Shown here piece after piece: positions 1-64,000 of a stretch of DNA of 64,000 nt (position 1 is the first letter of the stretch; each line of letters starts with the position of its first letter). The stretch covers positions 1-64,000 of the forward strand of contig CALXUG010000010.1 of NCBI GenBank assembly GCA_944391625.1, given 5' to 3'. The notes beneath the pieces were generated by a model. That model was not told the DNA's origin, did no database searches, and saw nothing but the letters and a program-made list of their open reading frames with translations. The position numbers and the translations under genes are program-made. Origin of the DNA: an uncultured Clostridia bacterium. Its GTDB lineage: Bacteria > Bacillota > Peptococcia > Peptococcales > Peptococcaceae.

Positions 1-148
1 ACGGACAGATGCGCAGTCTGTCTAGCCGAACTGGACGCAGTCCAAAGTGAGGCAGACATACAAGCAAATGTCCGGTGAACGAGGGCAGGCAACAAACAGT
101 CTCCCTGACTTGCGTACATAAGATCGCCGACCACTCAATCTCATACGA
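1..148. repeat. Interspersed hairpin repeat, copy A (cut by window edge)
   Basis: The first 110 bases are close to the reverse complement of the left part of the copy at 42.9 kb. The rest matches the right end of the copies at 24.5, 40.6 and 42.9 kb (the segment with CTCCCTGACTT, then a GCCGACCACTCAATCT-like tail). It holds one hairpin core, TGGAC-GCA-GTCCA at 32-44, enclosed by GTCTG/CAGAC arms. No transposase or ORF belongs to it. The left end lies outside the window, so a parS site there cannot be assessed. Confidence 0.8.
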
Positions 149-251
149 AACAATTTTATCGCTGGCTAAATGAATGTCAATCTTTTATACCCATATATAC
201 GAATCAATCGGTAATTGGTTCACTGTTTCGACAAAATTTTTTAAGCAACTG

Positions 252-294
252 CAAAAATACCCCCTATCCGGTTTTTACCCGGCATAGGAGGTAT
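252..294 (-). terminator. Intrinsic terminator of the tyrosine phosphatase gene
   Basis: Read on the minus strand just after the phosphatase stop codon, ATACCTCCTATGCCGG pairs imperfectly with CCGGATAGGGGGTAT across a short A-rich loop, and TTTTT follows. This is the form of a rho-independent terminator. Confidence 0.75.
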
Positions 295-320
295 CATAGC
301 AAACTATCCCAATCTTTATT

Positions 321-1319
321 TTAATTTTCCAGATATAACTCTTTCAACCGTTCCAGCTGCTCATCGGTAAGGCCCAATCCGTTATGCAGATAACCGGCTG
401 TGCCGCCCCAGGTTTGGTCAACTTCATCAAAAAACGCCTGCAGATACGCAGCATGCACCTGGGTCAGCGCCGCAAATAATTGACGCTGTTCTTCCGAAAT
501 AGGCGCCTCTGCCGTTTCCAGCTTATCCACCCGCAGCTGATTTTGATTGCTCAGCAGATAATCTTCCAGAATAATCTGGCGGGGTACGCCCAACGCCAGC
601 AGAATGGTAGCTGCGCCCACGCCCACACGGTCTTTTCCCGCTGTGCAGTGCTGCACCAACGGCACCTGGGCTTCATCCAACAAACGCAGCAGCAATTCTC
701 GGTACACGCTGTTGCAGTGGCTGTTTTTCGCCAAAATGCGATTGGTTTCTGTCAGCATGGCAATGGCGCCATCTACACCGCCGGTCATAAACTGCTGTAA
801 ATCCAGAATATTGGTGGCGTTGCTATCCTCAAAAGGACGCAAGTGCAGATACTGCACCCCTGCCACCGCCACATCGGGATGCCCCTGTTCTTCAAAACCG
901 GAGCGGTAATCCACCACCGTTTTTAGTCCCATCTGCTGTAAAAAACTGCTATCCGCCTGACTGATTTCATCGTGGGCTGCCGAACGCAGCAGCTTGCCCC
1001 ACTTGGTAAAACGTCCGTCCTCGGTGGGATAACCGCCCAGATCGCGAAAATTCACCAATCCGTCCATCGGGATCACCCGCTCCGCAGTGCGGATGCGCGC
1101 GCCGTTTTGCGCTGTCAGCAAAAAATAAGGCCGCTGATGGGGCTGCACCGCTGTGGTGTAGCTGTTTTGCTCCGTAGCACCCAGCAAATAGTCCTTATCT
1201 TCTGAAACATCGGGCACAAACGCCTGATACACCTGCACAGCGCCCAAACCTTCCCCCTGCCAACTAATCATCAGCTGATTTTCCTGCCGTGTTACACAAA
1301 CCTTTTCAAATCCACTCAT
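321..1319 (-). CDS. Tyrosine-protein phosphatase (Y_phosphatase3 family)
   Basis: This 332-residue protein carries the N-terminal NFRDLGGY motif typical of the Y_phosphatase3/LipA-like family and a P-loop active site in VQHCTAGKDRVG, so the HCxxGKDRxG signature with its nucleophilic cysteine is intact. Family members remove phosphate from tyrosine (sometimes serine or lipid) substrates. The first 90 residues precede the catalytic part and may form a small beta domain. There is no signal peptide, so the enzyme is probably cytoplasmic. It stands alone, with its own terminator downstream. The physiological substrate cannot be inferred from the neighbourhood. Confidence 0.85.
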   Translation of the reverse strand: MSGFEKVCVTRQENQLMISWQGEGLGAVQVYQAFVPDVSEDKDYLLGATEQNSYTTAVQPHQRPYFLLTAQNGARIRTAERVIPMDGLVNFRDLGGYPTEDGRFTKWGKLLRSAAHDEISQADSSFLQQMGLKTVVDYRSGFEEQGHPDVAVAGVQYLHLRPFEDSNATNILDLQQFMTGGVDGAIAMLTETNRILAKNSHCNSVYRELLLRLLDEAQVPLVQHCTAGKDRVGVGAATILLALGVPRQIILEDYLLSNQNQLRVDKLETAEAPISEEQRQLFAALTQVHAAYLQAFFDEVDQTWGGTAGYLHNGLGLTDEQLERLKELYLEN

Positions 1320-1522
1320 ACTACAACGCCCCTTTGCCTATTGTCTGATTATATCTATTATAGCGCAAATACCGCCTAAAACCTATAGCCAGCGCCGACA
1401 AAGCGCTACAAAATATTTTTGGCAAAAATTATTTGGTTGTAAATTTTTTGTTGTGGACTACTGCTTTTCTGTAATCAAGCGGTCAATATCTTGGTTTTCT
1501 CTATAAAAATTTACCAATTGTG

Positions 1523-1550
1523 TTACATTAGCTTGCTATCAGCATACAAT
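1523..1550 (+). promoter_or_regulatory. Candidate promoter of the dinJ-yoeB pair
   Basis: TTACAT and TACAAT are separated by 16 bp and lie about 55 bp upstream of the antitoxin start. The boxes are imperfect, and the adjacent AT-rich sequence with ATAGTATAC may include the autoregulatory operator expected for such pairs, so this is a tentative call. Confidence 0.4.
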
Positions 1551-1604
1551 AATAGTATACTTTATATTGAACTACAATTTGACTGATTAGAAAGGAGTTA
1601 TACA

Positions 1605-1874
1605 ATGTCTCAAGCAACCATTACCGCCAGAGTAGATGAATCAGACAAAGCTGCATTTGATGCGTTTTGTTCCAACGTAGGGCTAAATACCTCCACCGCA
1701 ATCAATCTTTTTGTGAAAGCAGTTTTGCGTGAACGCCGTATTCCTTTTGAAATATCACAAGCGCCGGATCCTTTTTACAGTGAAGAAAATCAGGCTTATT
1801 TAATGAAATCCATCCAGGAGTTACGCGCCGGAAAAGGTCATGCACACGAACTGATTGAGGTGGACGATGAGTGA
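1605..1874 (+). CDS. dinJ: Antitoxin, RelB/DinJ family
   Basis: This 89-residue protein starts with a ribbon-helix-helix segment (TITARVDESDKAAFDAFC, then STAINLFVKAVLRE) characteristic of DinJ/RelB antitoxins. Such proteins repress their own operon and wrap the toxin with their C-terminal part. An AAAGGAG ribosome site precedes the ATG. The last codons overlap the toxin start by 8 bp, the usual coupled arrangement. In E. coli DinJ pairs with YafQ, whereas here the partner is YoeB-like; mixed pairings are common in this superfamily. Confidence 0.9.
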   Translation: MSQATITARVDESDKAAFDAFCSNVGLNTSTAINLFVKAVLRERRIPFEISQAPDPFYSEENQAYLMKSIQELRAGKGHAHELIEVDDE

Positions 1875-2136
1875 TAAAATTTGGTCAGACGATGCCTGGG
1901 CTGACTATCTCCACTGGCAAACACAAGATAAAAAAACATTAAAACGAATCAATGATCTTATCAAAGACATTGAGCGAAACGGTTGTCTCAACGGAATCGG
2001 CAACCCAGAAGCGCTCCGCGGCAACTTACATGGTGAATACAGCCGTCGCATTAATGAAAAAGATCGTCTTGTTTATCATATGGAAGATGGACGTATTTAC
2101 ATTTCACACTGTCGTGGTCATTATGGAGATAAATAA
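1867..2136 (+). CDS. yoeB: Toxin, Txe/YoeB family mRNA interferase
   Basis: From the ATG that overlaps the antitoxin stop, the protein has 89 residues, near the 84 of E. coli YoeB. It shows family landmarks: WSDDAWADYLHWQ at the N-terminus, NPEALRGNLHGEYSRRIN in the middle, and DRLVYHMEDGRIYISHCRGHYGDK at the C-terminal half with the catalytic Glu/Arg/His set. YoeB cleaves mRNA in the ribosomal A site. A longer in-frame start 12 bases upstream exists but has no better ribosome site. A strong terminator follows, so this is a two-gene operon at the edge of the defence island. Confidence 0.9.
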   Translation: MSDKIWSDDAWADYLHWQTQDKKTLKRINDLIKDIERNGCLNGIGNPEALRGNLHGEYSRRINEKDRLVYHMEDGRIYISHCRGHYGDK

Positions 2137-2145
2137 TTCAGTTTT

Positions 2146-2175
2146 CTCGCCCAATCAGTTGGGCGAGTTTTTTAT
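2146..2175 (+). terminator. Terminator of the dinJ-yoeB operon
   Basis: CTCGCCCAA and TTGGGCGAG form a perfect 9-bp stem with a TCAG loop, followed by TTTTTTATTTT, ten bases after the toxin stop codon. Confidence 0.9.
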
Positions 2176-2626
2176 TTTGGTTTCAATATTGCATTACAAA
2201 ATATAATGATTTTTCAAAAACTCTTTCACTTCACGGTCCAAACTGTAATTTTCCGCAATAAATTTTTGCGCTGCAATAAAAAGCCACCACTGCCGCAACA
2301 AGTACAAAAGAAAAAACCTTCTCCAGTGTAAAAATACCAAAAAAGGCTTGGTTCCTACACTTTTTCAGTTCCTTATTTATCAACCCGTGACATCAATACT
2401 ACCGTCTCCACATGGCCTGTTAAAAAAACTATTCCACAACACAAACCAATTGGTAATTGATTTTTACAACTAAATAACTTAAATGTTCAATTTTACTAAT
2501 AACATACTCTTTATTCAAGAGTGTTTTCTTTCTCTTATTTATACTGAAATACCGTATATTACAATTGACGCCTTTGGAGTAAAATGATAAAATTATGTTG
2601 AATATATATGTAAAGGGAGATGAACA
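2176..2626. other. Gene-free AT-rich gap before the methyltransferase
   Basis: No complete gene is visible in this 450-bp stretch. On the minus strand a short open segment of about 30 codons ending at 2194 reads AAQKFIAENYSLDREVKEFL and could be the C-terminal scrap of a lost gene, but it has no start and no recognisable family. The right end supplies the promoter and an AAAGGGAGATG-type ribosome site for the methyltransferase. Confidence 0.4.
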
Positions 2627-3781
2627 ATGAAAACTGTGGATTTATTCTGTGGTTGTGGCGGTCTATCTCTAGGTTTTCAACGCGCTGGTTATGAAATTGT
2701 TGGTGCTTTTGATTGTTGGGAACCTGCCTTAAACTGCTATACAAATAATTTCAAACACAAAGCACATTATTTAGATCTTTCAAAAAAAAATATTGCATTA
2801 AAAAAGATACGCCCTCTTAATCCTGATATAATTATTGGTGGACCTCCATGCCAAGATTTTTCTAGTGCTGGAAAACGAGAAGAAGGGGATCGTGCCAGTC
2901 TAACAATAACATTTGCAAAAATTATTAATAGCATTCGCCCCAAATATTTTGTTATGGAAAATGTGGCACGAGCGAAAACAAGTGATGCGTATAATGATGC
3001 AAAAAAACTATTTAAAAAAGCTGGATATGGATTAACTGAACAAGTCCTCGATGCTAGTAAATGTGGTGTTCCTCAAAAGAGGAAACGTTTTTTTTGCATT
3101 GGAGCATTAAATGAAGATGATGGTTTCTTGGATACATATCTAGCAGCAAACCAGAGTGTATTACCATTATGCATCCGAACATATTTCAATGAAAATAACT
3201 ATAATTTACATTTTGAGTATTATTATAGACATCCAAGAACATATTCGAGACGCGCTATTTTCTCAGTAGATGAACCTTCACCCACCATTAGAGGAGTCAA
3301 TCGTCCAAAGCCGCCTGAATACAAGAAACACCCAAATGATGCCGCAAATCCCGACAAAGTACGTTCGCTGACAACTCAGGAGCGAGCATTATTGCAAACA
3401 TTTCCAGAATCATATGATTTTGGGAATAACCAAATGATTGCAGAGCAAATGATTGGAAATGCTGTTCCTGTTAATTTGTCAAATCACGTTGCTCGTTCTC
3501 TGCTTTCGTTTATAAATCACGATACTCAGAGTCAGTCAATCGAATTTATTAATTGGTTACAGCAAGAACATAATTACACTCAGTTAGCAGCCAAAGACGT
3601 TATCTCCCACCTCTCAAGATGTAATCGTATTTTATCTGTTGCTAATCTGCCCGAACAAGAGTATCTAGAACAACTTGAAAAAAAAGAACCTTTCAGAAAT
3701 TTGTCTAAGTCTATTCGTTCCCAGTTAAAACGTTCAATTATTTTGTATGCTGAATATAAACAAGGTTCCCATAACAAATGA
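2627..3781 (+). CDS. DNA (cytosine-5-)-methyltransferase
   Basis: The 384-residue protein has the ordered motifs of C5 methyltransferases: the SAM-binding motif I DLFCGCGGLSLGF at residues 5-17, motif IV GGPPCQDFS with the catalytic Cys at 75, motif VI ENV at 111, motif VIII QKRKRFF near 150, and a late motif X around IGNAVPVNLS. The region between VIII and X, which would hold the target recognition domain, is short. An extra 100-residue C-terminal segment follows. Base composition is clearly more AT-rich than nearby housekeeping genes, which suggests transfer. It is convergent with the GHKL-TIR gene and shares a terminator with it, and no classical endonuclease is adjacent. It may protect self DNA for that partner or be an orphan. 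Confidence 0.9.
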   Translation: MKTVDLFCGCGGLSLGFQRAGYEIVGAFDCWEPALNCYTNNFKHKAHYLDLSKKNIALKKIRPLNPDIIIGGPPCQDFSSAGKREEGDRASLTITFAKIINSIRPKYFVMENVARAKTSDAYNDAKKLFKKAGYGLTEQVLDASKCGVPQKRKRFFCIGALNEDDGFLDTYLAANQSVLPLCIRTYFNENNYNLHFEYYYRHPRTYSRRAIFSVDEPSPTIRGVNRPKPPEYKKHPNDAANPDKVRSLTTQERALLQTFPESYDFGNNQMIAEQMIGNAVPVNLSNHVARSLLSFINHDTQSQSIEFINWLQQEHNYTQLAAKDVISHLSRCNRILSVANLPEQEYLEQLEKKEPFRNLSKSIRSQLKRSIILYAEYKQGSHNK

Positions 3782-3796
3782 TAGGGAACCTTGTTT
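3758..3796. terminator. Bidirectional terminator between the methyltransferase and GHKL-TIR genes
   Basis: AACAAGGTTCCC and GGGAACCTTGTT form a perfect 12-bp stem. The methyltransferase stop codon lies in the loop, and A/T runs flank both sides, so the hairpin serves both convergent genes. Confidence 0.85.
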
Positions 3797-3799
3797 ATA

Positions 3800-5833
3800 T
3801 TAATTAATCTCAGCTAGATTCGTATGTTTACAATTACGCGCAATACATGTATATACTAATTCTCCTGTATCGTTCATAGAAAGTTCCATTTGACTGGAAC
3901 ACTTCGGACAAAGTGGCGTTGCTAAATATCTTCTTCGAGGCATATAAGGTGGGGCCTTCATTTGAAGTGCATATTCATTCATTGCTGATTCTATTGCATT
4001 CTCTATAACACTATCACCGGGCATCGGCAAAAACCCTATTGTTTCTAAAGCATTTTTTAATAGACATTTCAGCTTATAATTTATCTCTGAATCCGATAAA
4101 TCAGACAACGAAACACCAATTTGACTGTTATTAATAGGCTTATCTATACCACCAAATCCCATATCTATAACCACATTACTATATTTTTTATTTGTTGCCC
4201 ATGCAGCTCCAGTCTCTGCAATACACACATTTGAATTATAAAAAGAACGGCTGAACAAAAATATAACGTACAAATCATCTCGAAAACAATCTTTTAAATA
4301 GTCATAAATATCTTGATCGTATGGAACACCTAATTCTGACATTGAAGTAAAAATAATATTCTTTTTAACATCCATTCCAATCAGTTCAAAACAACGTACT
4401 AAAAATTTTCCAAATATAGCACATTCTGTTTTATGACTAATAAAAATCCGCTTTGTTTCATTCGCCAAATTTAAAGCACGTCCAAATTGAAACAATTCTG
4501 TCTGAAAATCTTTTTGTTCTTCTGGTGTGAGCTTTAATTTTATTGCTTTCTGTGTTTTAGGAGCTTTTCCTAAAAAATCTGTTTTAATTTGATTTGCTTC
4601 CTGAAAGTCCGCATCCTGTTTTTTTATTTTTTGTATTTCTTCCTTTCGCCTAGTAATAAATGATACTACCTCTGTTATTATACGAACCAGTTGTACATAT
4701 CTTTGGTCCGTTTCATCATAGCCACGCCGATTACTTATGGCCATATCAGCTAAATCATCTTCTTCAAATATATCTGCATATATTTCGCCAATAACATATG
4801 CATCTGCAATTCTATTAGTCTGTGTCTTGGGCAATATATCGAATTCCCCTATTTTCCCTCGTGAAAAAACTGTAACACGATTATCTGTTAAAGATACTTC
4901 AAATTTTGTTTTTCCTTCCTCTTCATAAGTTTCTGCAACAAATTTTTTAAATGAAGGTCTCTCGTGAATGGTACCCAGCCATCCATAAAAATAAAAGTTT
5001 CTTTTTACTTGTTGACCGTTTTTATCCAATACATCGATTTGATATGGCATGATTTGAAACTTCTTTTCACTACATAAATCTTCGTATCTTTTTGTATATT
5101 TGTAACGATCGAGAATATCATTTTTCTTAATTAAGTCTATTTTTTCAGCAAACTCTTCTCCAAAAGTAATAAGAGTATCCATATACGAAAAAAAATCTAA
5201 ATTTTTGCGTGACAACTCCTTAAAATCATCTGTATTTCTACGTACAAACACTTTAAAATCATCTGAGTTTACATCAAATGTTCTCAATAACCGATTGATA
5301 ATATAATTAAGACTTCGAGACACATCTTTTTGAATATTTCGTAAAACTATTTTAGTTCCTGTTCCTTTTTCTGAGAGGAAATCCTCTTCAAATACTACAG
5401 AATCTTCATCCAACGTAATAGGATCTTCATTTTGTAATGTTATAGCATCAAAGTCTAATCTACAAGCTGCTGTTTCACTCTCAGTTCTAGAATACACATC
5501 TACAACTTTTGCCAATGAAAATACTGCTAATTTACCTATTCCCTTTCTTCCAAGCACTTTTCTCCCGGCTGGAGATTCCGGATATACACTACGCCGATCC
5601 TGACCAATATTCAAAAATCTTGAATTCACCTCATCCGGTGTCATCCCAATCCCGTTATCCTGCACAACAATGGTAACTTCATCTACCGTATTTATTGTTA
5701 TCCAAACTGCTTTTGCATCTGCATCATACGCATTTTGCACTAATTCAGAAATTATACTTGGTGTATCACCATATAGTTGAGCTCCTAATAATCTTAGTAC
5801 TTTCTTATCGATATTAATCCGATAGGAGTGCAT
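3800..5833 (-). CDS. GHKL ATPase fused to a TIR domain and a C-terminal zinc ribbon
   Basis: Three parts are visible in the 677 residues. The N-terminus is a GHKL (Hsp90/MutL-like) ATPase with ELVQNAYDADA at 30-40, DNGIGM at 59-64 and GRKGIGKLAVFS at 95-106. Residues from about 461 form a TIR-like domain beginning RIFISHKTE, with SFYNSNVCIAETG placing a glutamate at about 540 where TIR NADases have their catalytic residue. The end carries CPKC and CIARNC (Cys 642, 645, 663, 668), a zinc ribbon. In bacteria TIR domains often act as NAD-degrading immune effectors, and GHKL ATPases occur beside methyltransferases in some restriction-like loci. An ATP-gated sensor with a TIR output is therefore the favoured reading. 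The gene is AT-rich like its convergent methyltransferase neighbour. Confidence 0.85.
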   Translation of the reverse strand: MHSYRINIDKKVLRLLGAQLYGDTPSIISELVQNAYDADAKAVWITINTVDEVTIVVQDNGIGMTPDEVNSRFLNIGQDRRSVYPESPAGRKVLGRKGIGKLAVFSLAKVVDVYSRTESETAACRLDFDAITLQNEDPITLDEDSVVFEEDFLSEKGTGTKIVLRNIQKDVSRSLNYIINRLLRTFDVNSDDFKVFVRRNTDDFKELSRKNLDFFSYMDTLITFGEEFAEKIDLIKKNDILDRYKYTKRYEDLCSEKKFQIMPYQIDVLDKNGQQVKRNFYFYGWLGTIHERPSFKKFVAETYEEEGKTKFEVSLTDNRVTVFSRGKIGEFDILPKTQTNRIADAYVIGEIYADIFEEDDLADMAISNRRGYDETDQRYVQLVRIITEVVSFITRRKEEIQKIKKQDADFQEANQIKTDFLGKAPKTQKAIKLKLTPEEQKDFQTELFQFGRALNLANETKRIFISHKTECAIFGKFLVRCFELIGMDVKKNIIFTSMSELGVPYDQDIYDYLKDCFRDDLYVIFLFSRSFYNSNVCIAETGAAWATNKKYSNVVIDMGFGGIDKPINNSQIGVSLSDLSDSEINYKLKCLLKNALETIGFLPMPGDSVIENAIESAMNEYALQMKAPPYMPRRRYLATPLCPKCSSQMELSMNDTGELVYTCIARNCKHTNLAEIN

Positions 5834-6094
5834 AATGACCCCTCCTTTGCCGCATTTTCTTATATTATATCTCCCATTTCGACAATTTACAATAGCGTCC
5901 TCCTTGATTACACTATGCTATTATCGGAATAAAATGAAAAACCTAAAAAGCAGATTTTTCCACCTCTCTTAGATCTCTTTGTGTACAACTTCTGTTTTTA
6001 CGTCCTCTATCGTAGTAAAACCGTAGTCCCCCGCTGCTTCTATTGCACCGATTTGCACCGATTCACCCCGCAAAAGCCCCTGCCATTCCCACAC

Positions 6095-6286
6095 TCAGTC
6101 GGCTACCGTGCCAAACAAAAAATAAACGCCACTTTGTTTTAAGTCGTCCCGCTCTTTACAGCGCTCTATCTCCGTTCGCGGAATTTTATACACAACACCA
6201 GTCCAATTTGCCAAAGTACATTTAATACGTCCATTTGGTTCTCCATCCATAAGGTAAAGATTGATATTCTTTCCTCTTGCCGCCAT
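6095..6286 (-). pseudogene. Truncated N-terminus of a GIY-YIG nuclease-family protein
   Basis: The 63 residues match the usual N-terminal block of GIY-YIG family proteins: a K-N-I-N-L-Y-L-M-D-G start, then NWTGVVYKIPRTE, and finally SGVYFLFG, where the GIY-YIG nuclease domain would begin. Translation stops right there, whereas relatives are normally around 300 residues. No continuation of the domain is evident downstream on the same strand. This is most likely a decayed gene between the GHKL-TIR gene and hsdR. A functional short protein is possible but not supported. Confidence 0.6.
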
Positions 6287-6319
6287 GCCATTCCGCCCTT
6301 TCTGTGTTGCTGATTCCTC

Positions 6320-9300
6320 TTACCGATATTTCTGCTTCATTTCTTTCATCCAGATAGGCAATGTTTCTGTCAATGCCATGATAAGTTCCAGTTGATCTTC
6401 CACTGCTTTATTTTTCGCTTTCCCAAAATCTACACTGGCTGTAATTTCTTCAATACGCGGAATATTATCCGGTTCTGTCACAGAATAAGCTGCCATGGAT
6501 TCCTCCAGTATATCAGCGTTGATTCCCCAGTTTTCCGCATAGCTGATAATTTGCAATTTTTGTTTTTCCTGTTTCCATGCTTCAAAAGCTTCATCAAAGC
6601 CAAGATGGGAAGATATATGCCCAGATACCAATTCTGTATCTACAAATTCTTTCAACAAACGTGCTTGTCCATCATCCCCCAAATTGCTTAATTCCTGAAT
6701 CTGTTCATGGATAATCCGTAAGGTTTCATCATCCACGATTTGCCTATCACCAGCAGAACGAACTTTTTCACCAATCAATTTCAAAATATGCGCTGCATCA
6801 ATCACCTGCACGCCAGTCAGTTTCGTTCTTGCTACCAATGGTTTGATTTCACCTGGCACATCCTCGCTGCCATTTGGCGGAAATAGATTCTTATACGCCC
6901 CTTTATAACGCAGCCAACAATGCTCGGTCAAACCAAAAGCAATATCATCCCACTGATACTCATAATATTGTTCCACCAGGTTCAGTTGTTTTACTGCATC
7001 CAGATAGGCACTTTTGAACATGTTTTTGGCATCTTCATCATCTTTCAAGACAACCCATGCCGTTGGGTCTGGCAAAGTTGGCAACAAAGCCTCTACCTGT
7101 CGATGCAATTTTTCAACCGCTGTTTCATATAAATCCACAATAACAAGGCTGCTCTTACCGCCGCTACCATACAATTTCAAAGCGGTATTCACAATTTCTT
7201 CAGTGATGCGTGGATATTGAAAATTCACAATGATGCCAAATTCCTTTGTCTTGCCAAATACACGGTTCGTTCTGGAATATGCCTGAATCAATCTTTGTAA
7301 CTCCAACGAACGGTCAACATATAGCGTATTCAAAAACTTAGAATCATAACCAGTCAATAATTGATCCGCAACGATAACAATATCAATATTCTTGGGATTG
7401 CGGCCACTGCCACCACGGGCTGCTCTATCTATTAAATCCTCAAAGTAAGCGTCTTCCCCATGTTTTTTATCACCCGCTATAAATTCAATGCCAGTGAATG
7501 CGGCATAATCCCGAAACATCATTTCCATAATTTCCTTTGGAACTGTTTCCGGGTCATTTTCATTGCCAAAGCTGAACGTCATCGCCACATTCGGTTTACT
7601 GCTTCGCTCTGCAATCTGCTTCTTGAATTCATTATAATAAGCAATCACTCGATTTTTATAAGCAACTGTCAAAATAGCATTAAATTGCCCATGCTGTGAC
7701 TGGCTTTCCCAATTATCCAATATTTCTGCAACCACGCGAGGAATATGGGGCTCATCCTGATAAACCAACAAACCATTTTCCACAGCCTGTTTTTCCACTT
7801 CCAATTCAGACCATCCCTGCACTTCCCGTTCAATATCCCGTTGTGAACGTTCCGGCTTTTCTTGAGCAATTAATTCTATCAACTGGTCACGCAAATCATC
7901 ATAACTTTTAAACTCACCGGTGTTAATATAATCTACATGAAACCCCAACACATTGCCGTCAGCAATTGCCTCATCAATGGTGTACTGGTGCAGCTTCGGG
8001 CCAAACAATTTTTCGGTAGTATTAATTAACTCACTTTTTTCGTTTACCATACCTTTGACTTCATTTTCTTCAAACAACGGTGTGCCTGTAAAGCCATAAA
8101 ATAGTCCATTCTTTTTGAAATAGCGCTGAATTCGGCCCATCATATGCCCCATAGTGGTTCGGTGCGCTTCATCTACAATAAACACCATCTTCTTATCTGC
8201 CAGGCTGTCGTCATGCGCCTCTACCAATTCCTTTACCAGAGCATCCAACTTAAAGGTAGTAGTAACCACAATGCCTGTCTTAGCTGATTTCAGATGCTTG
8301 CGAAGCTGATAAGTAGCCTTTGTGTCGTCCACTTCCACTGCCTCATAAGTGGCATAGGCAATAAAATTTTCTGAGGTGCGCTTGTCCAGCTCCCGTCTGT
8401 CCACCAAAAATACCACTTTATCAAACCCGGCACGAGTGGATAAAAACATCGCGGTTTTAAAACTGGTAATAGTTTTGCCAGAGCCGGTAGTATGCCACAC
8501 AAAACCGCCATGCGGTTCTTTTTTCTCATTATCCCAGCCAAACGCTGCCCCTTCAATCGCTTGCAGTGCATACACCTGATACGGACGCATCAGCATGTGC
8601 CGCCGATTTTCCGCATCTCTGGCTTCATCAATAATCAGATAATCACCCACCATTTGATGCGCCATCGGAATCATTAAAAACTGGTCGATTACGCTTTCCC
8701 ACTGATTCACCGGTTTATTGTTTTTGTCTGCCCAATGAAACACAAAGGCCGGATTAAACCCGTCAATGGATTTGGGCGTAGCAAAGTAACGGGTTTCGAT
8801 TTCTGTACTCATCACCATCATCTGCGAGAAAGCCATAAAATTATTGCAGTATTCCCCATCCCGATAATAACGCATAAACTGTCCAAAGGCTTCATCCAAA
8901 GTCTGGTCAGTGCGTTTTAACTCCACATTGATAAGCGGTAAACCATTAATCAGCATGACAAGGTCAAACCGATTGCCCTTTTCTGTGCTTACTTCCCGGG
9001 CAATACGATAAGACGAATCGCCGCCGCTTACTTGCGCTTTTTTAAAAATGGTCAGCGTGATTTGCTGCCGTGTAACTTTAGGATTTTCATCCCGAAAAAT
9101 ACCGTCAATCTTTCCGGTGGATTCTTCAATAGCCAGTAATTTTGCTGCCTCATAACTGTTATTGATTTGGCTGACCTTTGCCATTACCTGCTGAAACTCA
9201 TGATCCGTCAGCGCCACACCTTCCAGCTGGTCAGCATTGATACGGTTCAGCTCTTGCCGCCAGTGATTGATTAAGTCCTGTACCGTCACTTTCTGCTTGT

Positions 9301-9403
9301 TACCATCCAAAAAATCCGGCGCTTCCCACTTCCATCTCTTTAATCGATTTACAAAATTTTGTTGAAATGTTTTCTCTGCTGCATCCTTTGCTACATTGCT
9401 CAC
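6320..9403 (-). CDS. hsdR: Type I restriction enzyme, R subunit
   Basis: The 1027-residue protein has the HsdR layout. The N-terminal nuclease domain carries the PD-(D/E)xK residues (D147, E161 and K163 in FDLVMLINGLPLINVELK). The motor domain follows with Walker A TTGSGKT at 305-311 and the DEAH box at 411-414, then helicase domain 2 (SRTNRVFGKTKEFGIIVNF) and a helical C-terminus. HsdR translocates DNA with ATP and cuts it when the HsdM2S complex meets unmethylated sites. Translation begins with GTG behind AAAGGAGG. A terminator and a candidate promoter lie directly upstream, so hsdR may be expressed separately from hsdM-hsdS. Confidence 0.95.
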   Translation of the reverse strand: MSNVAKDAAEKTFQQNFVNRLKRWKWEAPDFLDGNKQKVTVQDLINHWRQELNRINADQLEGVALTDHEFQQVMAKVSQINNSYEAAKLLAIEESTGKIDGIFRDENPKVTRQQITLTIFKKAQVSGGDSSYRIAREVSTEKGNRFDLVMLINGLPLINVELKRTDQTLDEAFGQFMRYYRDGEYCNNFMAFSQMMVMSTEIETRYFATPKSIDGFNPAFVFHWADKNNKPVNQWESVIDQFLMIPMAHQMVGDYLIIDEARDAENRRHMLMRPYQVYALQAIEGAAFGWDNEKKEPHGGFVWHTTGSGKTITSFKTAMFLSTRAGFDKVVFLVDRRELDKRTSENFIAYATYEAVEVDDTKATYQLRKHLKSAKTGIVVTTTFKLDALVKELVEAHDDSLADKKMVFIVDEAHRTTMGHMMGRIQRYFKKNGLFYGFTGTPLFEENEVKGMVNEKSELINTTEKLFGPKLHQYTIDEAIADGNVLGFHVDYINTGEFKSYDDLRDQLIELIAQEKPERSQRDIEREVQGWSELEVEKQAVENGLLVYQDEPHIPRVVAEILDNWESQSQHGQFNAILTVAYKNRVIAYYNEFKKQIAERSSKPNVAMTFSFGNENDPETVPKEIMEMMFRDYAAFTGIEFIAGDKKHGEDAYFEDLIDRAARGGSGRNPKNIDIVIVADQLLTGYDSKFLNTLYVDRSLELQRLIQAYSRTNRVFGKTKEFGIIVNFQYPRITEEIVNTALKLYGSGGKSSLVIVDLYETAVEKLHRQVEALLPTLPDPTAWVVLKDDEDAKNMFKSAYLDAVKQLNLVEQYYEYQWDDIAFGLTEHCWLRYKGAYKNLFPPNGSEDVPGEIKPLVARTKLTGVQVIDAAHILKLIGEKVRSAGDRQIVDDETLRIIHEQIQELSNLGDDGQARLLKEFVDTELVSGHISSHLGFDEAFEAWKQEKQKLQIISYAENWGINADILEESMAAYSVTEPDNIPRIEEITASVDFGKAKNKAVEDQLELIMALTETLPIWMKEMKQKYR

Positions 9404-9443
9404 TGCGTCGCGTCCTCCTTTGCCAATGAATCATTGCGTTCAC

Positions 9444-9471
9444 AAAAAAGGCTGAGCACAAAACTCAGCCT
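9444..9471 (-). terminator. Terminator or attenuator in front of hsdR
   Basis: On the minus strand AGGCTGAG and CTCAGCCT pair perfectly over a 7-nt loop and are followed by TTTTTT. The hairpin lies after the MNT/HEPN genes and about 40 bp before the hsdR start, so it either ends the upstream transcript or attenuates the leader that begins at the promoter just upstream. Confidence 0.8.
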
Positions 9472-9512
9472 GATCCCCAGTGCTATAAAGGCTCCAGGCA
9501 ACTCTGTTATAT

Positions 9513-9740
9513 TCAGTATAGAAAAATTATCGAAAAAACACAATTATTATTTAAAATAATTTCACTATTGTTACTCATTCTCTTTCCAGATAATCTTTTA
9601 TGGCAGTTAAAAATTGCATAATAGGAACGATTGGCAGCGCCTTTATAATCTTCTATTCCCGCCAGTACATTGGCAGAGCGAAGACACTGCTGCGCTTGTT
9701 CAATCCGATGCTGCGACAAAGCCCGAAGGGTTTCATCCAT
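9513..9740 (-). pseudogene. HEPN-domain protein with internal deletion (MNT/HEPN toxin remnant)
   Basis: The ATG overlaps the MNT stop codon, as in intact MNT/HEPN pairs. The first 45 residues are typical HEPN (HRIEQAQQCLRSAN, then DYKGAANRSYYAIF), after which the frame runs into an unrelated low-complexity tail. In another frame the same DNA (9575-9619) reads QFLTAIKDYLERE followed by a stop, which looks like a normal HEPN C-terminus. The simplest explanation is an internal deletion that joined the two ends out of frame. The part that would contain the Rx4-6H ribonuclease motif is missing, so toxin activity is unlikely. Confidence 0.7.
9515..9543 (-). promoter_or_regulatory. Candidate promoter for hsdR
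   Basis: On the minus strand TTGTGT and TATACT are separated by 17 bp. The predicted start lies about 35 bp before the hairpin at 9444-9471. The promoter sits within the broken HEPN region and would give hsdR an independent, possibly attenuated, transcript. Confidence 0.5.
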
Positions 9741-10074
9741 ATAATTCAACTCCATCTTTGATAATGTTTTGATAGAAAGGCAGTACCTTCTTCCCATGTT
9801 CAAAACTTTCTTTATCACGCAATAAAATAGAGATCATAATATCATGTTCCAAACCGATCCGACTACTTAATTTGCTAACTTCTTTTCTATATGACAGCAC
9901 TTCTTCCTTAGAACAATCTAAAACGACCATAATGTCAATATCCGATTCCGGTGTAAAATCACCTCTGGCATACGACCCATATAACACAACCTTATAGAGC
10001 TTGTCAGAAAGTAACGCAAATACAGATTCCATTACAGATGCAGTGATCACCTGAACTTTATCCTTTGCTTGCAT
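9733..10074 (-). CDS. Minimal nucleotidyltransferase (MNT) antitoxin
   Basis: The 113-residue protein contains the polymerase-beta-type nucleotidyltransferase signature GSYARGDFTPESDIDIMV near residues 35-52, with the paired acidic residues intact. MNT proteins partner HEPN ribonucleases, and in studied systems they neutralise the toxin by adding nucleotides to it. I place the start at the ATG nine bases after AGGAGG rather than at the upstream GTG, which overlaps that site. An extended -10 (TGGTATACT) lies just upstream, so the pair can be transcribed apart from hsdS. The HEPN partner downstream is damaged. Confidence 0.8.
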   Translation of the reverse strand: MQAKDKVQVITASVMESVFALLSDKLYKVVLYGSYARGDFTPESDIDIMVVLDCSKEEVLSYRKEVSKLSSRIGLEHDIMISILLRDKESFEHGKKVLPFYQNIIKDGVELYG

Positions 10075-10155
10075 AAACAACACCTCCTGCTTTTAGTATA
10101 CCATAAATAACAGTGACCTGATACCAATTCAGAGAATTTTTAATCGTCTTTGCAC

Positions 10156-11415
10156 TCACACAAACATTTCGTTCAAATAGGCTTGCTTTAGATTTTGCAG
10201 TTTTTCTAGCTTACGCTGATGCAGGGCGATAAGGTGATCGAGACTTGAAAAATATATACCTATTACTTCTTGTTCCGCCTTGTTTGGCATCAAAACAGGA
10301 AAGTCAATAAGTATATTTTGGTTAAGGTGCTTTATCGTCCCACCAGTTGCTTTTCTACCAACATAATCCATTAAGAACGGTGCCTTGAGATATTGAAAAA
10401 GGTATTTATTATCTACCTTTTTTTCGTCCTTGATTTCCACATTGAATACCCCCGCATTAAGGGTAGCAGGCATTGATAAGTCTTGAACATAAGCCACTTT
10501 TCCGAGTGTTCCGTCCTTTGTTATAAGAATACTGCCATTCTTAATTTGAATATTCTTATCCTGCTCATATCTGTCTCGTTCTACAAAATGACAAGTAGAA
10601 TAATTGATTGCACCATCATCAAAGTCTGTTCCGGTAATAAGCATATAGTCTCCACTATCCAAGAATTCAGACGTTCGTAAATTTTGCCATCCAATTCTTG
10701 CATGCATTGTTGCTACCTCTGAAAGCTTACGCTGTTCCCAATCGTCCGTAAATCCTGCAAAACGGCGCTTGGGTTTGGTTTCACCCTCTGCTGGAAACAT
10801 CTCTGCCAGGCAAGCGGCCTTCAATGCTTTTACTTTATCCAACTTACGCTGATGAAGGGTAATAAGGTTATCAATTTTTCGGAAATAATTACCTATACAT
10901 ACCCGTTCTTCGTTATTTTTGGGGAAAGGAATTACATATTCACGTATATCATTTAATGACAAATGGGGCACTGCTGTTTCTGTTTTTATACCTTTTATAT
11001 GATCTAGAAACCCTCTTTGCAGGCACTGATATACATAATCAGAACTTTCGATGTCACAACGTAGTCTAGTTACACGCTGAACGAGCAAAGACGGCGTATT
11101 TTCAGGTTTTATCATTGCATAACTTCTACCAATTAGTGCGCCATCCATTTGAATAACAATATCTTTTTCCTTTAGAGAGTACATCTCTAAACCTTTATCT
11201 GATGCCCAATATTCACATATCTCATCTGACATATCTAGATATCCTCGTTTAACATTCATTCCTCTAACTAACGGAATACCACTTTCTACGAATTCATTGC
11301 TTTCAAACGGATAACCTGTCAATAAATCTCCAACCTCGTCTAACTTCCGTTCCTCCCAATCATCGGTAAACCCTGCAAAGCGGCGTTGGGGCTGTTTTCT
11401 TTCTGTTTCACCCAT
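10156..11415 (-). CDS. hsdS: Type I restriction enzyme, specificity subunit
   Basis: The 419-residue protein has two target recognition domains, each introduced by nearly the same block (RRFAGFTDDWEERKL near residue 11 and RRFAGFTDDWEQRKL near 217) and each closed by a conserved helix (ITLHQRKLDKVKALK and IALHQRKLEKLQNLK). Each domain reads one half of the bipartite DNA target. The start codon follows the hsdM stop directly with no spacer, so translation is probably coupled. The internal DNA direct repeats could allow recombination of recognition domains. No second hsdS cassette or recombinase is visible. Confidence 0.95.
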   Translation of the reverse strand: MGETERKQPQRRFAGFTDDWEERKLDEVGDLLTGYPFESNEFVESGIPLVRGMNVKRGYLDMSDEICEYWASDKGLEMYSLKEKDIVIQMDGALIGRSYAMIKPENTPSLLVQRVTRLRCDIESSDYVYQCLQRGFLDHIKGIKTETAVPHLSLNDIREYVIPFPKNNEERVCIGNYFRKIDNLITLHQRKLDKVKALKAACLAEMFPAEGETKPKRRFAGFTDDWEQRKLSEVATMHARIGWQNLRTSEFLDSGDYMLITGTDFDDGAINYSTCHFVERDRYEQDKNIQIKNGSILITKDGTLGKVAYVQDLSMPATLNAGVFNVEIKDEKKVDNKYLFQYLKAPFLMDYVGRKATGGTIKHLNQNILIDFPVLMPNKAEQEVIGIYFSSLDHLIALHQRKLEKLQNLKQAYLNEMFV

Positions 11416-14004
11416 TTACATCACCACCAGTTCATCCATCATGCTGGCTAAGGACTGTTCTAATGCTGCAATTTCTGCATCCATGGTATACAACGTGCCT
11501 GCATAACGGTTCTGCAACAGTTCCAAGGTAGCCAGTTCTTTTTTCAGTGGTGCTTCTATCAGATTCAGCATAGCAGTTACCGTATTGCCAAACCATTTTT
11601 CAAATACCAGGCTGTCAATTTCATCGTCAGTCAACATAACAATGCGTTCATACACTGCTTCTTTCAAATCTTTTTCTGCCGCTTTCGCCGCTTTTGTTTT
11701 ATCAGACTTTTCCGTCAGCAGTTGATCAACCTGTTTCAGCAATTCATATTCGCCGCTGCCTTTGGTTGCAGCTTTCAAGTCCGCTTTTACTTTCTTTGGC
11801 TCAAAGGCATCTTGTGGTTCATCGTCCTCATTTTTCTTTAAGGATTCGTACAGCGCATTGTAAGCATCGCTGTCTTCCTCTTTGGCGGCCTCCACCAGTT
11901 CTGCCAGTTCACCGTCAACGACTGACACGCGGTTTTTCATATCTTCAATGGCCTGCAGTTCATCGGCATATAAACGCTTGGCAATCAATTCATTGGGAAC
12001 AATAGCGCCTACCCAGCCATCCTGTTCCTCCCGCTTTTTATCACCGCTGCCCTTCATCACCATGTTTGGCTCACGGGTACGCCCTGCATTGTAAAAACCT
12101 TCTTCCATAATCAGTTCTGCATCATGGTTCAGCGCATGTTTCCAGATCTCCGCTATAATCTGATATCCGGCATACACATCCACATAAGGATAAGCTGCCA
12201 GCAGTTCTTTACTTTCTGTCAGCATGGTTTCTTTCAAATCAGCCAAGTCTGTTTCACGATGTATCTGCCGCAGCACATGCCAGTATTTTTGAATATACTG
12301 CTGTACATTTTCCTGCAAATCGTCCATCTGTTTTTGAATCCGCCGGTCCGCCAGCACAGCAGCGGTTAAATCTGTCACTGGCTGATTCAGTTTCACATAG
12401 CCATCACGCAGAGGAGTGAGCGCATTGGCTAACACATCTTTTACCGTGGCGTTCAGCACTGCCAAATCAACAATATTTTTCTGTGGAATACCGCCAAATA
12501 AATGCCCATCCACATCATGGGGAATTTCCTCATCAATGGCTGTCACATAGCGCGGAATATTCAGGTTATACTCATTGGCAACAATATCCTCCCGCTCTGC
12601 ACAAAAGCTATATCCGGCAACGGTTTTCTTGGCTACATAGGTATCTACAATTTTCGCAATGTCTTTTTCCTGCAGGACATTCTGCTTACCCACTTTTATA
12701 AAATTACGGGACGCATCGATTATCAGCACAGGGGCATCCAAAGCGCGATTTTTCTTCAGGATAATAACACAAACAGGAATCCCGGTATTGGTGAATAAGT
12801 TGCTGGGCAAGCCAATGATAGCATCAATATAGTTCTTATCAATCAGCCGTTTGCGAATTTCACCTTCTGCAGCTCCACGGAACAACACCCCATGGGGCAA
12901 TACGATAGCCATGGTGCCATTTGTGCCCAGGTGATACAAACCATGCATCAGGTACGCCAAATCCCCCTTGGTGTCTGGCGGCAGCACACCAAAATCAGCA
13001 AAACGGGGATCGCTCACCTTCAACGGCTTGTCTTCTCGTTTGTTCCATTTTTTATCGGAGTAAGGTGGATTCATCACCACCGCGTCAAACTGCACTCCTT
13101 CGTTTGGACGGGCAGGGTCTTCCGGCCAGTCCTGCGCTAACGTATTGCCATTGCGAATATCCATTTTTTCTGGACGCACACCATGCAGCAGCAAATTCAT
13201 ACGGGTCAGGTTATAGGTTTCTGTAATATATTCCTGCCCATAATAATGCAAATCTTTCTGCGCCGTTTTACTTAGATGGTTTCGTACTGTAAGTAATAAC
13301 GAACCAGATCCAACAGTCGGGTCATAAATAGAGGATACTTCCGTAGTTTTGGCTACAATCTGCGCCATTACTTCACTAACCTGGCGGGGCGTATAGAATT
13401 CACCGGCCTTCTTGCCCGCATTAGAAGCAAACTGACCAATCAGATATTCATAAGCATCGCCCAAAACATCGCCTTCCTGCAGATCAACCATGTTCAGGTC
13501 AGCAAACAATAAAATCAAATCTTTTATATTCTTGCTGCGTTTGTTCAAATCCGAACCCAGCGCAGTATTGGTCAAGTCAATGATAGATGTGGAAAACAGT
13601 CCTTTGAAATCATCAGAATCACCAGTAATGGCAATGGTACGTTCAAAGTTATTCAAGCTGTCCATCACTTTTTGCAGTTCAAAATCACCAGTGCGAATAT
13701 CCTGTAACCAACGCTGATATAGATGTTCCGGCAGAACATAATAACCCAGCACATTCTGGATCATATTTTCAATGCGCTCTCCATATTTTGCATGCTTTTC
13801 CGTATACGCCTGCAACAATGCTGTATCATCCACATCTTTACCTAGTCCAGACGTTTTACGAAAAGTTTCTAAAGTTTTATCACTCAAAAACTTATAAAAC
13901 ATCAAGCCCAGCATATAATCTTTATACTTACTTGCATCCATAGAACCTCGCAGATCATTGGCGCCATCCCACAATCTGCGTTTAATTTCTTCCGATGTTA
14001 TCAT
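11416..14004 (-). CDS. hsdM: Type I restriction enzyme, M subunit (long form)
   Basis: I start at the ATG of MITSEEIKRRLWDGANDLRG because a GAGAGGG ribosome site precedes it. The 45 upstream in-frame residues do not resemble the family. The resulting 862 residues contain the N-terminal HsdM helical domain, SAM motif I DPTVGSGSL at 228-236 and the adenine-methylase motif NPPY at 312-315. Classical HsdM is about 500-530 residues, so the last 300 or more are an extension rich in Lys, Glu and Ala (residues about 640-800) that looks coiled-coil. The methylase modifies adenine and forms the core complex with HsdS. Confidence 0.93.
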   Translation of the reverse strand: MITSEEIKRRLWDGANDLRGSMDASKYKDYMLGLMFYKFLSDKTLETFRKTSGLGKDVDDTALLQAYTEKHAKYGERIENMIQNVLGYYVLPEHLYQRWLQDIRTGDFELQKVMDSLNNFERTIAITGDSDDFKGLFSTSIIDLTNTALGSDLNKRSKNIKDLILLFADLNMVDLQEGDVLGDAYEYLIGQFASNAGKKAGEFYTPRQVSEVMAQIVAKTTEVSSIYDPTVGSGSLLLTVRNHLSKTAQKDLHYYGQEYITETYNLTRMNLLLHGVRPEKMDIRNGNTLAQDWPEDPARPNEGVQFDAVVMNPPYSDKKWNKREDKPLKVSDPRFADFGVLPPDTKGDLAYLMHGLYHLGTNGTMAIVLPHGVLFRGAAEGEIRKRLIDKNYIDAIIGLPSNLFTNTGIPVCVIILKKNRALDAPVLIIDASRNFIKVGKQNVLQEKDIAKIVDTYVAKKTVAGYSFCAEREDIVANEYNLNIPRYVTAIDEEIPHDVDGHLFGGIPQKNIVDLAVLNATVKDVLANALTPLRDGYVKLNQPVTDLTAAVLADRRIQKQMDDLQENVQQYIQKYWHVLRQIHRETDLADLKETMLTESKELLAAYPYVDVYAGYQIIAEIWKHALNHDAELIMEEGFYNAGRTREPNMVMKGSGDKKREEQDGWVGAIVPNELIAKRLYADELQAIEDMKNRVSVVDGELAELVEAAKEEDSDAYNALYESLKKNEDDEPQDAFEPKKVKADLKAATKGSGEYELLKQVDQLLTEKSDKTKAAKAAEKDLKEAVYERIVMLTDDEIDSLVFEKWFGNTVTAMLNLIEAPLKKELATLELLQNRYAGTLYTMDAEIAALEQSLASMMDELVVM

Positions 14005-14044
14005 ATTCACGTAACCCTCTCTTTTTTGAATTATTTCTTGGTTT

Positions 14045-14073
14045 ATTATAACAACATCGCAGAAATTTGTCGA
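14045..14073 (-). promoter_or_regulatory. Promoter of the hsdM-hsdS operon
   Basis: On the minus strand TCGACA and TATAAT are separated by exactly 17 bp, about 40 bp upstream of the chosen hsdM start. This also argues against the longer upstream in-frame start, which would lie before the promoter. Confidence 0.7.
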
Positions 14074-14189
14074 ATCATTCACTGTTCCAGCTCGTGCAAA
14101 TTTACCGCCCAAAAAAGACAGCGCTTTCCTAAAACACAATCCCTTTTCTATCAGCAGATACCGTTACGCCATTTACATTAGCCTTCTCC

Positions 14190-14380
14190 CCCAATCACCC
14201 AGAGGGCAATCTCTTTGCAGAAAGTCCACCTCTGGATGGAGATTTCTGCAGGCTGTCCCATCGTGGCAGACGCAGTCTGACTAAGATGGACAGGCCAGGA
14301 AATGTCCAGAGCAGCGTGTGGACGCTGCAACAGATATTGCCCAGCAAGCCGATGAAACTGCACCTTCACCCCATCTATCA
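14190..14380 (-). repeat. Interspersed hairpin repeat, copy B (divergent)
   Basis: On the minus strand this segment contains the hairpin core CAGAC-TGC-GTCTG (plus-strand 14267-14279) flanked by CTTAGT and CCACG. The copy at 24.6 kb has CGGAC-TAC-GTCCG in the same flanks, so both sides of the stem changed together. The outer arms GTCC/GGAC replace GTTCC/GGAAC. A 67-codon open frame covers the segment but resembles no protein. The edges of this copy are approximate. Confidence 0.6.
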
Positions 14381-14403
14381 TTCCGGTTTAACCACGACAA
14401 AAA

Positions 14404-14865
14404 AACTAACAAATTTTCATTACGTTAGCTAATTTGTTAGCTAACTTATTTGTGTCAACCAATAGGGTTGCGACGCAAAAACTAACATAGCTAACGTAGC
14501 TAACAACTTTTGAGGGTATCTCTATGAAAAAAAATAATAAAATAATCTCTTGTTTTCTTTTATCATTTGATTCTTCATATATAGTATTACTTTCTTATTT
14601 TCTTTCTTATATTTACTTTCTTATTAAACTTTGTATATTACTTTATTACTTTATATATAATTCTGATTTTTTATTATGATTTATTCTCTCTAATACTCTT
14701 ATTTTCTCTATTATTATCTCTATATAACTATACACAATCATTATTTTATTTTTTTCTATAGGGCCTCATCCCTCCAAATTACGTTAGTTATGTTAGCTTT
14801 GGCTTAACCAATAGGGTTCGCTGTTAGTTTTTTTGTTAGTTTTCTGTTAGCTGCTGTTAGCTTTT
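14404..14865. repeat. GTTAGC-repeat clusters flanking an extremely AT-rich core
   Basis: Left of the core (14404-14506) and right of it (14781-14863) the motif GTTAG/CTAAC occurs about six times each, including GTTAGCTAAC. Both flanks also carry AACCAATAGGGTT in the same orientation (about 14457 and 14806). The roughly 240-bp core (14520-14760) is almost pure A/T. Iteron-like clusters beside an AT-rich stretch resemble plasmid or phage replication regions or the scar of a deleted element, but no replication gene is present. Confidence 0.65.
14524..14679 (+). CDS. Possible 51-residue hydrophobic peptide
   Basis: An ATG follows GAGGG by nine bases and opens a 51-codon frame starting MKKNNKIISCFLLSF, rich in Leu, Ile, Tyr and Phe, that could span a membrane once or twice. 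It lies inside the AT-rich core, where such hydrophobic frames arise by chance. No family is recognised. Confidence 0.2.
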   Translation: MKKNNKIISCFLLSFDSSYIVLLSYFLSYIYFLIKLCILLYYFIYNSDFLL

Positions 14866-14983
14866 TACACTGCTGCTTTGTTTGCGGCTGTATATCTGCA
14901 AAAAAAGTCTGCCGCCCAAGTGCCAATGACTCGAACAGCAGACTGCTGCAAATTGCTCATACCGTTATCAAACTTTTTAGCGT

Positions 14984-16387
14984 TTATGCCTCTGTCAGCG
15001 GAACGATAATCGTTTCATCCAGCTGCTGCGGCGGCGCCCACTGCACATACAGCGTAATGGGCCCGGTTTCATAATTTTTAACCACAAACATGTTTTCAAA
15101 GCTGGGGACACCTTCTGCCGTCATGTTGCTGCTGGCGCCCTGAGAGTGTATATGCTGCTCTGCGCCGCCGCTGTCCAGATATTTACCGGAAAATACCGAA
15201 CTTACCACATCATCGGTACTCTGCACCTGAAAATGCAGGTACAGCCCGGTATCACAAGGAGCCGCTTCTTTCAGCCGCACATAGGACGGCAGATTGGTAA
15301 ATTGGCCGGTGCTGTAATTGTAGGTCACTTCCAGACTTTCTTTCGGCAACAGCGAGATCTGGGTCAGCTCCAACTGATACTGCCCCTCATCAGAAAACCA
15401 GCTGCTCTCCAGCCATGCCTGCCGCGGCATGCCTTTTTCACCCATACCGGACACACCGTTGCTGATGGTTTCCCAGCGGCCATGCTTTTGTCCCTGCAGA
15501 GCAAATTTCAAGTCGGAAATCCACAAGTCATTATTGGGATCTTCCTGCCAGTACACCCGCATCTGGGTGGGATAAATTTCTGCCTTTTCAATGGTCAGCT
15601 TCTGCCCCTTCACAGTAACAGTTTGATTCACATCTATAGTCCGCACCTGAAACAGACTGCCGTGGTCAATGGTCAGCGGCACACGCAACTGGGCCAGTTT
15701 GGTCATGGGAGGCGTTTCCTCGCCATATTCACTGCGCTGGGCATTTTCATCGGCATATTCATAAGTGCCATTTTGCCGCTGTTCCAGTTGGGCCAAGGCT
15801 TCCTCATCCACCTGAATATCCACCGCCAGCTGCACCTGCTCCGGCACAATATCGTCAGAAAAATGGAATTTGGCGCAGCTCAGCGCATCTTTTTCCCATG
15901 CCTGATCCCAAACTGCGGCATAGTCCCCTGCTCGCTGTCCTGTCTCATCCAGCAGTTCAAAGCTGGTTTTATACGGATACTGGTTCTCAATTTCTTCCGG
16001 CAACCCATGTATCCGATAATATACAGTCAGATTGGCTTGGTCCGCCACCAGATATTCCACATCAATTTGATAGCCGTTATGGCTGTCGCTTTGTTTCACC
16101 AGCTGCACATACTGATGCTCAATGGCTGCTTTCATGCTGGGGTCCAAACTGACTGCCAGCACCAGCTCCCGCACAATGGGCACCTTAGCCGCCGCCGAAG
16201 CAAAGGCCGGCGACAAATTGACCGCACCTGCAAAAATCAGCAATGTGCAGGCGACCGCCGCAGCCAGACGCTGCATCCGCGGTATCCACTTGCGGGGCTT
16301 CGTTTCTGCCATGCGCTGCCTGGTTGCCTGCAGCAATTGCTCCGACGGCTGTATCTGCTCATTCATGTTCCGAAATTGTTCCCGCAT
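14984..16387 (-). CDS. DUF4179 domain-containing anti-sigma-like membrane protein
   Basis: The 467-residue protein has a short cytoplasmic N-terminus, one membrane segment at about residues 41-62 (LAAAVACTLLIFAGAVNL), and a large outer part. The pattern following the membrane segment (FASAAAKVPIVRELVLAV) is typical of DUF4179 proteins encoded beside ECF sigma factors. The family is thought to hold the sigma factor at the membrane, although the signal is unknown. The gene overlaps the sigma gene by 29 bp and has its own GGAGG site, so the two are one operon. Confidence 0.8.
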   Translation of the reverse strand: MREQFRNMNEQIQPSEQLLQATRQRMAETKPRKWIPRMQRLAAAVACTLLIFAGAVNLSPAFASAAAKVPIVRELVLAVSLDPSMKAAIEHQYVQLVKQSDSHNGYQIDVEYLVADQANLTVYYRIHGLPEEIENQYPYKTSFELLDETGQRAGDYAAVWDQAWEKDALSCAKFHFSDDIVPEQVQLAVDIQVDEEALAQLEQRQNGTYEYADENAQRSEYGEETPPMTKLAQLRVPLTIDHGSLFQVRTIDVNQTVTVKGQKLTIEKAEIYPTQMRVYWQEDPNNDLWISDLKFALQGQKHGRWETISNGVSGMGEKGMPRQAWLESSWFSDEGQYQLELTQISLLPKESLEVTYNYSTGQFTNLPSYVRLKEAAPCDTGLYLHFQVQSTDDVVSSVFSGKYLDSGGAEQHIHSQGASSNMTAEGVPSFENMFVVKNYETGPITLYVQWAPPQQLDETIIVPLTEA

Positions 16388-16931
16388 GATTCTCGCCTCC
16401 CTCCAGTTCTGCTTTTAACAACTTACGCCCTCTTGTCAGCTGCATGCGCACCGTACCTGCCGGACTGCGCTGCAATTGCCCGATTTCCTCGGCAGTCAGT
16501 CCTTCATAGTAATAGAGATGCAGCACTGTGCGGTATTTCACCGGCAGCTTTGCCAAAGCATCGGCCAATAACTGCGCTTCTTCGTTGTCATACAAAAACA
16601 CCTGCTGCACATCCTCAGTCAGCGCTGTGGTTCTGCGATGCCAGGCCGACATCCAAAAATTTTTGCAGCAATTGATGGTGGTGCGCAAAAACCACGCTTT
16701 GCCGTGCTCATAGCTGGCAAACACCGGCGCGCGCCGCACATAGCGCAAAAATACCTCCTGAAAAATATCGTCGGCATCGTGGCGGGACTGCAGCCGCGCA
16801 TAAGCCAGCCGATACACCATAGCACCGTACACTGCCACCGCATCATCGCCATGCTGCTGCACAGGCTGCGCTGCGGTCAGTTCCTGCTGATTTGTTTGCT
16901 GCTCTGTTATCATCCTCTGCCGTTGTTCCAT
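16359..16931 (-). CDS. RNA polymerase ECF-type sigma-70 factor
   Basis: Region 2 (YRLAYARLQSRHDADDIFQEVFLRYV) and region 4 (LPVKYRTVLHLYYYEGLTAEEIGQLQ, then GTVRMQLTRGRKLLK) are complete. I choose the ATG of MEQRQRMITEQ, which follows GGGGGCGGTGAG and gives 190 residues, the usual ECF size. Two further in-frame starts upstream would add unrelated residues. It overlaps the DUF4179 gene, its probable regulator. A promoter lies about 60 bp upstream. Confidence 0.88.
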   Translation of the reverse strand: MEQRQRMITEQQTNQQELTAAQPVQQHGDDAVAVYGAMVYRLAYARLQSRHDADDIFQEVFLRYVRRAPVFASYEHGKAWFLRTTINCCKNFWMSAWHRRTTALTEDVQQVFLYDNEEAQLLADALAKLPVKYRTVLHLYYYEGLTAEEIGQLQRSPAGTVRMQLTRGRKLLKAELEGGENHAGTISEHE

Positions 16932-16990
16932 CTCACCGCCCCCTTCCCAGACAGTTGGCCAAACCATCTGTCTGATTTCCCCTTTCACTA

Positions 16991-17019
16991 TATATACCAG
17001 ACAGGCAGCCAAAGTGCAA
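16991..17019 (-). promoter_or_regulatory. Promoter of the sigma/DUF4179 operon
   Basis: On the minus strand TTGCAC and TATATA are 17 bp apart, about 60 bp ahead of the sigma start. The boxes are of the housekeeping type. Confidence 0.5.
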
Positions 17020-17175
17020 CACAGGGACATCATAATTTTTCCGTTGCAGTTCTGTCATCCTGCCATTGTTTTTGCCTGTATGCCCAATTAGGACATATCA
17101 TCATGCGCAATGTCTATCCGGATATGGGGCTGCCCGTTTTGCCCGCCCTTTTTCTGCGCCAACAGGCGGAAAATC

Positions 17176-17204
17176 TTGCCAAAGCAGGCCCTCTAAGGTA
17201 TACT
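17176..17204 (+). promoter_or_regulatory. Promoter of the 17.3-kb lipoprotein gene
   Basis: TTGCCA and TATACT are separated by 17 bp, about 58 bp before the chosen start codon. Confidence 0.6.
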
Positions 17205-17261
17205 GAACTTAATTCTACAACCTAATGCGATAGATATTGGATGCTGAAGGAGGTTTTTCTT

Positions 17262-17924
17262 ATGATGAAAAAATTATCTGTGTTATTGTTACTGTGCTGC
17301 CTGGCGCTGCTGCCGCTGACTGGCTGTCAGTCCGGCGGGCAGGATACCGACCAAGAGGCCCAGCAGTCTGCTGCATCTCCATTGGCGCAGCTGCCGGAAA
17401 CCAGGGTCAGCGTGATCCTCATAGAGGGCATGGAGGAAACGGTTGCTTTGCAAAAAGCCCTGCATGAGGATTTTTATGCGTTGTATTATGATCCCGAATC
17501 CCTCATCTATGCGCCGGGAGAAGTGCTGGAGGACGGCAGTTTTACCGATGCATTCCTCTCTGTATATGATGATGAAACAACAGAAGCGCCTACTACCATC
17601 ACTGTTTCCTACACACCGGACATCACACCGGAGGACTGGGCTGCATCTGTAGAAAATACCCAATGGGCGCCGCTTCGCGCTACTCATGATTCCACCTTTG
17701 GCGGCACCTGGCAGGCAACCGAAAGCACCGAGCTGTTAAGCGAAACGGCGTTTCAATATTGGGACGGCACCAACCTGTTTGTACAAAACAGCTGCTATAC
17801 CGCTCCGTTCCGTGACGGCTGCCTGGCCATTGCCATCAGCTATCCCAACACAACCGAATATGCCGAAGGATGGGGCGTCAGACTGGGTGCCGCTGTGCAT
17901 ACACTGGTGCTGGCTGCTGAATAA
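17262..17924 (+). CDS. Predicted lipoprotein of unknown function
   Basis: From the ATG behind GAAGGAGG the protein has 220 residues and begins MMKKLSVLLLLCC with the lipobox LTGC, so it should be exported and lipid-anchored. A Gln/Ser/Ala-rich linker follows. The folded part (from about residue 45) has alternating strands with several aromatic residues near the end (FQYWDGTNLFVQNSCYTAPF). I do not recognise a family. It is divergent from the sigma/DUF4179 operon, which may point to a shared envelope role. Confidence 0.75.
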   Translation: MMKKLSVLLLLCCLALLPLTGCQSGGQDTDQEAQQSAASPLAQLPETRVSVILIEGMEETVALQKALHEDFYALYYDPESLIYAPGEVLEDGSFTDAFLSVYDDETTEAPTTITVSYTPDITPEDWAASVENTQWAPLRATHDSTFGGTWQATESTELLSETAFQYWDGTNLFVQNSCYTAPFRDGCLAIAISYPNTTEYAEGWGVRLGAAVHTLVLAAE

Positions 17925-17999
17925 ACGATGATGGTTTGTGATGGTTTAAAATAAAATTACAAGTAAAACGAAATTTACGGCTAAAAATAGAAATTGCAA

Positions 18000-18060
18000 A
18001 CAAAAATAAAAATTACAGTTCTAAATAAAAATTACAGTTCTAAATAAAAAACTACAAACA
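18000..18060. repeat. Short tandem repeats of an A-rich unit
   Basis: Units of about 19 bp containing AAAAATTACAGTTCTAAAT recur two to three times with slippage, in the non-coding gap between the lipoprotein gene and spoVS. No function is apparent. Confidence 0.6.
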
Positions 18061-18087
18061 AAAAAATAATCACAGGGATACAAAAAA

Positions 18088-18144
18088 GACTGCTGCATGC
18101 GCTGTCATCTTGCAAAAAAATGACAGCCATACAACAGTCTTTTC
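18088..18144. terminator. Imperfect bidirectional terminator hairpin
   Basis: GACTGCTG...GCTGTCAT pairs with ATGACAG...CAACAGTC with some mismatches, and A and T runs flank the hairpin. It lies between the convergent lipoprotein and spoVS genes. Confidence 0.6.
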
Positions 18145-18186
18145 TGTTATATAAAGAAAAAAGTGGGTAGCAATTTAGAATCCTGC

Positions 18187-18447
18187 TTAACGAGGCTCCA
18201 CAATAATTTTAATGGCGGTGCGTTCTTCCTCATCAATGAGAATATCGGTAAATGCCGGTATGCAAATCAAGTCGACTCCGCTGGGCGCTACAAATCCTCG
18301 CGCTATTGCAACTGCTTTTACTGCCTGATTCAGTGCGCCGGCACCGATGGCCTGCATTTCTGCACAGCCCCGTTCACGAATAACACCGGCCAAAGCACCT
18401 GCCACAGAATTTGGATTCGATTTTGCTGAAACTTTTAATACTTCCAT
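18187..18447 (-). CDS. spoVS: Stage V sporulation protein S
   Basis: The 86-residue sequence, from MEVLKVSAKSNPNSVAGALAG through AIGAGALNQAVKAVAIARGF to the acidic end, is a full-length SpoVS, an Alba-like nucleic-acid-binding protein. In Bacillus it affects septation, coat assembly and spore maturation. It follows ymdB on the same strand with a 127-bp gap, the same pairing as in Bacillus. SpoVS also occurs outside spore formers, so its presence suggests but does not prove sporulation. Confidence 0.95.
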   Translation of the reverse strand: MEVLKVSAKSNPNSVAGALAGVIRERGCAEMQAIGAGALNQAVKAVAIARGFVAPSGVDLICIPAFTDILIDEEERTAIKIIVEPR

Positions 18448-18574
18448 AAAAGTTACCTCCTGAAAAATTGAAATAAAATAGAATTATTTTGAATGCTATA
18501 TCATCTATATTCAACAATCTATATCATATTCCTTTTTCTGGAAGAAACTTTTTTCATAAATTTTCCAGTTGTTC

Positions 18575-19363
18575 TTATTTTTGTGTACCGGTAAGCTGAA
18601 TCCGGGAAATTTGTTCGGCTTTTCCTGTTTTATCGTTCAGCGCTACCACCACAGCGCACAAGCAGGCTCTGCCGTCGGCATGTTCAAACCGCACCGGTAT
18701 CTGGGTCACAAATTGCTGCACCGATAAATGGGTTTTAACGCCCAGCACCGAATCCACCGCTCCGGTCATCCCCACATCGCTGATATAGGCTGTGCCCTTT
18801 GGATAAATGCATTCATCGGCGGTCTGCACATGGGTATGGGTGCCCAGCACTGCGCTGACCCGTCCGTCTACATAATGGGCAAAGGCGATTTTTTCTGAGG
18901 TGGCTTCCCCGTGAAAATCAATGATGATGTGGCGAATGCCCTGCTGCTGCAAGTCTTGCAGCAAATCGTCAATCATGGTAAACGGCGATGGCAAGGTGCT
19001 GACAAATACGTTGCCCAAAAGATTGATAACAGCCACTCTGGTTCGTCCCAAATCTACAATGGTATAACCGCGGCCCGGTGTGCCTGCCGGATAATTAAAG
19101 GGCCGGATAAGGGCTTCTTCCCGATCAATAAAATGATAAATCTCGCTGTTTGCCCAGGTGTGATTGCCCATGGTAATCACATCGGCTCCTGCAAAGCGCA
19201 GGTCCCGAAACTGCTGCTCGGTAATGCCGTTGCGTTCTGCGGCATTTTCTCCGTTGACAATCACCAGATCGGCCTGATGCTGCCGCCGCAAACGGCCCAA
19301 TTCCTGCCGGGCTTTTTCCAACCCGGCAGTACCTGTAATATCTCCTACAAATAAAATCTTCAA
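18575..19363 (-). CDS. ymdB: Metallophosphoesterase, YmdB family
   Basis: The 262-residue protein has the calcineurin-like metal-binding motifs in order: FVGDITG near the start, VNGENAAERNG near residue 38, GNHTWAN near 67, DFHGEAT near 150 and LGTHTHVQTAD near 172. YmdB of Bacillus hydrolyses 2',3'-cyclic nucleotides and influences biofilm and sporulation choices. Translation starts at TTG immediately after the TAG of the upstream LRAT-like gene with GGGAGG eight bases before, so the two are coupled. Confidence 0.93.
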   Translation of the reverse strand: MKILFVGDITGTAGLEKARQELGRLRRQHQADLVIVNGENAAERNGITEQQFRDLRFAGADVITMGNHTWANSEIYHFIDREEALIRPFNYPAGTPGRGYTIVDLGRTRVAVINLLGNVFVSTLPSPFTMIDDLLQDLQQQGIRHIIIDFHGEATSEKIAFAHYVDGRVSAVLGTHTHVQTADECIYPKGTAYISDVGMTGAVDSVLGVKTHLSVQQFVTQIPVRFEHADGRACLCAVVVALNDKTGKAEQISRIQLTGTQK

Positions 19364-19813
19364 CTATAAATCCTCCCACGATTCTTCCCGCATCATTACC
19401 TGGCGGGATATGCGCCGTCCGCAGGCGCACCAGTTTACAAAATGCTCACAATTGTTGCATAAAAAGTTATAGCCGCCAAACTTACAGCCAACCTGGCTCA
19501 GGGCCCGCTGCGCCACTTCCTCCGGCGGAAAGGCAAACCGCACCTCGCAGGCTCTGCAAATGCGCCCGCCTTTGCAAAATTCGGCGCGGCTGGTGCGCTG
19601 AATCCAGGCGTTGGCATGAATATATTCCAGCTTGCCGCGAAAATGAACAACGGTTCCGTCACCTAAGTCCAGGCCATAATGGCGAAAGGTAGGAAACCCA
19701 TCCTGCAGCTGCTGCAAAAAAATGCGCTGCTTCATTTCCAGCATGGTTTCCCGTATCAGCCTTTGCTCTGCCGGACAAAGATTGCGTATGGTATAAATGG
19801 CACGACATGTCAT
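19364..19813 (-). CDS. LRAT-like (NlpC/P60 superfamily) domain protein
   Basis: The 149 residues show the permuted papain-like pattern of the lecithin:retinol acyltransferase family: HYGLDLGDGTVVHF with His 45 and His 57, and CNNCEHFVNWC with the likely nucleophile Cys 122 in the NCEHF motif. Bacterial members are thought to be thiol acyltransferases or peptidases, with substrates mostly unknown. Three Cys in KGGRICRACEV add a possible metal site. Its stop codon touches the TTG start of ymdB, which suggests joint expression. Confidence 0.75.
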   Translation of the reverse strand: MTCRAIYTIRNLCPAEQRLIRETMLEMKQRIFLQQLQDGFPTFRHYGLDLGDGTVVHFRGKLEYIHANAWIQRTSRAEFCKGGRICRACEVRFAFPPEEVAQRALSQVGCKFGGYNFLCNNCEHFVNWCACGRRISRQVMMREESWEDL

Positions 19814-19867
19814 GCTGCTCTCACCTCACTGTCTGTTACAGCATATGAAATACAGCAAAAACAGGTG

Positions 19868-21604
19868 CTATTGCCCGTAGCTTTTCATTTTTTCAAACAG
19901 CTTACAGCTTTCCTCCATGGGAATGTATTCCACTTCGCCCAGCTGCGCCGCCAAAATTGCTGCTCTGGCGCCATCTTCCAAAATCTGCGCCAGCATATAG
20001 GCCCGCTCCATGGTATTGGCCGCTGTCACTGCTCCGTGATTGGCCAGCAGGCAGCCATTGGCCTCCTGCAGCGCCTGGGCAGTCTGCTGCGCCAAGGCAT
20101 CGCTGCCGGGAGGGAAATAGTCCACCTGCGGCACTGCGCCCGGGGCAATCATGCCCAATTCGCCAATCACCGGCCCCAGCCGTTTTCCACTGGAAGCAAA
20201 GGCAGTGCAATAGGCAGCATGGGTGTGCATAATGGCCTGCACATCTTGCCGCTGCTGATAAACGGCGCAATGCATGGGCAATTCGGAAGAAGGCTTGTAA
20301 CGGTTCTCTACCCCTGCTATCTCACTGCCGTCCAAATGGAGCAAGCAGATATCCTCTGCCTCCATGGCATCATACAGCACACCGGACGGTGTAATTGCCA
20401 GAATATCATGCTGCCGGTCTGCCATGCTCACATTGCCAAAGCTGCCGCTGCTTAATCCATCCTGCGCCATGCGCCGGGCCGCTTTCACTACTTGCTGCTG
20501 CAAGCTGCGTGCATTGCAGGGCAGTGTTTTTTGGCCGTCCCGCAAGGCAGCCAGACTTTCCCGAAAAGGCGGAAAGGCAACGCCTTTTTCTGTGATAATG
20601 GCAGTGATATACCGCTCCGGTGTCACATCAAAAGCGGGATTAAACACCGCTGCATCATCGGGGATAATTTGTTTTCCGTTAAAATAGCGTATCTCTGCTT
20701 CCTTCCGTTCCTCGATGGGAATCTGACTGCCGTTTTCAATGGCAAAGTCAATGGTAGACATGGGCGCTGCCACATAAAAAGGCATGTGATGCTCTTTGGC
20801 TAACACTGCCACTGTGTAAGTGCCGATTTTATTGGCGGTATCGCCATTGGCGGCAATGCGGTCTGCGCCTACAATCACAGCCTGCACTTTCTTCTGCGCC
20901 ATCACCACGCCGGCCATATTGTCGCAGATGCTGGTTACCGGTATGCCGCTCTGGCTCAGTTCCCAGGCGGTCAGCCGTCCGCCCTGCAATAAGGGCCGCG
21001 TTTCATCGGAATAAACGGCAATGGGATGGTTCCGTTCCTGCAAGAGATACATGGGTGCCAGTGCGGTTCCGTACATGCTGGTGGCCAAAGCGCCGGCATT
21101 GCAGTGGGTTAATACGGCCTGCAGCCCCGGCACCTGCTCCAGTAAATCAGCGCCGTACACGCCGATGGCTCGGCAGGCGGCAATGTCTGCCTCCAGCAAG
21201 CGCTGTCCCTCCTGCAGCAAACCTTGCACCAAATTGGCTGCTGTAACGGTGTCTGCTGCTTGGGCAAGCAGCTGCTCCGCCTGTTCTGCCATATGGGTGA
21301 CAGCCCAGTGCAGATTGACCGCTGTAGGCCGTGCAGTGTCCAGATAAGCGCCAACCTCCTGCACTGCGGCAAGAAAGGTATCTTTGTGCAGCGTTCCTTC
21401 TTCCAGTTTGTTTTTTACGCCCAGATAAACGCCAAAGGCGGCAGCCAGACCAATGGCCGGTGCGCCCCGCACCATAAGGCGCTGAATGGCATCCCACATC
21501 TGCTGCGCTGTTTTTATTTCTACAATGTCCATCTCTGTCGGCAATTTGGTCTGATCAATCAAAAAGACTTTTTCTTCTTCTAACCAGATTGGTTTTGGCA
21601 ACAT
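19868..21604 (-). CDS. mtnA: Fused S-methyl-5-thioribose-1-phosphate isomerase (MtnA) and class II aldolase
   Basis: Residues 1-345 are MtnA-like with RGAPAIGLAAAFG at 46-58, Cys 168 in THCNAGALAT and Asp 248 in GADRIAANGDTANK, the catalytic pair of this isomerase. Residues 365-578 are a class II (FucA/MtnB-type) aldolase with SGSFGNVS, Glu 441, His 460 and His 462 in MHTHAAY and His 523 in ANHGAV as metal ligands. The two steps are consecutive in salvage of 5-methylthioribose 1-phosphate or 5-deoxyribose 1-phosphate. Aldol cleavage (DHAP shunt) or MtnB dehydration are both possible for the second half. No kinase or phosphorylase gene is adjacent. Confidence 0.9.
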   Translation of the reverse strand: MLPKPIWLEEEKVFLIDQTKLPTEMDIVEIKTAQQMWDAIQRLMVRGAPAIGLAAAFGVYLGVKNKLEEGTLHKDTFLAAVQEVGAYLDTARPTAVNLHWAVTHMAEQAEQLLAQAADTVTAANLVQGLLQEGQRLLEADIAACRAIGVYGADLLEQVPGLQAVLTHCNAGALATSMYGTALAPMYLLQERNHPIAVYSDETRPLLQGGRLTAWELSQSGIPVTSICDNMAGVVMAQKKVQAVIVGADRIAANGDTANKIGTYTVAVLAKEHHMPFYVAAPMSTIDFAIENGSQIPIEERKEAEIRYFNGKQIIPDDAAVFNPAFDVTPERYITAIITEKGVAFPPFRESLAALRDGQKTLPCNARSLQQQVVKAARRMAQDGLSSGSFGNVSMADRQHDILAITPSGVLYDAMEAEDICLLHLDGSEIAGVENRYKPSSELPMHCAVYQQRQDVQAIMHTHAAYCTAFASSGKRLGPVIGELGMIAPGAVPQVDYFPPGSDALAQQTAQALQEANGCLLANHGAVTAANTMERAYMLAQILEDGARAAILAAQLGEVEYIPMEESCKLFEKMKSYGQ

Positions 21605-21869
21605 GGGTATCTTCCTTTCTATTTTTGATATGTGATGTTATACGATAGTTTACCAATTCTTAAATTATACAATAAAAACAGCAGCGCCGCAAAACAAAAA
21701 ACCACTGTGACAGAGAACGGCGCACCAAAAGCCAGAACAACTATCTGGCCATTGGGAAGCGCATTCAAAATCCAGTGATTCTTTATAATTTTTTATAAAT
21801 GACGGTTGAACTAAGGTGCATATGCGTTGTTCCAAATAACACCCCTAAAATTTAATTGACAGTCGACCG

Positions 21870-22763
21870 CTATTCTGTAATTGATATTTCTTGCTTTAAC
21901 ATTGCCAAAAACGTTTCCGCCGCTTTGGAAAACACTTGATGTTTTTTCCAAACAAGATCTAAGTGCGCTTCTAATTGTGGCGCCAGCGGTTTAAAACACA
22001 GGTTGCTGCTTTCGGATGTATTTACCAGTTTATCTAAACACAGCGCATATCCAAAGCTCTCATCAACCATGAGAGACGCATTATAAACTAAATTATATGT
22101 CGCAACAATATTTAATTTCTCAATATCCTCGCCACTCCAACCGGATAGTTCATTTCTCACCAATGCTTGGCGAGAGGTAATGAGAGGAATTTCCAATAAA
22201 TCCGTCGCAAAAATTCTCTCCTTGTCGGCAAGAGGGCTGTCTTTTCGCATAAGAAGTCCCCAACGGTCTGTAACAGGCAATTTGATATAATTATATTTTT
22301 CTATGTCCGCCGGTTCAATCAAGATTCCAAAGTCAAGTAACCCTTTATCTAATTTTTCTGTCACATCATCTGCATTTCCACTAAACAGATGATAGCGAAT
22401 ATGAGGATAGTCCTTTTTTAGTTTTTGGGCGGTTTTAGCAATGAAGCGCATAGCGTCCGTTTCGCCGCCCCCAATGTAAATATCACCACTAATGATTTCA
22501 TTCGTTGCAATAAATTCTGATTCCGTTTTATCAACCAAAGCAATAATTTCCTCTGCCCGTTTGCGCAATAGCATCCCTTCATCTGTTAAGGTGATTTTGT
22601 GATTGCGTTTTCCACGATTTAAGAGTTTGCTTCCCAGTTCTTCTTCTAACTCCATAAGCTGTCTTGAAAGCGTAGGCTGTGTAATATGCAGATATTCAGC
22701 CGCTTTGGAAATACTTTCTTCCCTTGCCACAGCAAGAAAATATCGCAAGATACGGACTTCCAT
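21870..22763 (-). CDS. LysR-family transcriptional regulator
   Basis: The 297-residue protein starts MEVRILRYFLAVAREESISKAA, with the LysR helix-turn-helix HITQPTLSRQLMELEEELG at about residues 26-44, followed by a two-lobe effector-binding domain. It is divergent from the acetyltransferase/cyclophilin-like pair with a 149-bp gap that should contain its operator. The effector cannot be named. The block 21.9-24.0 kb is more AT-rich than its surroundings and may have been acquired. Confidence 0.9.
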   Translation of the reverse strand: MEVRILRYFLAVAREESISKAAEYLHITQPTLSRQLMELEEELGSKLLNRGKRNHKITLTDEGMLLRKRAEEIIALVDKTESEFIATNEIISGDIYIGGGETDAMRFIAKTAQKLKKDYPHIRYHLFSGNADDVTEKLDKGLLDFGILIEPADIEKYNYIKLPVTDRWGLLMRKDSPLADKERIFATDLLEIPLITSRQALVRNELSGWSGEDIEKLNIVATYNLVYNASLMVDESFGYALCLDKLVNTSESSNLCFKPLAPQLEAHLDLVWKKHQVFSKAAETFLAMLKQEISITE

Positions 22764-22912
22764 GAATGTGTACCCCCTTGTTTTTTATATCAAAATGATA
22801 CACTTTAATTATATGCTCGTCAAGCATGCAGTTTTATTTTATATAGGTATTTGATACTTCTTTACACACATTATATACTATAAATGAGCCAAACGAGTAA
22901 GGAGAGATGGAA

Positions 22913-23491
22913 ATGGATTTGAGTGATTTTTTAGAACATTTAAGCTGCGGTAAAGCAGTCATTGGAGGTTCGGAACTACATCAGTTTATGCACAAAATCA
23001 GTAATGAAGCGATGAAGGTTACAGCGCAGTTAAATGCGTGTTATCATGAACCGGAAGAAATAAGGGATTTATTTTCGGAATTGATTGGAAAACACGTTGA
23101 TTCCTCATTTGCTTTGTTTCCGCCGTTTTATTCTGACTTCGGGAAAAATATTACAGTTGGAAAAAATGTTTTTATCAATTCCGGATGTCGTTTCCAAGAC
23201 CAGGGCGGTATTACGATCGGCGATGGAGCATTGATAGGACATAATGTTGTTCTTGCAACATTAAATCACGATTTTTCGCCTAAAAACCGCAGCACCTTAC
23301 ACCCTGCTCCAATCGTGATTGGAAAAAATGTCTGGATAGGAGCAAATGCTACGGTTGTTCCGGGTGTGACGATTGGAAATGGCTCCATTATTGCAGCAGG
23401 TGCAGTTGTTACAAAAGATGTGCCGGAAAATGCTGTTGTAGGTGGAGTACCGGCAAAAATAATAAAAATGTTAGATGTGGAGGAAATGTAA
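22913..23491 (+). CDS. Hexapeptide-repeat O-acetyltransferase
   Basis: Left-handed beta-helix repeats are obvious ([17 protein letters not shown], then [51 protein letters not shown]) with the maltose/galactoside acetyltransferase end GVPAKIIK. The active-site-like histidine lies in [15 protein letters not shown] is only two bases from an ATG at 22907 but eight from the one at 22913, so I prefer the latter, giving 192 residues. It uses acetyl-CoA to acetylate a sugar or similar hydroxyl. It overlaps the next gene and is likely controlled by the divergent LysR. Confidence 0.88.
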
Positions 23492-23991
23492 TGAGTAAGA
23501 CCTTACTTAGCTTAATCATGATAATATTAGCTGCAACAGGGTGTGGGAATGACTTTTCAATACCGGAAAGTATCCCCCCTGTGAATCAATCCATAGCGTC
23601 TTTGTATGAAGAAAATATTTCACAAGAGAATGAACTGACATTATTCATAAATAACACCCCGCTTACTGTCAAATGGGAAGATAATGAATCTGTATCAACA
23701 TTATTTCAGTTAGCCGAGCAGGAAGAATTAACGATTGATATGGAACAGTATGGTGGATTTGAACAGGTTGGAACATTGCCACAGAATATTATCAGAAATG
23801 ATGAGCAGATGGTTACGATGCCGGGAGATATTGTTCTGTATTCGGGCAATTCTCTTGTTATTTTTTACGGTTCCAATTCATGGGCATATACAAAATTAGG
23901 GCATATAGAAGAACTTTCCGCAGAAGAATTGACAGAGATATTAGATAATAGCGAAATAACAGCAACATTATCTACTGTTGAAAATAAGTAG
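23491..23991 (+). CDS. Lipoprotein with cyclophilin-like fold
   Basis: The 166-residue protein opens with a lipoprotein signal ending in ATGC. The body resembles the cyclophilin-like family that accompanies LysR and acetyltransferase genes in clostridia: LTLFINNTPLTVKWEDN, then QYGGFEQVGTLP, MVTMPGDIVLYSGNSLVIFYGSNSW and TKLGHIE. No peptidyl-prolyl isomerase activity is implied. The start overlaps the acetyltransferase stop, so the genes form one operon. Confidence 0.8.
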   Translation: MSKTLLSLIMIILAATGCGNDFSIPESIPPVNQSIASLYEENISQENELTLFINNTPLTVKWEDNESVSTLFQLAEQEELTIDMEQYGGFEQVGTLPQNIIRNDEQMVTMPGDIVLYSGNSLVIFYGSNSWAYTKLGHIEELSAEELTEILDNSEITATLSTVENK

Positions 23992-24038
23992 CAAACCCAG
24001 CGGTCATTTATCAAAAACTATTATGATTCATGCCTGAT

Positions 24039-24371
24039 TTAAAATACGACAACCAGCAGCATTTTAAAGTTTTCTTTGCCGTATACGGCATGGGGATGTT
24101 TGGCCGGCATAACGATGGACTGCCCTTCCTGCAGTTCATACACTTCATCATCAATGGTAATTGCGCCCACGCCGTCCAGACAGATCACAAAGGCATCGCC
24201 GTCCGACTGGTGGGTGCTGATTTCTTCCCCTTTGGCAAAAGAAAACAAGGTAACGCTGACTGCTTTATTCTGTACCAGCGTTTTGCTGACTACCTGACCA
24301 TCCTGATAGGTTACCAGATCTTTTAAAACCAAAACCTCTGCCTTGCTGATATTTTTCATAATTCCTTCCAT
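24039..24371 (-). CDS. Small cupin-domain protein
   Basis: The 110-residue protein is a single conserved beta-barrel of the cupin type with motif 1 EEISTHQSDGDAFVICLDG and motif 2 LQEGQSIVMPAKHPHAV, including the His residues expected to bind a metal. AGGAGG lies eight bases before the start. Such proteins are often small enzymes or ligand sensors in anaerobes. The function here is not known. Confidence 0.85.
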   Translation of the reverse strand: MEGIMKNISKAEVLVLKDLVTYQDGQVVSKTLVQNKAVSVTLFSFAKGEEISTHQSDGDAFVICLDGVGAITIDDEVYELQEGQSIVMPAKHPHAVYGKENFKMLLVVVF

Positions 24372-24504
24372 ATTTGCTTCCTCCTATATCTTTCTGTTTT
24401 TCATAAAACACAAATCAGCATAAAACAATGTTGGAAGACTGTTTGTTACCAGCCCTGCCGCCATGGATAAAATCTTGCTGTTTGTTAAATTTGGTTAATA
24501 ACGA

Positions 24505-24520
24505 TGTTTCACGTGAAACA
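24505..24520. promoter_or_regulatory. parS: parS-like ParB (Spo0J) binding site
   Basis: TGTTTCACGTGAAACA is a perfect 16-bp palindrome and agrees with the conserved bacterial parS consensus bound by ParB/Spo0J. The surrounding 31 bp is identical at 42.85 kb. In Bacillota parS sites cluster in the origin-proximal part of the chromosome. Confidence 0.85.
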
Positions 24521-24838
24521 ATTTTATTTGCAATGCTGCATCGTCGGGAGACTGTTTGTTGCCTGCCCTCCTACCCGACCAGAAAGGCGTCGGGCACCGG
24601 ACAGTTTTACCACCGTTCCCCTTAGTCGGACTACGTCCGCCACGGTTGGAACAGCTGGCCAAACTGTCCGCTTCAATGTCGACGACGGCAACAAAACATC
24701 TCCCTGACTTGTGCATACAAGGCTGGCCTATCCTTTGCCAAAATTCCGACTTAGAGCGAACAATCTTGCCGTATGTCTAAGCTGAGGTGGATGAAATCCA
24801 AACCGAAGCAGACATACAAAAGATTGTCCGAAATACGG

Positions 24839-24975
24839 AGGGATGGGCAAAGATAGGACAGCCGACCGTATAACCTCTGAACGAAGGAATCGGCAAAGAT
24901 AGGACAAGCCGACCGTATAATCTCTGAACGAAGGAATCGACAAAGATAAGGCTGGCCGACCGTATAATCTTTCAT
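24839..24975 (+). repeat. Three tandem 46-47-bp units at the right end of repeat copy C
   Basis: Each unit contains a form of CAAAGATAGGACAGCCGACC followed by GTATAATCT; the starts at 24846, 24892 and 24939 are spaced 46 and 47 bp apart. Copies at 40.6 and 42.9 kb have a single such unit, so the number varies between copies. Confidence 0.8.
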
Positions 24976-24984
24976 CCAATTCAA

Positions 24985-25051
24985 TAAAAAAGACTTACAG
25001 CGAACCAACTATCGGCATATACCTTGCTGGTTCATTCTGGCACTGTAAGTC
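24985..25051 (-). terminator. Terminator downstream of the ABC-F gene
   Basis: On the minus strand GACTTACAG and CTGTAAGTC pair over an inner stem (AACCAGC with GTTGGTT) and are followed by TTTTTT. It ends the ABC-F transcript 140 bp after the stop codon and directly abuts repeat copy C. Confidence 0.75.
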
Positions 25052-25187
25052 CTTCACAGTCTCACCAATCTACTGGATGTGAGACAACCTTTAGTATATA
25101 CGACACGCCGGAAAATATACCGAAAAAACTATTTTCCTTTTTTACTGTGTTGTATTTTCACTAAAATCATTTTATGATTTTTGATAT

Positions 25188-26783
25188 TTATTTCTGATAT
25201 TTCCATTCTAAGAATTCATCATAGGTGCCGACTTTGCTTAAAATGCCTTCCGGCTGGATTTCAATAATCCGGTTGGCAATGGTTTCCACAAACTGATGGT
25301 CATGGGAGGCAAATAATAATACCCCTTTAAATTCGATCAGACCGTTATTGACCGCTGTGATGGATTCCAAATCCAGATGGTTGGTCGGCTGGTCAATCAC
25401 CAGTACATTGGCGCCGTACATCATCATTTTGCTCAGCATGCAGCGTACTTTTTCACCACCGGATAATACATCTACCGGTTTGAGAACGTCGTCGCCGGAA
25501 AACAGCATCCGTCCCAAAAACCCGCGCAGATAGGTTTCGGTGTGATCTTTCGGCGTATACTGCTCCAGCCAGCGCAAAATAGACAGCTTGCAGTCATTAA
25601 AATAAGCGCTGTTGTCATGCGGGAAATAGGACTGGCTGGTGCTGACACCCCATTTATAGCTGCCTTCATCGGCTTCCATTTCTCCCATCAAAATCTGGAA
25701 CAGGGTGGTGGTGGCAATTTCATTGTCCCCGATAAACGCAATTTTTTCCCCTTTTTCTACACGGAAAGAGACGTTGTTCAATACCTTTACACCGTCTACT
25801 GTTTTGCTCAGCCCTTCTACCGTTAAAATTTCCTTGCCCGGTTCTCTGTCCATTTCAAACCCCAGATAGGGATATTTGCGGGAAGATGTGGGCAGTTCTT
25901 CGACTGTCAGTTTATCCAGCAATTTGCGGCGGGATGTTGCCTGTTTAGCCTTGGATTTATTGGCAGAGAAGCGGGAAATAAAGCTTTGCAGTTCTTTGAT
26001 TTTATCTTCTTTTTTACGGTTCTGATCCCGCATCAGCTTTTGCATCAGCTGGCTGGATTCATACCAGAAGTCATAGTTCCCGGTATACACTTTAATTTTT
26101 TTGAAATCAATATCCACAATGTGGGTGCAAACCATATTTAAGAAATGACGGTCATGGGATACTACAATGACAGTTCCTTCGTAGTCCATCAAAAAGTTTT
26201 CCAGCCAGTTAATGGACTGGATATCCAGGTTGTTGGTCGGTTCGTCCAGTAAAATAATCTGCGGCTGACCGAATAAAGCCTGCGCCAGCAGTACCTTTAC
26301 CTTTTGTTTCCCATCCAGTGCGCTCATCATGCTGTATTCGATGCCTGTTTCCAGTCCCAGACCCTGCAGCAGCTTTAACACTTCGGTTTCTGCTTCCCAG
26401 CCGTTCAGCTCTGCAAACTCACCTTCCAGTTCCGAAGCCAGAATGCCGTCTTCCTCGCTGAAATCCGGTTTGGCATATAAGGCGTCTTTCTGCTGCATAA
26501 TTTCATATAAGCGGGCATTGCCCATAATCACCGTATCCATAACGGTAAATGCATCATAGGCATAATGGTCCTGCTTTAAAACAGACATGCGCACATTGGC
26601 CGGAATAATAATTTCCCCGGTGGTTGGATCTTTCACGCCGGATAAGATTTTCAGAAACGTAGATTTTCCTGCTCCATTGGCACCGATAATGCCGTAGCAG
26701 TTGCCCGGTGTAAATTTTAAATTTACATCAGAAAACAGTGTTGTGCCATCAAAACTCAAACTTACATTATTTACAGTAATCAT
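25188..26783 (-). CDS. ABC-F family ATPase (YkpA/YbiT-like)
   Basis: Two ABC cassettes are joined in 531 residues with no membrane segments: Walker A GANGAGKST at about 34-42, the linker rich in Lys/Arg (DQNRKKEDKIKELQSFISRF), a modified second Walker A (GDNEIATTT) and the signature LSGGEKVRCMLSKMM followed by Walker B NVLVIDQPTNHLDLES. ABC-F proteins act on the ribosome. This length and motif set fits the YkpA/YbiT housekeeping group rather than the antibiotic-resistance group. The amidase gene lies 16 bp upstream on the same strand, so they may be cotranscribed. Confidence 0.9.
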   Translation of the reverse strand: MITVNNVSLSFDGTTLFSDVNLKFTPGNCYGIIGANGAGKSTFLKILSGVKDPTTGEIIIPANVRMSVLKQDHYAYDAFTVMDTVIMGNARLYEIMQQKDALYAKPDFSEEDGILASELEGEFAELNGWEAETEVLKLLQGLGLETGIEYSMMSALDGKQKVKVLLAQALFGQPQIILLDEPTNNLDIQSINWLENFLMDYEGTVIVVSHDRHFLNMVCTHIVDIDFKKIKVYTGNYDFWYESSQLMQKLMRDQNRKKEDKIKELQSFISRFSANKSKAKQATSRRKLLDKLTVEELPTSSRKYPYLGFEMDREPGKEILTVEGLSKTVDGVKVLNNVSFRVEKGEKIAFIGDNEIATTTLFQILMGEMEADEGSYKWGVSTSQSYFPHDNSAYFNDCKLSILRWLEQYTPKDHTETYLRGFLGRMLFSGDDVLKPVDVLSGGEKVRCMLSKMMMYGANVLVIDQPTNHLDLESITAVNNGLIEFKGVLLFASHDHQFVETIANRIIEIQPEGILSKVGTYDEFLEWKYQK

Positions 26784-26799
26784 ATTGCCTCCCGTATCG

Positions 26800-27465
26800 T
26801 TACATATAATTTTTTATTTTTATTAAAAATGCTTCATAGTTGTCGCCTTCCCGTAAACGCTCCGGACAATTTTTATTGGTAAAATCGCCGTGCTGCTTTA
26901 CATCAGAAAGCGCTAAGCCATAGCGCTTTATCAGCTCTGCGGCCAAATGGGCTGCATTATCCACAGCCTGCTCATAGTTGCCATCTTCATTGACGCAGAT
27001 TTCTATGCCAATGCCGCAATCGTTGCCGCCGCCTTTCACCTCTGAATCACTGGCATGATAGCCCCGCTCGCTGTCGGGCAGATGATGATAAATCTGATGA
27101 TCATCGACAGTATAATGCCAGGACAAAGGAACATCCTTCTGCTCCACGCTATGTAAATATCGATTGTGCATGGCAGCATCTGTACCGGCAGCGGGATTTC
27201 CTGTCTCGTGGATGACCAGCCACTTGATTTTATGTTTTTCGCCGGTGCGGCCCCGCCAATCCGGTTCTAAAAAGTCGGTATAGAGAGGGATTCCGTCAAT
27301 TTGCGAACAACTGGCATCCAGATAGGATACCGGCAGCAATCCGCTGATGCCCCGCACAATCCCGCCCAGCAAAATCAGACAGCCTAACAGCACAATCACC
27401 ATCTGAATTCTTGCCTGTTTTGTTTTTTTCAACCGGTAACGCCTTTTTACTTTGCGAACTGTCAC
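26800..27465 (-). CDS. N-acetylmuramoyl-L-alanine amidase (amidase_2)
   Basis: The 221-residue protein has a Lys/Arg-rich start, one membrane segment (MVIVLLGCLILLGGIVRGI) and an amidase_2 domain. The zinc ligands fit HETGN, the late KQHGDFTNKNCPERL motif and the SWHYTVDDHQIYHHLP strand typical of XlyA/CwlA enzymes, which cut the bond between muramic acid and the peptide. It is anchored outside the membrane. A phage lysin origin is possible but nothing phage-like surrounds it. Confidence 0.9.
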   Translation of the reverse strand: MTVRKVKRRYRLKKTKQARIQMVIVLLGCLILLGGIVRGISGLLPVSYLDASCSQIDGIPLYTDFLEPDWRGRTGEKHKIKWLVIHETGNPAAGTDAAMHNRYLHSVEQKDVPLSWHYTVDDHQIYHHLPDSERGYHASDSEVKGGGNDCGIGIEICVNEDGNYEQAVDNAAHLAAELIKRYGLALSDVKQHGDFTNKNCPERLREGDNYEAFLIKIKNYM

Positions 27466-27738
27466 TTTTTTCGCCTCATTTCATATCTTTTTATTATAAC
27501 GGAATCCAACGGCAGGAGCAAATCATTTTTTCAAATACTATGATTTTTCAAAATGCAACACCAAAAAGATACGCCCCATTCTTTTATTTTATTCTCTACC
27601 CCGGCTCCTACATGCCCCTGTCTTTAGCCATTCTTTACAATTGATCAGACCAAAACAAGTTATCTTAGTAAATCGGTGGGAAATCCATAAGGATATCTAA
27701 TCAATTCTGAAAATTCAATAGTATTACCGTTCTTTTTG

Positions 27739-27778
27739 TTGACTTTTTTCATATCTATTGTATCATAGATAATAGATA
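27739..27778 (+). promoter_or_regulatory. Promoter with overlapping inverted-repeat operator upstream of the MFS gene
   Basis: TTGACT (27739-27744) and TATCAT (27761-27766) are 16 bp apart. TATCTATT (27752-27759) and AATAGATA (27771-27778) are exact inverted 8-bp arms around the -10 box, the form of a repressor site. No regulator gene is adjacent, so the repressor would be encoded elsewhere. Confidence 0.6.
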
Positions 27779-27889
27779 GCAGGCTATGAAAGCAGGAAAC
27801 TGATCATTTTTGATTTGCGCTCCACCAGGCAGATCAAACGTGGTCTTCTTTTTTTCTGCTGTATTTTTTAGATGAAGGAAGGAATTTTT

Positions 27890-29287
27890 ATGGCAACGGT
27901 TTACGAAAAAATAGGTATGTCGAAACAATATTTTATCATGAATGCGGTTATGCTTTTTGGCGGCCTGATTGCAATTCTAAACCAGACACTGTTGGCTCCT
28001 GCTTTACCAAGTATTATGAAAGAAATGCAGGTGGATGCGGCTACTGCCCAATGGCTGACCACCGGTTTTATGCTGGTCAACGGCATTATGATCCCTGTAA
28101 CCGCTTACTTATTAGACCGCTTTACAACCAGAAAGTTGTTTTTTATCTCTATGGGTGTTTTTACCCTCGGTACTTTTATTGCCGGCATCGCTACCAGTTT
28201 TCCGGTTATTTTACTGGCCCGCATCCTGCAGGCGGCAGGCGCCGGTGTGATGATGCCTATGGGGCAGACCATTATGCTGTGGACACTGCCAAAAAAATAC
28301 CGCGGTGTCGGTATGGGTATGATTGGGTTGGTTATGGGGTTTGCGCCTGCCGTTGGTCCTGTCATTGCCGGTTTTGTCATTGACGCTTTCAACTGGCATA
28401 TGCTCTTTTACGGTATTACACCACTGGCAATTCTGACCATTGTAGTTGCTTATTTTTATCTGGAAAACCTGGGCGAAACCTCAAATCCAAAGCTGGATAT
28501 CCCTTCGGTTATCCTGTCTACCTTAGGGTTCGGCGGTTTGCTGTACAGCTTCAGCTCTATTGGTTCTTATGGTTTCAATCTGGAAGTTATGATTACCATG
28601 GCAGTTGGCGCTATCGCCTTATTCTGCTTTATCCACAGACAGCTGCACATGGATGAACCGCTGCTGAATGTAAGGGTATTGAGCAACCATAAATTTATGG
28701 TATCGGTTGTTCTGAGTATGCTGATCAATGCAGCATTGGTAGTGGGCGGTATCTTAAATCCAATTTATATCCAGACCATCCGCGGCTACAGTGCCAGCGT
28801 TTCCGGTTTAATTATGCTCCCTGCTTCGATTGTAATGGCTGTTATGAGTCCAATCAGCGGACGGCTGTTTGACAAATTCGGCCCAAGAGTGCTGGCCATC
28901 CCCGGGTTGATCCTTGTCACCATCTTTACGCTGCCGATGGCTACCATGGACGAAAATACTTCTATTTTCTATCTGGCCTTTGTGTACACCGTTCGTATGA
29001 TCGGGTTATCGCTGGTGAATATGCCAATTAACACCTGGGGTATCAATGCTTTGGAAAACAGAGTCATCGCCCACGGTACTGCCATTGCCAACACGTTCCG
29101 TCAGGTTGCCGGCTCTCTGGGTACTGCAGTCTTAATCACTGTGATGTCCATCGTGGTTGCATCTTCTATTGACCCGGCCTCTATCCCTGCGCAAATTCAC
29201 GGGATCAACATGGCTTATCTGGGCGCAGCGGCAATGATGTTCATCGCCCTTATCCTGACATTCATCTTTGTAAAAGACGAGAAATAA
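27890..29287 (+). CDS. MFS multidrug efflux transporter, DHA2 family
   Basis: I start at the ATG behind GGAAGG, giving 465 residues. It has about 12-14 membrane segments and the drug/H+ antiporter-2 patterns: LNQTLLAPALPSIMKEM near the start, QWLTTGFMLVNGIMIPVTAYL, the motif-A-like LLDRFTTRKLF, and the motif C segment GLVMGFAPAVGPVIAGF. It should export lipophilic drugs in exchange for protons. A repressor-type operator lies on its promoter. A second DHA2 pump is at 57.7 kb. Confidence 0.9.
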   Translation: MATVYEKIGMSKQYFIMNAVMLFGGLIAILNQTLLAPALPSIMKEMQVDAATAQWLTTGFMLVNGIMIPVTAYLLDRFTTRKLFFISMGVFTLGTFIAGIATSFPVILLARILQAAGAGVMMPMGQTIMLWTLPKKYRGVGMGMIGLVMGFAPAVGPVIAGFVIDAFNWHMLFYGITPLAILTIVVAYFYLENLGETSNPKLDIPSVILSTLGFGGLLYSFSSIGSYGFNLEVMITMAVGAIALFCFIHRQLHMDEPLLNVRVLSNHKFMVSVVLSMLINAALVVGGILNPIYIQTIRGYSASVSGLIMLPASIVMAVMSPISGRLFDKFGPRVLAIPGLILVTIFTLPMATMDENTSIFYLAFVYTVRMIGLSLVNMPINTWGINALENRVIAHGTAIANTFRQVAGSLGTAVLITVMSIVVASSIDPASIPAQIHGINMAYLGAAAMMFIALILTFIFVKDEK

Positions 29288-29308
29288 GTTATATTTCACC
29301 TAACATCT

Positions 29309-29357
29309 AAAAAGCCGTAAAAGATCATCATGATTACGATGATTTTCTGCGGCTTTT
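29309..29357 (+). terminator. Terminator of the MFS gene
   Basis: AAAAGCCG and CGGCTTTT enclose a second stem AGATCATC/GATGATTTT, about 20 bases after the stop codon, with a T run behind. Confidence 0.8.
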
Positions 29358-29387
29358 CCTGGTTATAAAAAACAGACGATAAGAAAA

Positions 29388-29428
29388 AACAGCATGGCAG
29401 AAAAATAAAAATTTCTTACCATGCTGTT
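29388..29428 (-). terminator. Terminator of the rubrerythrin gene
   Basis: AACAGCATGG and CCATGCTGTT form a perfect 10-bp stem. On the minus strand a T run follows, about 75 bp past the rubrerythrin stop codon. Confidence 0.75.
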
Positions 29429-29501
29429 TTATTTTACATTCTTTTTTACTTTTTTATCATACTCAACAAGCGACAACCGCTGCACGCCGCTGTCTTAAGC
29501 A

Positions 29502-30044
29502 TCAATAGTTTTCAGCTTTTACGCGGAAATAAGACTGTGGATGGTTGCATACAGGACATACACCCGGAGCTTCTGTCCCTTCGTAAACATGACCGCAATT
29601 GCCGCAGTGCCATTTTACCGGTTCTTCTGCTTTGAATACTTTTCCTGCTTTTACGTTTTCCAATAATTTCAGATAGCGTTCTTCGTGTTCTTTTTCGATG
29701 GCTGCTACCCCTTCAAACCATGCTGCAATCTGGTCAAAGCCTTCTTCTTTTGCTACTTTGGCAAATTCTGCATACATCTGGGTCCATTCTTCATTTTCGC
29801 CGGCTGCTGCCGCTGCCAGGTTTTCCATTGTGGCAGGAATAGAGCCGCCGCATAATAATTTGAACCACATTTTTGCGTGTTCTTTTTCATTGGCAGCAGT
29901 TTCTTCAAAAATTTCTGCAATCTGCACATAACCGTCTTTTTTTGCCTGGGAAGCAAAATAGGTGTATTTATTGCGCGCCATGGATTCGCCTGCAAAAGCA
30001 GTCATTAAGTTTTGTTCGGTTTTACTTCCTTTTAATTCAGCCAT
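29502..30044 (-). CDS. rbr: Rubrerythrin
   Basis: From the ATG behind AGGAGG the protein has 180 residues. The four-helix diiron domain shows the repeated helix motifs ([27 protein letters not shown] and [11 protein letters not shown]), and the C-terminal rubredoxin-like domain has [10 protein letters not shown] and CPVCNH for one iron. Rubrerythrin reduces hydrogen peroxide in anaerobes. Together with the bcp/yaaA cluster and the glutaredoxin it makes this part of the window rich in oxidative-stress genes. Confidence 0.95.
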
Positions 30045-30175
30045 ATAATGTCCTCCTGTAAATACAATCAATGGTAATTGCTGCTGTCAGCAGCTTTTTT
30101 CACTTGTATCATATTTACCCTGTTCCCTGTCATTTTAAACCACAATTATCCTGCTATATAAAAAAACAGATGCAT

Positions 30176-30958
30176 TTATACGCTGAAATCGTTTTCCCGC
30201 CGTTGGCTGCAGGATTTCTTCAATTTAGAAGCAACCAGTTTCATCAGCAGTTTATTGACATACCGCGCCTGCTGCGGACAATAGGTAACGCAGCGCATAC
30301 AGGATATACAGCGTTTTTTATCGGTTTTGCGCGGATGAGCCGGATCAATGGCATGGGCCGGACATTCCCGCGCGCAAAAGCCGCAGCTGACACATTCTTT
30401 GTTTGCTTTTGGCTTCAGCGGAATGCCATTATAGTTTCTAAACGGCTGATTCCCTTTTACATGAATGGGAGAAAGCGCCTGCCCTTCCCGGGCTTTATCC
30501 AGTTTAATTTTTATTTGACTGACAAATTCATCAATTTGCCGCCAATCCCGCTTATCCGGTCTGTCATACCCTACCTCATGCACAATGGAGTGTTCGGTAA
30601 CCAGAGCCGCCGCTCCAACTACAACAAATTGCTTTTCTTCCAAAATTGTTTTTAGCTCTAACAGCGCATCTTCATAATCCCGATTGCCATAGGTCACCAA
30701 AATGATCACAGGCGTCTGCTGCCCTTTCAGCTGCGCCATTCGTTCTGCAGCCAATGCCGGAATCCGTCCGCCGTACACGGGAACACCCAGCACAACCAAT
30801 TCTTCCGCCGAGAAACTTTTTTGCAGCACACCCTGCTCATAACTGGTCAGATTATAAAACTGCACGCCGGACGCAAAAGATTCGGCAATATACTTTACCA
30901 GCTCCCGGGTATGACCGGTGGGGCTGAAATAAATGGCAGACACTTTCTGTATATTCAT
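30176..30958 (-). CDS. Flavodoxin/4Fe-4S ferredoxin fusion (EFR1 family)
   Basis: The first 150 residues have a flavodoxin-like fold with the FMN phosphate loop FSPTGHTRE at 11-19 and GVPVYGGRIPALA. The C-terminal part has two 4Fe-4S motifs, CVSCGFCARECP and CISCMRCVTYCP. The domain order matches EFR1-type proteins of anaerobes, which move electrons between flavin and Fe-S clusters. The physiological partner is unknown. It is monocistronic on the minus strand. Confidence 0.9.
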   Translation of the reverse strand: MNIQKVSAIYFSPTGHTRELVKYIAESFASGVQFYNLTSYEQGVLQKSFSAEELVVLGVPVYGGRIPALAAERMAQLKGQQTPVIILVTYGNRDYEDALLELKTILEEKQFVVVGAAALVTEHSIVHEVGYDRPDKRDWRQIDEFVSQIKIKLDKAREGQALSPIHVKGNQPFRNYNGIPLKPKANKECVSCGFCARECPAHAIDPAHPRKTDKKRCISCMRCVTYCPQQARYVNKLLMKLVASKLKKSCSQRRENDFSV

Positions 30959-31032
30959 ATTTACTCACTCCTTGTATTAATTTATCTTATATTTTATTAT
31001 ACCCAATTCCACCATTTCTGCAATAGAAAAGA

Positions 31033-31056
31033 GCGCAGAATTCACTGCGCCCTGTT
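31033..31056 (-). terminator. Terminator of the yaaA-bcp-helicase operon
   Basis: GCGCAG and CTGCGC form a short GC-rich stem 73 bp past the helicase stop, with a U-rich TCTTTTC run on the minus strand. Confidence 0.5.
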
Positions 31057-31122
31057 GTTTTTTTCCTACAACAAAAAATGAGACCATCTTGCGGTATATT
31101 GTATTGTATGCTGTTTCCCCGA

Positions 31123-32583
31123 TTATATGTCTCCCTGAAATTTTGCCTTGGTCACTTTTCGTATCTTTGCCTTAATGGGCTTGGTCTGCAATGCGCGCAG
31201 CACCAAAAGGCCCTTTCCGTTTAAGATTTCTACGGTGCTGGTCCAGTCCAGAATATGAATCACGCCGATATCGGCGGCCTCCACACCGGGAATGGCGCAG
31301 ATGGTGCCCACAATATCTACCGGACGGATTTTTGCTTTTTTGCCATCAGCAATTTGCAGCTTCAGAATCTGTTCATGCAGCACTGCAGTTTTCTGCCCCT
31401 TGGCCTCCGGTTCCTGCTCCATTTTATCCCGAAAAGCCTGCTCCGCAGCGGCAACGGTGTCCGCATCGGGGGCTTCCTTCTGCTCAATGGACTGCTGCAG
31501 CAATGCTTCAATGCGCTGCAGTTCGCTGTGTTCCCAAGATTCCAGCAAAGAAATGGCTGTGCCGCACTGACCGGCCCGTCCGGTACGGCCAATGCGATGA
31601 ATATAGGTTTCCTGCTCCGGCGGTAATTCATAATTTACCACCAGAGAAATATTTTCTACATCAATTCCCCGGGCCGCTACGTCAGTAGCCACCAGATAGC
31701 GGAATCGTCCTTTTTTAAAGTCCCGCATCACCTCGGTGCGTTCCCACTGCTCCATGCCGCCATGCAGCCGGGCGCAGCTGAAGCCATCGTCCCACAGAGC
31801 GTCATAAATTTCTTCCACCTGCACCCGCATATTGGCAAAAATGATGCAGCTGTCCGGATTGTACACCTTCAATAATTCCAGCAGCAATTCTAAACGATCC
31901 CGCTCTGTACAATCATAATAGCTGTGCCCGATTTTGCGGCTGCTGATGGGCTCTCCTGCAATCTGGATTTGCAGCGGATTTTTCTGGTATTGCTCTGCCA
32001 GCCGCTGCACCTCTTTGGGCATGGTGGCGGAAAACAACAGCGTCACTCTGTCCTCCGGCAGATAAGATAAAATCTGTTCCACCTGCTCCAGAAAGCCCAT
32101 ATGCAGCATTTCGTCGGCTTCATCAATCACCAGATATCCTATATAGCCTGTAAATAACGTGCCCCGCTCCAGATGGTCTAAAATGCGGCCCGGCGTGCCT
32201 ACCACCATATGCGATTTTTGTTTGAGATCCTGCTCCTGCTGCCGAAAAGAATGTTTCCCATATAAAGCAGGCGCTTTGATTCGTTTCAGCTTACCGATAT
32301 TTAAAATTTCCTGCTGCACCTGCATAGCCAGTTCCCGCGTGGGGGTCAAAATCATAACCTGCGGCTTATTTTCATCCCAATCCACCAGATGGCATAACGG
32401 AACTGCATAGGCTGCCGTTTTTCCGCTGCCGGTTTGGGCCTGTGCTGTCACATCCCGCCCTGCCAGTACCTGAGGAATCACCTGCTGCTGCACAGCGGTG
32501 GGCTGCGTCATACCCAGCAACTGCAATGCCTGTACAATTTTATCATCCAAACCATATTGTTCAAACCCCTGTTGTTCTGCCAT
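31123..32583 (-). CDS. dbpA: DEAD-box ATP-dependent RNA helicase (DbpA-like)
   Basis: The 486 residues contain the full DEAD set: Q-motif GFEQYGLDD, Walker A AQTGSGKTAA, PTRELAMQ, TPGRILDHL, VIDEADEML, SATMP, VATDVAARGIDVE and HRIGRTGRAGQCG. The last 75 residues (IGTICAIPGVEAADIGVIHI through VEILNGKGLLVLRAL) match the DbpA RNA-binding domain that targets 23S rRNA helix 92. ATG at 32583 shares one base with the bcp stop, so I use it rather than the GTG one codon earlier. Confidence 0.92.
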   Translation of the reverse strand: MAEQQGFEQYGLDDKIVQALQLLGMTQPTAVQQQVIPQVLAGRDVTAQAQTGSGKTAAYAVPLCHLVDWDENKPQVMILTPTRELAMQVQQEILNIGKLKRIKAPALYGKHSFRQQEQDLKQKSHMVVGTPGRILDHLERGTLFTGYIGYLVIDEADEMLHMGFLEQVEQILSYLPEDRVTLLFSATMPKEVQRLAEQYQKNPLQIQIAGEPISSRKIGHSYYDCTERDRLELLLELLKVYNPDSCIIFANMRVQVEEIYDALWDDGFSCARLHGGMEQWERTEVMRDFKKGRFRYLVATDVAARGIDVENISLVVNYELPPEQETYIHRIGRTGRAGQCGTAISLLESWEHSELQRIEALLQQSIEQKEAPDADTVAAAEQAFRDKMEQEPEAKGQKTAVLHEQILKLQIADGKKAKIRPVDIVGTICAIPGVEAADIGVIHILDWTSTVEILNGKGLLVLRALQTKPIKAKIRKVTKAKFQGDI

Positions 32584-33050
32584 CACTGTTTCCCCTTCAG
32601 ATAATCCAAAATTTCTGCCGCATTGGTATCCGGCTTTACCTTTGGATATATTTTTTCAATATTGCCTGCTGCATCAATGATAAAAGTGGTGCGCACCACG
32701 CCCATGGACACTTTCCCATACAGTTTCTTTTCCTGCCATATACCATAAGCTTCTATGGCCTGCCGTTCCGGATCGGACAATAAAATAAAGGGCAGATTTT
32801 GTTTGGCGGCAAAATTTTGATGGGATTTGACGCTGTCTTTACTGATACCAATCACCGGCACATCTAAATCGACAAATTCCTCATAGGCTGCGGCAAAGGC
32901 GCATGCCTGCCGGGTGCAGCCCGGCGTGCTGTCTTTGGGATAAAAATAGACAACGACCCGCTTTCCTGCAAAATCGCTGAGAGATACTTGGTTGCCGTCT
33001 TTATCCGGCAGTGTAAAATCTGGCGCTTTCATGCCTGCTTCTAATACCAT
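32583..33050 (-). CDS. bcp: Thiol peroxidase, Bcp/PrxQ family peroxiredoxin
   Basis: From the ATG behind AGGAGG the protein has 155 residues, normal for Bcp. It has APDFTLPDKDG at 8-18 and the peroxidatic/resolving cysteines four residues apart in STPGCTRQACAF. The enzyme reduces hydrogen and organic peroxides with thioredoxin. It starts one base after the yaaA stop and overlaps the helicase gene by one base, so the three genes form a tight operon. Confidence 0.95.
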   Translation of the reverse strand: MVLEAGMKAPDFTLPDKDGNQVSLSDFAGKRVVVYFYPKDSTPGCTRQACAFAAAYEEFVDLDVPVIGISKDSVKSHQNFAAKQNLPFILLSDPERQAIEAYGIWQEKKLYGKVSMGVVRTTFIIDAAGNIEKIYPKVKPDTNAAEILDYLKGKQ

Positions 33051-33051
33051 A

Positions 33052-33813
33052 TTACATTCCTCCTGTTTCATTCTGAATAAATGTATATCTGTTTCTATCT
33101 GATAGTTCCTGCACATAGTGATAGCCATTCCAGGTGAATTGCTGCAACGCCTGCGGCGTATCAATCCCGTTACGGACAATCCAGCCCGCCATCTGCCCCC
33201 GCGCCATTTTAGCCGAGGTGGTAACGGTGCGCAGCTTGCCTTTGCGCATGGTGCGGAACTCCGCCGTAATCATCTGATTCTGCGGCTGCAGCCAGGGGCT
33301 GACCAATTTGCTGTATTCTTCCGATGCCAGATTGATGACGATCTGCCCATCGGCAAAAAGCTGCTGATAAATCTGCGCACCCCAATACTGATATAGATTT
33401 TTACCATCTATTTTTAAAGGACAGAGCATGTCCAGCCGATATGGCTGCATTGCATCGCAAGGACGCAGCATACCGTAAAAAGCGCTGAGAATGCGGATGT
33501 GTTCATCAGCATATAAATATTCTGCGGTGCTGAACGTTTCCGCCTGCAGCTGCTTAAACACCAGACCGTCATAGGCCAGCAATGCCGGCAGCCCTTGCTG
33601 CGCCCAGTCAAACTCCTGATAATAACAATAAGTCTGCAGCCCCAGCTTGGGATTGATTTTCATCAGCGATTCCAGCTCAAAATGGCTGTACTGCCGCAAA
33701 ACAGCGGCCAGTTCCTCTGTCTGCTGCCGAAACATAGGTTTGCGCAATGTTACATCATCCCGCCCTGCCCTGCGCATATTTTTAGCCGGTGACAAAATAA
33801 CCAGCATTCTCAT
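33052..33813 (-). CDS. yaaA: Peroxide stress protein YaaA (DUF328)
   Basis: The 253-residue protein is a full-length YaaA, beginning MRMLVILSPAKNMR and containing AYDGLVFKQLQAETFS, LSAFYGMLRPCDAMQPYRLDM, NLASEEYSKLV and VTTSAKMARGQMAGWIV. In E. coli YaaA lowers free iron and protects DNA and proteins during peroxide stress. It leads an operon with bcp, which fits that role. Confidence 0.95.
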   Translation of the reverse strand: MRMLVILSPAKNMRRAGRDDVTLRKPMFRQQTEELAAVLRQYSHFELESLMKINPKLGLQTYCYYQEFDWAQQGLPALLAYDGLVFKQLQAETFSTAEYLYADEHIRILSAFYGMLRPCDAMQPYRLDMLCPLKIDGKNLYQYWGAQIYQQLFADGQIVINLASEEYSKLVSPWLQPQNQMITAEFRTMRKGKLRTVTTSAKMARGQMAGWIVRNGIDTPQALQQFTWNGYHYVQELSDRNRYTFIQNETGGM

Positions 33814-33979
33814 CGCCTCCTGTTCTCTTCCATACCATCATACCTGTTTTGGCAAAAAAAAGAAACCTATTCCTGTTTATTGTCCCTGTCAAAATATTTT
33901 ATTAGCAATTCCCTCTTTCTTGTAGTACAATGACAACAGAAGCATACTGTAATTCATCATACTGGAGGATAAAATAACC

Positions 33980-34246
33980 ATGGCGAAAAAAGAAGTGACT
34001 GTATATACCATGAACCGCTGCCCTTACTGCCTGCAATTAAAACTGTTTTTAAAACGGCAGGGAGTCGAATTTAAAGAAATCAATACCTCGGAACATCCGG
34101 AAGTATTAAAAATGCTGCAGGACGAAACCAGTTTTCTCACATTGCCCCAGGTATTTGTCGACGATAATTTTTTAGGCGGCTATGACAATATTATTGACCT
34201 GCACCAAAACGGAAAATTCAAACGGCTCTTTGGTTTAGAAGACTAG
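33980..34246 (+). CDS. Glutaredoxin
   Basis: The 88-residue thioredoxin-fold protein has the dithiol active site CPYC at residues 13-16, the cis-Pro motif LTLPQVFVDD and GGYDNI for glutathione-type binding. It reduces disulfides. Which thiol serves the organism cannot be read here. The gene is alone on the plus strand, behind TGGAGGAT. It ends at a hairpin that also occurs 2.1 kb away. Confidence 0.9.
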   Translation: MAKKEVTVYTMNRCPYCLQLKLFLKRQGVEFKEINTSEHPEVLKMLQDETSFLTLPQVFVDDNFLGGYDNIIDLHQNGKFKRLFGLED

Positions 34247-34273
34247 GGCAAAAATTTCAAACAAACACAAAAT

Positions 34274-34329
34274 AAAAAGCTGATGGCTGTATTATACATA
34301 CAACCGCCAGCTTTTTATTTTGTATCTGC
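34274..34329. repeat. Direct repeat/terminator hairpin, left of the RloAB pair
   Basis: This 56-bp segment is identical at 55 positions to 36422-36477, in the same orientation. Within it AAAAAGCTG..GGC and GCC..AGCTTTTT pair as a bidirectional terminator, here ending the glutaredoxin gene on one side and rloB on the other. Confidence 0.9.
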
Positions 34330-34363
34330 GTAGTAATCTAAGACAGACCTAAGTATACACGTT

Positions 34364-35071
34364 TCAATCTTCTTCCATAAATTTTTCTTTCATTTTTTCC
34401 GGTAAATACTTCGCCAATTCCTCTACTAACACATATACTTTCGTTCCCGGTGCTATCTTTGACGGTGTTTTACCTTGCCCGTCCTTCATGATACGTTTCG
34501 CATATCGTATTGCCATTTTTGGACTGCCATTCTCCAGCAATATATCAAAAATATTTTTCATGTTTTTCTGATACTTATCCAATCCCAATTCCTGAAATTT
34601 ATCATTCAAGAAACGAATATATTCTGTCCGGTGGTTGTTTGATGTGTAGTAAGCGAAATGTAATAAAAACCAAAACTCAATGCATTCGTTACTCCATGCT
34701 GTATGATACTGCAAATCAGGATTTTTCTGATTTAACCGTTTTGCCCTGTCCGCAACACCATTAAAATCACTTTCCGGAAAGCTGTCTTTATCATAAACAC
34801 ACCAAATCTGACCTTTTTGGATTTTATTCTTATTCACATACTGTTCAGCCATACCGATTACACGCAACGTTTCTGCCTGGCAAGGTTCTATTTCAATCAG
34901 GACCATATCACGATAGATAGGATTCTCTTCTATCAGCCGTTTAAATCCTTCAAAGTATCTTGGTTCTGTCTGCTGCCCTTCACAAAAAATATAATAACGA
35001 TATTCTTTCTTTTCCAGATACTCCTGACGCCGTTTTTTCTTCCAATCTTCCATACCAGCTTTTTTAGGCAT
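34364..35071 (-). CDS. rloB: RloB-family protein (AbiLii-like, TOPRIM-type nuclease candidate)
   Basis: The 235 residues follow the RloB pattern: a basic start (KKKRRQEYLEKKEYRYYIF), CEGQQTEPRYFEGF with Glu 31, and VYDKDSF with Asp 94 and Asp 96, acidic motifs comparable to TOPRIM nucleases; then SNECIEFWFLLHF. RloB proteins accompany RloA ATPases in restriction loci, and the lactococcal abortive-infection system AbiL is of this type. Its ATG overlaps the end of the ATPase gene by 8 bp. Nuclease activity is inferred, not shown. Confidence 0.85.
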   Translation of the reverse strand: MPKKAGMEDWKKKRRQEYLEKKEYRYYIFCEGQQTEPRYFEGFKRLIEENPIYRDMVLIEIEPCQAETLRVIGMAEQYVNKNKIQKGQIWCVYDKDSFPESDFNGVADRAKRLNQKNPDLQYHTAWSNECIEFWFLLHFAYYTSNNHRTEYIRFLNDKFQELGLDKYQKNMKNIFDILLENGSPKMAIRYAKRIMKDGQGKTPSKIAPGTKVYVLVEELAKYLPEKMKEKFMEED

Positions 35072-36290
35072 TCATTTTCCCCCAATCTATCAGCTTTCTG
35101 AGGTATGGATCAGCCCCATACTTACCTTCGAGGTACTGTTTATCAAATTTGGCATCTTTGCGGACAGATTCACCTTTATCATTCTTAAACTCCACCAACG
35201 AATACAGTTTTGAATTCTGTCTGGTTCCTTTTGCTACAAACCAAATCTCATCTCTACGGAATACTTCATTGTTCATGGTAGATAAATCATGCGATGTAAA
35301 AATTAACTGTGCGCCTTTGCGGTTGATGTCCATATCATTAAAAAGCATGATGATATGGCGCAGCAATACAGGATGCAGTTTTGCATCTAATTCATCTATT
35401 ACCAAAGTTGTTCCTTCTAACAAGCTGGTTGCTATAAAAGGTAATAGTCCAAATAATTTTTTTGTCCCACTGGATTCCTCTGATAAATTTAATTCTGTTT
35501 CATATTCTCCGACTTTATGGGTGGTGAATACTTCTATTCGGTCGTTTTCTTTTTTCTCTATTCGGAAATCTACGATATCCAAGTCCATTTCCTGAATCAT
35601 TTTAAGCACCAGCTGCTTTACATCATCAGAATTTGCAACTGCCATACGCAGTTCTTGTATTGGATTACCATAGTTCAGAAAATTAATTCCAAACTCAAAC
35701 CAGTCAATTACATCTTTCACCACTTCATTTTTCTTATAGGTAATGCCAAGATAGGAAAGTAGCGGTAATGTTCCGGAAAGTTCATCACTGATTTTAAACT
35801 TGGCAAAAACACCTTTCAGTTCGATTTTATCCGCACTTCGTTCAAACAAAGCGGATTTTCTCCCGGTGTCAAGCTTTACTCGGTCAAGCTGTTCATAGAT
35901 AACAATATCTTTTTTTACCTTTAAGATATAGCGATATTCTGCAAGCTCTGTGCGAAAGAAAAGTTCAAACTCAGTCGGACTTTCTTTTTCAACTGCCCCA
36001 AATGCAAATGGTTCTATTGCTACCTTTTTCATTCGAAAAAGATGATCACGATTATCATCCGTTGCATACAATGGACGTAATACTTTCGCTGCCAATATTT
36101 GCAATGATTCCAACACATTCGACTTTCCTCCGCCATTCGGCCCATAAATAGCAGACACCGGCAAATACAATTCACCATCTGTATCTCTGATCACTCTGTC
36201 TTCATGCTCAGATATTGCTGTTGCTTGCATATCAAACGTCATTTCATCCCTTATGCTCTTAAAATTTTTAACTGTAAATTGACATAACAT
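35064..36290 (-). CDS. rloA: RloA-family AAA ATPase (AbiLi-like)
   Basis: From the ATG eight bases after AGGAGG the protein has 408 residues. It is an SMC/OLD-like AAA ATPase: IYGPNGGGKSNVLESLQ is Walker A near residues 48-57, LSEESSGTKKLFGLLP is the signature, and TTLVIDELDAKLHPVLLRHI is Walker B, followed by the switch-like FTSHDLSTM. A GTP/ATP-driven sensor with the downstream RloB effector is the expected arrangement. The pair is AT-rich and bounded by 56-bp direct repeats, which supports acquisition as a cassette. Confidence 0.87.
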   Translation of the reverse strand: MLCQFTVKNFKSIRDEMTFDMQATAISEHEDRVIRDTDGELYLPVSAIYGPNGGGKSNVLESLQILAAKVLRPLYATDDNRDHLFRMKKVAIEPFAFGAVEKESPTEFELFFRTELAEYRYILKVKKDIVIYEQLDRVKLDTGRKSALFERSADKIELKGVFAKFKISDELSGTLPLLSYLGITYKKNEVVKDVIDWFEFGINFLNYGNPIQELRMAVANSDDVKQLVLKMIQEMDLDIVDFRIEKKENDRIEVFTTHKVGEYETELNLSEESSGTKKLFGLLPFIATSLLEGTTLVIDELDAKLHPVLLRHIIMLFNDMDINRKGAQLIFTSHDLSTMNNEVFRRDEIWFVAKGTRQNSKLYSLVEFKNDKGESVRKDAKFDKQYLEGKYGADPYLRKLIDWGKMNA

Positions 36291-36421
36291 ACTATCCACC
36301 TCCTGCTGTCTATATCTTTATTATATTCTATTTTTCATTTTTGTAAACATTATTTGAGATATTTTCTCAAATATATAGCTTAAAAACATATTTTTCCATT
36401 GCACTATACGCAACACAACAA

Positions 36422-36477
36422 AAAAAGCTGATGGCTGTATTATACATACAACCACCAGCTTTTTATTTTGTATCTGC
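36422..36477. repeat. Direct repeat/terminator hairpin, right of the RloAB pair
   Basis: This is the second copy of the 56-bp segment at 34274-34329, with one mismatch (G to A in the stem). It lies between the rloA promoter region and the lipoprotein gene, where it serves as the lipoprotein terminator. Confidence 0.9.
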
Positions 36478-36514
36478 AATGACGCTCGCCGACCGGTACA
36501 ATTCCGTTCAGCCG

Positions 36515-36895
36515 TTAAATGCGAATCAGCTTCATGGCAGCGTCTCCCACTTGATAAGTGCCTTGTTCCGGTTGTTGAACATAATAGTTTTCACCGTTTT
36601 GGTAAAAGAACATGGTACTTTCTTCTCCTGCTTTCAAAATCAGATCCACTTTGATACAGTCTTCATCGGTTTTCTCCGGCAGAGATGAAGCAGCGGCGGG
36701 TTCTGCATTGGCCACAGCAGTCATAAACTGGGTAATCCATTCTTGTTTGGTATGCACCGCAATGGTCTGCTTGGCCGTTACCATCACCAAATGTACTTCG
36801 TTTTCAGCAGGCAGCGCCATCGCCTCTGTTTTTTGACCGCAGGCAGAAAGCAAAAGCGCCGATAGCAACAAGAATATAAGAAATGTTTTTTTCAT
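36515..36895 (-). CDS. Small lipoprotein of unknown function
   Basis: The start chosen (MKKTFLIFLLLSALLLSACG) follows AAAGGA and gives 126 residues with the lipobox LSAC. The mature part is short and has no recognised domain. It lies 26 bp downstream of the ABC permease gene on the same strand, so it may be part of that transporter operon. Confidence 0.7.
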   Translation of the reverse strand: MKKTFLIFLLLSALLLSACGQKTEAMALPAENEVHLVMVTAKQTIAVHTKQEWITQFMTAVANAEPAAASSLPEKTDEDCIKVDLILKAGEESTMFFYQNGENYYVQQPEQGTYQVGDAAMKLIRI

Positions 36896-36920
36896 ACGAT
36901 TCATCCTTTCTGCCTGGTTT

Positions 36921-39170
36921 TTACAAATAAGGTGCAAAAGAGGTTCCGGCGTAAACCTGGTGCACAGAACAATATTCCTGTCCGCCCTCTACTCTCTTTA
37001 ATAATATAAATTGAGATTCATCCATCTGGGTAAACAAATACTTCGAGGACATCAAATTCATTTGTTTCGCAAAAGCAGCAACCTGCTCACTGCCTTCTAC
37101 ACTGCCCAGCAAGACGGCCTTACCTGCAGCAAACAGCTGCAAATAATCATCTTTCGTTAATTTTTGATTATTTTCTGATGCCTGTTGTTCTCTTTGCGCA
37201 TACAATTCGAGGATATCTTCGACAGTACCCTGTGTGCAGCGGAACATCAGCGCTTCCTCATAATCATAATAATGTGTTTCCGGTTCCAATTGCAGAGAAT
37301 CCAACAAAGCCACAGTCCGTTTATCCCCTGTAAACACAGTCAGCTGACAATAGGGCCACATGGTGCGTCCATCTTCTTCATAGGGAATGCTCAGTTCCAC
37401 TCTGTACCGTCCTGCCTGTGTTAATGTTTCAAAGGAGCGATCCCGCAAATCCTGCTGGTAGGCCTGTAAAAATTGACTGGCGAATGTGTAGAGTTTTTGA
37501 TTAGCGGGAGCATCACCGCTGGCATTCAATGGAACGATTACACCATTTTCCCGTTTGATGGCAACGCCTTCCCAGCGGTTCCCGGCTATATCCTGACCAT
37601 CTACTGATATCTCACGAATCCACTCAGGCTGCAATGTCAGCACTGCTTTATAGTCGGCTTCCCGATAAGCCGGCTGATTATACAGCGCTGCATAGTTTTC
37701 CTCTATGGCGCTGCGCGGCACATTATCATAAGTTCTGGACACCCGTTTGCCATTGGTTAAAACGTAAGATACTTCAATGGAGGTAGTATCCTCATCTCCT
37801 GTTGAGATATATCGATCTTGTTCGGCATCCCGATACAGTTTGCCGTAAATGATTGGCTCCAACAGCTGATAAACCTGCTCTTTTACCTGCGCATCCTGAC
37901 TATAGTTGTCATTCAGCGGGAGATCATCAGGCATGAACGCTTCCTCATATAGTTCCAGCGATACTTTTTCTACCTTTTCCGGTGCCGGCAGATAGCTGTT
38001 ATAACCCATAACATCAAAGCGGAACAGACCGACCACTGCCAAAATCAGAACCAAAATCACACCGCATTGGGGCAAGTGCTTAACCATGGCTTTAAAGTCC
38101 CGCTGAATGATAACCTCGCAGGTCATATGGGTCAGAATGGCAAAGCTGACTACCGCAAAATAGAAGAATAAGCGATTGCCAATCACCATAAAAATCATGC
38201 CCGCTGTCAAGGATACAACAAACATCAGATACGCTTTCAGCAACGGCTCACTGGCTTTATACACCAACGCCTTGCCGGTTGCTTCGCTGGCCCGTTTCTG
38301 ATACAGTGCCCAGGATAATACACTGCATCCAACGGCAATGGCCAGCTGCGCCGCTATCATAACACCGGACATGGGAACAATGGTCATCACACCATCGGTG
38401 CTGTAAGGCAATATATCCAAATAGGTAAACGCAGCGCACAATGGAGAAAGATTCAACGCCGGTGTAACCCAGTCAAAGGTGCCGTTGTAAGTGGATAAAA
38501 AGGTATTGCACAACAAGTTAACCAGATACGCCGCTACCGGCACACAAAAGTGTAATACTGCATTGAGCGCAATCTGAGTCAAAATGGTGCCGGTCAACTG
38601 TCCTGCCAAAAGGGCAATGCTGTAGCTGGCCCACAGCAGCAGCAGCAAATACACACCATGCTGCAATATCGCTGCCATATTTAATGCGCCGCCCAAACCG
38701 TAGGCCATCACCATCAGCACCATAACGACGATCATAACCACCAACGGAATTACATTGACGATCAAACCGGTAATATATTGGTTCAAAAATAATCTGGTGC
38801 GATGAATGGGTTGGCTGTGATAAAAGTTGACCTGTTTTTTCTGCTGTAAATAAAAGAACATCACGCAGCCAATCACTGCCGCCAACACAACGGCAGATGC
38901 ATATAAAAAGATAAAGGCTTCCGCACTGAGATATTTTGCAATGCTTTCCAAATGCTGCTGATGCAGCATTTCTTCTGTCCCGCTGGCCAGATAATTGCTG
39001 GTGGAAGGCGACAAAATATCACTGATATTCAATAAGGTAAATACTGGTCCGGCAAATCCGTACACAACTGCACAGATTACCACCAGCCACCAGTAGCTGC
39101 GGCAGCTGTGCAGCAGTAAGCTGCTTTTTTGCTTGTGGGATTGTTTAATAGATGAGTTGTTGGATGTCAT
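36921..39170 (-). CDS. ABC transporter permease-like membrane protein (YtrC/DUF6449-type)
   Basis: The 749-residue protein has about ten membrane segments in its first 400 residues (for example YWWLVVICAVVYGFAGPVF and IFLYASAVVLAAVIGCVMFF) with HSQPIHRTRLFLNQYITG, the coupling-type segment of ABC-2 permeases. A 330-residue soluble part follows, likely extracellular and rich in Tyr, Glu and Gln. The domain order fits large permeases encoded with YtrA/YtrB-type regulators and ATPases. Its start overlaps the ATPase gene by 26 bp. Confidence 0.8.
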   Translation of the reverse strand: MTSNNSSIKQSHKQKSSLLLHSCRSYWWLVVICAVVYGFAGPVFTLLNISDILSPSTSNYLASGTEEMLHQQHLESIAKYLSAEAFIFLYASAVVLAAVIGCVMFFYLQQKKQVNFYHSQPIHRTRLFLNQYITGLIVNVIPLVVMIVVMVLMVMAYGLGGALNMAAILQHGVYLLLLLWASYSIALLAGQLTGTILTQIALNAVLHFCVPVAAYLVNLLCNTFLSTYNGTFDWVTPALNLSPLCAAFTYLDILPYSTDGVMTIVPMSGVMIAAQLAIAVGCSVLSWALYQKRASEATGKALVYKASEPLLKAYLMFVVSLTAGMIFMVIGNRLFFYFAVVSFAILTHMTCEVIIQRDFKAMVKHLPQCGVILVLILAVVGLFRFDVMGYNSYLPAPEKVEKVSLELYEEAFMPDDLPLNDNYSQDAQVKEQVYQLLEPIIYGKLYRDAEQDRYISTGDEDTTSIEVSYVLTNGKRVSRTYDNVPRSAIEENYAALYNQPAYREADYKAVLTLQPEWIREISVDGQDIAGNRWEGVAIKRENGVIVPLNASGDAPANQKLYTFASQFLQAYQQDLRDRSFETLTQAGRYRVELSIPYEEDGRTMWPYCQLTVFTGDKRTVALLDSLQLEPETHYYDYEEALMFRCTQGTVEDILELYAQREQQASENNQKLTKDDYLQLFAAGKAVLLGSVEGSEQVAAFAKQMNLMSSKYLFTQMDESQFILLKRVEGGQEYCSVHQVYAGTSFAPYL

Positions 39171-40044
39171 AGCCCAGCACCTCCATTTCGGTGATAAAGA
39201 TTTCTTCTAAGGTCAATGGCAGTAATTCATAATACAGCGGCTGCATGGCTTTCATACAGGCCTCGGTGCGCTGGCTGTCGCCCCGCACAACCAGAATGGA
39301 CAAATTCCCCTGCTGCTCCATGGTAACAATGTCCAAATCGGCAAAATCCTGCCGCTGTTTTGGTGCTGTAAAGGCACACTGCACTTTGTGAATGTTGCTC
39401 TGCAGGTGATCCAGCTCCCGCTCAAAGATAACGCCACCCTGATGCAGCAGCCCGATATGGTCGCAAATATCCTCCAGTTCCCGCAGATTGTGCGACGCAA
39501 TCACAGGGGTCAGCTGCTGGTCAAGCACAGCCTCTGCCAGCAATCGTTTCACTGCCTGCCGCATAACCGGATCTAAACCGTCAAAGGTTTCGTCACAAAG
39601 CAGATAATCGGGCTGGCAGGATAAGGCCAGAATAATATGCGCCTGCTTTTGCATCCCTTTAGAAAAAGTATTCAGCTTCCGCTTTTTGTCCAACCGGAAC
39701 AGCTGGGTCAATTTTTCAAACTTATCAAAAGAAAATTGCTGGTAAATGGTTGCATAATATCGCGCCATTTCTTCCATATTGCTGTTTGGAAAATAAAACT
39801 GATCATCGGAGATATAAAAAATTTTCTGTTTTAACGCTTCGTTTTCATATACAGGCTGACCGTCAATAAAAATTTCTCCGCTGTCTGGACGATAAATTCC
39901 GGCCAGCAGCCGCAAAAATGTAGACTTACCGGCGCCGTTAGAACCAATCAGTCCGAATATAGAGCCCTTCTGAATCTGGGTAGACACTTGCTGCAATGCC
40001 TGAATCTGGTCAAATTTTTTACTGAGTCCTTTTACCTCAATCAT
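39145..40044 (-). CDS. ABC transporter ATP-binding protein (YtrB-like)
   Basis: The 299 residues contain Walker A GSNGAGKST near 35-43, the signature-like FSKGMQKQAHIILAL, Walker B YLLCDETFDGLDP and the His switch in VIASHNLRELED. It partners the large downstream permease, with overlapping genes on both sides. The signature FSKGM is the form found in YtrB-type ATPases. Substrate is unknown; relatives respond to cell-wall antibiotics. Confidence 0.9.
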   Translation of the reverse strand: MIEVKGLSKKFDQIQALQQVSTQIQKGSIFGLIGSNGAGKSTFLRLLAGIYRPDSGEIFIDGQPVYENEALKQKIFYISDDQFYFPNSNMEEMARYYATIYQQFSFDKFEKLTQLFRLDKKRKLNTFSKGMQKQAHIILALSCQPDYLLCDETFDGLDPVMRQAVKRLLAEAVLDQQLTPVIASHNLRELEDICDHIGLLHQGGVIFERELDHLQSNIHKVQCAFTAPKQRQDFADLDIVTMEQQGNLSILVVRGDSQRTEACMKAMQPLYYELLPLTLEEIFITEMEVLGYDIQQLIY

Positions 40045-40426
40045 GGTTCTTTGCCTCCCTCTGTGTTTGATATGCTTCCCGCACCACAGCGCAAACTGTC
40101 TCCTGCTCTACGGCCAGCTGACACAATACGCCGCTGAGCTGGGCCACTTCTTCCAGCAATGCAGCCTGCTGCACACTGCGCAATTCATTCAGACTGCTGC
40201 CCACAAAGCTGCCCCGCCCTTTCAAAGAATAAATAACACCCTGCCGTTCTAGTTCGGCATAGGCCTTCTGAATGGTATTGGGATTGATGGCCAGCTCCTG
40301 CGCCAGCTGGCGCACCGACGGCAGCTGCTCATCCCGCTCCAACACGCCAGAAACAATCAATTCTTTTACATTGTCAATGATTTGTTCATAAATGGGTTTT
40401 CGGCTTTTATAATCAATCAGTATCAT
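40037..40426 (-). CDS. GntR-family transcriptional regulator (YtrA subfamily)
   Basis: The 129-residue protein has the winged helix of GntR regulators (KPIYEQIIDNVKELIVSG, then LPSVRQLAQELAINPNTIQKAYAELERQGVI) and only a short C-terminal helix, which defines the YtrA subfamily. It overlaps the ATPase gene by 8 bp and should repress the whole operon from the operator between the promoter and its start. Confidence 0.92.
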   Translation of the reverse strand: MILIDYKSRKPIYEQIIDNVKELIVSGVLERDEQLPSVRQLAQELAINPNTIQKAYAELERQGVIYSLKGRGSFVGSSLNELRSVQQAALLEEVAQLSGVLCQLAVEQETVCAVVREAYQTQREAKNHD

Positions 40427-40440
40427 AGCTTCACTCCCTT

Positions 40441-40504
40441 GTGTATCATCTGTATTATTTTAAGTAGTACACTATCATAATAGCAGGTTTTTCCTGTTTG
40501 TCAA
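40441..40504 (-). promoter_or_regulatory. Promoter and candidate operator of the YtrA-type operon
   Basis: On the minus strand TTGACA (40499-40504) and TATTAT (40477-40482) are 16 bp apart. Just downstream, between start point and gene, GTGTA and TACAC are inverted over 22 bp (40441-40472), the layout reported for YtrA-type operators. Confidence 0.65.
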
Positions 40505-40595
40505 GCAAAAACTTTTACATGATACATGCTGATTTTCCAAATCACAGCTTTATAAAAAAATGCTGTCAATACAACTAAACAGATTTCCATTGTTG

Positions 40596-40855
40596 GTAAT
40601 GCTGCATTGTCGGGAGACTGTTTGTTGCCTGGTTTACGCACATAAACGTTGGTTTGCTTTTGCCGTATATTCCGAATTGGGATGGATTATCGCGCCAAAT
40701 GTCTGAACCAAAGTGGACGAAGTCCAAACTGAGGCAGACATTTCAGCGATTATCCAGCGCCACTGAGGAATCGGCAAAGTACAGACCAACAGCGTACTTG
40801 CTTGAACAAGAAATAGGCAAAGATAGGACAGCCGATCACTCAATCTTTCACACAA
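40596..40855 (+). repeat. Interspersed hairpin repeat, copy D (no parS)
   Basis: The copy begins at GCATTGTCGGGAGACTGTTT and carries one long hairpin with core TGGAC-GAA-GTCCA at 40714-40726, enclosed by GTCTG/CAGAC and then GATTATC/GATAATC arms. The tail CAAAGATAGGACAGCCGATC occurs once. It has no parS-like site. It lies between the GntR promoter and the terminator region of the RsiV-like gene. Confidence 0.8.
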
Positions 40856-40928
40856 GACAATGGAAAAAGAGCATCTCCTGCTTACCGACAGGAAATGCCC
40901 CTCACTCCACTAATAAAACGATTTGCGA

Positions 40929-41804
40929 TTAGTTCTTCTGCAATGCTGTCATATCCACAATAAATTGCGGTGTTCCCATAGAACCAGGCGCAACCTCATA
41001 CTCATCAAAAGAAATGACCAGCTGTCCCTGCTGATTGATATAAAAACTCTGATCCGCTGCAATTTGTTTGAAATCAGTTTCAGGCATATCGCTGTTGATA
41101 AAATAAACCTGATTTTCATCCTCAGCCATACGCTGCAGCATCTGTTCTTTGATTTGGGCGCTGATTGCTGCCACATAGTCTACATCCTGCGGAAATAAAT
41201 CAGCCAACTGCATATAGGCTCCCGTTTCTTTGTTCAGATTATAATATTTTAACGATTGAACTCCGCTTGCCATGGTTTCCACTGTATTGACCTCCAAGGC
41301 GAACCACTGATCGGTATCGGTCACAACAGTGTAGTCAATGTCCAATCCGTACACACCGCCCTGCTGCTCCATTTCCTGTTCAAACTGGGCTATCATCTGA
41401 TTGGCATAGGTCTGCACCTGCCCATTGATTTCCCCTACGTTGCTCTGCAGCTTGGCATCACCCTGGGCTTTCAGCTGCGGCGTTTCTACATGAGCCAGAT
41501 AATTTCCACTGTCATCCGCCTGCTCATATTTATGAAGTGTGACAATCTGCACTACTTGCTTCAGCACAGGGATGTCGGACATGGCTACAGCTGCCCGCGG
41601 ACTGATATTGGGCACCGCCACCAGAGTCAATACAGCCGCTGCAGCTGCCCATTGCGCCAAGTGTCTGCCTCTCACAGGTTTCTTTGCAGCTTGTTCCTGC
41701 TTTGCCTTGCGAATACCGGCCTGTAATCGGGTTAGTGCTTCCTCCGGCACCTCTATCTGTTGATATTCCTGTTTTAACATATCCATCTGCTCCTGTCTGT
41801 TCAT
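40929..41804 (-). CDS. rsiV: RsiV-like anti-sigma factor (DUF3298/DUF4163)
   Basis: The 291 residues comprise a cytoplasmic N-terminus, one membrane segment (QWAAAAAVLTLVAVPNIS) and an outer DUF4163/DUF3298 pair ending in GQLVISFDEYEVAPGSMGTPQF, which is characteristic of RsiV. In Bacillus and Clostridioides RsiV binds lysozyme and is then degraded to free SigV. The ATG overlaps the sigma gene stop by 4 bp. The symbol reflects family similarity only. Confidence 0.85.
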   Translation of the reverse strand: MNRQEQMDMLKQEYQQIEVPEEALTRLQAGIRKAKQEQAAKKPVRGRHLAQWAAAAAVLTLVAVPNISPRAAVAMSDIPVLKQVVQIVTLHKYEQADDSGNYLAHVETPQLKAQGDAKLQSNVGEINGQVQTYANQMIAQFEQEMEQQGGVYGLDIDYTVVTDTDQWFALEVNTVETMASGVQSLKYYNLNKETGAYMQLADLFPQDVDYVAAISAQIKEQMLQRMAEDENQVYFINSDMPETDFKQIAADQSFYINQQGQLVISFDEYEVAPGSMGTPQFIVDMTALQKN

Positions 41805-42289
41805 ATAGACTCCACTCCTTCTTTCGCCAAAGATAATTTTAGTTTCTTTAATGAGCGATACAATCTGCTCTTTACTGTATTCAGATTTTCATCCATCGCC
41901 TCGGCAATCTGGTTCAGCTGCATACCTTCAAAAAATCGCAGCACCACCACCGTTTTATCCAAAGGGTCCAGGCTATTCAATGCCTGCCGTAAGTCAAAAT
42001 CGGTATATTGATCCTCCGTTTCGCCGTCGGCTTCATACAGCTCCACCAGCTGCTGCTTATGCTTGCGCAAAAAGCTGATGGATTCATTGATGACAATCCG
42101 GTAAAGCCATGTTCCCACATATTGGGGATTCTTTAATGTGTAACTGTTTTTAATTGCTTTGTACGCGCTTTCCTGTACAATATCCAGCGCGTCATTTTCA
42201 TTGTGCACATAACTGTAGGCCAGCCTGTATAACTTTTTATAATCGGCAATTAATTGCGTTTCAATCAATACTTCATTTTTTTCTTTCAT
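41801..42289 (-). CDS. sigV: ECF sigma factor, SigV-like
   Basis: From the ATG behind AAGGAGGA the protein has 162 residues. It has sigma region 2 (YRLAYSYVHNENDALDIVQE) and region 4 (LDPLDKTVVVLRFFEGMQLNQIAEAM, then LNTVKSRLYRSLKKLK). With the RsiV-like partner it probably controls lysozyme and cell-wall defence. A TGAAAC box at 42343-42348 (minus strand) upstream could be part of an autoregulated ECF promoter, but the -10 does not match the CGTC form. Confidence 0.88.
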   Translation of the reverse strand: MKEKNEVLIETQLIADYKKLYRLAYSYVHNENDALDIVQESAYKAIKNSYTLKNPQYVGTWLYRIVINESISFLRKHKQQLVELYEADGETEDQYTDFDLRQALNSLDPLDKTVVVLRFFEGMQLNQIAEAMDENLNTVKSRLYRSLKKLKLSLAKEGVESI

Positions 42290-42465
42290 TTCGATTCCTC
42301 CTTCGCAGCTGCATTGAGTTAGATAGATACCAGCAAAAGAAAGTTTCATGCCGTCTTCTTTTTTCTGAAAAATAAATCTGCACCGTTTTTTTCATATTCA
42401 TTATACCCGTTTTTTGCTAATTATTTCTAAAAATTTTCCTTATGATTTGTTTTTGCTTTTCATAG

Positions 42466-42494
42466 TTGACTATAGCTAACTATTATAGTATTAT
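42466..42494 (+). promoter_or_regulatory. Strong promoter of the candidate small RNA
   Basis: TTGACT and TATTAT are separated by exactly 17 bp. No open frame with a ribosome site starts downstream before a strong terminator. Confidence 0.7.
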
Positions 42495-42500
42495 ATAAAC

Positions 42501-42757
42501 ACAAGATACGTACCAGCAAAATCTGGTCAGCACACAACAAACTGCCGTTTTGTACGTAGGAGCGCAAAATATCAGATTGTTGTATGCAGGATACACCGTC
42601 CGAATATCTTTTCAATCAAACACAAGCATTGTAATACCGACCTTCAGCAAGTCAGTATTACCCACCACATGCACAGAATTCAGTGAATTCTTGCAACTTT
42701 GCAGAAAAATACCAGCTTGCACGGCATCGGAACTGCCGCCTAAGCTGGTATTTTTTT
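42501..42757 (+). ncRNA. Candidate structured small RNA of unknown class (about 257 nt)
   Basis: Between a good promoter and a strong terminator (AATACCAGCTT paired with AAGCTGGTATT, then TTTTTTT) there is no convincing gene. The transcript can fold: TACGTAC (42507-42513) with GTACGTA (42552-42558) around an inner CCAG/CTGG stem, TAATAC (42632-42637) with GTATTA (42655-42660), and GAATTC with GAATTC at 42676-42690. Conserved landmarks of RNase P, tmRNA, SRP RNA or T-box leaders were not seen. A 69-codon frame starting at 42550 lacks a ribosome site and family. Confidence 0.6.
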
Positions 42758-42850
42758 AGTATGCACTATTTTTCAGGAAATATATTTGTACATACGGCAT
42801 TCTATTGATTCACGCTCACAAAAAACAGCGTCATCCACCTTTGCGATTCA

Positions 42851-43245
42851 TTTGGTTAATAACGATGTTTCACGTGAAACATTCTTGTTTTGCAATGTTC
42901 CATCGTCGGGAGGCTGTTTGTTGCCTGCCCTCCTTCAGTGGACATCTGCTTGTCGGTCTGCCTCAGTTTGGACTGCGTCCAATTCGGCTAGACAGACTGC
43001 GCATCTGTCCGCTTCAATGTCGACAACGGCAACAAAACATCTCCCTGACTTATGTGCATAAGGCTGACCTATCCTTTGCCAAAATTCTGAATTGCGGCGG
43101 TCAGCAACGCAGTTTGTTTTCATTGAGCTGGACACAGTCCATAGCGAAAGAAACAAACAAGTTGGTGTCCTCTGCCCCACGCCTTTCTGGTGGGGTAAAC
43201 TGAAGGATAGGCAAAGATAGGATAACCGACTGCACAATCTTTCAC
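42851..43245 (+). repeat. Interspersed hairpin repeat, copy E (carries parS)
   Basis: The copy starts with the same 31 bp as copy C including parS, then GGGAGGCTGTTTGTTGCCTG. Two hairpin modules follow (cores TGGAC-TGC-GTCCA at 42969-42981 and TGGAC-ACA-GTCCA at 43129-43141, the latter in GTTTG/CAAAC arms). The shared CATCTCCCTGACTTATGTGC block lies between them and a single tail unit comes last. Short open frames here are shadows of the hairpins. Confidence 0.85.
42866..42881. promoter_or_regulatory. parS: parS-like ParB (Spo0J) binding site
   Basis: TGTTTCACGTGAAACA is identical to the site at 24505-24520 and preceded by the same TTTGGTTAATAACGA. It lies at the left edge of repeat copy E. 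Confidence 0.85.
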
Positions 43246-43263
43246 ACCAAACAATAGAAAAGC

Positions 43264-43294
43264 AAAAAAACTGCCATTATAACAATGACAGTTT
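43264..43294 (-). terminator. Terminator of the amino acid ABC transporter operon
   Basis: On the minus strand AACTGTCATT and AATGGCAGTT pair with one mismatch and are followed by TTTTTTT, about 27 bp after the ATPase stop codon. Confidence 0.8.
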
Positions 43295-43320
43295 CTATTG
43301 GAATATCTATTTGTTTATCT

Positions 43321-44043
43321 CTATAACACTTTCGCCAAAAAGCTTTTGGTTCGTTCCTGCTGCGGATTTTGAAACAGTTCCTGCGGAGTGCCCTGTTCCA
43401 AGACTTTACCGCCGTCTATAAACAACACGCGGTCGGCAACTTCCCGGGCAAAACCCATTTCATGGGTAACGATTACCATGGTCATGCCTTCCTGCGCTAA
43501 GTCCCGAATTACATTCAGCACCTCGCCTACCATTTCCGGGTCCAGCGCCGAAGTAGGTTCATCAAACAGCATAATGGCCGGCTGCATGGCCAAGGCCCGC
43601 GCAATGGCTACACGCTGCTGCTGTCCACCGGACAGATTATCCGGATAGGCATTGGCCTTATCTACCAGGCCCACTTTTTTGAGCAATTCCATGGCTGTCT
43701 TTTCAGCTTCAGCCTTGTTCATGCCTTTCACCTTGATAGGCGCCAGTGTAATATTATCCAACACACTCATATGCGGAAACAAATTGAACCGCTGAAAAAC
43801 CATACCCAAATTTTCACGAATTTTATTCACATCATTTTTAGGATCGGTAATTTCCACGCCATTGATGGTGATAACACCGGAAGTTGGCGTTTCCAGCAAA
43901 TTCAAACAACGTAAAAAGGTACTTTTGCCGGAACCGGAAGGACCAATCACACAAACAACTTCCTGATCCTGAATGGTTTCTGTAATACCCTGCAATACAT
44001 TCAATTTACCATAGCTTTTATGCAGATCTTTTACTTCTATCAT
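43321..44043 (-). CDS. Polar amino acid ABC transporter, ATP-binding protein
   Basis: This 240-residue protein is a typical GlnQ/HisP-type ATPase: Walker [10 protein letters not shown] at 34-42, the family-specific [12 protein letters not shown], signature [16 protein letters not shown], Walker [20 protein letters not shown] and switch His in [11 protein letters not shown]. It is the last gene of a three-gene transporter operon, 11 bp after the permease. Confidence 0.93.
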
Positions 44044-44054
44044 GATTGTCCCCC

Positions 44055-44738
44055 TTAATTACTGCCGCTCATATGCCATCTTTTTTCTACATAATTGACT
44101 ACACGGGAAATGGTGAAGGTCAAAATCAGGTAGACGCAGGCTACACCGATATAAGTCGGGAAGGGAACCATGTGAACAGATGTATACAACTGACCTGTTT
44201 TCATAATTTCTGTTACCCCGATTACTGCCAGCAGAGAGGTATCTTTCAACAAAACAATAAATTCATTACATAATGGCGGAATTACCCGTTTTACTGCCTG
44301 CGGCAGAATGATATACTGCATGGCTTTGCTATGCGGCATACCCAATGAACGAGCTGCTTCCATCTGTCCTTTATCAATGGACTGAATCCCGGAACGGAAA
44401 ATTTCAGCAATATACGCACCGCTGTTTAAACTGCAAACGATAATGGCTGTTGTCATTACATCAAAATAAAACTGCTGTCCAGTAAAGGAACGAATGACCT
44501 GCGGAATCCCATAGTGGAATAACAGAATCTGTACATACAACGGCGTACCACGCAGACATTCAATATATACATTGGAGATAATCCGCAGCACCCATACCTT
44601 GCTTAACTTGGACAGCGCCATGAACATCCCAATAATCATACCCATACAAACAGCAATGGCTGTAATTTTAATTGTAACGGTTGCACCAAGCCAAAGATTT
44701 GGCATTAACGTCCAAAAGTGTAACCAAAAATCGTTCAT
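44055..44738 (-). CDS. Polar amino acid ABC transporter, permease
   Basis: The 227 residues form the HisMQ-type permease with about five membrane segments and the coupling motif [29 protein letters not shown]. The part [20 protein letters not shown] is also characteristic. It probably works as a homodimer, since only one permease gene is present. An intergenic hairpin between it and the binding protein gene may lower its expression relative to that gene. Confidence 0.92.
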
Positions 44739-44826
44739 TCTCCTTACGCACCCCTTTTTTCATGCAAAATCTTTTATTATTATACCGCATCCCCCAGGTT
44801 CTGGCAACAATTTCCTTGCATAAAAA

Positions 44827-44879
44827 TAAAAAAGTCATTCTATTCTCCCAAAAAGATTCAGGAAAACAGAATGACTTTC
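44827..44879 (-). terminator. Hairpin attenuator between the binding-protein and permease genes
   Basis: On the minus strand AAAGTCATTCT and AGAATGACTTT pair and a run of T follows. It lies 35 bp after the binding-protein stop codon, so most transcripts may end there, leaving excess binding protein. Confidence 0.75.
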
Positions 44880-44914
44880 ACAGCAACCTGTTCAAATTAC
44901 AAAACTACAAATTC

Positions 44915-45739
44915 TTATTCACCGGTGCCAAAATATTTAGCAAACAGTTCGTCAAAGGTACCGTTTTCTTTTACATTGGCTAAACCTGTGTTCAGTTTAT
45001 CCAACAATTCGGTATTGCCTTTGGCAACAGCGATAGCGAATTGTTCTTCTTCACCTTCCGGCACTACAAATTGAGCAGCAATTTTGGTTTCTTCTGGATG
45101 CAGTTCTACATATTTATTGTTAACAGGAATATCCATAACAACAGCATCAACAGAACCATTTGCCAGTTCCATCATGCAGATATTGATGTCAGACAGAATT
45201 TTTACATCAGCAACTACGCCAGCTTCTTGTAGTTCCATACATTTGTCTGCGCCAGTGGTACCCTGCTGAGATGCAACAACTTTACCGGCCAGATCTTCTT
45301 CACTCTTAATATCTTCATTGTCGATGGCAACAGCAATATTCAAACCTGCATCATAGTAAGTATCAGTAAAATCAACCTGTTCCAGTCTTTCCGGAGTTAC
45401 AGACATACCGGCAATAACTGCATCAATCTGTCCATTGCTCAAAGCCATGGTCAAACCGTCAAATTCCTGATTGTGAATTTCTACAGTCATACCCTGATCA
45501 GCAGCGATAGCATTGATTAAATCAATATCAAAACCGATTGGAGTTTTTCCGTCTTCATCCATATATTCAAACGGGCGGAATGCTGCATTAGTACCAACTT
45601 TTAATACCACTGCTTCTCCGTCAGCAGATGCGTTGGCATCTGTGCCCTGATTGGCATCGCCGCCGTTGCCGCAGCCTGCAAACAAAACCATGCTGGCAGC
45701 CATAATACCAGCGACAAAAACTTTACTAAACTTTTTCAT
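44915..45739 (-). CDS. Polar amino acid ABC transporter, substrate-binding lipoprotein
   Basis: I start at MKKFSKVFVAGIMAASMV, nine bases after AGAGGGG, giving 274 residues. The signal ends in a lipobox (LFAGC), then a Gly/Asn/Asp linker. The family pattern is clear: GFDIDLINAIAADQG, DAVIAGMSVTPERLEQVDFTDTYYDAGL and the late SVDAVVMDIPVNNKYV. It binds a polar amino acid outside the membrane; which one cannot be stated. The sequence before it holds a DnaA-box cluster. Confidence 0.92.
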   Translation of the reverse strand: MKKFSKVFVAGIMAASMVLFAGCGNGGDANQGTDANASADGEAVVLKVGTNAAFRPFEYMDEDGKTPIGFDIDLINAIAADQGMTVEIHNQEFDGLTMALSNGQIDAVIAGMSVTPERLEQVDFTDTYYDAGLNIAVAIDNEDIKSEEDLAGKVVASQQGTTGADKCMELQEAGVVADVKILSDINICMMELANGSVDAVVMDIPVNNKYVELHPEETKIAAQFVVPEGEEEQFAIAVAKGNTELLDKLNTGLANVKENGTFDELFAKYFGTGE

Positions 45740-45879
45740 CAAAAATACCCCTCTCATTTTCCCTTTACGGTGTTTATAATGTAATTCAGATAAATTTAAT
45801 GATACCGATTCCCTGTCCAATTTGCAATCATTTTCTATTTATTTTACAACTTTTTTACAATTATGATTTTTTCAAAAAA

Positions 45880-45998
45880 TTATCAACAGAACATGCTATC
45901 CCATCTATGGATATTGTGGATAAATAATTGCTTGTCCCGTGGTTAAGCCATTATGTATCTACACTATTTGTGGATAAGTTACAGCTGCCTGTGTATAA
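45880..45998. promoter_or_regulatory. Cluster of DnaA-box-like sequences
   Basis: Two perfect boxes in the same orientation (TGTGGATAA at 45915-45923 and 45969-45977) and two one-mismatch boxes (TTATCAACA at 45880-45888; TGTGTATAA at 45990-45998) lie in a 120-bp gap next to a very AT-rich stretch at 45835-45880. Such clusters can titrate DnaA, regulate genes or mark origin-type DNA. No dnaA gene is in the window. Confidence 0.55.
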
Positions 45999-46007
45999 CA
46001 TCTTTCT

Positions 46008-46703
46008 TTAATCATGTCCGGCCGCCAGACAGATTCCTTTTATCTGCGCTGCTCCGTAACGATGCAGCACACCGGCGCAGGCGCGCAACGTAGAACCGGT
46101 GGTAAACACATCATCCACCAATAAAATCTTTTTGCCAGTAATCTGTACACCAGATTTCAATGTAAAAGCGCCGTCCAGATTGTGCAGCCGCTGGTTGCGG
46201 TTTAGACCTGTTTGATGAGGCGTATTCCGCACTCGGCGCAGACAATCCCAGAAGGGAATCCCGCTTTTTGCCGATAGCCCGCGGGCCAGCAAAGTGCTTT
46301 GATTATAGCCGCGCTCCCGCAATCGTTTGGGGTGCAGCGGCACAGATACCAATATGTCATAATCATCCGGCAGCAGTAGCGCCAGTTCTTCCGCCAGCAC
46401 CTCTGCCAGCCAGGGCTTATTGCGAAATTTAAAATCCAGTATGACCTGCTGCCAACTTTGCTGATAGGGCCAAAGCGCAATATTTCCTGTCAGATAAGCA
46501 GGCCAGTCCCGGCAAGTGCGGCATTGGGCACTGCAAACACCAAAGCTGTGACAACGCTGACACTGCCCATACACACTCCGTTTTTGCAATGCCTCTGCCC
46601 TGCATTCCTGACAAATTTGCAGTCTGGGCTGCCGTTTCAGACAAATGGGACAAACCGGCGGCAACGGAAATAAAAAATCATACACAAGCTGTAACAGATT
46701 CAC
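46008..46703 (-). CDS. comF: ComF family protein (phosphoribosyltransferase fold)
   Basis: The GTG start lies eight bases after AAAGGAG, giving 231 residues. Four Cys pairs in the first 75 residues (CPICLKRQ, CQECRAE, CQRCHSF, CRTCRDW) form the N-terminal zinc region, and the PRPP-binding loop ILLVDDVFTTGSTL lies near the end, with VPLHPKRLRERGYNQS before it. ComF supports DNA uptake in transformable bacteria and possibly nucleotide salvage. It precedes the divergent radical SAM gene. Confidence 0.92.
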   Translation of the reverse strand: MNLLQLVYDFLFPLPPVCPICLKRQPRLQICQECRAEALQKRSVYGQCQRCHSFGVCSAQCRTCRDWPAYLTGNIALWPYQQSWQQVILDFKFRNKPWLAEVLAEELALLLPDDYDILVSVPLHPKRLRERGYNQSTLLARGLSAKSGIPFWDCLRRVRNTPHQTGLNRNQRLHNLDGAFTLKSGVQITGKKILLVDDVFTTGSTLRACAGVLHRYGAAQIKGICLAAGHD

Positions 46704-46886
46704 ACCGATTGCTCCTTTCTTCCAAACACCAATCATTTCCTCTTGCAAAACACAAACAAATGTTTTATGATAAGTACAAACAGATATTCTTATTTTTAGC
46801 CAAACCGGTTCTGCCCAATGGCGCTGAAAAGGTATCTTACTTTATCACACTATAGAAATCAGTTTCATCATAACAGGAGAACGACT

Positions 46887-48239
46887 ATGAATCTAACAGA
46901 AAAATTAAAAATCTTAGCTGATGCTGCCAAATATGACGTATCTTGTTCCTCCTCCGGTTCTTCCAGGCAAGGCCCGAAAGGAACCCTGGGCTCTGCGGCA
47001 CGGGCTGGCATCTGCCACTCCTTTACCGCCGACGGCCGCTGCATTTCGCTGTTAAAAATTCTGATGACCAACCATTGCATCTACGACTGCGCTTACTGCT
47101 TAAACCGACGCTCCAATGACAGACCGCGAGCGGCCTTCACGGTAGACGAACTGGTGACGCTTACCATGAATTTTTATCGCCGCAATTATATCGAAGGATT
47201 GTTTCTCAGTTCGGCCATCATCGGTTCGGCAGACTACACCATGGAACTACTGGTAAAAGTGGTGGAAACATTGCGCTATCAGCATAAATTTCATGGTTAT
47301 ATTCACTTGAAAGCCATTCCCGGCGCCAATCCCCTGCTGATCCAGCGGGCAGGACAGGTGGCAGACCGGCTCAGCGTCAATATGGAATTGCCCTCAGAAA
47401 AATCTCTGGCCTTATTAGCGCCGGAAAAGAAAAAACAAGCCATTCTGCTGCCCATGCAGCAAATCCAGCAGGGAATTACCCAGCAAAAACAGGAACGGGC
47501 TTTATCCCGCAAAACGCCTGCATTTGTACCAGCCGGACAAACCACTCAAATGATTGTGGGAGCTTCGCAGGAAAACGATCTGCAGATTTTACGGCTGTCT
47601 GCCGCATTGTATCAGAAATTTTCTATGAAGCGGGTGTATTTTTCCGCCTATGTGCCAATCAATGAGGACAACCGGCTGCCGCAGATTGCCCAGCCGCCTA
47701 TGCTGCGGGAAAACCGTCTTTACCAGGCCGATTGGCTGATGCGTTTTTATGGCTTTGATGCCAATGAACTGTTGGAAGAAAGCAATCCCAACTTTGATCC
47801 TGATTATGACCCCAAAATTATTTGGGCGGTGCGGCACCCAGAACAATTTCCGGTAGAAATCAATACTGCATCCTATCAACAGCTCATCCGTGTGCCGGGG
47901 TTAGGTATCCGCTGCGCCAAACGCATTGTCAGCGCCCGCAAAACAGGCCGACTGGATTTTTCCGACCTGCGCCGCATGCATATTTCATTAAAACGGGCCC
48001 AATATTTTATCACCTGTAAGGGACGTTATTATCAGATCCAGGACCCACAGCCCCAAATGATACTTCGCGCTCTGAAACCCAAGGCCCGTTCGCCTTATCA
48101 ACAGCTCACGCTGTTTTCGGACCCGGCTGCGGAGACTCACAGCAATGTGGAAGTGCTGGAACCAACGGCCTTTTTCCCTGCAAAAGCAACAGCCTCTGCC
48201 CCAACAGACAGCACAACGGATCTGCTGCCTGTATTTTGA
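46887..48239 (+). CDS. Putative DNA modification/repair radical SAM protein (TIGR03916-like)
   Basis: From the ATG after ACAGGAGA the protein has 450 residues. The radical SAM cluster motif CIYDCAYC places Cys at about 64, 68 and 71. A helix-hairpin-helix near the C-terminus (INTASYQQLIRVPGLGIRCA, then GRLDFSDLRRM) suggests DNA binding. This protein type usually sits beside a DUF4130 protein, as here. It is predicted to modify or repair DNA with SAM chemistry. Its exact reaction is not established. Confidence 0.9.
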   Translation: MNLTEKLKILADAAKYDVSCSSSGSSRQGPKGTLGSAARAGICHSFTADGRCISLLKILMTNHCIYDCAYCLNRRSNDRPRAAFTVDELVTLTMNFYRRNYIEGLFLSSAIIGSADYTMELLVKVVETLRYQHKFHGYIHLKAIPGANPLLIQRAGQVADRLSVNMELPSEKSLALLAPEKKKQAILLPMQQIQQGITQQKQERALSRKTPAFVPAGQTTQMIVGASQENDLQILRLSAALYQKFSMKRVYFSAYVPINEDNRLPQIAQPPMLRENRLYQADWLMRFYGFDANELLEESNPNFDPDYDPKIIWAVRHPEQFPVEINTASYQQLIRVPGLGIRCAKRIVSARKTGRLDFSDLRRMHISLKRAQYFITCKGRYYQIQDPQPQMILRALKPKARSPYQQLTLFSDPAAETHSNVEVLEPTAFFPAKATASAPTDSTTDLLPVF

Positions 48240-48418
48240 CAAAAAAGTTTGCACTGCCATTCAACATAAGCAAACAAATTAAAAAAACGAAACAAGTATC
48301 ATGCAACGGACAAAACATAACCGGAATCAACCTTTGCAATCCGATTACAATCAGTTTCATCCCATCACATCAGTAGAAACCGATTTTTGTCCAAAATGTT
48401 ACGAAAGGAAGCTATTTT

Positions 48419-49168
48419 ATGAACACATATTTATATGACGGCAGTTTTGACGGTTTGCTGACTGCATTCTTTTACGCCTATCGAGATGCCGATGTTTACA
48501 CCATCACCCGTTGGCAAAACTATCAGCCGGACTTACTGTCCCACCCCCACCGCATTTCTACCCAGGCGGATAAAGCGGAACGTCTTTATCGTTCCATTCA
48601 GCAAAAGCTGTCCCAAAACACACTACACAACCTCTATCTGCTGTATCTCAGCGAACTGCCAGACTGCGACTGGCTGGGGCTGCGCTATCTGCGGCTCTGC
48701 TACGCACAGGGGGCGGGCATCAACCGAGCCAAGCATCATCCTGTTATCCGGCAGGTAGAAGACTATCGTCATAAAGTAACTACAGAACTTGAGCATATGA
48801 AAGGATTTCTGCGTTTTCAGCAGGTTGCGCCGCTTACGTTTTACGCCTGCTTTGCGCCGGATCATAATCAGCTGCCATTGCTGCAGCCCCATTTGCAGCG
48901 GCGCTTCTCTGATCAGAACATGATTGTTCATGATGAAAAGCGAAACTGCGCACTGGTTTATGATCTACAGCGCAGTGTATTGATCCCCTTTACTCAGGCA
49001 GATGCCGCCCAACTGTTGCAGCATCAGCAGGATGATACCATAGACCTGTTCCGGCAGTATTTTCAGTCTATCAATATTCCAGAGCGGGCCAATCCGCGAT
49101 TGCAGGCGCAGTATATGCCCCATCGGTATCGCCAGTATATGCAAGAAACCCAGCCTGTACAAAACTGA
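48419..49168 (+). CDS. Putative DNA repair protein (TIGR03915/DUF4130-like)
   Basis: The 249-residue protein begins NTYLYDGSFDGLLTAFFYAY and holds the later FLRFQQVAPLTFYACFAPDHNQLPLLQPH, the pattern of DUF4130 proteins that pair with the radical SAM protein upstream. Some members are annotated as uracil-DNA-glycosylase-like, although I see no clear glycosylase motif. It follows the radical SAM gene after 179 bp with its own AAAGGAAG site. Confidence 0.85.
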   Translation: MNTYLYDGSFDGLLTAFFYAYRDADVYTITRWQNYQPDLLSHPHRISTQADKAERLYRSIQQKLSQNTLHNLYLLYLSELPDCDWLGLRYLRLCYAQGAGINRAKHHPVIRQVEDYRHKVTTELEHMKGFLRFQQVAPLTFYACFAPDHNQLPLLQPHLQRRFSDQNMIVHDEKRNCALVYDLQRSVLIPFTQADAAQLLQHQQDDTIDLFRQYFQSINIPERANPRLQAQYMPHRYRQYMQETQPVQN

Positions 49169-49265
49169 TCTGAAAATTGCAGCGCCATTCCTTGTTGGAG
49201 TCAGTATAAAAGAAATACTCACCGGCGGCAAGCAAATTCGTTCGTCAAAATTTTCAACAAATCTC

Positions 49266-49320
49266 AAAAAAAGAAATCCTGTCCCAACGGCATATTCCCA
49301 TTGAGACAGGATTTCTTTTT
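49266..49320. terminator. Bidirectional terminator between the DUF4130 and codY genes
   Basis: AAAGAAATCCTGTC and GACAGGATTTCTTT pair perfectly over a 22-base loop that itself can fold (AACGG..CCATT), and A and T runs flank it, so it serves both genes. Confidence 0.85.
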
Positions 49321-49536
49321 CTTTGACAGCATATCCATTTTTTTCATCTGTTTTCCCGTATAAAAGTTCAGGCTTCTTTCAAAATTTTTTATTGTTTTGC
49401 CATAACATAATGAATGGACTATAGCGATGAATCTCTCCGCTTTGCCAATCTCCTTTTGGGCAGAAAAATTGCCGGCAGGAAAATCCCACCGGCAAATAAT
49501 TTGCTTCATTTTATAAAACAGACGTCCGCTTACACA

Positions 49537-50268
49537 CTAAATAGCAGCCAATTCTTCATATAAATAATCATTCAAAATTTTAATATAGGTGCCTTTCATT
49601 CCCAAAGAGCGGGCGTCAATCACACCGGCGCTCTCCAGCTTGCGCAGCGCATTGACAATGACAGAACGGGTCAGCTTATATTCTTCCGCCAGTTTGCTGG
49701 CCACCAGAAAGCCCTCGTTGCCGTCTATTTCATTAAAAATATATTTTACCGCTTCCAGCTCCGAATAAGACAATACTTCCAATGCCAGCTGCACTACATT
49801 TTTCTTGCGCGCCTCTGTTTCCGCCTTTCTGCTGGCGGCCCGAATCATCATCACAGAAGCCAGCGTTGCCGCATATTCGGTCAGCAGCTGTCCTTCTTCG
49901 GCAAATGGTTCCTGCTCCCTGCCGCAAATCAACAGCCCCATAGGCTCACTCTGTCCGTTTACCGGCACCAATGCCAGATAATTGCCATTGTGCTGCTGAT
50001 TGCAAACAGGATGACGGATGGACAGCATCCAATCCAGATTATCCTGGCTGCACTGGTGCTGTTCCAGTTCCTGCCGGCTCAACAGCTGCATACCTTCGGT
50101 ATCTTTACAGCCCAGCAACGCCCCTTCTTTATTGATAATATAAACACTGCACTGCAGCAAACTGTGCAGCTGTTCTGCCGCATTCTGAAAATCCAGTGCA
50201 TCCACTGTAGCCTTCTGCATCATATGATGTAATGTTCTATTTTTCTCCAATACCTGTTCTAATTCCAT
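49537..50268 (-). CDS. codY: GTP-sensing transcriptional regulator CodY
   Basis: The 243 residues have an N-terminal GAF domain (SVYIINKEGALLGCKDT and the loop before it bind Ile/Leu/Val) and the C-terminal winged helix VASKLAEEYKLTRSVIVNAL followed by KLESAGVIDARSLGMKGTY, nearly invariant in CodY. CodY represses amino acid biosynthesis when branched-chain amino acids and GTP are abundant. It is separated from ilv genes by dusB and a small module. Length is slightly under the usual 255-260. Confidence 0.95.
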   Translation of the reverse strand: MELEQVLEKNRTLHHMMQKATVDALDFQNAAEQLHSLLQCSVYIINKEGALLGCKDTEGMQLLSRQELEQHQCSQDNLDWMLSIRHPVCNQQHNGNYLALVPVNGQSEPMGLLICGREQEPFAEEGQLLTEYAATLASVMMIRAASRKAETEARKKNVVQLALEVLSYSELEAVKYIFNEIDGNEGFLVASKLAEEYKLTRSVIVNALRKLESAGVIDARSLGMKGTYIKILNDYLYEELAAI

Positions 50269-50372
50269 TTTTTATTCCTCCTAAAAGATTATGTTTTCAT
50301 GATACTAGTATTATTACCAAAGATTTACATAATATTCACAGAAGGCAAAATTTTATCAGAACATTTTATTGT

Positions 50373-51329
50373 TTAGAATTTCATTTGCAATAATTGAACC
50401 AAATCTTCCATAGTTGTTACAGTATTAATCTGATCCCGCATCCGCGCTGCATGGGGCAGCCCTTTATAATACCAGGCAATATGCTTACGCAACTCCTTCA
50501 TAGCCACATATTCCCCTTTTTCTGCGCAAATCAGCTGCGCATGATGCAAAATCACCGCTTTGCGCTGCTCCAGTTCCGGCTCCAGATCATAATTGCCTGT
50601 ACGCAGATAATCTACCATCTGCCGATACAGCCACGGTCTACCCAGCGCGCCCCGCCCCAGCATAATGCCGTCACAGCCGGTTTGCTCCAACATGGCTTTG
50701 CCATCCTCCGGCGCAAAAATATCGCCATTGCCAATCACCGGCACCGATACCGCCGCTTTCACACGGCCAATGATATCCCAATCGGCCTTACCGCTGTAGT
50801 ACTGCATACGGGTACGGCCATGCACTGCAATAGCGCTGACACCGGCAGCTTCCATCTGTTTGGCATATTCCACCGCATTAACATGGTCATCGTCCCAGCC
50901 TTTGCGGATTTTTACCGTAACCGGTACAGTAACCGCCTTTACCATTGCTTCTACAATCTGCACAGCCAATTCCAGATTACGCATCAAAGAGGAACCTTCT
51001 CCATTATTGACTACCTTGGGCACCGGACAGCCCATATTGATATCAATCATCTGCGCGCCATACTCCTGCATAATGCGGGCCCCTTCGGCCATCACATCAG
51101 GCTCAGAGCCAAAAATCTGCATATTGACCGGCTGCTGCTCCCCTTCCATATTCATCAGCAAATAGGTTTTTTTATTCTGATAAGTCAGCGCTTTGGCACT
51201 GATCATCTCTGTATACACCAGACCGCAGCCATATTCTCTGGCAATCAGCCGGGCAGGCCGATCACTGATGCCTGCCATCGGCGCCGCCACCACAGGATTT
51301 TCCTGTAAAATCTGTTTGATATCTATCAT
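50373..51329 (-). CDS. dus: tRNA-dihydrouridine synthase (DusB type)
   Basis: From the ATG after GGGAG the protein has 318 residues, typical for this family. It shows NPVVAAPMAGISDRPAR, the catalytic cysteine in NMGCPVPKVVNNGEGSSLM, and FMN-binding pieces VKIRKGWDDDHVN, VHGRTRMQYYSG, VIGNGDIF and GIMLGRGALGRPWL. The enzyme reduces uridines in the D-loop of tRNA. The longer frame upstream lacks a ribosome site. Confidence 0.94.
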   Translation of the reverse strand: MIDIKQILQENPVVAAPMAGISDRPARLIAREYGCGLVYTEMISAKALTYQNKKTYLLMNMEGEQQPVNMQIFGSEPDVMAEGARIMQEYGAQMIDINMGCPVPKVVNNGEGSSLMRNLELAVQIVEAMVKAVTVPVTVKIRKGWDDDHVNAVEYAKQMEAAGVSAIAVHGRTRMQYYSGKADWDIIGRVKAAVSVPVIGNGDIFAPEDGKAMLEQTGCDGIMLGRGALGRPWLYRQMVDYLRTGNYDLEPELEQRKAVILHHAQLICAEKGEYVAMKELRKHIAWYYKGLPHAARMRDQINTVTTMEDLVQLLQMKF

Positions 51330-51543
51330 CGTGTTTACTCCCATTATCCGTGTTTTTACATTATCTCCGTTTGTTTCATCCATTTTTTGCTTTCTTAGTA
51401 TAACAAATTCTATTTTTCCGTGCAAGAAACCGCTATCACAATATTGTTACCATCCGCAAAAGAATTTAGATAAAGGAAACACGACAACATCAGATTTACA
51501 CGACCCACAGCAAAAAGCAAGCAACAGCAATGGTATCATGATA

Positions 51544-51756
51544 TTATTCATCAAAATAAAATAGATCCTCAAATTTTTTATCCAAAGCGATGCATAAAAT
51601 CAGGGCCAGCTTTGCCGTTGGATTGAATTGCCCCGTTTCAATGGAGCTGATGGTATTGCGCGACACTCCCACCAGTTCCGCCAGTGCTGATTGGGAAAGT
51701 TTTTTCTCCGTCCGCGCCTCTTTTAAATGGTTCTTTAATATCAATTTATCATCCAT
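51544..51756 (-). CDS. Small XRE-family repressor
   Basis: The 70-residue protein is essentially one helix-turn-helix domain (KNHLKEARTEKKLSQSALAE, then LVGVSRNTISSIETGQFNP). The start codon overlaps the stop of the membrane-protein gene by one base. It probably regulates that two-gene operon. It resembles the module at 62.5-63.4 kb. Confidence 0.9.
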   Translation of the reverse strand: MDDKLILKNHLKEARTEKKLSQSALAELVGVSRNTISSIETGQFNPTAKLALILCIALDKKFEDLFYFDE

Positions 51757-52070
51757 CAGAATATCCCCGCACAAAATATATAAAAATAGTACGCCGCTAA
51801 CAGCAGCATGACAACACCGCTGGCTGTTACCCATTTCTTGTTCAGCATAATCCCTTCATAAGCAAAACCAAGACCGGATGTGCAAAATAAAATAGAGATA
51901 ATATCCGCCGGAAATTCTGCAAAAAATAATTTGATTCCCATAATGATAATCCCTAAAATGGTCAGTCCCCAAAGAGAAAACGCATCCCGTTTTATACGCA
52001 CTGCCTTTTCCCGTTCGTCCCCGTACACATTTTCTTTTTTACTTCTGGCCAAAATTTCTTCCTTATTCAT
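51756..52070 (-). CDS. Small two- to three-helix membrane protein (DUF6442-like)
   Basis: The 104 residues have a charged N-terminus with Glu/Lys and Arg (ILARSKKENVYGDEREKAVRI) and then three hydrophobic segments (LWGLTILGIIIMGIKLFF, ISILFCTSGLGFAYEGIML and VVMLLLAAYYFYIF). The pattern is that of DUF6442-type proteins, which occur with small XRE regulators. No function is known. It forms an operon with the downstream XRE gene. Confidence 0.75.
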   Translation of the reverse strand: MNKEEILARSKKENVYGDEREKAVRIKRDAFSLWGLTILGIIIMGIKLFFAEFPADIISILFCTSGLGFAYEGIMLNKKWVTASGVVMLLLAAYYFYIFCAGIF

Positions 52071-52163
52071 AAATGATACCTCCTTCTATGCCAAGTTTTA
52101 TTTGCATCTATACTATATCATCGCCAAGTATACTTGTCAACAGTTTTGACAAGTTTTCTATGC

Positions 52164-52200
52164 AAAAACCGGAAAGCTGCGCAATGCAACCTTCCGGTTT
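52164..52200. terminator. Terminator-like hairpin
   Basis: AAACCGGAA and TTCCGGTTT form a 9-bp stem with a run of T on the minus strand (and A on the other). It lies between the ilv operon end and the small membrane-protein gene. Confidence 0.7.
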
Positions 52201-52290
52201 GAGTTGTTTTAACTTAGTCTGTCTCTTTTTTTTCAACATTTATAATTTACTTAATCCTATTCAATTCTCTGTATGATTCCCGGGTAAAAT

Positions 52291-52326
52291 AAAGAAACGA
52301 CCAGCTTTTGCTGATCGTTCTTTATT
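52291..52326 (-). terminator. Terminator of the ilv operon
   Basis: On the minus strand AACGATCAGC and GCTGGTCGTT pair with one G-T mismatch and are followed by TCTTTATTTT, about 28 bp after the ilvB stop codon. Confidence 0.75.
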
Positions 52327-52353
52327 ATGATAAGGAAAACCCATCATTTTTAT

Positions 52354-54015
52354 TTATTTTTCTGGTTCCAGCACCATGTCATCCAATGCATGACCGCCCA
52401 GTACAATAGGCAGGCATAAATCATCGGGGTCAATGGCAATTTCAATAATAGAAAACCGACCATTGGCAAATGCTTCTTTTAATATGGCTGGTGCTTCTTC
52501 TTTATTCATAATCTGATAGCCAGCTGCGCTGTAAGCTTTGGCCAAGTCCATAAAATTAACAGTTTTGCTAAAATGAACGCCGCTATACCGCTGCCCGCTG
52601 TAATGGTACTGTAACTGACGCACCATACCCAGCACATTATTGTTGAACACCAAAATCTTGATAGGCAGTTCCTGTTCCAAAATGGTTCCTAACTCATGCA
52701 TACACATCTGGAAGCTGCCATCACCGGTTACTGCAATTACCAGATTATCCGGGCAGGCAATCTGCGCCCCAACCGCTGCCGGAATCCCATACCCCATGGT
52801 TCCCAGGCCACCGGAACTGATAAATTTCCGCGGTGATGTAAAATGATAGCTGTTGGCTGTCCAAACCTGATGCTGCCCTACATCGGTAGTAATAATGGTT
52901 TTTTCTTTGTCCACCAGTGTTTCTACCAGCTGCATGGTCCAAGGCACATTAATGCCATCGGACATAGGCAATGCGATTTGCGGATACAAATTCTCACACA
53001 CAGCCAAATCATCATATTTTTCCAGCTGCTGATTCAGCTCGGCTAATACAGCCCGCAGATCTCCTACAATGGGGATATCAATCTCCACATTTTTACCGAT
53101 TTCAGCAGGGTCTACATCCACATGAATAATTTCCGCATTAGGAGCAAAACTTCCCGGTGTACTGATTACACGGTCATCAAAACGCATCCCCAATGCCAGC
53201 AGGCAATCACAATCCTGCACTGCCAGATTGGCGCCTTCATTACCATAGGTGCCCAGCATCCCTAAGAAGCGAGGCTCATTGTCCGGATAACCGGATAAGC
53301 CCATCATGGTTGCTACCACAGTGGCATTTTTCATTTCTGCCAGTTTCATCACTTCTGCAGTAGAATTGCTGGCAACAACACCGCCACCCACACAGATAAC
53401 CATTTTGCGGGAATTTTTAATGGTTTTTACGGCCCGTTTAATCATTCCCACATGACCGGAAACTGTCGGTTTATAGCTGCGGATATCCACTTCTGTTACT
53501 GGCACATACTCGGTCACCGCCTGAGAAATATCACGAGGAATATCAATCAGCACCGGTCCCGGACGACCTGTACTTGCAATATAAAATGCTTCCGCAATAA
53601 TCCGCGGCAAATCTTCTACATTTTGTACTAAATAATTATGCTTTGTGATGGGCGAAGTGATCCCTGTAATGTCAATTTCCTGAAACGCATCTGTCCCAAT
53701 CATAGAACGGGGCACCTGCCCGGTAAAGGCTACAATTGGTACAGAGTCCATGCAAGCTGTAGCAATCCCTGTCACCAGATTGGTTGCGCCAGGGCCGGAA
53801 GTCGCCAGACAAACACCCACTTTGCCAGTTGCGCGGGCATAACCGCTGGCAGCATGGGCGCCGCCCTGCTCATTTCGGACCAATACGTGATGAATCTTAC
53901 TTTCTTTTAACGCATCATAAATTTCCAACACTGCTCCGCCCGGATAGCCGAAAATCGTATCGACCCCCTGTGCTTCCAGGGCATTTATCAAAATCTGCGC
54001 TCCGTTTAGCTGCAT
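52354..54015 (-). CDS. ilvB: Acetolactate synthase, large (catalytic) subunit, copy 2
   Basis: The 553 residues form a complete acetohydroxyacid synthase: the catalytic Glu in VRNEQGGAHAASGYARA, FAD/regulatory pieces in ILVFNNNVLGMVRQLQ, and the thiamine diphosphate motif TGDGSFQMCMHE. It is the last of four ilv genes and its start lies 14 bp after ilvC. It condenses two pyruvates, or pyruvate with 2-oxobutyrate, in valine, leucine and isoleucine synthesis. A second large subunit lies at the start of the operon. Confidence 0.95.
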   Translation of the reverse strand: MQLNGAQILINALEAQGVDTIFGYPGGAVLEIYDALKESKIHHVLVRNEQGGAHAASGYARATGKVGVCLATSGPGATNLVTGIATACMDSVPIVAFTGQVPRSMIGTDAFQEIDITGITSPITKHNYLVQNVEDLPRIIAEAFYIASTGRPGPVLIDIPRDISQAVTEYVPVTEVDIRSYKPTVSGHVGMIKRAVKTIKNSRKMVICVGGGVVASNSTAEVMKLAEMKNATVVATMMGLSGYPDNEPRFLGMLGTYGNEGANLAVQDCDCLLALGMRFDDRVISTPGSFAPNAEIIHVDVDPAEIGKNVEIDIPIVGDLRAVLAELNQQLEKYDDLAVCENLYPQIALPMSDGINVPWTMQLVETLVDKEKTIITTDVGQHQVWTANSYHFTSPRKFISSGGLGTMGYGIPAAVGAQIACPDNLVIAVTGDGSFQMCMHELGTILEQELPIKILVFNNNVLGMVRQLQYHYSGQRYSGVHFSKTVNFMDLAKAYSAAGYQIMNKEEAPAILKEAFANGRFSIIEIAIDPDDLCLPIVLGGHALDDMVLEPEK

Positions 54016-54029
54016 TTATTTCACCCCTA

Positions 54030-55022
54030 TTATTTTTGTAACCAAGGCATTTTGTCTCTTAATTCTTTACCAACTGCTTCAATCTGGGTTTCTGCACATC
54101 TTGCCCGCATCCGGTTAAAGGATGGACGGCCAGCCTGGTTTTCCAGAATCCAGTTTTTCGCAAATACGCCAGTCTGAATATCATCCAGAATCCGTTTCAT
54201 TTCTTTTTTGGTTTCTTCGGTCACAACGCGAGGACCGCTTACATAGTCGCCATATTCAGCTGTATCGCTGACAGAATAATGCATATATTCCAAACCGCCT
54301 ACATACATCAGGTCAACAATCAGTTTTAATTCATGGAAGCATTCAAAATAAGCACTTTCCGGCTGATAGCCTGCTTCTACCAGAGTTTCAAAACCAGCCT
54401 GTACCAGCGCGCTGATACCGCCGCACAGAACAGCCTGTTCACCAAACAAGTCTGTTTCAGTTTCTTCTTTAAAGGTGGTCTGCAATACCCCTGCTCTGGT
54501 GCAGCCAACGGCTTTTGCAAAAGCCAGAGCAATTTCTTTACAATTTCCGGTTGCATCCTGTTCTACTGCAACCAAGCCCGGTACGCCTGTACCCTGCTGA
54601 ACAGCTTTCCGGAAGCTGTGACCTGGAGATTTTGGCGCAACCATAAATACATCTACATCAGCCGGAGGCACGATCTGTTTAAAATGAATATTAAAACCAT
54701 GAGAGAAACTTAACGCTTTACCGGCTGTCATATGTGGTGCAATTTCATTGCGATATACTTCTGCTTGTTTTTCATCTGGAATCAATACATGGATAATATC
54801 AGCCTGTTCTGCTGCTTCTGCCACAGTCATCACACGCAGACCATCTTCTTCTACTTTTTCCCATGTTTTGCTGCCTTTACGCAAACCAACAATGACGTTC
54901 ATGCCAGCGTCCCGCAGGTTCTGTGCCTGTGCATGGCCCTGACTGCCATAACCAATCACTGCGATGGTTTTTCCATTCAAATATTCCAAATTTGCATCCT
55001 GATCATAATACATAACTGCCAT
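54030..55022 (-). CDS. ilvC: Ketol-acid reductoisomerase (NADP+), class I
   Basis: I start at the ATG of [14 protein letters not shown], after GGGAGGA, giving 330 residues, typical for the class I enzyme. The Rossmann motif is [14 protein letters not shown], followed by the catalytic Asp/Glu metal site around [12 protein letters not shown] and the ending of the knotted domain ([14 protein letters not shown]). It converts acetolactate to dihydroxyisovalerate in the BCAA pathway. Confidence 0.96.
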
Positions 55023-55102
55023 TGTAAAATTCCTCCCTAATTTAAGAAACACTGATTTTGTATTAAAGTATAAATAATCTGCTAGCATTCACGCTGCAAA
55101 GA

Positions 55103-55588
55103 CTATTTTTCTTTTGGACTGCGCACCATTGCAGAAATACCAGTTTTTACAATTTCCTGAATCCCGAACGGCTGCAAGGATTTTAAAATCGCTTCAATTT
55201 TAGATTCATCACCGGTCGCTTCGATAATCAGAGAACGGCGGCCGATATCAATGATTCTGGCCCGGAAAATATCCATCAGCTGAATAATTTCGCCTCTGGT
55301 TTCTCTGTCAGCTGCTACGCGAACCAGCAGCAACTGCCGGCATACGGTATCATCATTGGTCAAATCATTGACTTTGATAACATCTACCAGCTTGTGCAGC
55401 TGTTTTGTTACCTGCTCAATGGTTCTTTCATCGCCATCTACCACAATGGTCATTCTGGAAATGGTTTTATCTTCTGTATCACTTACAACCAGGCTTTCAA
55501 TGTTGTATCCTCTTCTGGAGAACAGATTGGATACTTTTGCCAATACGCCAGGGTTATTTTCTACCAAAACCGCTACTTTATGCTTCAT
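55103..55588 (-). CDS. ilvH: Acetolactate synthase, small (regulatory) subunit
   Basis: The 161 residues contain an N-terminal ACT domain (KHKVAVLVENNPGVLAKVSN, then LFSRRGYNIESLVVS) and the C-terminal regulatory domain. It binds valine and activates or inhibits the large subunit. It begins four bases after the first ilvB gene. It is the only small subunit for two large subunits here. Confidence 0.94.
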   Translation of the reverse strand: MKHKVAVLVENNPGVLAKVSNLFSRRGYNIESLVVSDTEDKTISRMTIVVDGDERTIEQVTKQLHKLVDVIKVNDLTNDDTVCRQLLLVRVAADRETRGEIIQLMDIFRARIIDIGRRSLIIEATGDESKIEAILKSLQPFGIQEIVKTGISAMVRSPKEK

Positions 55589-55592
55589 ACCT

Positions 55593-57266
55593 CTACTCCC
55601 CCACTACAATATCATCCAGACCTTTACCGGCTGGTACCATTGGATATACATCAGCATTTGCATCAATTCTAAAGTCAATAAACCATCCTTCTTTACTGGT
55701 CAATGCAGCTGCCAACTGTTCATTACACTGTTCCAGTGTATCAATTCTCATATAATTCAAATTATAAGCCTCTGCCAGTTTTGCCCAATCCGGCGCGCTG
55801 TCCAGAATGGTTTCCGAATAGTTCTCTTCGTAGAACATTTTCTGCCACTGATGCACCATGCCCAAAAAGCCATTGTTCATCAGGCAAATTTTAATTGGCA
55901 GTTTAAATTTCTTCATAATGGCCAGTTCCTGCATATTCATCTGGAAACTGCCATCCCCTGTAATCAGAATCACGTTCTGATCTGGGAAAGCAAATTGCGA
56001 ACCGATGGCTGCAGGGAACCCAAAGCCCATGGTGCCCAAACCGCCGGATGTAATGAATTTTCTTGGACCTGCCGTATTTAAAAACAGTGCAGCCCACATC
56101 TGATGCTGCCCTACGTCAGTCACTACAATGGTGTTTTCATCTACATACTGATCAATGAAGGCAAAGGTTTCTTTTGGCGGCAGTACACTGCCAGCCGGTG
56201 ATTTTAACTCATAACGGCTCTGCTGTACTTCTTCCATCCAGGCTTTGTGCGCACATTGCGGCAGCGCATCATGCAAAGCATCCAAAAATTCAGAAGCCTC
56301 TGCCACCAGCGGGAAATTGACAGTAACTGTTTTACCGATTTCAGCCGGATCAATATCCACATGCACAATGGTTTTTGCATTTGGAGCAAAACTGCTGACA
56401 TTACTGGTAACACGGTCATCAAAACGCATCCCCACCGCAATCAGACAGTCGCAATGCTGTACGGTATAATTGGCCTCTACAGTACCATGCATACCCGGCA
56501 TCCCTACGTCGTAAGGATTATTGGCCGGGAATACCCCGCGAGCCATCAATGTGGTGGAAACCGGCATATCTGCCTTTTGCGCAATGCTGTATACTACATC
56601 ACGATTTTCAATGCGTGTATTAACACCGCCGCCGATGACCATCATCGGTTTTTCTGCCGATTGAATCAGCTGAGCCACTTTGCTTACTTTTTCTTTATTC
56701 ACCTGGCATGGTGTATATTTCATCATAATTCGGTTGCGCACAGTACCATTATCATAAGGCACCTGCACATCCTGTACAAAAACATCTTTTGGAATGTCAA
56801 TCACAACCGGACCAGGACGGCCTGTCTTTGCTACAAAAAATGCTTCTGCAACAATATCAGGCAGCTGAGCCGCATCGGTCACCGCATAGGTATGCTTACA
56901 AATAGGCTGACAGATGCCTGTCATATGTGCTTCCTGAAAGCCGTCTTTCCCCAGCAGTTCCTTTACAACCTGCCCCATAATGCAAACCATAGGAATGGAA
57001 TCCATATTTGCAGTTGCGATCCCGGTAACCAGGTTGGTTGCCCCTGGACCGGATGTGGCAAAGCAAACGCCAACCTTCCCCGTTGCTCTTGCATAACCAT
57101 CGGCAGCATGGGCAGCACCCTGCTCATGTCTGGTCAGAATATGCTTAATATTTGGAAAATGTTTCAGTCTGTCATACAGCGGAATTACCACACCACCGGG
57201 CAAACCAAACACCACATCCACATCATGTGCTTCTAAACAATGCAATAAGATATCTGCTCCTAACAC
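55593..57266 (-). CDS. ilvB: Acetolactate synthase, large (catalytic) subunit, copy 1
   Basis: The GTG at 57266, eleven bases after AGGAGG, gives 557 residues, normal for the family. The catalytic Glu lies in LTRHEQGAAHAADGYARA and the thiamine diphosphate motif is TGDGSFQMNMQE. Longer in-frame starts would reach back into a leader that folds into a stem. It opens the operon ilvB-ilvH-ilvC-ilvB and is next to ilvH, so it is probably the ordinary partner of the small subunit. CodY from this same window is a likely repressor, although no clear CodY box was recognised. Confidence 0.93.
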   Translation of the reverse strand: MLGADILLHCLEAHDVDVVFGLPGGVVIPLYDRLKHFPNIKHILTRHEQGAAHAADGYARATGKVGVCFATSGPGATNLVTGIATANMDSIPMVCIMGQVVKELLGKDGFQEAHMTGICQPICKHTYAVTDAAQLPDIVAEAFFVAKTGRPGPVVIDIPKDVFVQDVQVPYDNGTVRNRIMMKYTPCQVNKEKVSKVAQLIQSAEKPMMVIGGGVNTRIENRDVVYSIAQKADMPVSTTLMARGVFPANNPYDVGMPGMHGTVEANYTVQHCDCLIAVGMRFDDRVTSNVSSFAPNAKTIVHVDIDPAEIGKTVTVNFPLVAEASEFLDALHDALPQCAHKAWMEEVQQSRYELKSPAGSVLPPKETFAFIDQYVDENTIVVTDVGQHQMWAALFLNTAGPRKFITSGGLGTMGFGFPAAIGSQFAFPDQNVILITGDGSFQMNMQELAIMKKFKLPIKICLMNNGFLGMVHQWQKMFYEENYSETILDSAPDWAKLAEAYNLNYMRIDTLEQCNEQLAAALTSKEGWFIDFRIDANADVYPMVPAGKGLDDIVVGE

Positions 57267-57296
57267 TAAAAACAACACCTCCTGAGAATCTTTCCG

Positions 57297-57345
57297 CAGG
57301 TTCATGCAAATAAACTGCATGATACTATCCCATCTGCGGACTTTT
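57297..57345 (-). promoter_or_regulatory. Stem-loop in the ilv leader
   Basis: In the leader of the first ilvB gene TCCGCAG pairs with CTGCGGA, and an inner TCATGCA pairs with TGCATGA. The structure lies just before the ribosome site and has no T run, so it is not a terminator. It could influence translation or RNA stability. Confidence 0.45.
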
Positions 57346-57399
57346 TATCTGAACCTTTTCATATTGCAGATAATAGAATCGGCCAATCATTCACCTTAC

Positions 57400-57474
57400 T
57401 GTATCATAACAGTTCTATCTGTTATGATACAATTGATTGTATACAAGTATACTCTTATGTTTTTAAAATTGCAA
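57400..57474 (-). promoter_or_regulatory. ilv operon promoter and perfect inverted repeat
   Basis: On the minus strand TTGCAA (57469-57474) and TATACT (57446-57451) are 17 bp apart. Close downstream, TGTATCATAACAG and CTGTTATGATACA form a perfect 13-bp inverted repeat with a 6-base loop (57400-57431). It could be a repressor site or a 5' end hairpin. Confidence 0.55.
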
Positions 57475-57673
57475 CCATTCTTCGTTAAAAATTTATAAAA
57501 AAAGCTAATATCGCAATTCTTTGTTTTAGCTGTTTTTTGATACCAGTTCACACACGCTTACAGTTTCTATTCTTTTTTATCTTTACATCATAAAAATGCC
57601 CCTTACTGATTATTTGTTCAGTAAAGGGCCCTATCACAATCCTTATCACTTTCATTTTAGATACTCTAATCTT

Positions 57674-59065
57674 CTACCTTCTTGTATTTTTCACCAAAAA
57701 GAAGGCGGCAATCCAGATGCATCCCAATGCTAACGCCAAAGTTAAAAATACCGCATTCACCCCGGCCATGGATGCCTGCATCGGTTCTGCACCATGCTGC
57801 CCGTAATATTCGGTGCTTATAGTTAATAACGCCGTTAATATGCTCAGCCAGATTACCGATGCAATTTGTTTGCACCAATTGAGCATAGCAGAACCATGCC
57901 CTGATAATTCCGGCGGCAGTACCCGCATACCATAGTCGGACAGCGGCATATTTAGTATACCAACACCGAAATAACGCAAAGAGAGCATGGGAATGATAAA
58001 CCACAGCACACTGTCAATTTGGGCAAACTGCATAAAAAAGTTTCCGGCAGCAGCCAATAATAACCCGCTTAATATTAATTGCTTGTTGGTTCGTGTGGCA
58101 ATCAGTCTGCGGGTCAGATTGGTGGCCAGCACCATCACCGCAGAAGGCACCAGCATAATCAAACCGGCTTCAAATGCAGTATAACCCTGAATGGTCTGCA
58201 AATAAACAGCCATCAACAATGGTGTAATGGTAAACGTAATATTGAGTGCAGCTATAATCAAAACTGTAATGGCAAAGGGTGTGTACCGAAACACCTTAAA
58301 ATTTAACAGCGGCTCAGAACTACGGCTTTCCAACCAGATAAACAGAGCAATTAAGCCAATCCCCAATAACAAACTTCCATAAAATAACGGGCTGCGCCAT
58401 CCCCACGTCTCCACCTCAGTAAAGCCGATTAAAATAGCAACTGTACCTACTGCCATCAAACACATCCCTTTGATATCCAGCCGCTCTTTATGAACGCCCA
58501 CCTCCTCCGGAATACTGTTTCTGGCCAGCAGAAACGCCACCGCAATCAAAGGCAGATTGATCAAAAACAAACTGTGCCAATTAAAGAAGGTCAATAAAAA
58601 TCCAGAAATACTGGGACCAATGGTAACCCCCAACGACGAAAAGGTAACCGATAATCCCAAAAAACCGGCTTGTTTCTGTTTAGGAATATACCGATAAATC
58701 AGCGTCATCGTGCAGGGCAAAATAAAACCTGCCGCCATGCCTTTCAAAATGCGAAAAAAAATCAACGACCAGATATTCCAAGATAACGCGCAGCCAAGTG
58801 CAAACAATGCTACAAACACCAACGCTGTTAAATACATACGCCGATAACTGTAGCGCTCTCCAAAATAACCTACCATAGGCATCACAGTCCCCAATGCCAG
58901 CATATAACCAATCATCAGCCATTGTGCCGTGCTCAAATCGGTCTGAAAGATCTCAATAAATGTCGGCAGCGCAATATTGACTGTGCTGGTATTAATGGTA
59001 GTCATACAGCCGGCTACCAATGTGGTATATAACAAAGCCTTTTGCTTTTTTTCGTCTTGTATCAT
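57674..59065 (-). CDS. MFS multidrug efflux transporter, DHA2 family
   Basis: From the ATG of MIQDEKKQKALLYTT, after a GGGGGAGAG site, the protein has 463 residues with about 14 membrane segments. Typical pieces are TINTSTVNIALPTFIEIFQT, QWLMIGYMLALGTVMPMVGYF, ERYSYRRMYLTALV and the antiporter motif C part SSLGVTIGPSISGF. It should export drugs in exchange for protons. It is divergent from the riboswitch-metNIQ operon. Confidence 0.9.
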   Translation of the reverse strand: MIQDEKKQKALLYTTLVAGCMTTINTSTVNIALPTFIEIFQTDLSTAQWLMIGYMLALGTVMPMVGYFGERYSYRRMYLTALVFVALFALGCALSWNIWSLIFFRILKGMAAGFILPCTMTLIYRYIPKQKQAGFLGLSVTFSSLGVTIGPSISGFLLTFFNWHSLFLINLPLIAVAFLLARNSIPEEVGVHKERLDIKGMCLMAVGTVAILIGFTEVETWGWRSPLFYGSLLLGIGLIALFIWLESRSSEPLLNFKVFRYTPFAITVLIIAALNITFTITPLLMAVYLQTIQGYTAFEAGLIMLVPSAVMVLATNLTRRLIATRTNKQLILSGLLLAAAGNFFMQFAQIDSVLWFIIPMLSLRYFGVGILNMPLSDYGMRVLPPELSGHGSAMLNWCKQIASVIWLSILTALLTISTEYYGQHGAEPMQASMAGVNAVFLTLALALGCIWIAAFFLVKNTRR

Positions 59066-59180
59066 CAAACTCTCCCCCTCAGGCACATATTATACATTCT
59101 CCCCATATTTAGTATAGCAGATTTTTTCCAATTACAGATAACAAATGAGGATAGTATAAAGTTTTTATAAAAAACCATTA

Positions 59181-59209
59181 TTGACATCTTATCTCTTTCG
59201 TGCTATAGT
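59181..59209 (+). promoter_or_regulatory. Promoter of the metNIQ operon
   Basis: TTGACA and TATAGT are separated by exactly 17 bp, 27 bp upstream of the riboswitch aptamer. Confidence 0.85.
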
Positions 59210-59235
59210 CTATAAGAAAAATATGATATATTTTA

Positions 59236-59410
59236 CTCTTATCCAGAGTGGTGGAGGGACTGGCCCGACGAAACCCGGCAACTGGCCTTGTTTTTATTAA
59301 AAATAAGGCGCTGTGCTAAATCCAGCAGAGTTTGATTCTGGCAGATAAGAATGGATTGATGTTCAATTAACATAACCCCACTTGTCGCCGACAATGGGGT
59401 TTTCTTTTTT
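59236..59410 (+). ncRNA. SAM-I riboswitch (S-box leader) with terminator
   Basis: The conserved S-box core is present: GTGGTGGAGGGACTGGCCCG, then ACGAAACCCGGCAAC, and a later GCGCTGTGCTAAATCCAGC arm. P1 forms between CTTATC (about 59238-59243) and GATAAG (59344-59349). A terminator stem of ACCCCA...TGGGGT with a run of T follows (59374-59410). SAM binding should stabilise the terminator and stop transcription of the methionine transporter. Confidence 0.93.
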
Positions 59411-59526
59411 ATCGTTGTTCCAACAGTATTCTTTTTTATGCTCGAATGTAGTATCACTCAAATATCGTATCGTAGATATTTAGCAGTACATTTAGAAATT
59501 TCAGATTCTTCAGAAAGGAGTCCATT

Positions 59527-60555
59527 ATGAATCAGCCTATTATACAAATTAAAGACCTGTGCAAAAGCTATCCCAGCAAAAAAGGAGCGGCTGTGGCACT
59601 GGAACATATCAATCTGGATATTTATCCTGGTGAAATTTTTGGTATTATCGGCATGAGCGGCGCAGGTAAAAGTACACTGGTGCGCTGCATCAACTTTTTA
59701 GAAAAACCTACCTCCGGTACTGTTATCTTTGACGGACAGGATTTATCCAAACTATCCAGTAAAGAACTGTGCAAAGCCCGGCAATCTATGGGAATGATTT
59801 TTCAGCAGTTTAACCTGCTGATGCAGCGCACTGCACTGCAAAATATCTGCTTCCCAATGGAAATCGCCGGTATCAAAAAAGAGGAGGCGCTAAAACGCGC
59901 CCGCGAACTGCTAAAACTGGTAGACATGGAAAATAAGGAGGATTCTTATCCTTCCCAACTATCCGGCGGTCAGAAACAGCGTGTAGCCATCGCCCGCGCT
60001 TTGGCCACCAATCCTAAAGTGCTGCTGTGCGATGAAGCCACCAGCGCGCTGGACCCCAAAACAACCAGAGCCATTTTAAATCTGCTGAAAGATATTAGCA
60101 AACGATTAGGCATCACCGTAATCATCATCACCCATGAAATGGCTGTTATCGAAGAGGTTTGCCAAAAGGTAGCCATCATCGACAACCACGTCATTGCAGA
60201 AACCGGCACTGTTGCAGAGGTATTTTCCCGTCCCAAACAAGATGCCACCAAACGGCTGGTATATCCAGAAGACCGCAAGCTGCCCGACTTTAATGCAGCC
60301 CGCTGCTTCCGCCTGATCTTTGACGGCACATCGGCCATGGAACCGGTTATTTCCAATATGATTATGGATTGCAAAACACCGGTCAATATTTTGGCGGCTG
60401 ACACCCGCGTGATGGAAGGTCAGACCTTTGGGCAGATGATTATCCAGATTCCGGAACAAACCAGCCAGATTAATCTGGAACGCATTTTGGTATATCTGGA
60501 TAATAAACATGTACAAGCAGAGGAGGTATCTGGATGTTTGAACCTGAAATCATAA
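59527..60555 (+). CDS. metN: Methionine ABC transporter, ATP-binding protein
   Basis: The 342 residues contain Walker A GMSGAGKST, the MetN-type RCINFLEKPTSGTV, signature [16 protein letters not shown] and Walker B VLLCDEATSALDP. The last 90 residues are a NIL domain (ARCFRLIFDGTSAMEPVIS) that binds methionine and inhibits transport in E. coli MetN. The start lies behind AAAGGAG. It overlaps metI by 22 bp. Confidence 0.95.
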   Translation: MNQPIIQIKDLCKSYPSKKGAAVALEHINLDIYPGEIFGIIGMSGAGKSTLVRCINFLEKPTSGTVIFDGQDLSKLSSKELCKARQSMGMIFQQFNLLMQRTALQNICFPMEIAGIKKEEALKRARELLKLVDMENKEDSYPSQLSGGQKQRVAIARALATNPKVLLCDEATSALDPKTTRAILNLLKDISKRLGITVIIITHEMAVIEEVCQKVAIIDNHVIAETGTVAEVFSRPKQDATKRLVYPEDRKLPDFNAARCFRLIFDGTSAMEPVISNMIMDCKTPVNILAADTRVMEGQTFGQMIIQIPEQTSQINLERILVYLDNKHVQAEEVSGCLNLKS

Positions 60556-61196
60556 ATATGATTACTGAAAACTTTGGCGTTTCTATCTATATGGTAGTGG
60601 TGTCCACACTGTTTTCTTATCTGTTGGGACTGCCTCTGGGTGTCATTCTGGTGGTAACAGCGCCTGGCGGCTTGAAACCAATGCCTTTTTTCAATCAAGT
60701 TTTGGGCGTAATTGTCAACCTGCTGCGCTCTGTCCCATTTTTAATTTTATTGTTTGTAATTATGCCGTTCACTCAATTTGTTACAGGTTCCAGTTTTGGT
60801 GCCAATGCCACTATTGTACCACTGGTAGTCAGCGCAGCGCCATTTGTAGCCCGTTTAATTGAATCTTCTTTTAAAGAAATTGATTTTGGTGTCATTGAAG
60901 CAGCCCAATCCATGGGTGCCAGCAACTGGCAGATTATCACCAAGGTAATGTTGCCCGAATCCAAACCATCTTTGCTGGTTGGTTCTGCCATTGCAGCCAC
61001 CACTATTCTGGGCTACTCAGCTATGGCCGGTGTTGTCGGCGGCGGCGGTTTAGGGGATATCGCCATCCGTTACGGTTTCTACCGTTACCAGAATGATCTG
61101 ATGTATGTCTGCGTTATCCTGTTGGTGATCATCACCCAAATTATTCAGGAAGCAGGTTTGCGCATCGCCAACAAAACAGACAAACGTCTGCACTAA
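60534..61196 (+). CDS. metI: Methionine ABC transporter, permease
   Basis: The 220-residue MetI permease has five membrane segments and the coupling segment EAAQSMGASNWQIITKVMLPE, plus GYSAMAGVVGGGGLGDIAIRYG and RYQNDLMYVCVILLVI in the order typical of MetI. The operon order is metN-metI-metQ. Confidence 0.95.
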   Translation: MFEPEIINMITENFGVSIYMVVVSTLFSYLLGLPLGVILVVTAPGGLKPMPFFNQVLGVIVNLLRSVPFLILLFVIMPFTQFVTGSSFGANATIVPLVVSAAPFVARLIESSFKEIDFGVIEAAQSMGASNWQIITKVMLPESKPSLLVGSAIAATTILGYSAMAGVVGGGGLGDIAIRYGFYRYQNDLMYVCVILLVIITQIIQEAGLRIANKTDKRLH

Positions 61197-61289
61197 GCTT
61201 TTGGTACATGCTGTACCGATTTTTCAACAAGGCTTTCACAGAACCACGTTCTGTAAGCAATATACTTTACCTTTAAGGGGGACTTTTCC

Positions 61290-62132
61290 ATGAAAAAATT
61301 TGTATCTATCGCTTTAACAGCAGCCCTGTCCGTTGGTCTGTTAGCTGGCTGCGGCAATGGCGGCGACGCTGCTAACAATGCTGACGCTAACGCAGAAGCA
61401 GACAAAGTAATTACTGTAGCTGCTTCTCCATCTCCACATGCCGAAATTCTGAAAGTTGCCGGCGAAGTACTGGCTGCAGACGGTTATACTTTAGAAGTAA
61501 CCGAATTTACTGACTATGTACAGCCAAATCTGGTAGTAGAAAACGACGAATTTGACGCTAACTACTTCCAGCATCAGCCATATCTGACCGATTTTAACGC
61601 TGAAAATGAAACCAGCTTGGTTGCAGCTACTGCTGTTCACTACGAACCATTCGGCATCTATTCCAAAAAACATGCTTCTTTGGATGAACTTGCTGAAGGC
61701 GCGGTTATCTCTGTACCAAACGATACCACCAACGAAGCTCGCGCATTACAGCTGTTGCAGGCTAATGGCATCATCACTTTAAAAGAAGATGCTGGTTTGG
61801 CTGCTACCAAACAGGATATTGTAGAAAACCCATACAACGTAGATATTCAGGAAGTCGAAGCTGCTGGTCTGCCAGGCACTCTGGGCAGCGCAGACTTTGC
61901 TGTCATCAACGGCAACTATGCCATCCCTGCCGGTCTGAACGTAAATAAAGATGCTCTGGCTTTTGAAGATAACACTTCTGAAGCTGCACAGACATTTGCG
62001 AACATCGTAGCTGTAAAAGAAGGCAACGAAGATTCTGAAAAAATTCAGGCTCTGGTAAAAGCACTGACCAGCGATGAAGTAAAAACCTACATCAATGACA
62101 CCTATGAAGGCGCTGTTGTTCCAATTTTCTAA
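61290..62132 (+). CDS. metQ: Methionine-binding lipoprotein (NlpA family)
   Basis: The 280 residues begin with a lipoprotein signal (lipobox LLAGC) and a Gly/Asn/Ala linker. The NlpA pattern is complete: VAASPSPHAEILKVAGEVL, FDANYFQHQPYLTDFN, ISVPNDTTNEARALQLLQAN and the final YINDTYEGAVVPIF. It binds methionine (D and L forms in some species) outside the membrane. A strong terminator follows. Confidence 0.95.
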   Translation: MKKFVSIALTAALSVGLLAGCGNGGDAANNADANAEADKVITVAASPSPHAEILKVAGEVLAADGYTLEVTEFTDYVQPNLVVENDEFDANYFQHQPYLTDFNAENETSLVAATAVHYEPFGIYSKKHASLDELAEGAVISVPNDTTNEARALQLLQANGIITLKEDAGLAATKQDIVENPYNVDIQEVEAAGLPGTLGSADFAVINGNYAIPAGLNVNKDALAFEDNTSEAAQTFANIVAVKEGNEDSEKIQALVKALTSDEVKTYINDTYEGAVVPIF

Positions 62133-62164
62133 TAGAACACTGTAACAACAATACATGCAATCAC

Positions 62165-62212
62165 AAAGCCCCGTTGTCTGCAACATCGTTCGCAGACAAC
62201 GGGGCTTTTCTT
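62165..62212 (+). terminator. Terminator of the metNIQ operon
   Basis: AAAGCCCCGTTGTCTGC and GCAGACAACGGGGCTTT form a near-perfect 17-bp stem with a T run behind. Confidence 0.95.
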
Positions 62213-62501
62213 AACGGATATTGGTTCTGATCCATTTTTTGCGTTTCTATGAAACTCTAGCAATCTTATTTTAGCAATTCTATTTTTCCTCTAAACAACT
62301 ACCTAACTTCACTCACAATTTCACAATGTCTGTTCATATACAGCTTTAAAATCAGCAATATCTTTATGCTGCAATGCGCCGCAGTCTGGCTATCAGTGTA
62401 ACATTCCCATTCGCAAATGTCAGACACTCCATCTCTTTTTCTCGCCATGACATACACTTTGGATTGTTGCAATTGTTAACATTCACAATGCAGACAACGT
62501 T
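62213..62501. other. Gene-free stretch after metQ
   Basis: Between the metNIQ terminator and the next gene (minus strand) I see no gene with a start and ribosome site and no hairpin or repeat of note. Confidence 0.5.
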
Positions 62502-62798
62502 TTATCCGGTAATTCCAAACCAGAAAAGCAATGCAGCGCCAATTAAGCCAAGCACAATACCCACTTGCATATAAGGTTTTTCCTCATATTTATCATACTT
62601 ATAAAACAGACTGGCTGCGCCGCCGATAAACAGAAGCGCAAAACTGCCCTTCCAGGCAGGATTGCCCTTAACCAGACACATAATGGTCAAAACCTGCGTG
62701 GCGGCGATTACAAATTCCAAGGCTGTACCCTTGGAACGTATATCAATCTGTTCATCCCGTTCATCTTTCACCGGCTTTAGTTTTGATTGTTGGTTCAT
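62502..62798 (-). CDS. Small membrane protein (DUF6442-like)
   Basis: The 98-residue protein has a basic/acidic N-terminus (KLKPVKDERDEQIDIRSKG) and three hydrophobic segments (FVIAATQVLTIMCLV, FALLFIGGAASLFYK and VGIVLGLIGAALLFWFGI). It is like the protein at 51.8 kb in layout, with an ERDEQ stretch comparable to DEREKAV there. It is 12 bp after the previous gene in the same operon. Function unknown. Confidence 0.75.
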   Translation of the reverse strand: MNQQSKLKPVKDERDEQIDIRSKGTALEFVIAATQVLTIMCLVKGNPAWKGSFALLFIGGAASLFYKYDKYEEKPYMQVGIVLGLIGAALLFWFGITG

Positions 62799-62810
62799 CT
62801 TGTACGCCTC

Positions 62811-63230
62811 CTAATTTTTTGATTCATAATATAAATATGTGAACAATTCGGTAAACATAGATATAGCAAAAGCAAAGGCCAGTCCCGTTCCCATAGCAAC
62901 AAAGCCTTCATAACCTGACAGTTTTCCCATCACCAACAAAATCAGCATCAAAGCAAAAATAATTCCCTGGGTAAGTTGAAAAGATCTGCTCTTGGATTTT
63001 AATGCAATCAACCGATTCCGTTCATCCAGTTGCTCCAGCTTGTCCTCCCTGGCCATTTGTTTAGATAAGCTGCGCATGATTGCACCAAACCCAAACAAGA
63101 ACAACGCTGCCGCCAGAACCAGCCCATTGGCATCCACAGTATGATTGATACCATCTGCCATCAAATTTAATACACCCAGAGCCACCATAAAAATGCCGGA
63201 AGCAAATACTTTTTTGTTATAAATCTTCAT
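62811..63230 (-). CDS. Membrane protein of unknown function
   Basis: I start at the ATG overlapping the XRE gene end (MKIYNKKVFASGIFMVALG), giving 139 residues with four hydrophobic segments and the motif KLEQLDERNRLIALKSKSRS in the middle, which resembles the DERDEQ/DEREK stretch of its operon partner. The overlap with the XRE gene is 14 bp. The DERNRLI-type cytoplasmic motif is common to small membrane proteins encoded with such regulators. Confidence 0.75.
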   Translation of the reverse strand: MKIYNKKVFASGIFMVALGVLNLMADGINHTVDANGLVLAAALFLFGFGAIMRSLSKQMAREDKLEQLDERNRLIALKSKSRSFQLTQGIIFALMLILLVMGKLSGYEGFVAMGTGLAFAFAISMFTELFTYLYYESKN

Positions 63231-63447
63231 ACTGCATATCCTCCAATTCCTTATTTTCCTGTAAACAACATAAATCCTCCACAGATACACCAAATACCAA
63301 CGCCATGCGGTACGCCAACATAAGCGATGGGCTGTACTGCTCTTTCTCGATAGATATAATTGTCCTGGAAGAAACGTGAACCAAATCAGCCAATTGCTGC
63401 TGTGTCATTTTGGCCGCTGTTCGTAACTCCCTGACCCTTGTTTTCAT
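63217..63447 (-). CDS. Small XRE-family repressor
   Basis: From the ATG of MKTRVRELRTAAKMTQQQ the protein has 76 residues, mostly one helix-turn-helix (QQLADLVHVSSRTIISIEKE, then QYSPSLMLAYRMALVFGV). It heads the three-gene operon. Three matching operators surround the promoter upstream, so it is probably self-regulating. Confidence 0.9.
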   Translation of the reverse strand: MKTRVRELRTAAKMTQQQLADLVHVSSRTIISIEKEQYSPSLMLAYRMALVFGVSVEDLCCLQENKELEDMQYEDL

Positions 63448-63464
63448 GTACGCCTTCCCCCTTA

Positions 63465-63551
63465 ATATGAAGTTTACTTCTTGTGAAGGTGACTTCATAT
63501 TATCATATTCAATCTATCACTGTCAACCAAAATATGAAGTTTATTTCATAT
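63465..63551 (-). promoter_or_regulatory. Promoter with three operator copies for the XRE/membrane operon
   Basis: On the minus strand TTGACA (63521-63526) and GATAAT (63499-63504) are 16 bp apart. The element ATATGAAGTTTAYTTC occurs at 63465-63480 and 63532-63547 (extended to a palindrome ending CATAT at 63551), and in reverse orientation as GAAGGTGACTTCATAT at 63485-63500. The middle site overlaps the -10 box, as expected for autorepression. Confidence 0.75.
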
Positions 63552-63643
63552 AATAACACCAAAAACGCTCTCACAAAAAAAGGTTTATAAATACAAATTG
63601 CAAAGAATGAGCTGCATATATCTCGCTAGAAAAAAATATGTAT

Positions 63644-63708
63644 AAAAAAGGTTCTATAATAAATATTGGAGTAGCGATGCTCCCAACATTTATTATAGAA
63701 CCTTTTTT
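63644..63708. mobile_element. 65-bp palindrome resembling joined insertion-sequence ends
   Basis: Arms of 21 bp are perfectly inverted (AAAAAAGGTTCTATAATAAAT and its complement) around a short centre. Reading in from each side, GGTTCTATAATAAAT continues as A-TTGG and G-TTGG, as slightly imperfect terminal inverted repeats do. A mini-element (MITE or deletion derivative of an ISL3-like insertion) is possible. It could also act as a terminator behind the tRNA genes. Confidence 0.45.
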
Positions 63709-63740
63709 ATAGGTGGCAGTTTTGGTGGCAGTTACTAAAA

Positions 63741-63788
63741 AACAAAAGGAAAAGCGGGTCTGAGAAATATCTCAAACCCGCTTCATTA
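63741..63788 (-). terminator. Terminator of the tRNA transcript
   Basis: On the minus strand AAGCGGGT...TGAGA and TCTCA...ACCCGCTT pair with one mismatch and TTTTCCTTTTG follows, directly behind tRNA-Leu. Confidence 0.8.
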
Positions 63789-63792
63789 AAAA

Positions 63793-63878
63793 TGCCGGAG
63801 ACCGGAATCGAACCGGTACGAAGGTTTAGCTTCGCAGGATTTTAAGTCCTGTGCGTCTGCCAGTTCCGCCACTCCGGC
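63793..63878 (-). tRNA. tRNA-Leu (anticodon TAA)
   Basis: The 86-nt minus-strand sequence begins GCCGGAG and ends CTCCGGCA, with a long variable arm as expected for Leu. The anticodon loop CTTAAAA is closed by CAGGA/TCCTG and reads TAA. The TTCGATT T-loop is present. CCA is not encoded. Confidence 0.95.
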
Positions 63879-63953
63879 TGGAGGCGACACCCAGATTTGA
63901 ACTGGGGCGTAAAGGATTTGCAGTCCTCTGCCTTACCGCTTGGCTATGTCGCC
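63879..63953 (-). tRNA. tRNA-Cys (anticodon GCA)
   Basis: The 75-nt minus-strand sequence starts GGCGACA and ends TGTCGCCTCCA with CCA encoded. The anticodon loop CTGCAAA reads GCA, and the T-loop is TTCAAAT. It directly precedes tRNA-Leu on the same strand without a spacer, so the two share a transcript. Confidence 0.95.
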
Positions 63954-63973
63954 GAACCAACTGACATTTATAG

Positions 63974-64000
63974 ATTATAGCAGGCGACCTATAAACTGTC
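63974..64000 (-). promoter_or_regulatory. tRNA promoter (cut by window edge)
   Basis: On the minus strand TATAAT (63974-63979) is preceded by a 17-bp spacer and then GACA at the window end, which fits the last four bases of TTGACA. Confidence 0.65.

Follow-up and report, generated by a model that had tools for sequence, protein, structure and literature searches.

A probable free-standing gene for a structured regulatory small RNA in an uncultured genus of gut Peptococcaceae

The 64,000-nucleotide stretch of DNA analysed here (the window) comes from an uncultured ruminant-gut genus of Peptococcaceae, the nearest public contigs found being MAGs from ruminant caecum. Next to a divergent sigV-type gene it contains a stretch that the initial annotation had read as a candidate structured small RNA of no recognized class. 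What does this locus encode: an RNA gene in its own right, an appendage of sigV, or a short protein? With a probability of roughly 0.7, we take it to be a free-standing intergenic gene with its own promoter and terminator, whose product is a structured regulatory sRNA of ~255 nt from a family that, in the genomes searched, is limited to one genus; most likely the RNA would act by antisense pairing, and its transcription is probably gated at an operator.

Besides the host genome, G000, three further species of the genus have a relative of the RNA (G001, G003, and G005). A BLAST search with the G000 element retrieved a relative at the syntenic position in G005 (first 115 bases, 72%), and the G005 sequence in turn retrieved a third member in G001 (73% over 206 bases); in both genomes the copy and sigV are divergently oriented. 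With R1, a covariance model covering the 3′ half, a fourth member was recovered in G003 (E = 3.6e-11). This one occupies a different place, flanked by ilvD and a gene for a spoIVB-like serine protease, and the closest match to sigV detected in that genome has only 48% identity. Upstream of the R1 match, in sequence that played no part in the search, G003 has the promoter counterpart TTAACT-N17-TATACT together with the loop motif GTAGGAGCG and a box reading CATACACC; this copy also has a terminator. Because promoter, core motifs, and terminator recur together at an unrelated locus, the RNA is independent of sigV, constitutes a free-standing gene, and, judged from the sequences, moves as one unit with its promoter. 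Between G000 and G005, the RNA and promoter align well and the downstream flank does not. The G001 member has neither promoter nor 5′ part, though its 3′ half is well conserved (extracted sigV locus, 1440–1760), and this copy may be decaying, differently expressed, or served by a new promoter. That sigV adjoins the RNA in three of the four genomes, and that the terminator lies between convergent genes, would suit either a part of the sigV locus that acts in cis or a bidirectional terminator region with no RNA function of its own; however, the next gene is not co-directional, the copy in G003 stands elsewhere with the same promoter, and the hairpins preceding the terminator covary, which makes this reading very unlikely. 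A riboswitch or other cis-regulatory leader was rejected, there being no co-directional gene downstream and the neighbours being convergent in the loci examined.

The TTGACT-N17-TATTAT promoter is present where it had been annotated (Table 1) and is the top of 11 sigma-70-like matches in 3.5 kb (10/12). Such a match alone is weak, 6.6 being expected by chance, and it gains weight because it is conserved in G005 (TTGACT-N17-TATGAT) and G003. Housekeeping polymerase would transcribe the sRNA from this promoter and stop at the strong intrinsic terminator, yielding a predicted transcript of ~255 nt. The terminator comprises a 17-bp outer stem, a 5-bp inner stem, a 7-nt loop, and U7, with the loop sequence CGGAAC common to G000 and G005; the strong terminator with seven T described initially therefore stands, whereas its stem is larger than the 11 bp assigned to it. 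Since promoter and terminator are both conserved and a second copy exists at an unrelated locus in G003, the gene can be said to have its own start and stop signals outside any mRNA, as is characteristic of bacterial intergenic (trans-encoded) sRNAs.

Table 1 Positions in the window of the sRNA gene, its predicted parts, and the neighbouring sigma factor gene
Feature	Position	Strand	Basis
sigV-type ECF sigma gene, divergent neighbour, not part of the RNA (ECF-type −35 TGAAACTTTC at 42339–42348)	41804–42349 (start 42289 or 42349)	−	Sequence, ORFs, gene caller
18-bp pseudo-palindrome AGTTGACTATAGCTAACT over the −35 box, candidate operator	42464–42481		Sequence; variant forms with the RNA in G005 and G003
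SigA/sigma-70 promoter TTGACT-N17-TATTAT (−35, 42466–42471; −10, 42489–42494)	42466–42494	+	Sequence; conserved in G005 and G003
Predicted sRNA transcript	42502–42757	+	Fold z −6.2, model R3 285.5 bits, covariation; start placed from the −10 box
5′ domain closed by P1	42503–42610 (P1, 42503–42508 with 42605–42610)	+	Folds and reading of sequences
Hairpin P2 (ACCAG/CUGGU)	42512–42527	+	Predicted fold
Long arm P3, conserved loop motif GUAGGAGCG at 42556–42564	42530–42587	+	Fold, alignment, covariation
Conserved box AUACACC	42591–42597	+	Alignment
Hairpin P4 (GUAAUAC ... GUAUUAC)	42631–42661	+	6/14 pairs with two-sided changes, four species
Conserved box CCACCACAUGC, mostly unpaired	42662–42672	+	Alignment
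Hairpin P5 (UGCACAGAAUUCAGUGAAUUCUUGCA)	42670–42695	+	Fold, covariation
Conserved box ACUUUGC	42696–42702	+	Alignment
Intrinsic terminator, long stem and U7	42703–42757	+	12/21 pairs with two-sided changes

The G000 transcript, folded from a few bases upstream of its predicted start, reaches −78 kcal/mol (z = −6.2), a value matched by none of 200 shuffles; without the terminator z is −3.7, and the full folds of G005 and G003 have z of −5.25 and −6.8, respectively. An alignment of relatives, proposed initially as a check for covariation, bears out these folds. In the four-way MAFFT alignment, scored over a named structure of 47 pairs (P3 tip, P4, P5, and terminator), 24 pairs show two-sided changes against 11 in shuffles, and 0 of 500 shuffles reach 24; 87% of the alignment cells are standard pairs, falling to 41–50% once the partners are slid by one to three columns. 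These controls are somewhat favourable because the alignment and the structure derive from the same sequences. For the 3′ half, an alignment of three sequences showed two-sided changes in 18 of 47 pairs. Individual folds of the four members all place P4 in matching alignment columns (partly so for G005), and those of G000 and G005 also agree on the apical part of P3. P1, outside the counted structure, was compared by reading: its strands differ in sequence yet pair in G000 (AAGAUA/UAUCUU) and G005 (GAUGUC/GACAUC), and are less clear in G003. As to the stems picked out by the initial annotation, TAATAC/GTATTA and GAATTC/GAATTC are the covariation-backed helices P4 and P5, whereas TACGTAC and GTACGTA are not mutually paired in the predicted fold, the second lying at the start of the P3 loop. 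Sequence conservation in the four-member alignment sits mainly in the boxes, that is, in loops and linkers: GUAGGAGCG is kept in three of four members, AUACACC reads AUGCACC in G001, and CCACAUGC and CUUUGC are kept in all four.

Could the same stretch encode a short protein, for example, the 69-aa ORF with a TTG start at 42550–42759? Open frames of 38–69 codons do span the P3–P4 region in all four members; however, their starts, lengths, and frames vary, they lack a Shine–Dalgarno sequence, they are disrupted by frame-shifting indels, and they carry no coding signal. Across the four members there is no conserved ORF in which start, ribosome site, and length are all kept, and, with training on G000 itself, hexamer-based gene calling leaves the interval from sigV to the ABC transporter gene at 43324 empty. 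The conserved coding signal in relatives that would speak against an RNA was thus looked for in four members and not found, the body is without a credible ORF as first described, and the absence of conserved coding is that expected of an intergenic sRNA. A protein gene is highly improbable.

How widespread is the RNA, and does it belong to a known class? The full-length model R3 (322 positions), built from the four members themselves, scores them at 306, 285.5, 263.3, and 218.3 bits. No further member was found among 21 genomes of the order or 398 genomes sampled from the phylum, where the other matches reach at most 28 bits and mostly cover <100 nt; weak R3 matches occur in 28 other genomes of the phylum sample, down to E = 5e-5, and the few weak R1 and R3 matches inspected (two R3 ones from the order search) are promoter-like or terminator-like pieces. 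An R1 match in G009 proved to be a terminator at a gene end and was rejected as a member. The class-level search with model R2 recovered only G000 and G005, and plasmids, phages, and viral contigs yielded nothing specific, 14-mer matches in viral contigs being at about chance level. Within the genus, the RNA is present in all genomes of at least 2.3 Mb and was not found in four smaller ones (1.3–1.6 Mb, 68–80% complete), which may reflect loss or missing sequence. None of the 4227 families of Rfam 15 matched at gathering thresholds, and permissive thresholds on either strand gave only chance-level matches, so the locus indeed resembles no RNA class known to that database. Relatives, covariation, and Rfam searches all back the structured small RNA first suggested; measured against Rfam 15, these sequences very probably represent a structured RNA family not described before and, within the genomes searched, restricted to a single genus of Peptococcaceae. 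A literature search found no described sRNA in this gut lineage of Peptococcaceae, a little-studied one to which the locus adds a covariation-supported structured sRNA family. Like the noncoding RNA motifs of Clostridia and metagenomes in two sets from computational surveys (PMC2864571, PMC8040213), it is a product of comparative structure analysis; it differs in that no Rfam 15 family matches, a comparison that extends to Rfam-listed motifs only.

Individual classes can be addressed more directly. The sRNA shares with 6S RNA (RF00013) a free-standing gene, a high degree of structure, and a similar size; it lacks the single rod with a central bubble of 6S RNA, the locus has no RF00013 match, and the true 6S RNA of G000 lies at C24:2639-2822. 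A CsrB/CsrC-type sponge was excluded because G000 has no CsrA (PF02599 absent), and no more than two to three GGA motifs occur in the loops. More generally, a protein-binding or scaffold RNA (a sponge or ribonucleoprotein), in which structure and loops rather than base pairing are functional, would account for the long compact fold, the concentration of conservation in loops and linkers, and the GGA in the P3 and terminator loops of G000 and G005. Against it, GGA loops usually partner with CsrA, which was not found in the genome, a separate 6S RNA is present, and G001 keeps GGA in neither loop; we consider this reading unlikely.

A promoter of its own, a compact 5′ domain, C-rich boxes left unpaired, and a terminator with a U tail together make up an anatomy that suits an sRNA acting in trans by base pairing. 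The multi-stem 5′ domain would present the P3 loop motif, and the unpaired boxes AUACACC, CCACCACAUGC, and ACUUUGC would be exposed between the later hairpins. Most likely, the boxes would act as antisense to the translation initiation regions of mRNAs encoded at other loci, because two of them are C-rich and the complements of CCACCACAUGC and (C)AUACACC contain AUG, counting for the latter the preceding C present in relatives. Since a B. subtilis Hfq query finds no homologue in 89% of G000, this pairing mechanism is put forward as a proposal. Exact seeds and duplex energies scored against 2388 translation starts gave no convincing excess over shuffled boxes; a few iron proteins (rubredoxin-type, 4Fe-4S) are among the top duplexes, with no enrichment over shuffles.

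What might control the RNA? A dimeric regulator bound to the palindrome over the −35 box would probably gate its transcription. With 0 mismatches, a pattern derived from AGTTGACTATAGCTAACT matches, across six genomes of the genus, only at the three RNA promoters; with one mismatch, matches in the same genomes are no commoner than in the control, and several fall inside coding sequence. One of these one-mismatch matches lies in the feoA-feoA-feoB promoter of G000 and another in an orphan promoter of G007; R3 turned up a similar site in a G011 promoter, that of a DUF2325 gene, and in G018 the promoter of feoA is similar to that of the RNA. In G000, the feo operon (G000:C4:115876-119232) runs feoA-feoA-feoB-Cys-rich protein-DUF2325, its last gene being of the same family as the G011 one, and the occurrence of the same promoter motif before DUF2325 in G011 suggests a role for DUF2325 in iron uptake.

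A PWM built from the three non-RNA sites (G000 feoAB, G011 DUF2325, and G007 orphan) ranks the RNA site second among the intergenic positions of 2.64 Mb, behind feo itself and well clear of the third (19.4 for the RNA site versus 15.3), a test that is partly circular because the sites came via an RNA-derived pattern or model. The same PWM has a weak match upstream of ferritin. In the reverse test, with an RNA-only PWM, feo ranks 10th, and 52nd in the symmetric form. No homologue of Fur, DtxR, or IscR was detected by phmmer in 89% of G000 with sequences of known regulators as queries, and a literature search for feo regulators of this lineage returned nothing usable.

The related site at the feoAB promoter tentatively points to metal or iron status as the signal. 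An iron link is conceivable as a lead, with weak statistics; like the operator and the base-pairing mode, it is something we infer. A more specific form of the preferred explanation would make the RNA an iron- or metal-responsive, iron-sparing sRNA like FsrA, IsrR, or RyhB; it would share a metal-dependent repressor with feoAB and lower the levels of iron-containing proteins. The PWM ranking, the DUF2325 gene ending the feo operon, the G018 promoter, the ferritin site, and the Firmicute precedents FsrA and IsrR (PMC11257911) speak for it; the circularity, the reverse ranks, the control-level one-mismatch matches, the lack of Fur, DtxR, and IscR hits, and the unenriched predicted targets speak against it, leaving it unlikely. 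That the RNA is a genus-specific iron-limitation sRNA doing the job of RyhB/FsrA under a non-Fur regulator, through a AGTTRRCTATAGYYAACT operator common with feoAB, in Peptococcaceae seemingly without Fur, is likewise unlikely.

FsrA of Bacillus subtilis and IsrR of Staphylococcus aureus resemble the sRNA in being free-standing intergenic Firmicute sRNAs with their own promoter and terminator and C-rich unpaired boxes and, tentatively, in an operator common with iron uptake genes. The sRNA differs in its length and multi-branched 5′ domain, in having no sequence or Rfam match to them, no Fur found, and a candidate operator that is not a Fur box, and in that its regulation and targets are predicted ones. 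No Rfam family of RyhB/FsrA/IsrR type matched; because functional analogues of this type share no sequence similarity (PMC11257911), the missing match is no argument against FsrA-like action. With four members, a model, and a candidate operator in hand, it becomes testable whether this lineage has a metal-limitation sRNA without Fur. If the free-standing sRNA is not iron-linked, it is still a clean case of a narrow, fast-evolving regulatory RNA in which structure is kept while sequence changes.

Several observations concern the surroundings of the locus and the rest of the genome. Downstream of the sRNA gene, a parS-like TGTTTCACGTGAAACA occurs at 42866, in a repeat (42838–43260, and again at 24489–24752) that belongs to a dispersed family with ~75–92% identity and ~58 strong matches in 2.64 Mb. 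The part of G000 that was read contains 61 exact TGTTTCACGTGAAACA sites, of which 40 are no more than 150 bp from a repeat copy, and 11 sites fall within 8 kb on contig C27 (26.2–34.0 kb); a mobile repeat spreading ParB sites, if true, would be unusual. Near queC, G000:C17:28963-30477 holds a tandem non-coding array of five copies at ~378-bp spacing, the unit carrying AGTTAG/AGTC(A/G)G-type sites. At least 23 paralogues of a ~675-aa phosphodiesterase-like protein with the N-terminal sequence VIGIDGMDP, an unusual expansion, are encoded on G000 contigs such as C22, C3, and C12; a cluster of operator matches near this family was dropped, as the sites do not align. The window further contains a SAM riboswitch (RF00162) at 59236–59351 and two tRNA genes at 63793–63953.
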